Below, one piece after another: positions 1 to 64,000 of a stretch of DNA of 64,000 bases. The translations under genes and the position numbers were made by a program. This DNA comes from Pocillopora verrucosa. Its lineage: Eukaryota; Cnidaria; Anthozoa; Scleractinia; Pocilloporidae. The notes below the pieces were generated by a model. It did no database searches. It had not been told where the DNA came from and saw only the letters and a list, made by a program, of their open reading frames with translations. The stretch lies in assembly GCF_036669915.1 (NCBI RefSeq), contig NC_089314.1, positions 4,495,620-4,559,619 on the forward strand, in the 5' to 3' direction. Each line of letters starts with the position of its first letter. The first letter of the stretch is position 1.

Positions 1-261
1 AGACGCGATTGATTTAGCTAGGTAAACTCTCTATATTGAACGAGTCGTTTTGTAACTGGATTGACAGTGTTTTGTCCCTAAAATTCGCAGCCAACGAATA
101 GAGCCAGTTCCAATCTTTCGCTGACTCAAGAAAAAGAACTTCAACATCATTTTGCCAAAACCCACTTAGTAACCTGGTTATTGCGGTTAGTTTCCAATCC
201 TTCTCGATCGACTTAAACATTCACGAGGTACTTGGCTCAACCTGATATAGCTTTAAGTTTC
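1..261. other. Upstream flank of the GPCR; no firm gene
   Basis: No gene can be assigned here. A 68-codon frame is open on the minus strand (220 down to 14) and its composition looks protein-like, but I recognise no family or motif and it starts only about 40 bp from the GPCR start. It could be the first exon of a divergent gene or chance. Confidence 0.3.
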
Positions 262-1151
262 ATGATTATTTTTATTCTCATTTTACTCCGGAGATATAAA
301 TATCTCATCATTGAATGTCTGGCCATAGTCATTTTTAATGCTGTTAGTGCTTGTGTACTCGTGAAGATGCGCCAGCAGCAGCGCAGGGGTACGTGCTTGA
401 TCATCCACCTGGCGATAGTCGATCTTTCAGTGGGAGCAGTGGCAGGTCACGTGTTCATCCAAGGATTAGGAGCTTCCTGCAATCTGTGGGAGAACGTATT
501 ATGGTCTGAGAAGTACTCTTGGGTGAATTATTTAATATTAACATTAAGGCAGTTGTTCCTTTATTTGTCGGTTATAAATCTGGCGTTTATTTCATCAGAG
601 AGAGCATATGCAACCTTTTTCCCATTCAAGTACCGTGGCGTTAAAAAATGGGTCTATGGAGTTATAATTATTGTAACTTGGTTCATGTCTTTGACTCTCG
701 CGCTGGTGGGAGACCATATCCACAGAAAAGGCAGCTACGTTGAGTTTTTGTCGTTTCGTCTTTTTTTTTTGGTCCTCTCCTTTTACTAATTTCTGTTCCT
801 TACATCTCAATTTTTGTGAAAGTCCGTTTCGGTCACCTTCTGCCAAATCACAGTGAAGCAGCTGCGAGGGAACGAAAATTAACGAGTACGTTATTTATGG
901 TGACTCTCGCATCCATGCTTGCGTGGCTTCCAATGGTAATTGAACGAAACATAAACGCTAATTATCCCCATTTAGTTAACAGGATGTTTTCCGGTCACAT
1001 TTTCAGGGCAGTGCTGCCGCTGTGCCTTGGCAACTCACTGGTGAATCCCATAATATACGCCATGCGGCTGCCAGAATTAAGACAGGACATGATAAAAATC
1101 ATATTTCGTCACACATCAAACAGATCAAACCAGGGTGATGCTCCTCTTTAA
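262..1151 (+). pseudogene. Rhodopsin-class (class A) GPCR with a frameshift in a T10 run
   Basis: This encodes a seven-helix plasma-membrane receptor in two overlapping frames. The first frame (ATG at 262, stop at 787-789) has TM1, then TM2 with LAIVDLSVG, and an ERA triplet (SERAYATFFPF) where DRY is usual. The second frame carries TM5 (LLLLISVPYISIFV), TM6 (TLASMLAWLPMV) and TM7 ending in the NPIIY form of NPxxY, plus a short cytoplasmic tail. The switch falls at ten Ts at 761-770; one T fewer would join the two frames. Both halves match the class A plan in the right order, so this was a single intronless gene, a layout common among expanded cnidarian receptor families. It may be a real pseudogene or a homopolymer assembly error. 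The ligand cannot be inferred. I chose ATG 262 because no ATG precedes it in frame close by. Confidence 0.75.
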
Positions 1152-1759
1152 GATTCTCAGACTGTAAGAATTAATGAGTATCTAGCTCCTCGTTCAGTAC
1201 CGACCAGACGATGTTGATAATCGAACAAAATTACCAGCACAAAGGTGTCTTGATCAAACTTCAAATCTTCAAGCGGTTTTCAGCGAAATTTTGAAATTGA
1301 AAGGGAGAATCAGTTGTCATTCCCTGGTTTTAAGAATTAAAATAATTTACAAGGAGGAGATAGGTTAGTTTGTATGTGTTATGTATCCGATACACTGTGC
1401 TCGTTGTGTAGACGACACTTGAATATTAAAACGTATTTTAATAATACGAAAGATAATTTCCCTCTCATCTGGGTTTCTGCTGTACCCCTGAATTTTAAAC
1501 GATTCAGCAAACAAAATAATGGAAATAAAATATTTCGCTGTGCCTTTAACGATTCTTGAATTTTTAAATTTGTAGATGCGTGGCGCAGAAACCACATAAC
1601 GTCTATATCTGCCTGCAAAGCAAATTAGCCCGAGTCGCAGGCGTATTTTCCGCCGAGGGAGAGCTCGATATTATCATCAGGTACTGCAATTGAAGCTGCC
1701 ACGTTATGTTTTAGATTTTGTTTCTACACGTGCAAGTGTTTTTTTTTTTTTGGTATTTT
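1152..1759. other. Gene-free spacer
   Basis: Between the receptor and the LINE remnant I see only AT-rich sequence with short chance frames on both strands and a T-run at 1739-1751. I recognise no RNA gene or repeat. Confidence 0.5.
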
Positions 1760-3035
1760 TTTTTCCTCCATTTCAACAGATTGGAGTCTGATGAATAATT
1801 ACAAGTAAGATAAGAGGATGGAGAAGGGCATAATATAGCAAGCTAGTTAGATGCCTTTTACCTTAAATTACATTTTTTCATACAATAAAAAGAAGCGATA
1901 CAATAAGATTTAAGATATGAGATACAAATATAAGAGAGGGAATAGGAATCACATCTTAAACAACAAATATTTAAGTAAACATGGTTAGGGGAAGACATTA
2001 ATCAGTACTGGGAAAGGTAATGTGCTCTTTTAAAAAGTTTTTTTAGTGGGCTTCTCCCGTATAGATATAGCAATATCATTCCAATAGTAACACCCTGTAA
2101 TTGTTGGAAATAATTTCCTTATATTTATTCTGAAGGGGCAAGGGTTTAGGTGTTGCAAAGATGTACTTCTAGTGGCATAATCATGGATCTCAGATACAAA
2201 AAAAATGCAAAATTAGAAGATTTTTTGTCTGCAATATGATCATAGAATAGTTGACACGTACTCAATTTAATTATGTCAGGAAGCTTAATTAGGCCCGAAG
2301 GCCTACATAATAGGGAGTAACATGGTCACGAATTGGTACATTGTTGATGATTCTTATAGCTTTGCTTTGTAGCTTTGCCAACTGAGACTTCGTAATTATT
2401 ACCCCACAATATGCAGCCGTATGTTAAATAAGGATGTACAAGTGCATAGTATACACTTACAAGAGATTGAACTGTTACATGTCGGTTCAGTTTTGCGATT
2501 ATGGTTAAACTTTTGCTAATTTTACTGCTAGTATAATCAATATGATCATGCCACGACAGAAAGGAATCGATAACTCATCCTAAGTATTTAACAGTGTGAG
2601 ACTGTTCAAGGTATTGATTGGCTAATTTAAGGGGGGATATAAATTGTAATTATTTCTCTGTCGTGGTTGGAAAACCAGGTATTTTGTCTCACTTAAATTC
2701 AGGGTTATCTTATTTGAGCATAGCCATTCATAGACTGGTGGTAGTTCGGAATTTATTCGCTGGATCAATACATCTAAATCACTACCAACTGCTGTTAAAG
2801 ATGTGTCATCTGCAAAAAGTCTTACAGTAAAGTAATAAGTAGCTCTGACCATATCGTTGATATAAACTATAAAGAGGAATGGCCCTGATATTGACCCTTG
2901 TAGTACTCCTGATTTCAATAAGTAGAAATTAGACTCGACACCATTAACGAACACCATTGGTTGTATCCTGGTGTACCGGTTAACCAAAATATGTCCTGGT
3001 GTGCCGGTTAACGAAACTTGCGTGACATCGGTCAA
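1760..3035 (-). mobile_element. Degraded non-LTR retrotransposon (reverse transcriptase remnant)
   Basis: On the minus strand, 3035-2622 reads as reverse transcriptase palm: a GVLQGSISGPFLFIVYINDM block followed by FADD, the catalytic YADD box with Tyr replaced by Phe. Past the stop the same family can be followed in shifted frames through 2600-1985 (WHDHIDYTSSKISKSLTII, then YYALVHPYLTYGCILWG), which is the usual RT thumb and C-terminal region. The copy is 5'-truncated, with no endonuclease, and broken by several frameshifts. Near its 5' edge (about 2966-3018) a ~33 bp segment containing ccggttaac is tandemly duplicated. It is a dead LINE, different from the intact one at 4.8-8.1 kb. The exact 3' boundary near 1760 is uncertain. 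Confidence 0.8.
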
Positions 3036-3104
3036 TCGAATGATAGCGTGAATGCTTTGATAATAAAATGCAATAAAATGCCGTCATTGGTTCATTGTTG
3101 GGTT

Positions 3105-3310
3105 ATTGGGTTATTTGAGTTGTTTGGATCTTTTGGATCAGTTGGGTCATTCGGGCCAGTTGGGTCATTTGGGTCAGTTGGGTCAGTTGGGTCAGTTGGG
3201 CCAGCTGTGGCGGGAAATCGACGATTAAAAATTCACCTGGTTTATAGATAACAGATGACCCAACTGGCCCAAGTGACTCAACTGGCCCAAGTGACCCAAC
3301 TTGGATGAAT
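3105..3310. repeat. Minisatellite of ~9 bp units (tgggtcagt / tgggtcatt) with an inverted half
   Basis: The run 3105-3205 is built of imperfect 9-mers such as ttgggtcag and ttgggccag. After a short spacer the complementary form (gacccaactggcccaagtga) fills 3254-3302. The two blocks can therefore pair as a hairpin. The repetitive Gly-Ser-Phe-Val peptide readable on the plus strand is a by-product of the repeat. Confidence 0.8.
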
Positions 3311-4579
3311 TAGTTAAGTTTGTATCACATTGTATTAATATGCTCTAATAGTGTCTGGGAATGAGTCGCTCTTAGAGGCTAAAACTATCAAAATTGTGAT
3401 GTAAGATTTAGCTCTTACCGACTTGAGAGCAATCAAGACTTTATATTCTTTGACCCAGACATATACAGGGTGAGGAAGCAAGAGACACGGAACAATTTAT
3501 TTCAGAAATGAACTCTTCCAGCGGGTTTTAAGCAATCTTTAAACATTGACTCATACATGTAACCAAAGATTACTCAACGGAACTATTCCGTTTCACTGTA
3601 GAATAGAAACTGTCACACTGCTACAGGGGTCAAATAATTTCTAGGCTTTCAGTTTTACTATTACCTATTAAAAAAGAGTCCTCATCATTATGCTCAGTAA
3701 TCGGCTGACTAAAACCCCGCTTTTGATGTAAAAAGATGTTGGTGAAAGTATTAATGTTGTTACATATTGTCAGTTTAGAATTCATAAACTCATATAAATT
3801 CAATTCAAGTCAATTCAGTTGATACTGTTAAAGCAGCACAAGCGGAAATTAAACGTAAGGAAAACAAGCAGTGAGTAAATATGGAACACACTGAAACCTA
3901 ATTCTGTCTGAACAGTCGATCCGTAAAATCATCCGTTAGTAAATTCACAGAACACAAAATCCACCAGATCTGCTATCGTGAAAGAAGAGCGTCTTTCTCT
4001 TGCTCCTCTTGAAGTACGCACTGACCAAGTTGGTCTAAACAGCAACAACAGAGGTTAGGCCGGCAGACAACACTCCAGTGGCAGTGCTTTCGCCACAGAA
4101 CCGATTTTAAGAGCGTAAACAACAGAGAGTCAAAGCATGACCTCGAGCGTTGGCTAAAAAGTCCGGACTACCGCAGCAAACCGTAAACATCACATAAGAG
4201 TGTGACAGGCATCGGGCCTTTCTGCTTTGAAAATTCTAAACCAAAATAACGTAAAGGAAAAATGAATGAGAAGAGGGAGAGGCTCGTCAATTGGAAATCA
4301 AACTCGCTAATTGAAATTCCGCCTCTAAGAGATTAAGAAAACATATTAAAAGAAGGAACGCGTAGAGTGACTTTTAAACAACAGGAATGAGTTCAATGGC
4401 GCGCGTAAAGATTGTCACGTTTTGTTGGAATTAGACGAGGAGAAGAATACATCGTATCAATGGTTCGATGTCCAGGACTGTCAATTCTTCGAATGTAGAA
4501 TTAGAGTGCAAGAAACGTAAATTTTTTGAAGGAAAAGTTCGCTATTTCAAGATATTAATAAAGGTGTAGGGAACTTTAC
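3311..4579. other. Gene-free spacer
   Basis: I find no frame longer than chance, no recognisable domain and no RNA gene. The sequence is non-repetitive within the window. Confidence 0.5.
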
Positions 4580-4806
4580 ACGCCACCGACTTTATTTGCA
4601 TACGCAGTTACATCGGGTTTAGTAAGGACTTTATTTATAGAGGGGGACACGTAACAGCTGAAAAGCTGACAAACCTGTGGCCCTCTAACTAGATTATACA
4701 GCATTACAAAATAATACTAATAAATAGATAAATATACAAATAATTACAAAATTCTATGATAGAAATAGCAGGATATATTAAAAATATTCAGAAAGATAAA
4801 ATTAAT

Positions 4807-7800
4807 TTATAAAAAATTAAAATTAGATAATGTGCTATTGCTTAATATTGTTTCAAAGTTGTCCAGGTTTCTATATGAGCTTATAAAATACTTTTTCACA
4901 GCTGTTTTGAATAGTTTTATACTAGGCTTATTTTTGATATTATGGGGAAGGCTGTTCCATAACTTAACTGCGTCAACACTGAATGCCTTGCCACCATCGT
5001 TATTTCTTAGGTATTTGGGACACACTAAATTTAAATTGCCATGTCTAGTAGACCTATTGTGTACAGAACTGTTCGTCTTGAGCAAGTCTCTGATGTAAAT
5101 CGGAACATCGCCTTTAAGGCTCTTAAAAATCATTGTACACTTATTTAGTTTGATTTCATCAAAAAAAGGCAACCAGCCTAGTTTACTAAAGTTTATAACA
5201 CTTCTAGAATAAGAGTCAACTCCAAGAATTACTCGGGCAGCCCTTTTCTGTAACCTTAGGAGACAGTGGAGTTCTTTAGCGTCGCAGATATTCCAAACCA
5301 TGCTCCCATACATAAGGACGGGTTTAATCAAGGCGTTATAGTATAAGAGTCTTTCTTTTATTGGAAGGTATCTCTTTATCTTCTTCAATAAACCAATACG
5401 CTGAGAAAGCTTGGCCTTTAGACTAGAAATGTGGTCGCTAAATGTAAGATCTTGATCGAGTGTTACACCAAGCAATTTATAAGAAGTTACTTGTTCTATT
5501 TCGGCCCCATCAAGGGTCATTGACAGGTGATTGCCATCCGCTAATGATGAATGTAGCCTCTTTCCGGTGATAAGTAATGCATTGGTTTTAACGGCGTTTA
5601 GGACCATCCCATTTTCGCTAGACCATTTACTTAATTTATCCATGTATTCTTGAAGACGTCGTTCCAATTCCAAAGGTGCATTATCGATATTAGCGCTGGC
5701 TTTAAATGTGGTGTCATCCGCGTAAGCATGAATAGTTGAGTCCGATCCAACAGCTTCGGGAAGATCATTGACGAAAATTAAAAACAGTAGAGGTCCTAAT
5801 ATGCTACCTTGAGGAACTCCATTGGTTAGCGTAAGTTGTGACGAAGTCGAGTTATTTACAGTAACACACTGTTTGCGATTGAGTAGATAGCTCTGCAATA
5901 GCTTTACAACATTATCTGGAAATCTATATGATCTTAACTTTACCAGGAGAATGTCATGATTGATCAAGTCGAATGCCTTGCTATAGTCCACAAAAACTAA
6001 GCCGCTGACGTTGTTCTTATCAAGGTCAAGAAGGACTTGGTCCAGAAGAAACAACAAAGCAGTATCCGTGGAGTGGTTTTTACGGAACCCTGATTGGAAG
6101 CGGTATAAAAGTGAATTTTCTGTTAAGTAGGTGTTCACAGCATTGAAGATGTGTCTTTCAAAGACTTTAGAAAGAATAGGCAAAATGCTAATAGGACGAT
6201 AGTTTTGAATATCTTGCTTGTTTCCTTGATTCTTGAAAAGAGGTTTAACCTTTGCTATTTTCCATTGTGAGGGAAATGTACAAGTTTCAATACAGTGATT
6301 TATAATTTTAGCTATGGAACATGATATTTCAGGAGCTGCAATCCTTAGAACTCTGGCACCAAGCCCATCGATTCCCGTGGCTTTGTGTGTAGGTATACTT
6401 AGAAGATAATCGTTAACCTCACTAGGAGTTATTTGCGGAATAAGATTTTCAATTTGACTGTTAGATTTGTCTGGTGGACCAGGAAGAGCATCATAATGAA
6501 GTACAGGTGTCGACTTTATGAGACGTTTATATACATCAACGAAGAAGCGGTTAAAGCGTTCAGCGATTGAATGGTCATCCTTTATCAAGTTGTTGTTTTC
6601 GTCAGCAATAGGGACGGAGTCGTCGTTATTCTTTGTATCTTTAGATAGGTCTTTAATTAAAGACCAAAGTTTCTTTGGACATTTTTGATTTTTACTGAAC
6701 TGAGTTTTAAAGTACTGTTCCTTCGCATTTCTTAGTTTCCTCGTCACTTTGTTTTTAACCAGTTTAAAAGCAGACCAATCTTGCTTATTTTGTGTTCTCC
6801 TGGCCCTCTTTAGAAGATTATCGCGTTTATTTATTTCGTTGTATAGATCATTAGTGAACCATTTTGGCTGATTGATTTTCTTCACACTCTTGGACTTTAA
6901 AGGTGCGTGATTATCAAGAATGTCATTAAAGATTTTGTACCAAGATTCAACAATGTCATCGGCATCTCGAAAAACAAAGGAGATATCCCAAGGGGCTTCT
7001 CTTAGGTCTCGCAGAAAGCACTCTTTGTTGATTTTGTCGATATTTCTGTATTTGATTTTGGAATGTTGTTTACGTTGTGCATCCATGGTTTTGTAGCACC
7101 TCAAGATGGTGACCGGAAGGTGATCGGAAAGTCCAGATTTACCTATGGATACTTCTCTAATTCTAGCAGGATGACTAGAATAAATATGGTCTAAGCACGC
7201 ATCAGAGGCAGGTCTTGTTACCCCATTTACCATCTGCGTTAATCCAAGACTGTTCAGTGCCTTTGCGAGACAATGTTTTGAATAACAGTTGAAATCAATA
7301 TAATCCAAATTAAAGTCTCCCAGAATAATCAATTCATTGTTTTGGAGATGGGCATTTTCAATATTTTTACCCAAGCTCTCATTATAATCTTTGTTGGCTG
7401 AAGGTGGACGGTAAACACCAGATATCAAAATCGGTCTCTTTGATTTATGAGGACAAATTTGAAGCCAGAGAGTTTCAAGATCATCCAGTTCCAAATCTCT
7501 TCGACGTAAAGCCATAACTTTCTCATTTACATACGCAAATATGCCGCCACCTTTCTTCCCGATTCGATCTTTTCTGTGTAATGTGTAGCCGGGTATCATG
7601 TAATAGCTGTCTGGAATTTTACTTGATCCGAACGTCTCAGTGAGAATTAAGACGTCGAGTTTAGCAGCACTGTTGTTGTTCGAGGTGAGCATTAGCGATA
7701 GTTCTTCCAATTTGGTGTCAGTCAGTCGTTGGATGTTCCAGTGGCAGACTGATAAACCTCTGAAGCCTGCAGGTGGTTGAAGATTATTAGGCCCTGGATT

Positions 7801-8088
7801 GACGGCAATATCGCCAGATAGAAGAATGCACAGACAAAATTGGCCAAGCTTGATGAACCGCAACAACGCGTGAAGCTTCAAATTCAATTCGCAAGGTGTG
7901 CATTTCGAAGGCTTTGACTTACAGTTGAACGTAGGTGGAGCAGATATTTCCTTCCCAATGAAGAGTGTAACTGTAGAGCGATCGAATTCAGGTGTAATTG
8001 AAGTAAATTGGCCAAGTAAAACGCTGAAAATAGTCAATAGAAGCACGACTGCAAAAATATGTCTGCACGCCATGACTAATTTATGCAC
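4807..8088 (-). CDS. LINE polyprotein: 2A-like leader, AP-endonuclease, reverse transcriptase (1093 aa)
   Basis: This is one uninterrupted frame. Residues 1-100 form a leader with a hydrophobic segment (about 10-26), a second one (79-90) and a SGDIAVNPGP motif. Residues 112-330 are the endonuclease/exonuclease/phosphatase fold: CHWNIQ, the LTETF metal-binding glutamate (149-153), GVYRPPS (224-230), LGDFNLDY (256-263) and the catalytic SDHLPV (321-326). Residues 610-880 are reverse transcriptase: NYRPIS (629-634), SGFRKNHSTD, DYSKAFD (701-707), NGVPQGSILGP (756-766) and the YADD box (789-792). The C-terminal part has the conserved LWNSLP block of this group. Such proteins nick DNA and prime reverse transcription at the target. 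No stop or frameshift is present and all catalytic motifs are there, so the copy is recent and may be active. The start is the first ATG of the frame; Met6 is an alternative. Confidence 0.9.
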   Translation of the reverse strand: MHKLVMACRHIFAVVLLLTIFSVLLGQFTSITPEFDRSTVTLFIGKEISAPPTFNCKSKPSKCTPCELNLKLHALLRFIKLGQFCLCILLSGDIAVNPGPNNLQPPAGFRGLSVCHWNIQRLTDTKLEELSLMLTSNNNSAAKLDVLILTETFGSSKIPDSYYMIPGYTLHRKDRIGKKGGGIFAYVNEKVMALRRRDLELDDLETLWLQICPHKSKRPILISGVYRPPSANKDYNESLGKNIENAHLQNNELIILGDFNLDYIDFNCYSKHCLAKALNSLGLTQMVNGVTRPASDACLDHIYSSHPARIREVSIGKSGLSDHLPVTILRCYKTMDAQRKQHSKIKYRNIDKINKECFLRDLREAPWDISFVFRDADDIVESWYKIFNDILDNHAPLKSKSVKKINQPKWFTNDLYNEINKRDNLLKRARRTQNKQDWSAFKLVKNKVTRKLRNAKEQYFKTQFSKNQKCPKKLWSLIKDLSKDTKNNDDSVPIADENNNLIKDDHSIAERFNRFFVDVYKRLIKSTPVLHYDALPGPPDKSNSQIENLIPQITPSEVNDYLLSIPTHKATGIDGLGARVLRIAAPEISCSIAKIINHCIETCTFPSQWKIAKVKPLFKNQGNKQDIQNYRPISILPILSKVFERHIFNAVNTYLTENSLLYRFQSGFRKNHSTDTALLFLLDQVLLDLDKNNVSGLVFVDYSKAFDLINHDILLVKLRSYRFPDNVVKLLQSYLLNRKQCVTVNNSTSSQLTLTNGVPQGSILGPLLFLIFVNDLPEAVGSDSTIHAYADDTTFKASANIDNAPLELERRLQEYMDKLSKWSSENGMVLNAVKTNALLITGKRLHSSLADGNHLSMTLDGAEIEQVTSYKLLGVTLDQDLTFSDHISSLKAKLSQRIGLLKKIKRYLPIKERLLYYNALIKPVLMYGSMVWNICDAKELHCLLRLQKRAARVILGVDSYSRSVINFSKLGWLPFFDEIKLNKCTMIFKSLKGDVPIYIRDLLKTNSSVHNRSTRHGNLNLVCPKYLRNNDGGKAFSVDAVKLWNSLPHNIKNKPSIKLFKTAVKKYFISSYRNLDNFETILSNSTLSNFNFL
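7789..7818 (-). other. 2A-like ribosome-skipping motif (SGDIAVNPGP, residues 91-100)
   Basis: The motif matches the 2A core D-(V/I)-E-x-N-P-G-P except that Ala replaces Glu. A hydrophobic stretch (FCLCILL) precedes it, as in 2A-like sequences described at the N-termini of APE-type LINEs in sea urchins and other invertebrates. There the ribosome skips the Gly-Pro bond and releases the leader from the enzyme. Whether the Glu-to-Ala form still skips is unknown; activity is inference. Confidence 0.65.
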
Positions 8089-8116
8089 TGAATTCCAACG
8101 GAATTGCCGTAATACA

Positions 8117-8258
8117 ATGATCAGAATTCATGGAAAAAGAGTTTTGACGGTTTTAGCTTTTGTGATGGCAATTTTTTTATCTTTCCAGCTAGGTCTTATA
8201 TGGAGTACTCGTTCCTCGTTTTTTGACATTGTTCGTGAACAACTAGATGTCGAAAGCC
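8117..8258 (+). pseudogene. Beta-1,3-galactosyltransferase gene, 5' fragment (signal anchor)
   Basis: The 47 codons from ATG 8117 read as a short basic N-terminus (MIRIHGKRV), a ~20-residue hydrophobic signal anchor and the start of a stem (FFDIVREQLDVES). That is the topology of a type II Golgi glycosyltransferase. The frame is cut at 8258 by the foldback element, and past it runs only into the element's GAAAC repeats. The missing rest lies at 11368-12206 in a frame that joins exactly if the element and one 9 bp target copy are removed (142 + 839 nt = 327 codons with stop). The ATG lies 29 bp from the first coding base of the oppositely oriented LINE, so the native promoter may have been displaced. 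I infer that these two pieces were one intronless gene. Confidence 0.8.
8250..8258. repeat. Target-site duplication, left copy (tcgaaagcc)
   Basis: These nine bases are identical to 11359-11367 and directly flank the inverted ends of the foldback element. Confidence 0.9.
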
Positions 8259-8420
8259 GGCTTATACTATTTTGCGAAACGAAACGAAACGAAACGAAAC
8301 GAAATCGGGTCAGATGAAATAAAACAAAAGGAATAATGCAGATATATTTTCAAATAAGGTAAAGATAACTTTCACAAGGATTTTGGAGTAATCGTTCATT
8401 AATAAGAAGGATTTTTATTC

Positions 8421-9908
8421 ATTTCGCAAAATAGTAATTTTAGGAGAGTTACTATTTTGCGAAATGGACTATTTTCACTCTGCGGTGACAACGTGACCTC
8501 TTTCATGTCGCGAAAATACATTTAAACATTACAAATTAGTATATAACCGAACATTTTGGCCTCCTCTTATTTCTTAAACCGTATTAAAATATATTTCGCG
8601 AAATAGTAATTTTAGGAGAGTTGCTATTTTGCGAAATGGACCATTTTCACCCCTGCGATGACAACGTGACCTCTTTCATGTCACAAAAATACATTTAAAC
8701 ATTACAAATTAGTATATCACCGAACATTTTGGCCTCCTCTTATTTCTTAAACCGTATTAAAATGTATTTCGCAAAATAGTAATTTTAGGAGAGTTACTAT
8801 TTTGCGAAATGGACAATTTTCACCTTGCGGTAACAACGTGACCTCTTTCATGTCATAAAAATTCATTTAAACATTACAAATTAGTATATCACCGTACATT
8901 TTGGCCTCCTGTTATTTCTTAAACCGTATTAAAATGTATTTCGCAAAATAGTAATTTTAGGAGAGTTACTATTTTGCGAAATGGACTATTTTCACCCCTG
9001 CGGTGACAACGTGACCTCTTTCATATCACAAAAATACATTTAAACATTACAGATTAGTATATCACCGTACATTTTGGCCTCCTCTTATTTCCTAAACCGT
9101 ATTAAAATGTATTTCGCAAAATAGTAATTTTAGGAGAGTTACTATTTTGCGAAATGGACCATTTTCACTCTGCGGTGACAACGTGACCTCTTTCATGTCG
9201 CGAAAATACATTTAAACATTACAAATTAGTATATAACCGAACATTTTGGCCTCCTCTTATTTCTTAAACCGTATTAAAATATATTTCGCAAAATAGTAAT
9301 TTTAGGAGAGTTACTATTTTGCGAAATGGAGCATTTTCACCCCTGCGATGACAACGTGACCTCTTTCATGTCACAAAAATACATTTAAACATTACAAATT
9401 AGTATATCACCGAACATTTTGGCCTCCTCTTATTTCTTAAACCGTATTAAAATGTATTTCGCAAAATAGTAATTTTAGGAGAGTTACTATTTTGCGAAAT
9501 GGACAATTTTCACCCTGCGGTAACAACGTGACCTCTTTCATGTCATAAAAATTCATTTAAACATTACAAATTAGTATATAACCGAACATTTTGGCCTCCT
9601 CTTATTTCTTAAACCGTATTAAAATATATTTCGCAAAATAGTAATTTTAGGAGAGTTACTATTTTGCGAAATGGAGCATTTTCACCCCTGCGATGACAAC
9701 GTGACCTCTTTCATGTCACAAAAATACATTTAAACATTACAAATTAGTATATCACCGAACATTTTGGCCTCCTCTTATTTCTTAAACCGTATTAAAATGT
9801 ATTTCGCAAAATAGTAATTTTAGGAGAGTTACTATTTTGCGAAATGGACAATTTTCACCTTGCGGTAACAACGTGACCTCTTTCATGTCATAAAAATTCA
9901 TTTAAACA
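8421..9908 (+). repeat. Left-arm tandem array, about 8.6 units of 172-173 bp
   Basis: Units start with atttcgcaaaatagtaa at 8421, 8593, 8766, 8938, 9111, 9283, 9456, 9628 and 9801, spacing that alternates 172 and 173 bp. Each unit opens with a 17 bp perfect inverted repeat around an 11 bp loop (ttttaggagag), then carries the conserved gacaacgtgacctctttcat and cattttggcctcct blocks. Alternating variants (gtcacaaaaatac versus gtcataaaaattc) suggest a two-unit higher-order period. Confidence 0.9.
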
Positions 9909-10180
9909 AACAAAAGCACGTGGAACTTGCGCAAATGCGAAACACGATCTCTTGCTCGTAAGGAAGAGGTGTGCGACGGGGGTGTAATCAGAAGCGCGTA
10001 CGCGTAACTTTTCCATGTATATTATTTTTATTAAAAATTTTGAAGCAAAGGAACTGTATTACTTGCGATTATAAAACTGCTGGACGACTATTTCGGCATG
10101 GATATGCTTCTGTTCTCTATACGAGACGGAGAGTCTAAACATGTTTAGACGCCACTGGAAAACTGTCATGTTGGTGCAAG
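9909..10180. other. Unique core of the foldback element
   Basis: This 272 bp stretch between the arms lacks the ~172 bp repeat and has no frame of note. It contains cgcgtacgcg and two short gtttagac copies around 10134-10151. No promoter or RNA gene is recognised. Confidence 0.6.
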
Positions 10181-11176
10181 ATGTTCGGTGATATACTAAT
10201 TTGTAATGTTTAAATGTATTTTTGTGACATGAAAGAGGTCACGTTGTCACCGCAGGGGTGAAATAGTCCATTTCGCAAAATAGTAACTCTCCTAAAATTA
10301 CTATTTTGCGAAATATATTTTAATACGGTTTAAGAAATGAGAGAAGGCCAAAATGTTCGGTGATATACTAATTTGTAATGTTTAGATGTATTTTCGTGAC
10401 GTGAAAGAGGTCACGTTGTCACCGCAGGGTGAAAATTGTCCATTTCGCAAAATAGTAACTCTCCTAAAATTACTATTTTGCGAAATACATTTTAATACGG
10501 TTTAAGAAATAAGAGGAGGCCAAAATGTTCGGTGATATACCTATTTGTAATGTTTAAATGTATTTTTGTGACATGAAAGAGGTCACGTTGTCACCGCAGG
10601 GGTGAAAATAGTCCATTTCGCAAAATAGTAACTCTCCTAAAATTACTATTTTGCGAAATACATTTTAATACGGTTTAAGAAATAACAGGAGGCCAAAATG
10701 TTCGGTGATATACTAATCTGTAATGTTTAAATGAATTTTTATGACATGAAAGAGGTCACGTTGTTACCGCAGGGTGAAAATTGTCCATTTCGCAAAATAG
10801 TAACTCTCCTAAAATTACTATTTTGCGAAATACATTTTAATACGGTTTAAGAAATAAGAGGAGGCCAAAATGTTCGGTGATATACTAATTTGTAATGTTT
10901 AAATGTATTTTTGTGACATGAAAGAGGTCACGTTGTCATCGCAGGGGTGAAAATGCTCCATTTCGCAAAATAGTAACTCTCCTAAAATTACTATTTTGCG
11001 AAATATATTTTAATACGGTTTAAGAAATAAGAGGAGGCCAAAATGTTCGGTTATATACTAATTTGTAATGTTTAAATGTATTTTCGCGACATGAAAGAGG
11101 TCACGTTGTCACCGCAGAGTGAAAATAGTCCATTTCGCAAAATAGTAACTCTCCTAAAATTACTATTTTGCGAAAT
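10181..11176 (-). repeat. Right-arm tandem array, about 5.8 inverted units of ~172 bp
   Basis: The same unit appears in reverse complement, with atttcgcaaaatagtaa blocks near 10269, 10441, 10615, 10787, 10959 and 11131. The arm has about three units fewer than the left, so the arms pair over roughly 1.2 kb only. One unit here lost a base in its tract (gtgaaatagtcc at 10258-10269). Confidence 0.9.
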
Positions 11177-11358
11177 GAATAAAAATCCTTCTTATTAATG
11201 AACGATTACTCCAAAATCCTTGTGAAAGTTATCTTTACCTTATTTGAAAATATATCTGCATTATTCCTTTTGTTTTATTTCATCTGACCCGATTTCGTTT
11301 CGTTTCGTTTCGTTTCGTTTCGTTTCGTTTCGTTTCGTTTCGCAAAATAGTATAAGCC

Positions 11359-11367
11359 TCGAAAGCC
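11359..11367. repeat. Target-site duplication, right copy (tcgaaagcc)
   Basis: Identical to 8250-8258. Its last base is the first base of the His codon that follows the interruption in the glycosyltransferase frame. Confidence 0.9.
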
Positions 11368-12206
11368 ATGTGCAGCGGTTTCAATTTCGAGAACTGAAAA
11401 TTAATCGCACGACAACTTCTACTTCGCAAGTTAATTACAAATCATTTCTTATAACCAGGAGATCTTGTATGCAACATTACGATCTTCTTATGATTATCTC
11501 CTCCGCTCCAAGTAATTTCGAAAGAAGGAATAACATTCGTAAGACATGGGCATTCGAAAGATCCGCAAAACCAAGATGGACGTCAGTTTTTCTGGTCGCT
11601 CAAACACGGAATGAAGCAGTTTCGAACGTGTTGCTCGACGAAGATGAAGCACTTAAGGACCTTGTGCGAGCTAGCTATTACGACCACTACTGGAATCAAA
11701 CCCGAAAGATACAAATGGGCTTCGAGTGGGCAGTAACGTATTGTAATTTTTCGTTTCTTTTGAAATTGGATGACGACGTTTTCGTGCACGTTCCAAGAGT
11801 TCTCTCCTTCTTAAGCGCACCCACCACGCCGAAGAAGATGTTTTATGCTGGCTGTCATTATGCAAACATGGGCCCTCATAGGAAAGGCAAATGGATGGTA
11901 ACTTACGAGGAATACAACAAGACAAGATATCCAGACTTTTGCCCCGGTTTTGGATACATTTTATCTCACGATGTTGTACGTGCATTTGTTGACACTTTCT
12001 CTTCTTTACCGTTCTTCAGACTGGACGATGTTTACGTTGGCATGCTGGCGAGTAAGAACGGAATAAGTGTCACAAACAATGTGGGTTTTGAACTATGGCA
12101 TCCGCCTCAATATGTATGTGTTCCAATAAAGAATACTTTAGTCAGGCATGATGTAGGGGAAGAGTGCCAACTGGAAATGTTTAACTTAACCATTTTTCCT
12201 CGGTAG
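11368..12206 (+). pseudogene. Beta-1,3-galactosyltransferase gene, catalytic part (GT31)
   Basis: After the second target copy the frame reads HVQRFQFRELK and then a complete GT31 domain: the RRNNIRKTW block, FLLKLDDDVFVHV with the DxD motif that binds UDP-sugar through manganese, YPDFCPGFGYILSHDVV, and LDDVYVG, the E/D-D-V-x-x-G signature. It ends at 12206. With the 5' fragment the protein would be 326 residues, normal for B3GALT proteins, which add galactose in beta-1,3 linkage to GlcNAc or GalNAc acceptors in the Golgi. As the sequence stands the enzyme cannot be made with its anchor: an open frame runs in from the transposon end (from 11244), giving at most an anchorless product. The catalytic half shows no decay, so the insertion is probably recent. 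Which B3GALT paralogue this is, or the acceptor, cannot be told. Confidence 0.85.
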
Positions 12207-13346
12207 TTCAAGGGCGTAGTCAGTACATACGTATATTTAGATAAATTCTTCAGTGAGTGATGTTTCTCTGTTCAATATCCGTTGTACATTTGAGTGCAGC
12301 TATTTAAAGCTATTTTTTGTTTTGAATGTGCGTTGCTCGAAGAGTCAGAATCAGGGCACTGGATACTACAACATTTACCGACAATCAGGTTGAGTGTCAG
12401 GGCAAGTTGTATATCTGTCACTATTTGCAGTAGATATCAAGAAACGATTATCACAGTTTATTATTTTATCAAACTTTGCCTATTGTTATGGTTTAAAATT
12501 TTTAAGACAATGTTGTCTGGCCTTAGGGATTTTTCCGTCTGGTTTCGCGAAATTATACTCGAGTCAAATCGGATTCAGTCGGCAAATTGTCACTGATGAC
12601 ATTTTTTCCCAACGATAACCTACTTTGGAAATCAAAGACAAACCAACAGGGGGTGGGTCAGTAAATTTCAAGAGTACGCCAACTGCTTTGACTAAACTTT
12701 TGTCATACCGTGCGCGCATGTTTCGGCCTTACTCAGCCTAACTGTATTTCACTTTTATTTTAGTCGTCGTCAAGTAAAATAATTAATACTTAGAATACAG
12801 CTTGTTGTATTATATCCGTGTAAGTTTATGATTTAGCTCATGTTTTAGCAAGCAAGCGGCGGTGAGAAGCTAGAAGCGATGAGAACGGGCGGTTGCTATG
12901 CATTATCTCAGTTTAATATGCCTTATGCGTTATGTTTCTTCAAAAATGACTTCTGTTTAAATTTACTTCGTGTATGGCTTAATAATTATTTAACCAATTG
13001 CACCTAGATCTACGTTGATCGGCAAGAAGACTATTTTGTCTTTTGCACCTTTTCACGTTTAAATGATTTAATGATTTGATAATCACTAATTGTTCCACTG
13101 CTAACATAAGAAAAGAAAAGAAAATAAAAAAATAGAATGAAGACACCGCACGATGTCGAGAGTGCGTGAAAAGGCGGGTTTACTTAGACTATTGTCAGGC
13201 CTCGCGTTTTTGTTTTTTGGTCTATTGAAGCAAGTAAACATGACTGTTGAAGGCAAAACAAAAGGTGCGAATTTTGCGGTTTCGCACCTTTTTCCGTTTC
13301 AGTGATTTTATTCACCGGTTAGCCAAAAATTCTCAAACAAAAATCT
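12207..13346. other. Gene-free stretch after the galactosyltransferase
   Basis: Probably the former 3' untranslated region followed by spacer. Short frames around 12294-12618 have no domain and overlap one another in different frames, so I treat them as chance. An A-rich run lies at 13109-13136. Confidence 0.5.
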
Positions 13347-13775
13347 TCATCGTCGCATTGGGTGAGTGAAAATAAAATAGTCTCCGACTTTTTTTCTCTT
13401 CAAAGACCGCGCAGCCCTGTCCACGTCCCAATAGCTTTTGCGGCTGACGTTAAATTTCACGGTGTTCTTTACAGGGTTAACTTCAAGGCGACTTTGGGCA
13501 ACTTCGAGTCTTAGAAGCTGAAGTTCCTGGCGAAGCTGGAAAACTTCAGGTCTTCTCTCTGCCAATTCCGCCGCCTGGCCATAAATAATCTTAACATCTT
13601 CCATTTTTTCAGCTCGTAGGTGCTCATTCTCAGCGCGCAAATGGCGAATACGCTGTTCCTATGCCTCAAGGAGTGGCAAGGAGATGGCAGACTGCTCTAC
13701 CTCAAAATGCCTCGGTCCGCGTCTGTAGAGGACGTTTGGCGCCTTCTCTATCTTAAACTCGGAAAACATTTTCAA
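13347..13775 (-). pseudogene. Coiled-coil coding remnant with an in-frame TAG
   Basis: On the minus strand a frame from about 13775 reads MFSEFKIEKAPNVLY and on to PLLEA, meets a TAG at about 13663-13661, then continues in the same frame as EQRIRHLRAENEHLRAEK and a heptad-rich Leu/Glu/Arg helix to a stop at 13347. The composition is strongly protein-like on both sides of the stop, which suggests a decayed gene or an exon of an unknown coiled-coil protein. No family is recognised. It could also come from a transposon gene. Confidence 0.4.
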
Positions 13776-14981
13776 GAAAACTTTTTTTTCGACGATCTCT
13801 TCTAATGACACGAGCGAAATGATTGTTGTCAGGTGACAATAGCGAAATGATCGTTGTCAAGTGCACGCGGTTTATTACCATATACTCCATTAGCATGACA
13901 ACAAGAAAACAATGGTGTCGACTGAGCGCGAATTTCAAAGACGCTCAGCCGCACTCAAAACATGTTAACTTTTGACGATTAAGAGACAAAGACGAGAAAA
14001 CAATACACAACTGACCACGAAAGCGTTGCATCTTTATCTTTAATCTTTAACCCTTTCGCTCCTACAAGTGACCAAGACAGAATTTCTCCTTACAATATCA
14101 AAACAATATCAAGCAGGTAGGTGATGAGAATAGAGAAGAATATCAATTATGGGATTATTAGTTGATCCAATACCAAATTCTCTGAACTAACATCATAAGA
14201 ATTGTACGGCATATAGTAAGGAGAACTCCTAATTAGATCTTGGGAGTGAGAGGGTTAACTAACCCTCTCTCTCTGTTCCAAATACTTAAAAGCTGAAAAA
14301 TCTAAAGAAAACGGTGGCTCTTTGAGATAAAAAATAACTAACCCTAGGAATTTGAAAAAGAGGGTGAATATGTGCTTTTTCAGTGTCAGGAAGGAAAAGA
14401 TCACCGTTAAAAATTCAAAACGATCACGTCGGCTGAGCTGCGCATGACAGTACAAAAGTTTGTTGAAACCCAATTAGTTTACATTCAATGGCGCAGAATA
14501 TTCGCATACACCAATGATCGCTCCTTAATTCAAATTCTTCCTCTGCAACACCTTTTCATCTTCTTTTTTAATTGCATATGAGATTAAATATTTCTCTTCT
14601 TTGGCCTGTACGACACGTTTTTTTTGCAAAGTGAGCTTAATTCGTCATAAATGTAAACAAGGAAAAAGTCATTTGTTGTTGTCTTTAAATAATTATCAAA
14701 AATACGCCCGAATCTAGAAGGTCACAACCTTGTTTACATATTTTCATCGAAACACAAGTTTCTTCCAATGAGACCGCGTGTAGCAACTCAGTTACTCAAT
14801 GAAGTAATTGCCTTGCAGAAAAAAAAACACCATTTGCAACGCCCAACTTGAAGAAAATCCTCCCCTCGACCGCTTCCCTCCTCGAGAAGCATTGTTTGGT
14901 ACCCAAGGTGTTTCCATGCACGACGTTCACAGTTGGAGACCGCTGACTCCCATGTTGCAAGTGTTCTCTTCCACATTTAAG
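13776..14981. other. NUP210 upstream region
   Basis: No gene is supported here apart from the MITE at 14047-14258. The last few hundred bases are the presumed NUP210 promoter and 5' leader; I see no TATA box at a convincing place. Confidence 0.45.
14047..14258. repeat. MITE-like repeat with TTAACCC ends
   Basis: It starts ttaaccctttcgctcc and ends in the rough complement gggagtgagagggttaa. Related copies with atgagaa, caccaaattctc and aatcttgggag blocks occur at 16211, 18029, 18646, 45950 and 59795. The terminal inverted repeats and ~210 bp length fit a non-autonomous DNA element. Confidence 0.7.
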
Positions 14982-14991
14982 ATGGCGTCTA
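14976..14991 (+). promoter_or_regulatory. TISU/YY1-like start context of NUP210 (taagATGGCGtc)
   Basis: The start codon sits in aagATGGCG, close to the TISU element SAASATGGCGGC, which couples YY1-driven transcription to initiation from very short leaders. The match is incomplete (T at the first position, T after GCG). Function is inference. Confidence 0.4.
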
Positions 14992-17900
14992 TGGGTGTAT
15001 TTCTTGTCATTTCTCTTCTTCTAGGATTTGCACTCGTAAATGGTGAACACTTGCAAAATACGCTCAACCTCCCGCCACGGGTGCTGCTTCCGTATGTCGC
15101 TAGTGGATCCGTTCATACCAATTTTTCCTTCAAAGTTCTGCATGGATGCTTCGTATGGTGAGTTAGTTTCACTTAGATAAACTTAAGAGTTCCCGCCAAT
15201 TTGACAGATTTTCACCTAATCCGAAATAAGTCATTTTGTTTTACTCGATGTTGATGTGTTGTTTCTGAGGACTTCGAGTAGACCCGAGGTTGCTTCAACT
15301 CATCCCGTGTACAACAATGGAGACGAAGAATCAGGTACGTTAAAAATTACTCGAAGAATCTAGAACCTCCTCGCACGTGCGTTTATCTTTTCGCTCACCG
15401 GCCTCAAGGAAATAATGGTCAGTTGAATGCATGGGTCTCAAGTCTGAATTATTTGAATTGTGCCGACCATAATTTTACAACGTCTATATTTTCTCTACTT
15501 TTGTGGGCAAAAAAATAAACTCTAGTCAGTTAGGGAGGGATGTATTGGAACGGGTGAGGAGGCAACGATCCGTGTGAGCGGCGAGATTGCATAAATACAT
15601 ACAGGACACAAAGCGAAATATTTCCCCAATGTATACCACTGAAAAAACAACTCTACTGAAATTTAATGAAATAAGAAGTTATAACTTTCTGTTCAAAGTC
15701 TAATAGATTTCTTCCATGCGAGAACTTATCACAAAATTTAAACCACATTAAGTAATTTTTTGTTTGTTGCTGTTATTTGCCGTGATAAATTACACTAATG
15801 GAAGAGAAAAAAGTACACCTCTATTTATAAAAATATATTTTTTTTAAGTAAACATGTTTGCAAAATACAACATTCAATAAATATGACATTAAAACTTAAT
15901 TAACTATTTAGACATGACATCTATGTAAACAATTAGAAGCTTTCGTGCCATGCAATTCTAAGAAAATTTTGTAAAGGACTTCAGAATAGTTCTTTTTCTG
16001 AGCAGTTTAGAAATTGAACCTTTACATTCATCTGCAATGTTGATTTTGGAAATGTTGATATACTTATTAGGGAGAAAATGTTCAAAGGAAGCCATTTTAA
16101 CAGCCCAAGCGAGAGTTCCAAAAATGCAAATGACAGAAATATTTGGAGAAGATGAAGGTGATTTGTATGGTCAAGTAAATTTGGCTTTTTAATTAAGTCT
16201 TCCTTGTAACTTAACCCTTTAACTTCAAGATTTGATTGTTAATTGACCCTCCTCTTGCTGTTACAAATATCCATGGAAATTATAGTTATGAGAATTTGGT
16301 ATTTGATTAAGATGATATCTTCTACCTGCTAAATTTGAGTATTCACATTAACTGTTTGCTGAATGATGTATGGATATTGTAGGGAGAAGATACATGTTAA
16401 TCATGTTTGGGAGTTGATCATGAGTCTGGAGAATTTGTTCTCAGATCCTGGTAGTAAAAGGCTTTTGACAACATCTTATATTTGTATATCAATGAATATT
16501 ATAAAATAATTCAAATGTTATGCACGCTCTGATTGTCCATAAAACCATTTTACATGAGTGTATGTAAACATGGTTTTTGTTCCTCTTTCATTAGTTATTT
16601 TATAAAAGAAATGTAAGATGGTTTCCGTGTTTACATAGCCTGATGTAAACACTTGGGAGGTTGGGAGAACACGAGATAAGCTGGAAGCCACTCCGCTCTG
16701 CGTCATGGTTTCCTACACTTATCTCGTGTTCTCCCAACCTCCCGCATGTTTACATCAGGCTATGTAAACACGGAAACCATTTTACATTTCTTCAGTGTTT
16801 GACAAGAGGACTAAGTCATTAATGCTTATTAGTTACACTCACTACATGCCTAAAAAGTGCTTCATTTTTACTGGTGGACCTCTCCAGCAGTTAAGCCTTT
16901 CAGATGCAGCCAACAAAAATGGGTATCATATGTCCAAACTGAAAGGGCAGATATAAGGATGTAAATATTACTAAATGGGTTTGGTGACTTAAACTGTGGA
17001 GCTGGCACAAATTTTTATTTCACTAAATATACTTAACTGTAAATAAAAATCACTGTCAATCATTCAGTACTTTTTTTTTTTTTATTCATCCTTGTCAGTT
17101 ACTGGTGTGGTTTTGCGAAGCGATGTTTATGTACATGACATTGCGAAGATTGAAATTGTTACTACCACTCGCAAACTTTTGCTTGGGGAAGCACCAGCAG
17201 TTTGTCATATCCAGGCCTTTGACAAGGAAGGTATGAAACGTTGACCATTATTATGATATAAAACCACTGTAGTTTTATGTTTTAAGTTGCTGCCATTTTA
17301 GTAGCCCCTTGTTATGAGTGCAAAGAAATTTTGGCATGTAGATTTTGAATTAATTTTGCCTAAGTTGCAGCCTGTCTTTCAAGGTCTTGTGTATCCCAGC
17401 AAGCTATAGTATTTTCACTTTTAGTCAAAGCTGAATAAACATTTGCTTAAACTTTTACTGATATTCCACTATTTTTTCCTTCTCGTGAATAGGCTAAGCA
17501 TATAGGCAAGAGATGCAGTTCAGAGTACAGTGAATAATGTAATTTGGCACAAAGTGTTTTGGGCTATTTTTTTTCTTTTTGGTAAAAAGTACCAATATTT
17601 CATTTCTGGTGACAGTTTTTTAATTTTTGCTTGTCAGAGGGTAACTTTGAAAAATGTTGAGCTTGGAGCTCTGTCATGGATTATTTGTGTTGCTGTGAAC
17701 TTCACAGTGATAATTATTTTAAAATGTTTTATTCCAGGAAATATGTTTTCCACTCTGGGTGGTCTTGAATTTGAATGGGAACTGAAGACAGTTGAGGGGG
17801 TTGGTTCAGTTAATGCAAAATCTGTGTTAAGGTAAGACTGGATTTATTCCATTTTTTATTTTGTAATTTTAGATTATTTTGACATGATTATTTGTAGTTC

Positions 17901-20900
17901 TGTGCATTTAATTGAAGTTTTGCATATGGTGAAGTTCAGAATTAAAGATGAAGCCTGACTGTTTTAAGGGGGCTGTTATTTTATAACTGCATGGTGCAAA
18001 AGTGTGAAAATGTGCAACACATGTATAATTAACCCTTTAATTCCCAAGATCTGATTCTTAATTCTCTCCTCTAGCTGCTAGACCTTTCCTTGTAAATAAG
18101 TTATGAGAACTTGGTGCCAGATCAAGATGGCAGATTCTACCTGATAAGTTCAAATATTCTCATTACCTGTTCTCATTCAAGGCGTGAAATTGTACCTAAT
18201 ACAGGCGCCAATGCGCCTAAATTTTTCACTTTGGTGACCAAATCCTGAAAGTTAGTCGCCAAATTGGCGACTAGAACATTTCATCATAATCTTACCAAGA
18301 GATATAGTGAATTAAAAAGATTTGCAAAGATAAATCCGCGGCAAACTTCCTCTTTAAGTTTGTTTCCAAAACGTAGCACATGCATCTCAATCGATAACTA
18401 GACACCATCTTTGATTTAGATGAGCCTGAACGTTGTATATCATACATCCTAGTGTCCACTTTGTAGCACATTAAAGATCTCTTCCCTAACTTAATTTTGG
18501 AGGGTCTATCTAGAATGCTGACAGCATAAAGAAAGATTTTATTTGTCTTTGAAAATGGTGACCAACTTGTTTTGAATTGGCTACCACTTTGAAGAATTTA
18601 GGAGCCAAATGGCTATCAGAAAAAAAAGTTAATTTCACGCCCTGCCCTCTAGCTGCGAGACCTTTCCCTGTAAATAAGTTATGAGAACTTGGTGCCAGAT
18701 CAAGATGGCAGATTCCACCTGATAAGTTCAAATATTCTCATTACCTGTTTGCTGAATAATGTATGGATATTATAGGGAGAAGTTTCATGTTAATCACTTC
18801 TGGGAGTTAAAGAGATAATTGATTTTCAGTATTTCATTTTTCACTTACACTCTATTGTTTGCTTGCCTGGTAGATTTATGCAGTTTTCGTTTTCAAGTTA
18901 TGAAACTTCACCAGAGATATGTTCTTTAGAAGCAAAGGTAGTGTAACAAAATACTCTTTTTCTTTCGTATGCTTTACTCTTGTAAGTTATGGTTTTGAAG
19001 CAATTTGATTTGATTTTTCTTTGTCTGGTTAACATCATCAGTATGTAACCAAGGAAACTATAAATGAAATGGGTTTGGAAAACTCTCGTCAAAAGACAAG
19101 TTTTAAAGCCGAGTAGATGGATACGAAATTGTACATAATCAAAGCAGTTTAAAAAAATGTGATTTTAGACAGCTACTGGTAACTTGCATGTGAACGAAAG
19201 CCTCATTTCATGGTCACATACAGAATAATAACAACTGACTTGCTTGAAGATTATCTTGTATTTTAATGTTACTATAATATTCTCTTTCCTGTGCTTGAGG
19301 GTTAGTTCTAACCAGTTATCCTTCTGGAAGTTTACATTCTAGTTCATGATTACCTTCTTGGTTGTTACAATTTTTATGTTTTCTGTTGTGTTGCTGTCCA
19401 GGGTTCACGTGGAGGTTCCATTGTAATAGAACCCATCAACACTGGAACAGCAATTGTCAAAGCAATGCTCAAGGATACATCATTTGCTGTAAGTTGTGTA
19501 CATGCCACGTTGTTGAAGCACCTTAGACATGATGTACATATCTGTCATGATGTATATATCTGTCATGATGTATCATCTTGTTTCAAAATGAGATGGTGAA
19601 AAGTGTCTTATAGTTACTGTACTATAATTAACAGTCACAAATGATACATAGACATATTGACAGAGACAGAGTGTGCTGCTATTTTTAGTGGTGAGCTTGT
19701 GTTATTTTTTCAAAATGGCAATTGTGCTTCTTTGGATATTTTAAAACCACTTAGAACTTCATTCGAAAGCATCAAAATAAATAAGTCTAAATATGAAATC
19801 ATTATAAGCTCAGTTCTCACCAAATCTTCCTAAAGTAAATGCAAATCACTAATCACAGCGATCAATAAACACCACAAACAAAGCTGGCTTACCAGAAATT
19901 TGCATATAGGAAGAATCTTTGTTTGAAATAAAGATAAACGCACTACACTTTCCAAATCCATCAAAACGCTGAAATAAATCAGACATTGATCATCTCAAGG
20001 AAAATTTCCGTGTTCAATGCTTATTTTTGCAATATCCATGCAGTTTATCATGCATGAAGTGAAAGGAACTATTGTTTTGCACAATGATTATTGTAATTTG
20101 GGTTTGCGTGAAATCATGTGGAACAAAATGTGACAGTAACTTTGAGCGTGCACAATTTGACTACGTGTTGCGCAAAATAATATTTTTCTGCTAGTAATGC
20201 CTACAAAATGTAGCAATCAATTGCCAGATTTACCCCAGAGGCAAATGCACATCCTTGGATTTGTAATTTCAGTAATTTCTTGGCTAAAATGAAATGTCAT
20301 TTGGTGACTGTCTTATCTAGCCATTCTTTAGAAGCAATGGTTGCAGTTGTTGCTTCTCAAATTGTGCAGTTATTTTGTGCTCTTTTGTGTATAGAGAGTA
20401 AATTTTTTTTGTCTGCTAAAATTGGTCAAAATATAAAGTCTGTCTGACAGTGTTGTTTATGAGATTATTACATATATTTGATTACCTTTAAAATACTACT
20501 TTTTTTCAGAATGTTTCTCCAGCTGAAGCAAGAATTTTAGTTTTAGATAATGTGTTGTTAGTACCTGGCTACGATGTGTATATCCTGGTTAACACATCCG
20601 TCACGTATAGTGTCAACAGAATGCACAGAGGAAAGACCACAGGTTTGAGAAATTTCATCTTGTATAATTTACCACAATTTTTTTACAAAGTTGATATTCA
20701 TATTGAAAGATGAAGTATCATAAAAATTATTAAGCAAGTCTTTCTAGCATGTTTGTTTCAAGTTTACCCAACTGCAATCTACCTCAACACATCTGCCTGA
20801 CTTTTACTCAGATACCTTTTTTGACTATGAATCCTTAGAGTTATAGACCAGAATTACCTTAAGCAGCTTGTAAATAAATGTAACTGCTGTTGTTTACATT

Positions 20901-23900
20901 TTTCTATGCAGCGATACCAATGCCGTCGTCACAATTTGAATTTAAACTGAGCAATACCACAGTAGGCCATCTGAATGTCAAGAAATCAAGTGTGCTTGGT
21001 GTCAAGATCGGTTACACCAAAGTTACTCTTGTTGATAAAAGTATCCTTTTATAGCATACAGTGCTGCCAGCTGCCCCCATTTTGGTCACAGTGGATTGTA
21101 AAAACAAATTTGGGAAACTAAATTTAAGGCTAAAGTCCCCAATTTTGCAATCAGTGATTTGGGATCAAACATGCAGTAGCAGTAAGCTCTTCATCATGTC
21201 ATCATTCATTTCATTCATTTATTCATTCATTCATTCCTTCCTCCTTTCATTCATTCATTCATTTATTTATTCATTCTTTATTCATTCTTTTATTCAATTA
21301 TTCATACTTTCATTAATTCAGAAATTCATCCATTCATACTTTCATTCATTCATTCATTTATTCATTTAATCGTTCTTTCATTCTTTCATTCATTCATTTA
21401 TTCATTTAATCATTCATTCATTCTCTCATCTTCTTTTATTTCATTATTTCATCAAAGGATTACATTCAGTAAAAGTTAGTGCTGCACCATTTTCCACAAG
21501 AAAAATCCCCCCTTTATTCTGGTTGCCTCATGTACACTGTGATAAGTATTGAGCAATAACTTGTTACCTAGATTTTTTTCTAATAACTAAAATTTTATTT
21601 CTGGCAAGCCATGGATGATTTCCAGGCAACTAAATACATATAGTTGAGTATGAATCCCTGGTACATTTACAGAAATAGAGACACAGAGTTAGGCCAATTT
21701 TTTTTTTTGAAGTGCAGTGAATATTTGTGTCAATCCTGTAATCCATTATGTATTGTTTTAGTTTTTTACATGGTTAACCTTTGGTTGAGCCCCCTTTACT
21801 AGCCCTGCAGATATGCTTCTCATGCAGGCTGTACATCAACCAGCTGTTGGAGTTCATGTTGTGGATGCAGCTTTGTTAGGTATATGTTTTTAAAGACATG
21901 ATCCATAGCAATAGTAATATCAGAAAATGACAGCATTGTCTTTTTTAAACAAACAGTTTATTTGTGACAAATGGGTGTGATGTTTATGACCAGATGAGGA
22001 ATTTACAATAATGCTTTTGGGGACTATCCGAAACAAATCCTAACTTACATTATGTCAATACTTATCTGCTTGATAATGTAAAGCAATTATAATTCTGTCG
22101 TGGACACCCATAGGATACAAAGAATTACGCTACATGTATCAGTGGAAGATCCCCTGTTCAGCTACCATAGCACTTGTCACTAGATACTTGATGAAGACTT
22201 GCAGGGTTGTACATGAACATTTGTGGCAATATAATTGTTTGAATCTTTGGTCAATTACTTGACCATACACCTTATATCGACTCTGAATTGATAACATGTA
22301 ATTCAACATTAATTTATTGTCGTAACTGCTAAGAAAGACACATCAACTTAAAATAATTTTTGTTTGCTATTTTTTTAGGTTTCAGTATTGTGCCACATCC
22401 AGACTGGGTGTTACAAGTGGGGATTGAGTATGATGTCACTGTTCATATCTACAGTCATGACAACCGTAAAGTCTTTATCACTGATGTAAGAATGATTCTA
22501 TTTTTAAAGGAGAACACTTTGATTTATCTCAAATCTTCATATTGTTTTTCTCCACATGATTTCAAGCTCTTTTATTTTTCAAGTTGTCGTGATCTTCAAA
22601 CCTAAAATGATAAAATAGTTTCCAGAAATAAAAGTTTAGTTGCTAGAAAACTGAAACAAAAGCAAAAAGCCCAGGCTGGCTGTTGTTTATGAATGTAGGC
22701 AAACCAGTCAGCTATTAACCTCTTACACCCAAACATCAGTATGCATATTCTCCATACTGTTCTCTATACATTTCCTAGGGTATTGACAAGGAGAATTTGT
22801 TGAACAATCAAGAGCTTCTTTTGTTGGTGATCATTTCCTTTATTCTCACAACCTTGATCTGTGATTCAGGGGTGACATTTTAAGGAGAAATCAAATGCTA
22901 CTAAAATATAGTTACTCTTAGGGTTTGAAGGGTAAGCAAGGTTTAGTTGAGGAGTTGAACTTGGGATTATCATGAAACAAAACAATTTGATTGAGGGAGT
23001 GAGTAGAGGATTTAAACTTGGAACCTTCAGATTCTGAATCCCAAGCTACTAAGTTTTGACAAATTAGGGACTGTTTTGCTCTTGAAAACTATTTGTTACT
23101 GTCCTGCTAAGTGAACTTTTATTCATTTTACTTTTTTTTATCAGAATATTCGCATTGATACCTCATTTGATCCATCATACTTCCAAGTGCTCTGGTCTTC
23201 AGCTAATGGCTCCTTTCATCATGTGCGAACTCTACAGAAAGGCAAGACCATGTTGACAGCCATGTACACAAGCATTAAGGTGCAGTTTTTAATACTCATG
23301 TAATGACTAAAATTTCCAACTATGCTACATTACAAACTAGTTATTTTAGAAGTGATTGATGTGTAGTTTCTGCTTATAATTTCAGACTTTTATTCCCATT
23401 ATGTTTGTTACTCTGATGCAGTACAGAAGACAATGAATTACTCTCTATTATTTTCAACTATCTGTAGATGTACCACTGTGAATACATCGTTTCTTACTAC
23501 CTACTACTACTGATAGTTCTTAGATATGATAGAATAATAAGCTTTAATCAACTGAGTTGATAATGTAATTATTTAAGTTTGCTACCGTGCAGAGTTTCTA
23601 TGCTGATGTTCCAAGTGTTAGCACTTGGTCAGAGCAAATCAGAGCCCTTTAATATTTGCTCTGTGGAGGGGTTAACACTCAAAACGTCGGCTTAGAAACT
23701 CTTTACAGTGGCTAATTTACTTTATCAACTCAGTTTTATCTTGTTATACTCCCCCACTGACACAGCACCACAGTTTCTTTAAAAACTTACCACCTTAAAT
23801 ATAATACTTTATCAAGAGTTCAATGATGGAGGAGTGGAGCCTTTTGGGGTGAGCCTTGTTGACGCTAACACACTTTTTAATCACAGATTCTTGGTACAAA

Positions 23901-26900
23901 CGTGATCTACACCTTCAATAATCCCATCTCAGGACAACAAGAAGCAGATATTTTTGATCCAGTGGTTGTCAACCCTGAGATAATAGTGTTCCCATGGTAC
24001 CCACCAGAGCAACAGAAAGTGGCCAGCCACACCCAGTTTCAATATTTATTGGAGGTACATAATGACATTTCCACTGTTAATAATTATAATGGTACCTGCA
24101 TTATGCTATGTCTGGGGCTCAAAGGCTCTGTAAAGTAAAAGCCTCATGGCAATATCAAAAAAATGTTTAAAGAGGAAAGAAAACCATGTAAAGTTGTTGT
24201 CGGTGTTCTGATTTTAGCTCATCTTGCCTTTTGCTTTTTATACTGAGAAACTTTGATAAGATGTTAAGTTACTGTGAGCTTTATAAAGTTCCAAGCTTGA
24301 TTTTGTCTCAGCAAGTAGCAATTATTATTTTTCTTTTAACTTTTCCTTTTGGTTTTCTCTCCAGCCATCTGGAGGAAGTGGAATGTATATTTGGTCATCA
24401 TCTAACACCTCAGTAGCCACTGTAAGCACCAAAGGTGTTGTTATCACAACTAATGCAGTAGGACACACCCAGGCTCGTGCAGCAGACATGAAGAATCTGG
24501 CAATTTTTGGAACAGCAGAGGTGGGTTCCTAACCTGTTTTGAATACTCCTTCATCTTGCAGAGTGATCAGTGTACAACTTCCTTGGTATAATGTTTATAC
24601 CTTACTTATACCTTAGTCAGTATTCAGTGTCACAAGAAGGCCACCTAAGGTCAAAAAGGGCCATGATGTATCATTCAAAGGGGGAAATAGATAGAAGATT
24701 TGTTTTTAGGTCTGGTTCGTGTAAGAAAATTGTAACAGTTGTTTCCTTAAATGATGTGATGGCAATAAAATGACATGTGACTGGAACCTTATTCTGTGGG
24801 TCCTTGTAAGTGTGTCCCCTTAACACTCCTCTGTTATTTTTGGGAATGACAGGGAGTGGATCCTGGGAATGAGGTTAATTGAGGAGTCTTTTTTAATCAT
24901 TTTATGTGAAATTTCACAGGTTTATGTCGTTCCACCAAGAAAAATGGAGTTTCTTCCCTCTGTTGTTGAAGCTCAAGTTGGTTATTCATTGTCACTCCCA
25001 CTGGCTGTAGCAACTTGCATTTATACAGGTAAAGGAAAAGCTCTTTATTACTATCATTATCATCATCTGTCCTTACTGCTCCATTTACTTCATAGGTTGC
25101 TTGATATAGTTATTGTTCAATCCCTGAAACTGTGATTTTCACATGCAAATTTTGTTTGGCGAACTAAGTACAGCTAGCTCTATGTGTGTTGACCACAGCA
25201 CAGTATTTTTGGTATGGTGGTGTAGTCTAATTGTCCAGTGTAGGGATCATTTAGTCCTGCAAAGAACTGCTGCTGAGGTAGATCCTTGTGCTTTGCCAGC
25301 CTGAGCAGAGTTTTGTGTGAGTTTTTTTATAGCCTTGATGTGGCACTGATGTTGGCTTTTGCTCAGGGTTTTGAATTGTTGGTCACTGTTGCCAACAATA
25401 ACACTTTACAAATGTTGGTTAGGTTGAAACAAGTAATCATAAAATGATATTATAATTATTACTTTGTTTCGTTTCTCAGCATGCCAAGAGTTCCATGTTT
25501 TCACCGATTGTCGCACTCTCCCTGTGATGTACTCTTTTTCTGACCCGTCTATTTTCAAGTTAGTTGAAGAGAAAAGTAAGTATAAGAGATTGGCTTTTTC
25601 TTAATTTGATCAGAAATTGTCTCCAAGCTCAGATTTCAAGAACTCAAATGATTACTTTCTGAAGAGTTCTAGATGTCATCAAAATGACTTTTTCTGCTGA
25701 TGTGACAGGTCAGCATTTTCATGGGCAAGTTATTTGCCAATCCTTATTAAAGGTTAAACTCATGAAATTGGCTTGATGACTAATAGAATTTTATCTAGAG
25801 TTTCAAGATATTTTCAAGCACTAACTGTACCTGGTGTGTGTCTTGAAACAGTGTGCTTTTTAATGTCTACTTTTAGGAGATTATGAGATAACTGCTGGAA
25901 GTTGTATGTCAGTGAAGCTTCTTGCCCTTCGTTCTGGCTTCACCACACTGACTGTGACATACCAGTACAAGGACATAATTCTACGTTCTATGGTGACTGT
26001 TGGTGCTTATCACCCACTTAAGGTCAGTTATGAGTTAACTCTTAGGCATGCAGATGTTGCTTGAGAGTTGCAAGTGCTCTGTTGTCTTCGGCTGTGGAAT
26101 GTTACCACCAAATGCATTTCATGGACAAAAGATGGGCTTGAGGTTTGGTTGCTGTGAAGGGCATTGCTGACAAGATTACCGTGCACTATGCTTAAAGGTT
26201 CCCTTGTAGGCCCAGAGAGGGACATCTGTTGGCCTGCATTGTCTCAAAGTCAATGTCACCCTAATGCCATGTGCATTGCAGCTGCATTTAGAAGCAGTAG
26301 CTAGTTCTTCCAGAAGGCTCTATATGTGGCAGCTAGTTCCTGTAGTACTCTGGCTAGCTGTTAAGTTTTGGTGAACTAGCCACAAGTACACGTGCAGTAT
26401 AAGAATTATTTATCTATATGTAGGTTCTAGATCCAGTGGATGTTGGTGTGGTGTCTTTGTGTTCAGCAAAGAACCTCTTGTTAGAGGGAGGACCTCTTCC
26501 TTGGATTGTGGATACTTCTGGATATTATGAAGAAGGTGAACTCATATGAGCTGTATATAACAACTGACTGTTTAATTGTTTGTCTCAAGATCTAGAATCA
26601 TTCTCAATTGTAGGGTCAAGCTGGTTGTGGTCAGGTGATAAGGTTGAACATTAGGTGTGGCTGTTTAGGCAGCATGATTAGTTAGCTGTTATTGTTTTAT
26701 CATTGGTGCAATTTGACCAGCATGATTATTCAAACAAGTTTATGTTCTCCATTAGATATTTGCTTAGTTACTCCCTACCTTTAGGAATGGTAATGAGCAG
26801 TCCTCAATTGAAAGCTTGACTATAATTAATAGTGCATTTAAATTAGGAGACAATTGGTTAGACACTGATATAACATCATAACTGTTGAACAAAAGTTTTT

Positions 26901-29900
26901 GTTCAAACAGATGTTTACACATGCAACAGAAAGAGAATTTCTATTGGATATTAAGAGCCAATTTGACAAAACTTTCTGCCTTTACCTTTGTGTACAGTTT
27001 TCTGGGTTTGTACAGGTTCTGGAAAACCTGGAAAGTCTTGGAAGTTTTTTTTTGACATTTTCCAGGACTTTCCAGTCCTGGAAAAAGACTACAGTTCCTG
27101 GAATGTCCTAAAAATCTGCTTAACTCAAGCAATAAAGTTTTCAGAATTTATGCCTGTAATGTATTTAGACCATTGGGAGAATTTGGTTTAAAATCTTGGG
27201 ACTGAAAGGGTTTGAGGTGAAATTTGAAATACTGGAAAAGTCTATGAATTTTTTTCTGAAGAAGGGTACAAACCCTGAGTTTTGCTTGCTTCCTACAGAT
27301 GACTAACCTTCCCATCTTCCTGTTGTTTGACAGTGATTCCAGATCCACAGAAAGAGGACCATGTTTCTATTGGGTATTATCCCACATCTGACTATCTTGG
27401 TTAGTGAAAATACTATATTTATCACTTGACCCTTCTGAATAGAGGGGGATCTTTTTTCTGGTTGTTACTCAGGGGTGGTATTGTTAGATGTTAATCACTC
27501 TCATGGGTGAAAGAGTTAAGAGACTTTCACTCCACATGAATTTAAGTTTTTGTTTGTAATGCATGTAATGCGTGTAATGCATGTTATGCATGTTATGCAT
27601 GTAGTGGAGTATATTATGGTGTCTTTTTCGTTTCAGTTGATAACAGTGGATCGTATCATTATTTTAACATAATCTGTTTAAAGCAAGGTGAACAGGTAAG
27701 AACTCTTTCTTTGGTCAAAATTAAATGTGATACCATAACATTCTGTGAAAACGTGTGGTCAGTGGTATTGAAGGTTTGGTTCACTATGGTAATTGCTGAG
27801 GAAGAGAGTCTTCTCCTTGTCTGTAGCAAGATGATTGCCATGATTGCAAGATGATTGCTATGGCAATAAGCCACATCTCATTTGTGGGGAGCTGTTAACA
27901 CAAAACTCACAAATTACATGTAGGGTAGAATGAATACTTACCCAAGATGCAGAAGGGAGGGAGGAAGGGAGGGAGGGAGGGAGGGAGGGAGGAAGGAAGG
28001 GAGGGAGGGAGGGAATCAAAGAGAGCAAAATAACAAAGCAAAGAGAGCAAAAGCGTATGGTAATGCCTCTTAATCTGCCCCAAAAGCTTAAAGGTTTACC
28101 TGTTGGAAACAATGAGGAGTGATAGATAGAAATATATTGTGGTTGATAGCACATCACAAGTGACAGCCCTGTGACAATTCTGTAATAATTAAGAACAATG
28201 AAAATAATGATATTTTGGCATTACAACAATTCTTTCTTCGTGTATCTGTAACAATCAATCTCAACATGCATCTAAAATCAGAACAAAACATACATGTAGT
28301 TAACTGTAAGTGACAGAATGGGGCACCATTTTAGTGACCTAACTTTGTATGTAAGTTTGGTCATAATGCCTGCTAGTTAGAGTTGGGTCTCATAAAATGG
28401 CCGCTTGTTTTAGGTTCTCACTGTGAAGATTGGAAACAAACCATCTGCAAAGAATCCATACCCAGCAAGCTCCTCTGTATTAATCAGGTGAGAGGTAAAA
28501 CGTAACTGATCTGTGTTTTAGCGGAAGTACCAGTATTGTGCAAAAGTAATGCAAATGAACGATCTTTCGTTGAAAGTTCGAGCAAAAGTTCGAGGCCTTT
28601 CAAGTGACATTTCGCAAGAACAAAGGGCGCTTTTCATATGTGATGCATGTAGTTTATAGTTCATGTAACGCATGCGCAATATTGTCAAACTTCAGCCACC
28701 AACACAAAGAATTAGAATGGCACATTAAACAGACAATAAATAACATTTATGTACTCAAAGATTTATGTTATTCTTCATGGGAACAAATGGAAAATACGGT
28801 TATAGAGGGTAAAACAGGACTTCCTTAATGCAAGCTCTTGAAGTTAAATGTGTGAAGGATAAAGAATACTCATTAAACTTCAACCTCAAAATATGGCTTC
28901 TTTCCATTTTTTTATTCTTCGACCAAAGGGCAGATTGTTGCTGAAACTAATTATCGTGTTAATCATCTTGTGATGGTGTTTCATCCGTAGTCCATGAAAA
29001 AACTTGATTGTGCTTTTGCCTAAAAAGTTACTTATTAAACTTTTTTTTTTGTAGATTTGCATGCATGGACCCTGCATCTCTGACAATTGTTCCCGACATA
29101 AAACTTCCAACAGTGGATGGGCGTCAACTGTCTCCTGAAAATTGTGTGAGCTCGAACAAAGAGGTAAGAGGTACTTGAAGACTTACTTTGGAACCCCCCT
29201 GTTCAACCATCTTATGCTAGTGTCAGTACTTGTTAGTACTTATTAGTAATTGTTTATCATAAAGGTTTGAGGTACCCTCAACCTTTGGTCATTTTGGGTC
29301 TGGAAAGGTGGCTGTTTTATCAGAGTTTTCAGTGATAAATCCATCAAATTGAGTGGCAAATTTCTAAACCTACCATTGAGATTGTAAAATTCTGGAATAC
29401 AGCATGTGTACCATTTTCAACTGACCCCAGTACCCCAGGCTTGACTCCCTCACTTTCTTCCCCCCAACCCCCCCTCAAAGCAATGTTGTACTTTGTTAAT
29501 GGCAATAGTCCGTCAAATATGCGAGGGGGGGAGAAGTCATTGTATCGAGGTATGTTACTGTATGAAGTTCATTTTTGGAACAAACAACCCCAAAGTTGCT
29601 AGACAAGTGGAACGGTATGCACGAGATACATTTTTGTGGGCAAATGCGTTATCATGGAAAAGTTTGTTCTGCAAGAGCGACTATTCATTCACCACTTATG
29701 TCACCATTACAGCCTGAACCTTTTTAATGGATGGACCAAATTTTAAAATCTACCTTTCAAGAATCTTGGGTTAACAGATACATTGTTTGGGATTGGGATT
29801 GAAAAATTTTTAACTAGTGGCTTTGTGTCGGGTTTCAGATCCATGTGCGCAACAATCAACAGTTAAACCTTGCTGTCCATCTCCGTGACTCCTTCGGACG

Positions 29901-32900
29901 CTTATTTGACAACTTCACATCACTGACTGTAGTTTGGTCGACCAGCGATCGCACTTTGGCAGAATTTGTTGACATGACAAGTTCTGTTAAGATGATGTTT
30001 GTCAAATACAAGGACGATGAAAACCTTAGAAGAGCAATGTGTGAGTGCTTTTAATTTAACTGCTTTCATTCCCTGAATTTTGTTTTTTTTTCCTCTTTAT
30101 TATTATTTTTACTTAAATATGAATTCACCCTGAATATCTGGAACTTATCGCATACTAATCTCTCTTCTGTTTGGTTAGCATATCAAACTGTCAGTTTGAG
30201 CGACAAGATGGGTGGAGTTGTTATCGAGGCATCCATTGAAGGCTACCAATGCAACATTTTAAGATGGTGTGGAAGGGAATTGAAGGTTTGATTTTTTTTT
30301 ACCTAAATATGTCCGGGTGTTCAATAAAACCCGGTTGCCGGCAATCTACCGTCACCTATAAGATCTCTCACCATAGTCCGCTTACCTTGCGAGAAAAGCC
30401 CGTGTTTAGGTTTCGCCTAACGGCCCCTTTTCTGGGCACAGCCGGCAATCACATCATCAGCAACTGCTTAGGGAAAAATTTATTGAAACCCCTCCATGTC
30501 TGAAGTAATGATTATCTAAAGACAGGGTTGGTCTGCGTCGGTAGGCTTATTGATAGTACTGTTGTGGTAAATTTAAGGAGTGTTAGCCCTTTGCCTGAGT
30601 ATCTCAGGTTCAGAAGCGTTAAGCAACCAAGGGTATTGCAACCCCCCACTCCTCCCTGGACTGTATACTTGTCTTCCGTAGGGTTATCCCCTTCCCCCCT
30701 CATCATTTCATTAGAGTTCCCTAATAGTACGTCGTATCACTGATTTCCTTTTTGATAGTGGCACCACCTTAGTCGTAAATTAATTGAGGTTTTTCATCAC
30801 CTTGTACAGAAACCCGTTAAGTTTAATTTGCGAGGGCATCTGAAATTGCTGCTTGTTCCTGAAAGGCAACTTGTTCCACCAGCCGCTTCAATACTGAATC
30901 ATCCTGAAAATCAAGTAAGGCTTTATCCATAGGAATATCCATATGGAATTCTGTACTTAAGTCAAGTTAATCATGCGACATCGCATTCTGTAGAAGAAAA
31001 TATCGCCTGCTTACGAGTAACATTCACATCTCTCTCTGTTTGACAACAAGTTTCAATTTTCCGACTGCTTGCCATCCTCACACATCCGTCTTGTAGTGTC
31101 AGTCTCGTACAAGATTTTTGTGGCATTTCGCTCGCCTCTTGGGCATCAAGAAGTTGAAATGCTCTTTTTCTTTGGTGTGTATTTTAAACATACTGAATGG
31201 TACATTATCTTATTTTTTCCAGGCTGTTTTCCACATTAAAGGAGGCTCGGGTCACTTTGCTGTCAAAGGAAGCAGCAATGCTATTGCAAAAGTCAATTAC
31301 CAAGGAAAAACTGACATACTAGTGAGTTGAGTTATTGTGAAAGTCGTGAATTTAACCTACCACTTCCTCTCCTTCGTGCCACATTTACTTGATTCAGAAT
31401 CTTTCTTTTGTAATGTTTATTTGGTTAGGTTATCCCAAGATCCGAGGGTCTGTTCACCGTGATGGTGCACGATTTGTGCTTGGACTCAACCGGGCCAGCG
31501 GTTGCCGATGTTCAAGTTTCTGATGTGTACGGTGTAGATGTTGTTGTTGTCAACAAGGTATGTTGATGCCACAAGGTAGAATTGTAAAGAATTGTTGGTT
31601 TGAAATGAGCATTCTCACATTTTTGTCGTCTTTTTTGCAATTCAAAATCAGTTCCGTTCTCCAAAACATAAAATATAAATTTGCCACCGTAAGGAGTCTA
31701 TAATGCTGACGTCTCGTCATTCGCTCTGAGGAAGGCCTAACGCTCGAAACGTCAGCTTTAGTATCTGTTTACGGCGGTCAGTTTATATTATCAGCTCAGT
31801 TGATAAACCAAATTATAATGTAAAACTCTCACCGACGCAGCACCACAGTTTCTTTACAAACTTACCCTTTTTTCTAAAAGATTCAGATTAGAGACAGATC
31901 CTCATGAAAGGCATTTAGAGTTACTGTCTCCTTATCACATTGTTAAAGTAGCTATTTACTGTAAGTGTTTCCGTTAAAGTGAAGCAACCTGCTTCTCTTC
32001 TAATGGTAGTTTGATATAGGCCAACAGGATCAGTCAACGCCTTAAATTGTGGTTTAAAGGAGCCTCAAGTTTTTAAACACAGCCTCAGGTTGTACATGTT
32101 ACTGTGCCCATGAACGTTTAATCTCGCGGGTCATTTTACCTAAGCTGCTCGTAGGATGTACTCCGGGACTTACACTCAAGCTTGGTATCTATGATTCGTG
32201 CCTCTTCCTGCTTGGATCGCTGGAATAAGTGTTGTAATAATACGGAAGCCAAATATCCGTGCATATTAACACTCTACTTTCTTTTTTCTCACCCACTCAG
32301 CACTTGTCATTCTTTTGATGTTGTAATTTGAAGTTTGACTCCATTCAATTTTGTGCGTTTTGCTTTTATCAGATCGAGCTGTACGCATCAGAGACCCTGA
32401 GGCTCAAATTGCTAGATATATTTGGGGTGCCACTGTTGTTCAGAAATCTTGAGTTTCTCACCTTGGCTCCACATTTTACTCCAGACATTTTAGACATCAG
32501 GTAAAGATAATTTTGTGTATTTTCACGTGCAAAATACATGTAAGACCTCATTAATTCTGTATTTTCTAATATGGCGTATTCATCATTCGGTTGACCTGTT
32601 TCCATTGAATTATTTTTTTAAAATTATCCTCAGGCGGGACGTTGAGCTTGAAGACAAGAGTAAAATCAATCAAGATACTGCATATTTCACGGTCAGAGGA
32701 CTCTCTCTTGGTACTGCAAGCCTCACATTCACAGCATCAGCAACAGGGAGAGGAAAAGCGACAAGTGATCCAAAGGATATCCAGGTGTGTCAGTCTGTTG
32801 TTATGTGTTCTATAAAACTATTTGCGTTCCCATATCATTGGTGTCGCTTCCTTCTGGATGTTGTGCGATTGGACTGACCGACCACTCGCCTCGATTTCAT

Positions 32901-35900
32901 GCGAGAGCTGGGGTGAAGCCCCGTGGGTTGACTCGCTTCGGTCTGGATGCCATCGGGAGAAATGTGGATAAATTGTAACCATTTGATCGAACGAGACGAG
33001 TTAACACAAATCAGAACCGTAGGCCGCACTACCATTTGATGTTCGTAGGTATAATTATATATTGGATTTTGTTACGCCAAAGGTCCATTTTTAAACTAGA
33101 TCAAACGCACTTATCCATGCTATGAACTATTTCTTAAAGGAATTTCCTCCCCTCATCCTTATCCTAATTTTATATCTGTACCACCCCCCTTCCCCCCCTC
33201 CCCTCCTCCCCCCTCCCCCTTTCCCCGTCCTTAGTGAAAATTTATTTCAAATAGCTATCTAAGGACTTGATAGGGTATTTGAAATCTTGTTTGAATTGTG
33301 AGATAAGCTTCGCTCAGGAGGCAAGTGAGGGGAAAAATCTGCTTGTTAAACTGAGACATCCACTCATCAGATGTTGCTCAAATGTTGATGTTTTCATACT
33401 TAAAACTCTATAATTAATGATCTTAAAAAATTTTCCTTTAATTTTTTAATGACAGGTTTTTGCACCCCTAAGGCTGGACCCAAGATTGGTGGTGCTGATT
33501 CGTGGAGCGTCATTTCAGGTACAGTTAATATAGTTGTCTTAGAGTTTTTCATTCCCATGAATTGAATACTAATTCTTTGCACTCTGCCATGCGTTTCTGG
33601 TTAAAGAAAAATATAGGCCACAACATCTTATTTAGAACGTGCGATTCACATCATTTTCCATCTTTTTGCCCCTTAATTTGGAAACTAGAGCAAATTAGTT
33701 TCGCAGATCATCTGCCTTCTTTGAACCAGGACTAGAAAAGATTTCCAGGTATTTGCCAGCAAGCCCTTCATGAAGCAACTTACCAAGCGACATTTTTTTA
33801 AAAAATTGATGGTCTTTTGTCTGGATATAGGTTCGAAGTTCAGGTGGGCCCAGTCCCCAGGCGGCAACAATCTTCAGCATCGCTAACCACACAGTGGCAA
33901 CTGTCAGCAGCGTGGGACTAGTGGAGGCACAGCAGCTTGGAACAACAAACCTTACTGGGTTTGTACAAACAGCTGATCCAATCAAGGGACAGACGGTGTT
34001 GCATTCCAAGGTACACTTCATCTCATACGTTATTCATACTAAGGCAAAGTAAATACATCCAAACAGAAATTGAAATAGCCTTTGTGTGCTCGACAAGTAT
34101 TACACCTAAGGTTCATCATGAATAAGGAACGCGTTGCCGAACAGCCTGATCAGTGTTCCATGCAATTGAGGACACAACACTCTTCCGTGGTTTTCTTTCG
34201 TCCATCTCTGAACCCTCTGACTTCCACGATCTTTGAATCCCCTTTTGATATTAATTAAATTCGCCTTTTCACTCCCAAAACATTTATGTTTGCAAGGGAG
34301 GGGATGACAATAGATAGCAAAGAGGATTTTTTTTTCTGATTTCCTTGATTTTATTGCGTCCTTGTCTCGTGTCATTCTTTAGGATATTGTTATCATACAT
34401 GTCATACAGCTGAAAGGAATTATTATCAATGTTGCCTCTACCAACCTTGTCACTGGAACTAAGGTATGACATGTCTTAACGTGCATGCCAAAATGAGAGA
34501 CGTTTTGATTTATCTAAGTGATCTGATTAGACATTTGATGATGCTGATTTTAAAAGGTCGCAGTGTGCATTTTTTAATTATTAAGGGCGTTTCGTTGTCT
34601 ACGTTCCATAAATTTTGTGGCAGAAAGACGTAGGGAAGGCTAAGTCTGCACTCGAGCCAAGCAGCCCACGAGACACCCGGGGTATTACCACCACCATCAC
34701 CCCCCCCCCCTCCTTCCTCGCGAGACGCCCACAGCGCGAAGCATGGAGCGAGTAGGGGTAGTGCCCCCCTTCCCCCCCCCCCCGGACAATTCGCCGGCAC
34801 CCATTTATACTCCTGGGTGTAAGAGTAGTGTTTTGCCCAAGAACACCTTTCGACCCGAAGTTCAGCGTGTTAGTTTTAGGCCGTTGCATCTCCTACTCAG
34901 AAAGCCCTGTTTTGGATGCACACTTTATGTTTTAATCGTTTGTATTCGCTGAGCATATGTTATGACAGCTTTTTATAGCATTTTTGACTTCCATATTGTT
35001 TATAACAGATCAGCATGTATGCAGCTGGTTTAAACGATGAAACGCCATTTACTTTTGCTAATGCTGTACCTGGTTTGAAGTTCTTCTGGACCTCAACTAA
35101 CCCCGATGTATGCCAAGTCAAGTCAGTGTACGTTTTGGTGAGCAAATTTTAATCTTTTTTAAGGCAAAAATAGCATAATGTTTATAAAGAATATTGTAGC
35201 TCAAACGAAAAACATCCGTCTAGAAATTTGCAGTTGATTTTAACTCACTATCTCTTTCTGCACTCTTTGGAATTAATTATTTTGCTCCCATCTACTGAGT
35301 GAGCTGAATTTTTTCCAATTTTGTTATCAATAGGACAATGACAATATTCGGATGAGGTTAAAAAGGCTCTGCCTTTCAAGGAACTAATTTATTGTTCGTG
35401 TAGTGTAATCGTTTGGTCGAAGATAGTCCTCAAAAAATGAAGAATGTTGTCGATAGCAATGAATGACGTTTTGATGATCGGAGCGGGGTCATCGTTCGAT
35501 TCAAGTGAGGAGTTATTTAGGCATTCGAGCGTTTTAAGTGTGGTTCTTGTAAACTTATTGGTCATTTCTGCAATGACGATATCAGCTACAAGAATAAAGT
35601 ACAATAAGTCAGTTTGGATGCGTTGCTAAAGTTCTTCGTTTTCATGTTGCATGAAGTACTCGTGTACATCTATTGAGTGAAGTCTGTTCTGAGGATTCTG
35701 TCTTTCTGTCTGTGTTATTCGTTATGATTTCAGAGTGGGGTGGCTGTGGAAAGCGAGAATGATTTCCGTGTGGATCTGCACTGCATTAACCCCGGACAAA
35801 CGACTGTACGACTCAGGGTGGTAATAACTGACCATAGTTATCAACAGGCTCATGAGGACGCTTTGTTACAAGATGAGGTCACATTTGAGGTGAGGACAGC

Positions 35901-38900
35901 ATCTATGATCTCTCAAGGTATTTATTAAGCGTGTTGTTAAAAAGGTGAGACTGGGAAAGATACATTTCGATTGGGCGTGAGAAAACTATAACACGGATAA
36001 AATCTAACTGAGGTCATCTTATAAAGAATGATGTATACTAGGATGAAAGAATAACGAAAAATTTGACGCGGGTAAACGCGTTTGAGGAAGCCACGTGAGA
36101 AAAGAGATATTTTTTTCGTCCCATCACGAGCGTTGGAAAAGGAGAACACTCTGAGTTCCACTGAGGAATCAACTTTAGATCTTTGGATTCCGCACAATTG
36201 AGCCACAGAGACTCTATGGTCAGCCAGGCCATTACGAAGTCACGTGTTACCTATGCAACTGACTAGTTCAAAACAACACACATGTTAAAGAGGATATGTT
36301 TTTGGTGTTATTGACTAGACGTTGATCCATATCCTCTGCGACAGTGTCTTATAAAGATAACAACTCTTGGTTACTTTTGTAAGTCGTTTATATTACCTCA
36401 ACCATTTTGCCCAGTTTACCCTGAAAGTGAAAAAAAAAAAAGCGGTATCTTTCACGTTACTTTTCATCACTTAAGGTTATTGCCTCGCACAGATAAAGGA
36501 AAGTTCCTCTTCCTAAAGCTCATGGTCATGTCTTCAGCTAGCTAGCGAAAACAAATCCACAAAAAGTGTTCCCGTTACTTTGATTCGTTTCTGTTTTTGT
36601 TTTTTTTGTTTTGTTTTAATTTTGCTTTTTTCCTTGACAGGTCTATGAAAGGCTGCAGTTGATTTTCCCTGCAAATGGTTTTCTACTTCTTCCTCACAAT
36701 GTTAACACCAAAATCCAGACAAACAGGTGTGTGGGCGTAATGATTTTTCACAATGACAAACTTATGTCGAGACCTATTGCTCCAAGATGGACAATGAAAA
36801 AGGAGAAAAAAACTCCCTTTTTCTAACCTTCGACAATCATTCTTTCTTGGTCGTTGACTTTGCCAAGAAGGCACTGCAAATGTGTGGCTGGAGGGGTTAT
36901 TCTGAACAGAAATTACCACTTTTGGCATTTACGTTTGATTTTATACCTTAGCTCCTATTACATATCACCTCTCTTCCCACGTAAGGTACTTAAATGTTAA
37001 CTGTTCTGCAGAGATGGTTCGGCAAGAATAACCTACGAGATGATGACAGACTGTTCTAAGCACAACAAGGCCTCTAGTGGTGCTGCTATAGCTGGTGTCA
37101 GTAGAAGTGGTCAGGTGTCCACTGCATCTCTGTCTGGGACGGCTGTGGTGTTGGTAACTGTCCATGAGGAGTTCGGCATCAATCAAACTGCTGTTGTCCA
37201 TGTGGAGGTAGGGATGTGAAAACAGTCTAGATCAGGACACGAAAAGCTCGCTGCAACGCGAATAACTCTTTGCAAAAGGTCGAGGTTTTTATTGCTCTGC
37301 GATGCGTTGCGTGGAAAAGCAGCTGCAACTACGACAGAATTTTGTTGCTGCAATCGGTTGCACGTAGTTAAACTGCTTTGATTCCATGCGATTCGGTTTT
37401 TGACAAATATCTCTCGTTTCATACGAGATAAATTGTCACTGCGACTCTTTCCCTCGACGTGTGGTAGCGTTTTTTTTTGGGAAGCAAAACAGGCGGAGGG
37501 TTTTTTATTTTTTTCCGTGTTATCGAGATATGACGCTGCAACGTGTGTGTCCCAAGCTTTAAGTAAACGGATTCTTTTGAAAGCGTTAAGTCCGGACGAA
37601 CGGTGTTTTTTTCTTTGTGGAAATTAAATTACTCTGTCTAAACGTTTTATTCTCGATATTTTTCAGGTCAAGGCTGTTTCATCAATCGTTATAAATTGTC
37701 AGTCTCCCGTGAGAACGAACTCTGACAAGCTACATACATTTCCCCTGGGAATGAATGTCCTGTTGGCTGTAACATTGCATGACAATATCGGACGAAGATT
37801 TGCTGTTGCCAGTATCCCGCTCAAATACAGGCTCAACAGGTTAAATATATTGTTTTATTAATATTTTATTGAAGTGCAATAGTACTTGGTGATTAGGCTA
37901 TTAGACTTGCTTCTTGAACAACCTAGATCGGTGTGTTAACTTCCCCTACTTGAAGTTAACATGTCCTTTTAAATTACTTCGAAGAAATTGATTTAGTTTT
38001 TTGAAAACTACCTCTAGTTGAAACGTTTGTATATGGCTTAATACCATTTTTTTTAAAATAAAGATGTAATGATGTGGCGAAGATAATTATTGTGATGATA
38101 AGTAGACTAAGAACAGACCCCCCCTTTTTGGCGATGTCCGTCGCGCAAGTGAAAAAGAAAAAAAAATCAGCAGAAAAATACATTGATGTTAGCGCGCCGC
38201 ACAGACCTCTGGGAGTGAGGTGCTACACACCCCGAATTCCGCCTAGCGCTTTAACATCTATGTTAAATTTTTTTTTCCTTGTTCCTTGACTCGCGTGACG
38301 GACTTCGCCAAAAAGGAGGTAATGCTCGTAGTCTAGAGTGAACAGGATAACAGACATTTATTCACAGCTTTTTGAGGTTGATGCAGCGCAGTATGTAAAG
38401 AATCCGCCTACTATTCAAATTGTTGAAATGAGCCGCTCTGAAATGATACTATTGTAGTATGTAACGATTATCAAGTCTAGATTTTGTCTCTACTTGTTAT
38501 TTAACAGAGCGGTAAAAAGACACGGAAAGGAGGATTTATTATCTTCTCACAGTATGACATTATTACTTACCAATACGTTGTCCGGAGGAGTAAATGTGCT
38601 TATTGTTACCATGTTCTTCTTCGTGATAGATTTGATGCCGTTCATGTTGTACCAGGACCAGAAAATGGCACTTTTTATGCCAGGGCAGTAAACCTTGGTG
38701 AAGCCATCCTTAAGGTGTGTGGCAAACCTCTTCATCCCTCTAATCTTTAAACCGTTTTAATACGTTTTCAGCCAAAGCAATGCACTCTGTACGCGGTATT
38801 CGGTAATTTTGATCGACCCATGTGAACGAAAATTATGGATCGCCTCTGGTCTCTTTGCGGGATCTATAATGAGCCCTCCTTTCCCTTTTTCAGTAATTTT

Positions 38901-41900
38901 CGCAGTCTAGAAGCCCCGCATTTTAATGATGGTAAAGGGGGGGGGGGGAGGGGGGCTTATTTTAGCATTTATGGTACATCATGTATGCTTGTTATCTTAA
39001 GTGTAGCGAGAGAATCTTTCCTTTGGAAGTGCATGTATTAATATAGTCTTTTTCGCCGTACACATCAACTAAAAATGCAATGAAGATAGTTCTTCCTTTC
39101 GTGGTAAAATATCGCTGAAAAAGTTGAGATTTCCCGGAGAAGTTTCCTTTTATATAAACAAATATGCTTCCACTTTTCAGAAGTTGAGATTTTAGGGTTT
39201 TATAAAATGGTCATGCTTCAAAGAAAATTCTTGGTTTTTCAACTCTTAAAGTTGGAAAGCGTTGCCTATACATGCCAGTTAAAGATAGCGAGTAACACCA
39301 TTACAATACTTCTTTTTGTACGATAGTGGCCCATTGTGTATTTTGGACACTAGTAACAAATTTTGATTTTGGACACTAGTGGCCGATAATGAGTTTGGGC
39401 ACTGGTGTCCAATTTCGGATTTTAATTTAAAGTCTCTGTTTTTGGATTTTGGACACTAGTGGCCGATTTTTCTTCGGACGCTAGTGGCTGATTTTGGATT
39501 TTGGATTTTGGACGGTAGTAGCCGATTTTGGATTTTAGACACTTGTGGCCGATTTTGGATTTGGGACACTGGTAGCCAATTTTGGATTCGGGACACTAGT
39601 GGCTGATTTTTTTACATGTTTTTGACGATAGTGGCCGATTTTGGATTTTGAACGCTAGTGGCCGATGTTGAATTTACGATTTGGATTTTGGATTTTGGAC
39701 ATTAGTGGCCGATTTTGGGTTTTGGACGGTAGTGGCCAATTTTGGATTTTGGACGCTAGGGGCCGATTTTGGATTTTGGACACTTAATCGGCCACCAGCG
39801 TCCAAAATCCAAAATCGGCCACTTGTGTCGAAAATCCGTGAAAAGTTGACATACGTGCATTTTAATTGCAGAACGACATTTGAATCAGGTCACAACATTT
39901 CCCAATCCTGACTACGTGTTTATTTGACGAACGTATAACGCTTATAACAAAGTTCTAACCAGGATTACTCTTTTTTCAGGTGTGGGATCCAAGTTCTGTT
40001 AACATAGCAGACTACGTCCGCATACGAGTTGGTCATGGTCTGACTCCAACCAAAGCGACACTGTTGTTAGGGATGGTAGAACAGTTCAGTACAAGTGTTA
40101 TATCTGAAGGTATTTAAAATGAAGATAACTTTGAATATCTATGTTAGAGATTTTATGAACCCAAACCAGAGTTGACGATTTTGTTTTTAAAAAGTGTGAA
40201 AGTTTTTTTGTTTACCACAGCCTCATACCTGCCAATCAATTTGTCAGCGCTCTTAACGAAAGGAAATCGGCCAGTTGCATATTAACGTTTCAACAATGAG
40301 GAAAAAATAGAACTAAATTTTAGTTGCTGGTAACATTTATAGTCTTTTATATGGCGAATTTTCCTGTCGCCTTTAGATTTAGTGATTCCCAATGAGTCTC
40401 TTAATTGTATTTGGCCAGTCGGACAATGGTTGTGGAATACCAATGGCTGTCGGAAGTATTAGATATGCCAAAATCCTCGACCTATTGTTGAAGACTTGCG
40501 CTTGGCAGTAACACATTCTCTTCTTTCGCCCCTCATCCTCTCAAGGTATAGGTGGTATGTGGTCATCATCTAACGACAAAGTTGTCAGAATCAACTCCAC
40601 GACTGGCATAGCAATGGCAACAGCTGCAGGAACTGCTACTATTTACTACAAGATACCTCAGTTGTACTCAGCCCAGACTGAAGTCAAAGTCGAGAGCCTG
40701 AGTTACATTCATGTCTCGAGAGATGACGCCCTGGTCATCACCAATATCCCGCGACTGGATGGGCGTGGCTATGTCATTCCTGTTAACTTGGGACACGACT
40801 ATTTGTCGCAGGAACAAACGACCAAAGCATCTGGTCTTGTAGATGGAATTCTGCTGTTTGAAGAACTAGGTTTCAAACAGGCGACACCTTTCCAGTGTAT
40901 TCTACACCTTGGTAATGATCTGCAAGGCAATATCCACGCACATGACTTGTTTGAGGTGAAGCCCGGGTTCGTCAATGGACAACCAATGTGTTATGTGGTA
41001 CCAAAGAATGCTAAAGACGATGTGATCAAGTCGGCAAGTTCTATCGCTGCTCAGCTGAGTCTTGTTGTCAGGATTTTCGACGAGATTCAAGGTCGTAGCG
41101 AATCCTCGGAGTCACTAAAACTTCCCTTCGTGCCTGCATTTGTGTTGAGTGAAACAGAACTGGAGCTTTCTGCTGATAAACGGAAAGCGCAAGTTTTTGT
41201 TATGGCCAATGCTGAACAGCTGAACAACCTTGAGGTAAACTTTGTTCGATTTTTGGTTTGTTTGTTTGTCTGTTTGTTTGTTTACTAATTAGATCCGTGT
41301 GTTTTTTGCTCTGGCCGGTGGAAACTCTTTCTCTTTGGAGTGAGTAGTAAGAGATTTCCCCTTCACACGTCGTCACTAAGCCATGAGGTGATGACAATAC
41401 AAAGTGTATTTACCAATCAAGAGATATTGTTCTTCTCAGGCTTCGCTCAAAAAGAAATTTATGACAGACAGAAAGGAGACCTGTCATTAGGATCTTAGTT
41501 GTGAAAAGATTTGACTAGCATTTTCGACATTAGAGAGATCCTATGCAAAGAGCTTTTAGAGGCGTGAAATATTAAGCTCGAAGTAGATTTTCTCTTCCTT
41601 TTTGTATCCCGATTTGTATAACTTGAGTACAGCTGGAGTACAGTTGCTCACCATCGGTCGCCTTACGGAGGAAAGTTAGAGGCCGTTTTAAAATGAGGTT
41701 CGACTGTAGGTCTTCGAAATGTTTGAGGCGCCACTCCTTTAGGTTTGAGCTGTTTATGTACTCATATGCACAAACGCTGCAAACTGTCACTTTTTTATCT
41801 CCAAGGTAAGATCTCAAGACCCGTCCCTGGTCGAATTTACAGGGTGGTTAAATTCAGTTGATAAGGAGGCCGAATATGAGATAGAAGTTGTCGAGAAAAA

Positions 41901-42588
41901 CGGCAAGTCGTTCAAGAGAGTCTGGGTGGAGTTTAAAAGCTTACTTACCGGCCAGAGAGGCTTAGTGTACGTGACTTACACAGCGCCATCCAGTGGTGCA
42001 GTCCCTGTGCTGTTACCAGGAGCAATTCCAAGCAGTGAGCAGTGTCCAACAGTCGCAGCAGGCAAAATAGAGAGAAGCTTTCAAGGATTTCTCTTCGCCT
42101 TGCTTGGACAGACAAGTGCTTGGATAATCGGTTTGTCATTTTTTATTGGGTGCATAATTCTTGCGCTGATCTTATGCTGCAGTCCTCGTGGCAGGGGTGC
42201 CAGTAGTGGAGCAGTGTCTGGAGCGGCCTCTCCCAGCCCTCTCAGAGGGACCCCTCAGCATGGAAGCCCTTATCCACAAGGTCCATATCCTGGTTCATCT
42301 ACAGGTACATTGTCCGCGGGAAGGCCCATTTATCTGAGCTCAACCACAGGCGCATTTTCACCGGGAGCTGGGGCTTATGGATCTCGTGGTAGTGCGAACG
42401 ATACATCTCTTCGGTCCTTTCCAGAGGAGCACGATGAAACACACCGAGGAATATCCACAACATACCGGCACACCAAAACCTCTGCTCGCACATATCTTTC
42501 CGACGATAGTTCTCACGCCTCTGGAGCAACGTCTATTGGGCGTGTTTCACCGAACAAGTCACCCAGATTGTTCAGTGTCAATCAATAA
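14982..42588 (+). CDS. NUP210: Nuclear pore membrane glycoprotein 210 (gp210), complete, 41 exons
   Basis: A single-pass glycoprotein of the nuclear envelope that rings the pore, with most of its mass in the perinuclear lumen. Exons, all GT-AG and phase-consistent: 14982-15157, 15270-15334, 16071-16157, 17099-17230, 17738-17831, 18874-18937, 19402-19488, 20510-20642, 20912-21040, 21811-21879, 22379-22485, 23145-23279, 23887-24054, 24365-24520, 24920-25028, 25480-25575, 25877-26022, 26424-26535, 27334-27399, 27637-27695, 28414-28487, 29055-29163, 29839-30040, 30179-30285, 30810-30914, 31223-31321, 31429-31557, 32373-32500, 32634-32784, 33456-33518, 33831-34010, 34383-34463, 35009-35137, 35734-35889, 36641-36726, 37012-37207, 37667-37839, 38630-38714, 39980-40109, 40546-41234, 41806-42588. 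The total is about 2014 residues (human about 1890). Residues 1-21 are a signal peptide, then NLPPRVLLPY typical of the family, BIG2-type Ig-like repeats (GMYIWSSSNTSVATV in exon 14, GMWSSSNDKVVRI in exon 40), and a TM helix at about 1858-1879. Weakest calls: the exon 3 donor (gtgatt), the exon 37 donor (gttaaa) and the exon 38 start. Confidence 0.92.
16211..16415. repeat. MITE-like repeat (TTAACCC family) in NUP210 intron 3
   Basis: Opens ttaaccctttaacttcaag and closes catgtttgggagtt. It shares internal blocks (ttatgagaa, gtttgctgaatgatgtatggatatt, agggagaag) with 18029-18180 and 18646-18810. Confidence 0.65.
16606..16792. mobile_element. Palindromic MITE/foldback (75 bp arms) in NUP210 intron 3
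   Basis: The arms 16606-16680 and 16718-16792 are near-perfect reverse complements (for example tttccgtgtttacatagcc against ggctatgtaaacacggaaa), around a 37 bp loop. The structure would fold into a long hairpin in the pre-mRNA. No target duplication is clear. Confidence 0.8.
18029..18810. repeat. Two MITE copies flanking a ~460 bp element with GGCGTGAAATT ends
   Basis: About 105 bp recurs almost unchanged at 18061-18173 and 18647-18752 (gacctttccttgtaaataag, gccagatcaagatggcagat). Between them, 18181-18641 begins ggcgtgaaatt and ends aatttcacgcc, an 11 bp perfect inverted terminus. The simplest reading is a DNA transposon that landed in a MITE, with a duplication of MITE sequence at the insertion. 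No target-site copy was resolved. Confidence 0.6.
21193..21450. repeat. (TTCA)n microsatellite in NUP210 intron 9
   Basis: About 250 bp of imperfect ttca/ttta tetramers (attcattcattcattt), the usual product of slippage. It is read as a Ser-Phe-Ile-His peptide on the plus strand, which is meaningless. Confidence 0.9.
22715..22935. repeat. MITE-like repeat, second family (TTAACCTCTTACACCC)
   Basis: It starts ttaacctcttacacccaaa and ends gggtttgaagggtaa. Shared internal blocks (gatcatttcctttattctc, gattcaggggtgac, aaggagaaat) recur at 51500-51707 and 54254-54465, which defines a family with inverted ends of about 210 bp. Confidence 0.7.
23585..23805 (+). repeat. Dispersed repeat with hammerhead-like core (possible Penelope-like 5' region)
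   Basis: The sequence agagtttctatgctgatgtt pairs with aacgtcggcttagaaactct across a structured core. It is followed by the tail tttatcaactcagtttta and actcccccactgacacagca, also found at 31690-31870 and 62805-62945. Assignment to Penelope-like elements is inference. Confidence 0.5.
26996..27283. mobile_element. Small DNA transposon remnant with CAGGGTTTGTAC ends in NUP210 intron 18
   Basis: Ends are ctgggtttgtac (27002) and gtacaaaccctg (to 27277), inverted with one mismatch. The element is 276 bp and flanked by agtttt on both sides (26996-27001, 27278-27283). The interior is rich in ctggaaa/tttccag inverted blocks. The CAGGG-type terminus suggests hAT, but the visible duplication is 6 bp, not 8. 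Confidence 0.55.
27950..28017. repeat. (GGGA)n microsatellite in NUP210 intron 20
   Basis: A purine run of gggagggagggaggaagg units, about 65 bp, with possible triplex or G-rich structure. Confidence 0.85.
31690..31870 (+). repeat. Dispersed repeat with hammerhead-like core, best-preserved copy
   Basis: It contains gctgacgtc, then ctgagga, a short stem aggcctaacgct, then cgaaacgtcagc. These are CUGANGA and GAAA boxes, with gctgacg able to pair with cgtcagc next to a GUC triplet. The tail (tatcagctcagttgataaacc, ctcaccgacgcagcaccaca) is shared with the other copies. Its position in intron 27 is incidental. Confidence 0.5.
33180..33232. repeat. Polypyrimidine tract in NUP210 intron 29
   Basis: Low-complexity C-rich run (cccccttccccccctcccct). 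It is more than 220 bp from the next acceptor, so it is not the splice tract of exon 30. Confidence 0.8.
39325..39835. repeat. ~27 bp minisatellite in NUP210 intron 38
   Basis: About 15 imperfect units built on ggccgattttggattttgga plus cactagt run in one direction. The array ends with an inverted piece (39787-39829) that can fold back on it. The Asp-Phe-Gly-Phe-Trp frame through it is a by-product. Confidence 0.85.
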
Positions 42589-43542
42589 CGTAAGATTGAC
42601 GTGAACTTTCATGATATTTCGATATTTAATGTGCTGCTTGTGGAATTGGCTACGTGTGTACAGTTTAAGGAGGAATGTCATATTTCCTTGTAACTCTCAA
42701 CGCAAAGATGCTAAAGTTATTGTTCGATGACATTTTTTGTGTTGATGCTTGAAAGGCTAACTGAAGTGTACTTCTTAATTGTCCTAAGTCACTGTAAAAG
42801 AGGTTTTAGGGGAAGGGCGAACTCCAAGAAAAAGACAAACCAACCAAAAATCAATATAAAATGAATTCATACAAGTGAAAATTGAGTGAAAAATTGGCAC
42901 AACGAAGTACTGTTGTAAAAAATTTCAATAGTCTTCTTTCAAACAAATTCCAAAGGAGGAGAACGAGTCGTCGAGAGTGAAAATCATTCGAGAGAAATTA
43001 CTTAGTCTGTCCCAATTGGAAATTACGGGCTGGAGGCACTTTGCGAAATAATTGGTGTTAACATTGTTTCAGAACCTCTGAAAGCTCTAGCTTAAATTCG
43101 TGGAAGTGATCACTTAAGGTTTTCTAAGTGGATCGTGATAAACTTGATTTTACTAGTTTTCTAATATAAACTAAAACTTTCAAAATGCTGCCTTAACCGT
43201 ATTTTTATACAGTATAGGTCTTGCGAAAAGTGTATTATGCTGAGAACAGCGGGTTAATTGGATCTTAGAGATAATAATTTTCGATGCGTCGTGTATTTAT
43301 TGACCCATTTAAATACTTTTGTAGGTACCGTGTCTTTTTTAGACTGCTGGCAGTTCCTCTTGCGCGTCGAAAGTGATCAGCGAACGGAAAAAAAACTCTG
43401 AGCTGCGCTTGCAACTCTCAGCGGTTGCACCATTACGATGTAATTTTCTCGCTGATTACGTATGACGTGCGTGAAGATCTAAGCTGAATTTAAGAGGCAC
43501 TGCTCGCACTCTAAGCCTTTGTAAGATAAAATAGACCTTTCT

Positions 43543-43548
43543 AATAAA
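43543..43548 (+). promoter_or_regulatory. Candidate polyadenylation signal of NUP210 (aataaa)
   Basis: First clear AATAAA on the gene strand after the stop codon, followed by a T-rich stretch (tgtatttatttcatttc). Unproven. Confidence 0.4.
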
Positions 43549-45814
43549 TGTATTTATTTCATTTCACATTTATGGTACGGTTAATTTCTTGCGCCCAGCA
43601 TCCCTGATGCCTGCGGATCGGCGTAAGCTTGCGCCTGCTCACCATTCTTCACGCGCAGTGGAAAAATTGAATCTATTACAGCCTCAACTGACACATTTGT
43701 AAAAAGAAAATTAAACTAGCGGCGCACGAGAGAGTTCCCATCGGTCGAAGTTTATGTATGAACTAAGATGAAAGTCCGCCAAAAGTAGTCAAATTTAGCC
43801 CCCCACGATATTGTTTCCCGTTTGTGTAATAAAGTAGGTACTAAGAAAGCCCTTGAAGACGGTACAAAGAGGAAGGACTGACTAGTCTCTGGGAAACGAG
43901 ATTTTCTTTGAAAAATTTCCATTTCTATTCCATAGGATCTTATTTTAACTTTTCAAAGCTTTTGACTTAGAGAGTCAGAGTACAGTGAAAAAAGGACAGT
44001 GAAAACCCAACGAGAGTTGGTGCCAATGATAACCTCGTTCTCAGATTCCCTTTCCACCCCCTCGCCTCACAGTCTTGCCCATGTGTAACAGCTGGGGTAG
44101 AGATTCTGGAAGTGAGATCAGTGCACAGAACTTATTCTCAAAAGATTTAGAGCAAATGCCTTTGCTGTAATTATATTGTATAGTTGTAGTGATTTAAACA
44201 GGAAATAGTGAGATAATGAAAGAAGTTCAAACAGCAATTTTTTTGCAATTCACTTGCAATGAAATAAGCTTGCACAGTGTTTCCCAATGGTTCTGTAATT
44301 CTCCTTCATAGCAATATTCAATATTCACGCGCACCACTGTGCAGGTACATGTGCAGATTGTAGGAATACAGTCAATCAGTGTAAGCAAGTTGAATACTTC
44401 AAACTTATTAACTTATTAGTTTAAAGCAGCAATATTTTTTAAGGAGGGGGGACCCCCTACCCCTGAGTGTGTCATCTCTTCACCCCCTTGGGGAGAAGAC
44501 AGGTGGATGAAGAGAGAACCAGGAACATGATTACTCATGACCTAAAAAAAGTAATAGGGGTATTTGGCATAAAATTTCTAAAAACATGGACAAAGTACCA
44601 ATGAAAATTTTAAAAGAAAGGCTGAAAACCATCCTTCTTTATTTCATTAACAAGCTCAAAATTTACTACCTTTAGTTTCTGTTTAGCAGAATATTGTTCA
44701 GTGGGTGTGAGCAAGATTCCTTTTCACCCCTACCAGGTATCAACTGATTTCCCAATTACTGATCTAGACTCAGTAATATTGAAAATAAAAGTTGCATTAT
44801 TTTTAGTTCCATTTATTTTCCAGCTTGATAATAAAGCAGGCTCTTACAAGACACATGCAAACTCTAACTCCAGGTTGACTTAGTTTACAAACCATAGACA
44901 AAACCAATCCTCAGATCATACTGCATGTGTGCACCAATAAATGCATTGTTATTTTCTTCAGGAGTACCCCTGAAGAAAATTAGCAACATACTGACACATG
45001 CCTAAACCTGGGAATGAGACCCAAATCAGGTTTCTTATGGATGATGACAAAAACGCAACTTTTATATAATACACAAACATTCTGTGAAGCAGATTTCTCA
45101 TTCAATACTCTTGTTTCAGTTAACTTTGCATTAGTAACATGTACCTTAAATCGAAATAAGTACCCAGAGCCCAACCTTATCCACAGCACCTGAATTTTTC
45201 TATTTCAGTCGTCTCTTGTTCCCTTGAGAAGCTGAAGAAAAATCTAACCAATGGTTGAGAGGAGCTGTAAAAACTGGAGTAAAAACAAGTATCTTTAGCT
45301 TGTCCTTTTCTTTCAACTGTTTTCTGTAGGCTTCAATAACTTAAAAGCTTAATTTTGATATACCAAGTCTGTGGACCAAATTATAATAAATAATGATACT
45401 TTAAGTGAGGGTATGGGGGCAGAACAGCCAGATGCTGAAATTAAAAAACTGACCAAGAAATCTTTCCCAGCTTTTTTTATTTTGTTTGCATATAACCAGA
45501 AAATTGGAAAAAAACATTGACCTATTTCTGTTTCTGCAAAGATCTCAGGCTTTCTAGCTGTTTATTCCACTCATATTTCACTGCTTAGATATATTGAACC
45601 CCCAAACCTTCAAATGTACAAAACTGTCTTTGAAATGAAAATACTAGCATGCATATCTTAATTTCTCTTTGTGAAGTATCTTAAATATCAAACATATCTT
45701 GAGATGGTAAAAATAATTTACCTTGATAATTCTAATATAATTTCTCTCAAATGATTTCCCTATATAAAATAAGAATAGTATAATACTAATAACTGCCAAT
45801 TAATTTTGCATTAC

Positions 45815-46154
45815 TCTGACCCCTCACATATCAAGATCCGGTCAGTGATTCTCCTTTCTTTCCACTATAACCCACCTAAAATAAGTTGGGAGAATTTGGT
45901 GATTAAAATAAGATAAAACTCCTTGTAATCCATCCACCAAAAGGTGAACCATTTCACTCTTAAGATCACATTAGTGCTTCTCCTCACTATCTTCCATGCA
46001 GTTATTACATGATGTTGGTTTAGAGAATTTGGTTTAAGATGAATGTCTTATAGTTGATATTTTTCTTTATTCTCATCACCTGTCTGCTTGATATTGAATT
46101 GATATTGTTGGGAGAAATTCTATCTTGATCACTCATGGGAGCAAAAGGGTTAAA
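45815..46154. repeat. One and a half MITE copies (TTAACCC family)
   Basis: The segment 45950-46154 runs from catttcactcttaagatcac to gggagcaaaagggttaa. A partial relative with the same ttctcc and gagaatttggt blocks precedes it. Confidence 0.55.
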
Positions 46155-46681
46155 CAAACATGAAAACTACAGTAACCTCAGATGACGATGTCAACTCAGG
46201 TTCAAACTCTTTTCTTACTTTCTAACAGGTCATGGAAGACAGAAAAAATAAATGTGTTCATGAATACACTATACAACAGTATATCTTTGTTAACAAAAAA
46301 GATTACCCTCACTACTTCCTGCAAACACAGTGCTTGTCAGTTAAAAACCATCCATCTTCTCTTGTCAACTCCATGACCCAATTACCTAAAAACTCCTCCC
46401 AAAAAAACAAATATTATCCAACGTACTAACTTCAAGCAAGAGAGTTAAATCAATACTGCTAAAATGACAGCCACACCAAAATTTGAAGTAATTTCAAAGT
46501 TTCTGATAAAAAACTGTAAAATCAATGATTATTTGCATTCAGTGCAATATAAATTTTTTTTTTTTAAAATTTTAGTACACATAGGGTCATACACTACCCA
46601 ATATTGATTATCATACTTGTTTAATATAAATTTCACTAATTATTAATAAGATTTCCCAAGTTTATGCAGTAGTATTTGGGT

Positions 46682-49454
46682 TCAATTCTCTGCATCAAGT
46701 ACCTCTGGCTCTGAATTGGATGATGATGATGTTTCTGTTTCTGTCTCTGTGTCAGTTTCATTCTCATCACTCATCTTGCATTCAAGGACGATCTGATCAA
46801 TATTACTATCCTCATGGCCAGGGTGATATTCGAGGCCTATCTCACTGTTGTCTTTATGGTTATCATGATTGTTACTGTTTCCTTCATGACCAGGCTGAAC
46901 AAAACAATAACTAAACTGATTTGATGCTTTTCTGTGGTCAAAGTATTGGCACTTCTCTAGATGTGCTGCCATGAATGGTGAGTTAGAATGCACCCACTTT
47001 TCAACTGGTGAAAATGAGGTGGAAAAATACCATCGCTGAAATAGAAAGTAGACTGTTGTTATTAAAATTAGTTCCTTTAACTCTCTATACAGTTACTACA
47101 GCTGCTTTTCACCAAGAAAAATACTATAAGTCACTTATATATTTAGATAGTCCTAGTTAAAATTGATTTAGTTGAGCATGTTGCAAAATATACCAGCAAA
47201 TCACTTCTAAAGAAAACACAATTGTTGTCCCTCTTGGAATACTGATGTGGCAGAAGCATTTCCTAACCTAATGCACAGTATTATGCACCCATCAAAAACA
47301 AAATGATTTCATCTACAAAGAAGTTGAAAATACATACAGCTATGCTTACTTTGCTAGACTTAATCTCTATAGATATTTTGTTAGCTACAAGTTCTTAAGA
47401 AAACAAGACCATTATTGCACAAAATAAATAACCTTTCCCCACCACTTCCTCAAACAGGATTAGTAACCTTAATTTTCACATAAGACAAATTATATACCTC
47501 TTGTTAACTGAGTTTGAGGTCTGTACTGTAAGCAACAGACCAAGAGTTTTCCTGCATGGATTTCAGGCCCAGGTGCATAGCGCACATGCCATAAACCCAA
47601 ACAAAAAAATGAGGTTCCGTAACTTACATTAAGGAGCAAGAAAACAAGTTTATTAAAATATTTATCAAATAGATTGAGGGAGAAGATTTCAGTTCAAAAA
47701 TATTTTAAGTTTAATGAGCCTTATGTTTATCTAATATGGCCCACTAGATTGACCAATCATAGTGAATGTACTAAGTGAGAGATGTGATACTAAAATTGAA
47801 ATAAAACTTTACTACAGCTTCGGCTTTCTAGTTTACACCATGTAAAAGACATGAAACTTTACTACTTACTTGCAAACTTACATGTTGCCAGAGTAACCAT
47901 TTGACTGTACATACAAACTAAATTACTAAATGAACCTTATAAGTCATAGATGAGGTTCATGCAATACTTAACACCCACCTTTTGTCTTATCTTCCAAGAC
48001 CAGTTTCCATCATCATAGATTCTTTTTTCCCATTCAAATAGTACCATACCTTTTGTTTCCAAAACATTCATACAAACCTCCCTCAGCAACTTACATGTGC
48101 AAGAGAAGTTACACAGACTGAAGCCATCCAGTTGGCCAGCTATCTTCGCCAAGATATCTAGGGGCAAAGATGTCAGCAGATCCAAACTAGATGTTGTATG
48201 CATCTGCATTTGATTTGGAGCAATTTCCCCTGTGGGACCAGTGGTGTCTTGTATCTGACTTTGAGAATATTCTGTTGTACAACAAGAAGTGTTTACTAGA
48301 GGTGATTGCTCATATGGTCTGATGCCAAAGCTTCCAAGCTCTTGATTGAAGGTTACAGCTCCATCTTGGCTGTGAGGCAGAAGCCTATAGCGCACAAATG
48401 TGCAGCCATACTGCGAAAGAGGACACCGATGCTCCAACCAACCATTCAGCCCTCCCTGAATATCACTATGAACATTCTTGAAATGGCCACTGTACTCATC
48501 ACGGCGGAATACCTGGTTGCAGGGTATGGAATACATTGGAGACTGTTTCTGGAACTTGGGGAGGGTTTCAACCACAACATTCAAACCCAGGGGTTGGTCG
48601 AGGTAGATTGGCAGATGAGCAGGAGGAGGCGGTACACTGTTGTCAAGGAAACTAACAGAGGCCTTGTCACCTTTACTACTTTCATCTTCCTCTCCTTGCA
48701 ACGGATGTAGCTCTATATCAACTGGGTTAACATCAGGATTAACATAATCAGCACATTCATTTTCCAGTTTTTCACTTCCAGAAAGCAAATCGCTGAGAAT
48801 ATTTCGGTTTTCGTTATGGGTTTCGTTGTTAAGTGAATTTTCATCCTCGAGATCTCCGCTAGAAATCTGCCCTTCACCTCGTTGTTTACGAAACTTATTT
48901 TCTAACGAAGACATTGCTAAAGCCATCGCCATTTTGACAGAATCCGATTTCACAGTCGATGGTTGGGTTCCGCTACCATGCTGTTTCGGTGTGCCTTTCT
49001 GTAAGGACGATCTTAACATGTCTACTTTTGCTTTCCCTTTTCTACAACGCCTTCGGAATACTTCCTGAAGTATTCTTTGATCCCTGAAGGCCAGCTCCAC
49101 ATCTAGATGCCCTTTTACTAGAATCGGGTTCGGTTGAAAGAAAGGCACCAAACTTAACCGAGATTTGGAATACACTGGATATCTATTCCACTCCATTGTA
49201 CAAAAAATCACACTTGCTGGGCACCGCTGTAAGTGGTTTCTCAGGCTATCCCTTGTCATCACAACCGGACATCCGTACTCTGAATTTATACATGGAATTC
49301 GACATTTCTGGCACACATTCTGGTGGTCTTTCATTTTACAGCTGTGAAGTTGTGCGGTGCATCCGAATTCACAAAATAACATCTTGCAGCCATTTTGAGA
49401 ACTACAGTAGAGCTTTACACAATTGTCGCAATGTTCGTGGCTTTTAGACTCCAT
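46682..49454 (-). CDS. FBXO30: F-box protein of the FBXO30/FBXO40 type, two exons
   Basis: A substrate receptor for an SCF ubiquitin ligase. Exon 1 is 49454-47979 (492 codons) and exon 2 is 47035-46682, phase 0, joining IRQK to RWYFSTSFSPVEKW; the total is 609 residues. Residues 1-95 are Cys/His-rich TRAF-type zinc fingers (CDNCVKLYC through CPASVIFCTMEWNRYP) that closely match the vertebrate pair FBXO30/FBXO40. The middle is acidic and low-complexity. A second Cys-containing block precedes the F-box (about 420-470: LTSLPLDILAKIAGQLDGFS). The splice donor is ggtgggt and the acceptor tatttcag. Exon 2 holds the conserved C-terminal block, then an acidic Thr-Glu tail (TDTETETETSSSSNSEPE). The gene is head to head with APH1. 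Whether it is orthologous to FBXO30, to FBXO40 or to their common ancestor cannot be settled here; the symbol is a family label. Confidence 0.88.
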
Positions 49455-49755
49455 TATCTACCGGCGAAGAGTCATGGAAATGCAAGAGAGACTTCCACGT
49501 ACCGGCAATGGTGATCTTTTGTTTTTTCCTCAGTGAATATTTATTTACATTTAGCAGGTTCGCCGCTGTTTCATGTGACACGGCTTATTCCGAATATCTT
49601 CGGCTACTTCCGACATTTACGAGGAAGTATCGATGTAGACGTCATATGACATCATTGGACCAATATGGCGGAAAAAGCTTATTAACTTTGGCTTAGAATT
49701 ATTCCAGAGAAAAGTTTAATCTATCTTCGTTTCTGTTCACGTTATTCTCGTCGAC
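49455..49755. promoter_or_regulatory. Bidirectional promoter between the F-box gene and APH1
   Basis: Only 301 bp separate the two divergent start codons. The interval holds a CRE-like gacgtcat (49638-49645), an inverted attgg (49654-49658), a CCAAT box (49660-49664) and an overlapping YY1-like aatATGGCGGaa (49663-49673). It has no TATA box. This is the usual build of a TATA-less housekeeping divergent promoter; function is inference. Confidence 0.6.
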
Positions 49756-52700
49756 ATGACTCTTATGGTTTTCTTTGGGTGCGCTTTTATAGCATTTGGA
49801 CCAGCATTGGCGCTGTTTTCCCTCACTGTAGCTAAAGATGCTCAGCAAGTGATTGTGTTGATTGCAAGGTAGGCCACTTAGGTTATGATCATGTGTTCCT
49901 TAATTTTGTGTATTGCTCAGATTGGGGAAAGCCTTATTTCAATACTTCACCCTTATTTCGTACTTCAAGTTTGATCACCAATACTTATGGAAAATTTATT
50001 TGTGAAGAAGACGTCATTGAAGTTTGATTCACTCTGTTTAGCCCTCGACATCAACCGTTAACATAATTATAAAAAATAGGATACAAAGCTGTAGTCAAAA
50101 TCAAATTGTAGTTGAGAAAAATTATATTTGAAGTCGTCTTAAGTATTATGATTTCTCTTTTAATGACGGCATGGGGTCTTGTCCTCCCAAAATTCTGAGC
50201 TATTGAAGAAATTTGTACAGACCATCTTCAATTACATTCTCTGTCATTCTTCAAGAGCTGTTGGACCATTGATCAGGCTTAAGCTATGTTATACCAGAAA
50301 GACCTACCGATTCCTGATCAAGGAAATCTGGAGACCCTGAAAATAATCTGGTGATTTCATTAAAAATAGAACAATTCTATTTTTGTAGTGTTTTTTCCCT
50401 GATAGATATCATGAAATTCTTGGGAAAGTTATTTAAAGCCGGTCTAAATGTTTCCATGCATAGTTTGTTTTGCTTGTTGTAATAACATGCAGCTTCAGCC
50501 CCCCCCCCTCTCCCCTACTCCAGGATAAGCAGATGCACACTCCAAATTCTTTTAAAAAATTGTGTCATGTTTTTAAACCCAGTTTTGACTACCAGCCTTG
50601 ATGTCCAGGTTTAACCCTGAAAAAGTTTAATCTTGGAGGGAAATACCCTTTATTGGTCCTTCATCACAATTGCTTTTGTTTTGTGGGTCAGATAAATTTA
50701 GAGAAACATTTGTCTCTCAAAGTTTCCCATAGTCTCACTTAAAACTGTATTTCCTTTACATTAGGTAGTGATTACCAATACAAATCATTTGGTAAATAAA
50801 TCTTGTTTTCCAGTGCTTTCTTCTGGTTACTGTCACTACTGCTGTCCTCAATCTGGTGGACTGTTGTGTCTCCCTTAAAGAAGCAGCTGGCATTTGGAAT
50901 TGCATTTTCAGTTATCTTTCAAGAACTCTTTAGATTGGCTTTCTATAAACTGATGAGGTAAGGAAAAAATATTCTCTAAATTGAAGAAATAAATGGAACC
51001 ATACCAACTAGGTAAATTTTTTTATCAGTGCTATTATCCAACATGGATTAAACTATTGTGATTTGACCATAAACATGCAAACCCTCTAACACTCAAGGTC
51101 TATTTTGTAATTCCCCTCTGTAGTTTTTATAAATTTCCATATAAATCAATTCAGAGAATTGGTTACTGCTGAGTAATAATAGTGCTAGTAATTGAACTGA
51201 ATGGAGTGCAATTTGGTCAAATCTGGTCAGAAATCACATTTGTGATTTTTAAATCAAGTGAGCATGTGGGGCTAGTTCAATTTTAGATATTAAGTATGAT
51301 TTTAGACCACAGTCACTAAAGATGGTATCCATGTGTAATGTTGTTGAAATGGGTTTTGATGTGAAACAAAGGATACATGTCTTTTTTGGATTATTCAGGA
51401 AAGCAGATGAAGGTCTCCTTTCAATGATCAACAACCAGACACCACTAAGGAAACACAGGATTGCATATGGTTAGATTCCCTATTTTTGATCATGTACTAA
51501 TTAACCTTAACATTTGCACTCTCCATAATGTTTTCTAAACATTTCTTGAGTTGTAGACAAGGTGAACAATTTTTTGAAAAATAAAGAGCTTCTTTAATTT
51601 ATGATCATTTTGTTATTCTTGTGACCTCAATGTTTGATTCAGGGATGATAATTGATATAAGGAGAAATTCAGATCTATTCACTCTTCGAGGTCAAAGGGA
51701 TAAATAGGATTTCTTATGAGGAAAATCATTGAATCAGTGAAAGAGTATATTCATTTGGTTTGGAGTGTTACTCAGATTTTGTCTCATAGAATACAACACA
51801 TTGTTTTTATGTTGCATTCTTTATTTAGTTTAATTTGAATGAACAAAGAGAAAAAAAATAAAAGCTGTTTTCTGCTCCTTCTTTCAGTTTCTGGTCTTGG
51901 CTATGGTATTATTAGTGGATTATTTGCCATGGTGAATGTATTAGCAGACATAACAGGCCCTGGGTCATTAGGGTTAAATGGTGATCCTCAAAACTTCCTA
52001 ATTGTCTCAGGTAAGTTGCATACATTAAAACTGTAAGTGTTACACATACAACATAGAATGTGCATCAGTTTATGATAGAGCCGAAAAGTTTACTGATCTC
52101 TGATTTGTCGTGTTGATAAAAGTCAAATCTAGTATTATTTTGAGAAATGGTTGTTTTTCATTCAGTTAAAAGTTTCACAATTACAGGTGTTAAATAGAGT
52201 GGAATGAGAACAGTATTGTTATAAGTTTTCAGCACATTAAGTATAAATTTTGAGAGAGACCTTCATTCTAGAAGTTTGGGAATTCTTCAAATTTTCTGTC
52301 AGGTTGGAGTTGTTAACTCACAAAATGATATTCATCCTCTACGAGTTGAAAGTTGAATTACTTGTTTCTATATTGTTGCAAACATTTAGTTTACTTATGA
52401 TGGTTGAAAAATAAAGCAAGATTTGAGTTTTGGAATGAATGTTGTCGAATAGAAAATTAGTTAGAAGTGATGATTGTCTTTCATGCATGCACAAATTTAA
52501 TTTGATTAGGTTTGAACATAACCTGTTATAAACGACTGTGAATATATGAAAGTCATATATTTGAACTGCAGATAAAGATGTGAATATGAAAGTGACCTTC
52601 ACAGTAATGAACACTACTTGAGCAGTGGTGAAAATAAGGCCTGAAAAAAATTTCAGGCCTGTACGGGATTTGAACCCATGAACTCTGCGATACCCATGCA

Positions 52701-54045
52701 GCACTCTACCAACTGAGCTAACAAGCCAACTGGGAGCTGGTTGTTATGTTGGTTCCAAATAAACCCGTGAAGGGATGAATAAATGACTGTGAATATATGA
52801 AAGTTAGGCCTTATTTTCACTACTGCTCAAGTAGTGTTCATTACTGTGAAGATCGCTTTCATATTCATAACCTGTTATGTTAGAAAATTGCTTTAAGAAG
52901 AGTCATAAGTAAATTTTGCTCTTGGGAAGTGTTCAGTCTTGGGGATACCCTGTGATGGGAGCTCAGTTTCCTAACTACATTGTAGATTGTTTCAGTAAAG
53001 TGAAGGTGCTTTTAGTGATTTTGTATCAAAACTGATACTGTTGTTTCATTATTCTTGACCTAACAAAAGTCCAAACTCCAAAAGTAGGCGTAGACCCAAC
53101 TGAAGGAAAAAAAAATCATGCCAAAAATTAGTTGTTTTATACATGTATTAGCACAGGACAAAAATGACTTAAAACCCTGCTGTTGTTTTTGACAGGAATG
53201 TTTCATTAGTAGTTGTAACATATTATAATAGCACTGAACATTACTTTTTATTCATCGTAATGTACCAAATAAATGTGTAAAATTGATACAAATTTTATGA
53301 GTTTCTTTACAACCTTTTCTCTTTTGCAGCTTTCTTGACCTCCTGTTTTGTTCTGCTGAATACATTTTGGGGAGTAATATGGTTCAATGCTTGGGATCAC
53401 AAGAATTGGATCAACATCATTCTAGTTGTGGCCAGTCACCTTTTTGTATCACTTATTGTATGTGAATGGTTCTATACTCTAATGACAATAACAGTAAATA
53501 TAATTATGATCTGAATTGAATCATGGAGATGGATTCATAGATCCTTGTAGCTTAATTACATTTACTAATTAAACAAAAAATGCAGAAATTGAAGGCTACA
53601 ATTGATCAGAGCCCAGTTTTCAAAGGGCTGATAACATTATCCAATTTACTTTATTGTAAAAGATGTTGAAAATTGTTTGAATAAACATGTGAAGAAATTA
53701 GATAATTGTGGATCCCTTGATAGCCTTGTTTAATCATGTTGAAAGTATTTTTAGGTTACTCTCACTTTTTGAAATTGTTGAAAAACAAAATGCTAGAAAC
53801 TCTGCAACTTTTAATTTTCTCTGTGGAAGTCAGCCATTATTGCTGCTAAGTCTGTTTCAGTTATTGACTAATTGTTTTGTTTTTCTTAACAGACGCTTCT
53901 GAATGCTCATTATCACTATGTTGCCTCACTTGTGTGTGCATACATCACCATGGTAATTATGGGAGTAATGGCGTTCAAGACTGCCGGAGGAAGCCTCTTT
54001 AACATTTACAGACTCTTTTCACGGCAGACACACCATGATTACTAA
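49756..54045 (+). CDS. APH1: Gamma-secretase subunit APH-1, six exons, complete
   Basis: A seven-helix scaffold of gamma-secretase, which with presenilin, nicastrin and PEN-2 cleaves Notch, APP-like and other membrane stubs. Exons: 49756-49868, 50814-50957, 51399-51469, 51888-52010, 53330-53457, 53893-54045, all GT-AG with matching phases; 243 residues. The start MTLMVFFGCAFIAFGPALAL matches the family N-terminus. AFFWLLSLLLSSIWW, ELFRLAFYKLMRKADEGL and the GLGYGIISGLFAMVNVLAD block with the conserved GxxxG of TM4 follow. The two conserved buried histidines are present (ASHLFVS, LNAHYHY). Length fits vertebrate APH1A/B (about 247-265). There is a single obvious start; it diverges from the F-box gene. 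Intron 4 (52011-53329) carries a tRNA-derived repeat. Confidence 0.95.
51500..51707. repeat. MITE-like repeat, second family, in APH1 intron 3
   Basis: It begins ttaaccttaacatttgcac and ends gaggtcaaagggataaa. It shares agagcttcttt, atgatcatttt, gattcaggga and aaggagaaat with 22715-22935. Confidence 0.65.
52530..52869. repeat. Composite tRNA-derived (SINE-like) palindrome in APH1 intron 4
   Basis: Arms of about 63 bp (52580-52642 and 52807-52869) are reverse complements (agtaatgaacactacttgag against ctcaagtagtgttcattact). They enclose a tRNA-like segment. A direct repeat gactgtgaatatatgaaagt also recurs (52534 and 52785). The arrangement suggests a tRNA-derived element nested in, or captured by, a foldback unit. 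Confidence 0.7.
52657..52728 (-). repeat. tRNA-like segment with pol III A and B boxes
   Basis: The minus strand reads ggcttgttagctcagttggt and ends gttcaaatcccgtacaggcc. The acceptor arms ggcttgt/acaggcc pair over seven positions, the A box is tagctcagttgg and the B box ggttcaaatcc, and the T stem is intact. The anticodon arm (ctgca tgggtat cgcag) has an A-C mismatch and lacks the universal T33, so I call it a SINE head and not a functional tRNA. Confidence 0.65.
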
Positions 54046-56379
54046 CATGAATCCAAACTTGACCAAAATGTAAACTGTATATTAGATAACTGACCTCGTA
54101 AAATGTTTAGCAAGTTTAATCACAGTGGAAATGTAAACCGTTGAAGGGACAACACAATGTGAGGCTTAGAAAGCTGGTAGTTGTTAAAATTCTTTAGTAC
54201 ATGGTATCCTATACTGCTCAGACTTGCTGAGATAATATTTCCTCCAAAACTTCTTAAACCCTTTACACCCAAGTATCAGTGTCTATATTCTCCTTAATCT
54301 CCTCTATACACTACCTTTGTTGCTGATGAGGAGAATATGTTTAAAAATCAAAGCTTGTTAGGTTAGCAATCATTTCCTTTATTCTCCTGATCTTAATGAA
54401 TGATTCAGCAGTATTAATGTAAGGAGAAATTACATGCTGGTCACTCTCAGGGTTTAAGAGGTTAAACAGGAGTTAGAGCAAATGAACTGGTGCTTGAGAA
54501 GGTCTAGCAGAAAGCATATGTTTGCTTTTGTTCCTATTTTTTCTTCAACTTCTTGCATATGTAGCTTGCAGTTGTATCAACAAAACACAATTTTCATCTG
54601 AGGGTGGTACCTGTTAATTAATAGATGTATCTGTCTGAAATCCATCACCAGATATTTTGACAGTTATGGAAATACTTTGATGATATTGTCTGATAACTTT
54701 GCCTTCATGTAATTTGCTCAGATTTGAGGTTTATTTCAAATTTAAGGTATCGAAAAATAGAGAAAAGGAAAAAAAAAAGGTGTGAAGATTATATGTGTTT
54801 AATGGTAATTAACAAGTATAATGCTCAAATGTTTGAGCATTGTACTTGTACTTCTTGGAATTTGCAAACAGCTCTCTGAAAAAAGAAATCTTCATCAAAC
54901 CTCTTCAATAGCCCTTAAGATTCAACCACCAAGAGGTAAAACACCACATGAAAGTTTTCAGGGATGCAGGCTTGCAGTACATTCTCACTATTGATGAAAT
55001 CTAGCTTTGCCCATAGTCAAGAGATGAAGAAAGATCAGTTCTGCTTTTCTCTCTCAGTGAAACATGATCACATTAATTGGCAGTGCTCATTTGTTTACCC
55101 CTTACACCTTACCCTGCCTGATCAATATAAATTCAGTTGACTGAAAGGTAAGTTAAAAGATGAATATGCTGTACAGGTAAACACTGGGCTTTTGCAGTGC
55201 AGTTTTAATATCTCAATACTCTGTATAAGTTTGAACAAGCTGTTGGTTGGCATAACGCAAGATTCATTAAATCGTTCTTCCCTGACAACTTTGTCTAGTC
55301 ATCTCACTGAAGTTATGTTGCCTGGAACCTGAGTTATGTCACACAAAATTTTAGTCATTAGGTATACTTGACTTTTTTGGGGGGCAACATGTTTGATTAT
55401 TGTGATATCTTATACAAAGTTCTTCACTTCACTTCAAGTGTCTATAATGATTCAGTGGTGAAAACAAAGGTGAGAAAATTTGACCAAGTTTATTTACATG
55501 AAAGAAGCCTGGGTGCTTGCAGTAGTGTGTCTATAAGTTAATGAAAGGAACTAAATAATTTTTAACAAATGTTCCAAAAACCGTTCTCTTTTGTATAACT
55601 GAGCAGGAAATGTGCTTTAAATCACATTAAGTAATTGTTCTAGAAGTTCAATAATATCTACATCATATTGTTGATATTCTAAACAGCTAATAGGACAGCA
55701 AAGCTGCAGTATAATTTTCTAGGTATGAAAATGATAATAGAGTAAAATTCTACCATTGAAGATACAGATTTGAAGGCAAAGAAATTATTCGAATTGCGCT
55801 TCATTGCAGCTCAAAAAGGTCTGAAATATTGTTCAAATTTGAGAAAGAATGACCTCATTTATTTCATTTTGAAAAAGAGATCCTGCTGTCAAGATGAATC
55901 ATTTCAAGCTGATGGATATGGCAAGAGAAAGAAAATAAAAATTATACTTTGGCATTGAGAATATTGATAATAAGATCAGATAAAAGCCATACATTTTCAT
56001 CAAAGACTCAGATACCGAACAGTTCACATTGAGAACACGGAAAGAAGCGATTGTTTCTTCAGAGTAAGTGGCAGTCGCCGCACTGAAGGAATCAAAAATA
56101 AGCGATTTCATTGAAAGACAGCTCTTAACTGATAAAAGAACACTTGTATTGTATTGTTATTGACTTAAACAATCTACCGGAGAGTATTATAACATTTCCT
56201 ATGTTTTCGTGTATAGCGGAAGTTGAGGAACCTCCACCCCCAACCTCTGTCACGCTGTACGAATGCATGGCGTGACAAGGCTAAACGAAAGTTGTCGTTA
56301 GTTTTGCGGCTACATCACTTTCGACAAAAATCACATGACAATATTGGGACGGGAGCAGATCGAAGATTACTTTTGCATC
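54046..56379. other. APH1 3' region and spacer to the hexosaminidase gene
   Basis: No further gene is supportable. It contains the MITE at 54254-54465 and, at 54815-54850, a short inverted repeat (gtataatgctcaaatg / gtttgagcattgtac). The hexosaminidase promoter should lie in the last few hundred bases. Confidence 0.45.
54254..54465. repeat. MITE-like repeat, second family, complete copy
   Basis: Ends ttaaaccctttacaccc and gggtttaagaggttaa are inverted relatives. The interior matches 22715-22935 (caatcatttcctttattctc). Confidence 0.7.
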
Positions 56380-59300
56380 ATGCTTCGTTCGTTCGTTTGT
56401 CTTCTTCTTGTTGCTGTTGTATGCCTTGCATCTCCTTCTTTTAAAAGAGTTGTAAGACTTTCTGATCCTTTTGGAGAACTTGGATGGGAACTTCAAGAAT
56501 TGCAAGTCGAAGATTATGTGAAAGGTTCCGTGTGGCCTAAACCTCAAGGAGAAACTCCTTCAGGTGCTGTGTATAAGTTGACGCCGGAGAATTTTCAGTT
56601 TTCTATCACTGGTGAGAGCAGCGATGTTCTCAAAGAAGCCGTCGAACGTTATAAAGTGTTAACATTCCCAGACAATGTGAGCGTATCGAAGAAGAATTTG
56701 TCCCAAATTACTAAGCTAACTGTTGATGTGGTTGACAAGTATGAAAATCTCACTCTGGATTCCGACGAATCTTGTAAGTAGACTTATTTATTCTTTCCCT
56801 GGCAGGAATAAAGCATGTCGCCTCGTGTCTGATCGAAGAGGAATTTCGTTTGTGTTTTAATTTGACTGTGACTCGCAAATAATACGAACTTGTTAGAGAG
56901 GCGTAGCTAATTATTGTGGAACACACAGATTATTCAACGCCCGTAATTCTCTAGTCATTAGTGGAAAATCAAAGATGTTTCGTGTCTTTCATGCTGCTTA
57001 ATAGTTGTATATCTGAAAGTTCTCGTCAACGACACAGTAAAGTGCAAAATGCGAACAATTCTCATAGTTTATTATATTATCGGTTTGTTATGATAATATT
57101 ATCCCCTCGTCTCATAGTTCATCAGCGTGGTTCGTGCCTTTTTTAAATATTATTGAAGTAGAATTCCTTTTTGTTTTTCTTCCCTGTTAATGTAAAGCAA
57201 AAGGGTTCGCAGAATATTTCGATATTTCTGCTTCACACCGCTGCATACTTTCAGTCTCGTTGAGATAGTTTTCGGAAGTGGATGGTAATTAATATGCGAA
57301 TTTTAAACAGCTATGTAATAAACCTGCTCTGAGTTTGTTTTCCACCTGTTGTTACCAGTTGCATTGCATAAGGGCAGATCAATTGAAGACATGGTTACCC
57401 AAAAGATTGTCAACTTGGCCAGGTTGATATTTACGCTACACCATTTTGAGCAGTCAGGGACAATAATGTTTTTCAGTCTATGACATAATAAGAGTAAGAC
57501 TCTATTCTAACAGACACTCACATGATAAGTCCATTTTTGGAAACTGTTAGAGAATGAAATTAGGCACTATGATTCATGTAGCTATATATTTGAGAGTTTT
57601 CAAGATCTAGGCTCTTGCTGTTAAATTTTTTTTTTTTTTTGGAGGGGGGGGAGGGGGGTCAATCCAAATTCATGATTCTTTGTTATTCCAAGAATTCAAC
57701 CAGTTTGACAAAATTTGAAGGAAATTGCAATAAGAGTAAGACTCTATTCTAACAGACACTCACATGATAAGTCCATTTTTGGAAACTGTTAGAGAATGAA
57801 ATTAGGCACTATGATTCATGTAGCTATATATTTGAGAGTTTTCAAGCTGGGTAAAATAACCCAGGGTTAGTGTGAAATCTGATTTCAGATCTTAAAGCTT
57901 TTTACGAAACTTCATAAGAATTCTTTCTGTCCACAAGTTGATGATCGGATGCTCTTAAAATAATTAAGTAAAAATTATCTCAATAGGCTTTTAAACAAAG
58001 GAATAATGAAGTCATGATTGAAAGATTTCCTTGGATTAGTGCTAACTGACCTTCAGTTCATTTAGCACAAGTAATAAGCTTTGTCAAGGATGCAGAATAG
58101 GACATTTCATGATATATCTGATGCATTTGAAAGCAATCTTGGCTCCAGTCTGGTCTTCTTATATTGTAAACCAGATATCTTCATTGAAACCACAGATAAA
58201 TAAAACAAATGGTCCAGCTCAGAATAAACAGTAAAACAGTAACAAAGAGGGTCAGGCAGTGGGGCACAAATTTAAGTAAAATTCATGCATCACAGTAATG
58301 TACTTTAAAAAACTTCAAATCACACCTACCAGTAACCTTGCTTTTCTTTAAAAATTCATCTCATGAATTTTGGGTTTTAATTATGTCACGTGTAGACCCT
58401 TCGCCACCTTCACGGTGACCATTTGGCCTTAAATCTCTTCTTGTCTCAAAGGGAAGGGATCTTGGTAGGAATTGATTTTTAAAAGTATGAATGACTTACT
58501 AACATTAGCTGAAGGAGTCAGTGGGGCTTTTAAATGTACTGTTAATTTGGAATCCTCATGAGGAATGGAACCTCTGACCTTCAGATTTGGCACTTTGTCA
58601 GATGCCTTACTAAAGGTGTACATCACAGTGAAGAATCAGAAGGTTTGAAGTTCAGTTTTCCATTGGGAATTGGTTTTTTTCTTTGTCTGGAGAAGACTAA
58701 AAGTAGCTTTCTGTAATGGGTGTGGTGTTGAATTTAGGCTTGATTACATAGGTTATAATAGAGTGTCCATGACAGTTTCTAAATTTTACATTTTGGTCAA
58801 CAATTTCTTTTTCCTTAGATAAACTGGAAGTTAAAGCTCCAACGTCCTCCATTTTTGCCTATACTGTGTGGGGAGCTCTGCGAGGTAAGGTTTTTGAGTC
58901 CATGAGATGTTTACATGCAGGGTTGTGTGAGGAGAATTTTATTTTATAGGTTTACTATACTTTTGTACAATAACTTGCTGAAATACACAGGAAACAGTGA
59001 GAAATTCCATCTATCTCTCATTTGGTGCCCAGAGTTTTTATCTAGCATTTATAGGGTTGGATTATTCTTCAGTTTCTAAGCTAAATTCTTTGGCTGGACT
59101 TAGATTGCCTGAGCTGTCTTTTATTCAGATATTGAGCCATTATGTAATATGTTATCCTGTTATCTATAGTTAAATAATCTCCTGCCTTTCTTTTCTTGTT
59201 GAAAATCCTGGGTGATGAGTACTAGTGTTTTCCAGAGGTGATTTTAAAAACTCATATTCCAGGTAGCAATTCATCACCTGGGAAACAGGATAGGCTTTCA

Positions 59301-62300
59301 TTTAGAGGATATTATTTTGTTGACCAAATGTCTCACAGCTTGAAGAAAATTACTATTGAAATTGAGATCTGGGGTCAAGTTAGGAGATTACTATTTACGT
59401 GTAGCATGTTATCTTTTTTTCAGGCCTTGAAACATTCAGTCAGATTGTTCACCAAGATCTAGATGGCTTTGTAAGTTATGTTTAAAATTATTTAGTACCT
59501 AATTATGTATAAGAGATGGATCAATGTATGTGTTGCCATTAAAAGTTCATTTTTGTACTTTGTGGTGCATTTTTTGATAACATATAGTTGCTAAGCTGAT
59601 TGTCAAGATGGAGACACTTTTAATGGTAGAGGGTCTTCTCACATGCTGCCCTAATCACTTCCTCCGATATGGTTGTTATACTGTAACACTACTCAGAAAA
59701 CTGGCCACCGTGCAATTCTTTCTTTTAAATTAAAAAGAAAGCATGTCAGTTTCTCTTACACCATAACATTTGTTTCCCACAGCTCAACTTGTACACTCCC
59801 GTAAATAACCAAGATGAAATTTCCTGTTACAACATCAATACAATATCATGCAGACAAGTGAATGAGAATAAAGAAAAATATCAGTGAGGGGATTAATTAT
59901 TAGAACATTGATCTAATACCAAATTCTCCCAAGTAAGGAGACTTACTAATGAGATCTTGGGAGTGAAAGGATGAATAAAATTTTTTCATCTTCAGCAATT
60001 AACTGTTCATTATTAATTTTTGCTTGTTTATTCACAAACAGTATTTTGCTAATGGGACACAGATTGTGGACTATCCTCGTTTCCATCACAGAGGATTTAT
60101 GATCGACACCTCTAGACACTATCTAAATCTCTCTGTTATCTTTAAGTTCCTGGTAAGTTAAATGGTATTGGTCTTACACATTTCAAAAAAGAATAAGTAT
60201 TTATATCAGGGGTAATTTGGTATTATCAAGAGGAACTTAAAGCTGATGTTTCAAGTGTTAGCCCTTCATCTGAGTGAATCATGTATACTTGAAATGCTAC
60301 TTGTATACTTAATCGACAATCTGCCAATGGGGATTTCAGGGCCACAACAAACGAATTGAAACATTTTGAATAAACATACATTAAAGTGTTTTAAAACCCC
60401 AACTGGTGGGAGGCAAACTATTTGGCTAAAGGATTACAAAGCACAGCCAAGGAGTTGAACTCAGGACAAACCAGAATAAATCCCAGTGGGTAGCAGGCTT
60501 GAACACAGGATCACCAGATTACAAGTTCAGTGCCCTGACCACTTGGCCACACTGCCTCCACTTTTTTTTTGTCTGCTATTGTTATAGGTAGGGGAGTTGC
60601 TCTTCATTTCTGATGCATACTGTGTGCCTTTTTTTTTCCACAGGATGCTATGTCATATGGAAAGTTTAATGTTCTTCATTGGCATGTTGTGGATGATCAA
60701 TCCTTTCCATTTTACAGCAAAACATTTCCACAGCTGAGTGGAGTGGTACGTATGAATAAGTGATGACATCTAGGTAATTGATGCTGTTAATTTAATTGCA
60801 CTTAGATTAATTAGGTCTCAGAAATGTTAACTTTTAATGGTTGCCTTGGGGTTGAAGGCAAGTCAGCTGGCAGGCAGCAAATTTTTTCTTGACACCTTGC
60901 TTGGTTTTGCTGACTACTGCTGTCATCAAGACTAGGCATGGCCAATAAGATGTTTTGATTATTATTGTTATAATAATTATGATAATGAACTGACATCAGT
61001 TAATGGTTTGAGTAAGTGTCAGCAGTGGCCATAATGGCAATCTTTGTGTAAAATTCTTAGACAGGGTTCTTTGCATAAGTGCTTTTCTCCATCCTAGAGA
61101 ACAGTGAGTTGTCAAGGAAACCTGCAAAAATTCTTAGCTGCTGCATGGCATGATGTTTTAGTTATCCCAACAATAGTCTGTAGTTTATAAATAAATAAAT
61201 AAAATAAAGTGGTTTTTTAGAATAGCAAGCAGGTGGTTTTGAGGGTCAGGAAGGCCTTCTATGTCCAAGGAGATATGGGCTCCCCTGAAGATCTAGGCTC
61301 TTGCTGTTGAATTTTTTGTTTTTTTTTTTGTTTTTTTTTTTGGGGGGGGGGGGGAGGAATCAATCCAAATTCATGTTTCTTTGTTATTCCAAGAATTCAA
61401 CCAGTTTGACAAAATTTGAAGGAAATTCCATTATGTTAGCCAAGTACAATGAGGTTTGTGTAATGACTGTAAGTGGGTAGCCAGTGCATCACAAACAAGC
61501 TGATGAACATGCTATTCAGCTGTTATTGAACCTCTGCAGTCAAAATAGATAGCTGTGCTTCCAATATTTCAGACCAGTACATGTTAGTTCAATGGTGCCA
61601 GTTATCAACTGACAAATCCAATGAGCCATGTTACAGTTGTTTTATTAGTTGCCAAGCCTTTGATTTAGATTGAGGCTTAAGGTGACCTTGCTGTGATAGA
61701 GACCAGTATCTAGTTGGCATGATAACAAAGTAATTTAAATGTGAAAAGCAGCAAGGTTTGTATCATAACAAGGTAAACCTTAGCCTCACTCCTGTTCAAA
61801 GGCTTGGCAACCAAGTATACATGGACTATTAGCATACCACATTGAGTATATTTGACTTATTTCAGGGTGCATTTAATAACCAAACGCATATTTATACTGA
61901 AGAAGAAGTTAGTGAGATCCTGGAGTATGCAAGAATGAGGGGAATAAGAGTTGTTCCTGAGTTTGACACACCTGTGAGTTCTAAAAACATATTTAGATGA
62001 TCACATATAACTTACTCAATAATCATAAATTTTCAAATACAAAAATGTGATTTAATTATTTAGAATACAACAGTTTGTCATGAACACTCAAGCAAGAACA
62101 GAGAAAAAAAAGCCCTCTTTTGACCTATGCCTTAAAGTGTCCCACTCCTGCATGGTTCGATCACACTCGATCAAAAAAACCTCAACACCCCCCCACCCCC
62201 ACCACCTATATAAAATTATTTGATCCATATCCCTGGACTAACATGTAGGTGACCACAACTGGGCTCTTAATGGGTTTTTACATTCAACACTTTCAAGCAC

Positions 62301-64000
62301 ATGAAATAGAATGAAACATATTTATGTGATGTTCATGTAGGGTCACACCTTTTCCTGGAGGAGTATTCACAATCTACTGACACCATGCTACAAAGGAGGG
62401 AAACCATCAGGGTAGGAAGTTATATGAAAATTAATTGTTGAATTTCAGTTTTAATTATGTTGATGGCAAAAATATCTTGACGCTGTATCAAATCAATTAA
62501 ATACCATTCCTGTTAGTAATGGTGGCATTTTCTGATTGGATGCAGAGTCCATTTCATGGCAGCATTTATTGGTAATGTTACTTCCGTCTTTCACATGTTT
62601 TAAGAGGCTGGCATATAATTGAGTTCATGTGGTATTTAATAATTGTTCTTGGTCTAAGATACTTACTATCCTATTTCATTAAAAGGTATTCTTTCAATTG
62701 TTACAAAATTGTTCAGTGCAGCCCAAACTTTGTTACCATGCACCCACCAATAGCATAGCTCCATTTTCTGCATATAAACACACCCAACCCAGACTTCCTC
62801 CATGTGCTCTGAGAAAGGGCTAATGCTTGAAACAGCAGCTTTGAACCTCATGACAGTGGAAAATTTACATTATCAACTCAGTTGATAAAACTAAATTATT
62901 GTGTTACACTCCCCCAGCAACATAGCACCCATCCCTCCACAGAGGGTTGGGACTGTGACCTTGTTCTCAACTTGCATGGCTCTGTTACACCAATCAGATT
63001 AAGACAGAGACAGTCAAAATGTTGATCATTTTTTCAGATCTTATGGACCCATTAACCCAATCATAGAGGCCAACTATGATTTCCTGACTAAGTTCTTTCA
63101 AGAGGTGGCAGAAAGATTTCCAGACAAGTACATTCACCTGGGTGGTGATGAAGTACCTTTTAGCTGTTGGTGAGTAGGTAATTCAAAATTCTCAAGATCA
63201 ACTGTGAGAAGTGTAGTGTATTAAATATCTTCATTCCTCACATAAGAGGTTAATATCAAATCAGCTATTGCCACCCCTCACCCATCCTCCTAAGTTTGTT
63301 TGTAGTGTTTGCATCTCTTCCTAAACCCCACCCTCCCCTTCCTCCCCTCACACATGAATAGATAGTGACCCTCATCAGAATTGTTTTGAAAAGGAAGTAA
63401 AATCCTTAACAGATGTGTTCAAACTTTGCAAAATTTATACCTATGCACGTGGAAAATGCAAAATAAAGTTGGAGTCAGCATTTTGTTTTTGCCCAGCATG
63501 CCATGTCATTTTTAAAGATAATCATTTTTTTTTTTTATGTCAAGCATTTGTTTCATTACCAATTCTCTTCACAAATTTGAAAAGGAAGCAGAGTGTTTTT
63601 AAATGGTGATAACATTCTGAGATTTTGTTTTGATTGTTGTTTTAGGCAAAGCAACCCTGAGATTACTGAGTGGATGACTAAAATGGGCTACGGCAAAAAC
63701 TACTATTTGCTGGAGCAATACTATGAACAGAAGTAAGAATTGTTATAAAAAATTATTAAATCATTAAATTTTGTACTACAACAAAAACTACTATTTACTG
63801 GAGCAATACTATGAACAGAAGTAAGAATTGTAAGTTATAAAAATTATTAAATCATTAAATTTTGTGCTAAAATTAATAATTAATAATAAGAAGTAATGAT
63901 AATAACAAGAGTAATGATAACAATTTCAATCATGATGACAAACACCTTCCCAATCACACTAACTACCACCAGGAAAACAACCACCACGAAAACAACCACC
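56380..64000 (+). CDS. HEXB: Lysosomal beta-hexosaminidase (GH20), 5' nine exons, partial at window end
   Basis: Removes terminal GlcNAc/GalNAc from glycolipids and glycans in the lysosome. Exons: 56380-56773, 58819-58884, 59424-59470, 60042-60152, 60644-60745, 61866-61973, 62341-62411, 63038-63169, 63646-63732; splice sites are GT-AG and phases agree. These give about 372 of the ~530 residues expected, so the C-terminal third is outside. Residues 1-18 are a signal peptide ([18 protein letters not shown]). The propeptide and GH20 N-terminal domain follow. The catalytic barrel shows [17 protein letters not shown] (substrate-binding Arg), [25 protein letters not shown] and [12 protein letters not shown] with the catalytic Asp-Glu pair. 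N-glycosylation sites are present (NVS, NLS, NLT, NGT). Cnidarian genes predate or do not clearly separate HEXA and HEXB, so the symbol is a family label. ATG 56380 is chosen because the signal peptide begins there. Confidence 0.93.
57486..57846 (+). repeat. 243 bp tandem duplication in hexosaminidase intron 1
   Basis: The segment aataagagtaagactctatt to gagagttttcaag (about 118 bp) occurs at 57486 and again at 57729, essentially identical. Between them lies a T-run/G-run and caatccaaattcatg block, which recurs in intron 5 at 61289-61430. Confidence 0.85.
59795..59977. repeat. MITE-like repeat (TTAACCC family) in hexosaminidase intron 3
   Basis: Shares caatacaatatcatgcag, gatctaataccaaattctc and gatcttgggagtgaaagg with 14047-14258; the left end is eroded. 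Confidence 0.6.
60225..60290 (-). repeat. Hammerhead-like repeat fragment in hexosaminidase intron 4
   Basis: On the minus strand it reads cagatgaagggctaacactt, gaaacatcagcttt, the same core as at 31690-31870 without the tail. Confidence 0.45.
61289..61430 (+). repeat. Second copy of an intron 1 segment, in hexosaminidase intron 5
   Basis: It starts gatctaggctcttgctgttg, runs through a T-rich and then a G-rich homopolymer, and continues caatccaaattcatg to gaaggaaatt. It matches 57606-57728. Confidence 0.8.
62805..62945 (+). repeat. Dispersed repeat with hammerhead-like core in hexosaminidase intron 7
   Basis: Contains ctgagaaagggctaatgctt, gaaacagcagcttt, then tatcaactcagttgataaaa and acactcccccagcaacatag, colinear with the copies at 23585 and 31690. 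Confidence 0.5.
63694..63872 (+). repeat. 88 bp tandem duplication covering the end of hexosaminidase exon 9 and its donor
   Basis: caaaaactactatttgctgg at 63694 recurs as caaaaactactatttactgg at 63782. Each copy includes about 39 bp of exon, the gtaagaatt donor and about 50 bp of intron. The second copy has no acceptor in front of it. Confidence 0.85.
63940..64000. repeat. ACC/AAC-rich simple repeat at the window end
   Basis: accaccaggaaaacaaccac units repeat up to the last base and probably beyond. Confidence 0.7.

Follow-up and report, generated by a model that had tools for sequence, protein, structure and literature searches.

A foldback MULE-type transposon splits one member of a GT31 galactosyltransferase array in the coral Pocillopora verrucosa

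The window analyzed here is a stretch of 64,000 nucleotides from Pocillopora verrucosa (contig NC_089314.1, positions 4,495,620 to 4,559,619 of the forward strand), and positions are given within it unless a contig is named. It contains a β-1,3-galactosyltransferase-like gene of family GT31 that is broken after the first base of codon 48 by a foldback transposon, with a non-LTR retrotransposon (LINE) lying before the start codon (Table 1). No further GT31 copy better than an E value of 1.7 was found elsewhere in the window. Inspection by eye pointed to a reverse transcriptase fragment at 2622-3083 (minus strand), exons resembling the nuclear pore protein NUP210 at 40512-42588 (plus strand), and a TRAF-zinc-finger/F-box-like open reading frame (ORF) at 47937-49457 (minus strand).

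Table 1. Features of the split GT31 locus, in window coordinates.
Feature	Position	Strand	Remarks
Former 5' flank of split gene	4330..4621	+	aligns with 600-bp upstream stretches of array paralogues
Non-LTR retrotransposon (LINE)	4622..8103	-	boundaries good to about 5-10 bp
GT31 gene, 5' part	8117..8258	+	codons 1-47 and first base of codon 48; signal anchor; left copy of target duplication included
Foldback (MULE-type) transposon, non-autonomous	8259..11358	.	3,100 bp
Left arm	8421..9908	+	8.6 tandem copies of a 172/173-bp unit
Unique centre of element	9909..10176	.	
Right arm	10177..11176	-	5.8 tandem copies of the left-arm 172/173-bp unit, inverted
GT31 gene, 3' part	11368..12206	+	entire Galactosyl_T domain and stop codon
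ORF of the 3' part	11469..12206	+	245 aa from first in-frame ATG; without the anchor of residues 10-28

Removal of the element together with one copy of its target-site duplication (TSD) yields a joined frame of 981 bp, equivalent to 326 codons plus the stop codon, with no internal stop. Residues 99 to 284 match the Galactosyl_T family (PF01762; E value, 2.5e-38) over nearly the full profile (positions 1 to 193 of 195). The only strong hydrophobic window spans residues 10 to 28 (Kyte-Doolittle value of 2.36), at the same position as the N-terminal anchor of six paralogues described below. From its sequence, the joined product is predicted to be a GT31 galactosyltransferase with an N-terminal signal anchor that is type II-like by position. 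The best relative of known structure is the GT31 enzyme B3GALT5 (PDB 8zwp; E value, 5.7e-30), which has the same domain, the DDD motif, and an N-terminal anchor, and differs from the coral copy in that the latter is split. Named relatives of the joined protein include proteins from P. verrucosa, P. damicornis, and P. meandrina.

A scan covering 60 kb upstream of the window, 10 kb further upstream, and 20 kb beyond the window placed the split gene in a tandem array on contig C3, of which it is the last member detected. Six same-strand copies occupy C3:4443519-4478497, 25 to 60 kb upstream of the window copy, and each comprises exactly 326 codons without an internal stop. The array also includes an inverted 336-aa copy and a partial one that aligns over its first 103 residues; stretches L049, L045, and L046 gave no further GT31 copy at an E value of 1e-3. 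In all six full same-strand paralogues the insertion point is uninterrupted, and the closest of them, g4443519+, carries the target sequence TCGAAAGCC once at the corresponding place. Pairwise dN/dS values between the joined frame and these six paralogues are 0.22 to 0.40, which fits selection keeping the GT31 frame before the break. Codons 1 to 47 alone give a dN/dS of 1.19 against g4443519+, a value that rests on only five changes and was counted against the interpretation favored below.

A second kind of empty site is provided by P0048, a 182-aa protein from public contigs that is continuous across the insertion junction. P0048 and the joined frame differ at 9 of the first 163 residues, against 11 to 27 for the six array copies, and in a tree of 18 rows it pairs with the window copy with a support of 97/94. 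P0048 thereby supplies the uninterrupted orthologue whose absence the first-pass annotation had named as the result that would count against an insertion, though its own frame departs after approximately residue 162. This departure may reflect either a true frameshift or an error in sequencing. Given the late loss of frame, P0048 does not represent a clean functional gene, although it is uninterrupted at the junction, and the window copy may likewise be under relaxed constraint elsewhere. The gene of P0048 may be failing independently at another place, the alternative being an error in the contig.

The element itself is flanked by a perfect 9-bp TSD, TCGAAAGCC, on the plus strand at 8250-8258 and 11359-11367. 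Its terminal inverted repeats are exact over 46 bp (8259-8304 on the plus strand against 11313-11358 on the minus strand), with six CGAAA pentamers at 8275-8304 inside the left repeat and a run of ten TTTCG pentamers at 11293-11342 overlapping the right one. The 172/173-bp units of both arms sit behind these pentamer runs. The arms, of approximately 1.15 kb, are 97.8% identical over 1,147 alignment columns (to positions 1,163 and 1,182), and the element has the long inverted arms composed of internal tandem repeats that define a foldback transposon.

The left end of the element gave at least 476 matches in the genome (353.4 Mb in 52 contigs), and 40 of 140 candidates were scored. Among the better-scoring matches, 18 further elements were retrieved, 16 with both ends and two (L031 and L034) with one end within the stretch. 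Ends that are exact inverted copies over at least 16 bp are present in all 17 complete copies (the window copy and the 16 others), and 15 of these have a perfect 9-bp TSD, the remaining two having 8 and 7 bp; the complete copies were chosen among the best-scoring matches, and the sample therefore leans to well-kept elements. A TSD of this regularity shows that the one flanking the window element is not due to chance. The unique centre is 95 to 100% identical in 13 of the 16 other complete copies and 85% identical in one, while two gave no match at the cutoff. One copy, on contig C4, is colinear with the window element over its full length (∼3.1 kb), differs from it by six substitutions and two 5-bp pentamer indels, and has its own TSD. 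This near-identity shows that the family moved recently. The age of the window insertion does not follow from it alone, as the window copy could be the ancestor of the C4 copy. The first-pass annotation had proposed exact inverted ends and a perfect 9-bp duplication, which hold to the base, and a joined frame of 326 codons with an anchor and a GT31 domain, which is as described above; its view of the insertion as recent and of both halves as not decayed is supported by the sister copy, by the empty sites in P0048 and the six paralogues, and by a joined reading frame without stop or frameshift.

The LINE contains an uninterrupted ORF of 1,088 aa that starts at a methionine at 8073 and encodes an endonuclease (Exo_endo_phos; E value, 2.3e-12) and a reverse transcriptase (RVT_1; E value, 1.6e-34). 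Near the start of this ORF lies the stretch GDIAVNPGP, which we take to be 2A-like. No clean target duplication of the LINE was found. Positions 4330-4519 and 4572-4620 align with the region upstream of paralogue g4457989+ at 82 to 86%, and the homology to paralogue upstream sequence breaks at approximately 4621 and resumes at approximately 8104, up to the ATG at 8117. Approximately 13 bp thus remain between the LINE and the ATG, and the old 5' flank of the gene now lies on the far side of the LINE. On these alignments the GT31 copy is hit twice, by the LINE and by the foldback element, and either order would be possible.

It is conceivable, though not the order of events we would favor, that the LINE inserted earlier and silenced the gene, and that the foldback element then entered a dead gene without effect. 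Such an order is compatible with the whole anatomy of the insertion and competes only with the claim that the foldback element did the damage. The position of the LINE, which cuts off the paralogue-like 5' flank so close to the ATG, argues for it. The LINE ORF is, however, uninterrupted, so that the LINE looks young as well, and the joined frame shows neither stop nor frameshift; a neutral simulation with assumed rates sets a 95% bound of approximately 0.022 events per site, without constraint, before a disabling change.

Removal of the element as an intron, with the enzyme still being made, is improbable. In the frame of the gene, the element is open at either outer end, and a scan of GT donors at 8151-8330 and AG acceptors at 11226-11420 retrieved 15 donor-acceptor pairs that keep the frame open. 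With consensus weights, the best of the frame-keeping pairs scores only −5.4 bits, its donor (0.7) falling between the 90th and 95th percentiles of all GT dinucleotides in the window and its acceptor (−6.1) below the window median of −4.8, and use of any of the 12 pairs listed would not give back the full 326 aa. The scanned stretches thus hold no convincing in-frame GT/AG pair. An artefact of assembly or haplotype merging is less probable still: the insertion was seen in one assembly and in a tandem array, but its perfect TSD, its family-typical ends, and the sister copy elsewhere with a TSD of its own all speak against such an origin. That the halves never formed a single gene and match in frame by coincidence is refuted by the six array paralogues and P0048, all continuous across the site, and nothing was found in its favor.

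Considering the insertion and its TSD, the joined frame, the empty sites in paralogues and P0048, the sister element, and the position of the LINE, the best explanation overall, to which we assign a probability of about 0.9, is a recent foldback MULE insertion that split one copy of the GT31 array. A non-autonomous member of a recently mobile MULE-type family entered the single coding exon of the gene, presumably by a cut-and-paste process, and duplicated 9 bp of target, with longer family members most likely providing the transposase in trans. With the insertion in place, the catalytic domain is separated from the membrane anchor, and the LINE just before the start codon constitutes a second lesion of the split copy.

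Translation from the old ATG would run into the element for 19 codons beyond codon 47 and stop after 66 aa. Because this 5' piece ends so early and the 3' piece is unanchored, no Golgi enzyme is expected any longer from the split copy, which has very likely lost its function. Since six other intact 326-codon copies are present, the animal need not have lost the activity; the intact array members probably buffer the function. The earlier statement that the insertion knocks out the anchored enzyme is therefore apt for the window copy and does not extend to the enzyme as a whole. Likewise, the foldback insertion on which that annotation had centered is real, yet it is one of two lesions, as the LINE had been overlooked.

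Further family members of interest are copies C14 (stretch L021), C5 (L024 and L025), C9 (L029 and L030), and C8 (L038). Three of the four longest copies of the family contain pieces of a MULE/IS256-like transposase together with a kinase ORF, and the window copy shares its ends and centre with the transposase-bearing copies. The transposase frame is broken in all three long copies in which it was seen, which was counted against the favored explanation. The transposase has a DDE RNase-H domain of MULE/IS256 type; the IS256-type match of its model came only from a second look with VIA-align, as Foldseek alone gave no match at an E value of ≤0.001 and a PDB sequence search with the transposase alignment gave none at an E value of ≤1. 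No Pfam family was assigned to the transposase itself (P0121), while 3 of its 20 relatives match the Pfam MULE families weakly and 7 of the 20 match a SWIM zinc finger, for which P0121 gave no match at an E value of 0.05.

In copies C5 and C14 the kinase frame is open and encodes a 375-aa protein kinase (Pkinase; E value, 1.5e-36), which is 100% identical to P0180 from a public contig; in C9 the frame is broken, and C8 retains only a fragment. A long gag-pol-like retrotransposon ORF appears by eye to be nested in C8, adjoining this fragment. Stretches L021, L024 and L025, and L029 and L030 also hold a 236-aa ORF with the motif NDGTNACAFLC that by eye resembles a cysteine peptidase and was assigned to no Pfam family; a relationship to the Herpes_teg_N part of P0176 was considered and gave no significant match (E value, 1.0).

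The longest contigs listed for a kinase homologue and a transposase homologue have matching lengths in two cases, P0184/P0132 (both from Desmophyllum pertusum) and P0224/P0167, which suggests that the pairing is conserved, with the proviso that the same megabase contig need not mean the same element. A speculative reading, which we would not back at even odds, places the window insertion, as a passenger, in a coral lineage of foldback-armed MULEs whose large members keep the kinase as a working part across corals, where it may aid mobilization or dampen host control; the family may then still be moving, and the insertion may be segregating in the population. A kinase gene inside the large members is the less expected part of these observations. 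A search of literature listings found no report of a foldback/MULE insertion in a coral or of a kinase-bearing foldback element, though such a report may still have been published.

As described in PMC6446971 and PMC7780238, the MULE superfamily and bacterial IS256 share with the coral family a 9-bp TSD, terminal inverted repeats, and a DDE transposase of RNase-H order, and the SWIM finger matched in some relatives of the coral transposase is a MULE feature. The coral target duplications follow the MULE pattern of 8 to 11 bp, mostly 9 bp, whereas the transposase sequence is too distant for P0121 itself to match Pfam MULE. MULEs are already known from Cnidaria (sub-group Ghost and MuDR-6_HM, in a table of PMC6446971), and neither "kinase" nor "foldback" occurs in the main text of that paper. 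Rehavkus elements also have a 9-bp TSD and terminal inverted repeats, in their case of up to 400 bp, with a minisatellite near the 3' repeat; the PHD finger given for Rehavkus in the same source was not found in P0121, which has no Pfam match, or among the eight Pfam families listed for its 20-member alignment at an E value of 0.05, and the coral family was not assigned to it. Tm1, a Mutator/Foldback family of root-knot nematodes, resembles the coral family in its composite arms of tandem repeats, its mostly 9-bp TSDs, and its mixture of non-autonomous and transposase-bearing members (PMC3169594). It differs in that, according to that paper, its arms consist of 13- to 15-bp repeats instead of a 172/173-bp unit and asymmetric 7-bp outer ends lie outside the inverted repeat, whereas the coral ends are symmetric; "kinase" does not occur in that paper, in contrast to the kinase ORF of the long coral copies.

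The locus shows a known kind of mutation in clean form and does not represent a new mechanism. For a reef coral, it provides a naturally broken gene resolved to the base, for which empty sites of two kinds serve as controls and a near-identical sister copy of the element exists, and it makes testable whether a foldback MULE family has recently been active in a coral. It also illustrates that a tandem glycosyltransferase array can lose one copy while the others stay.
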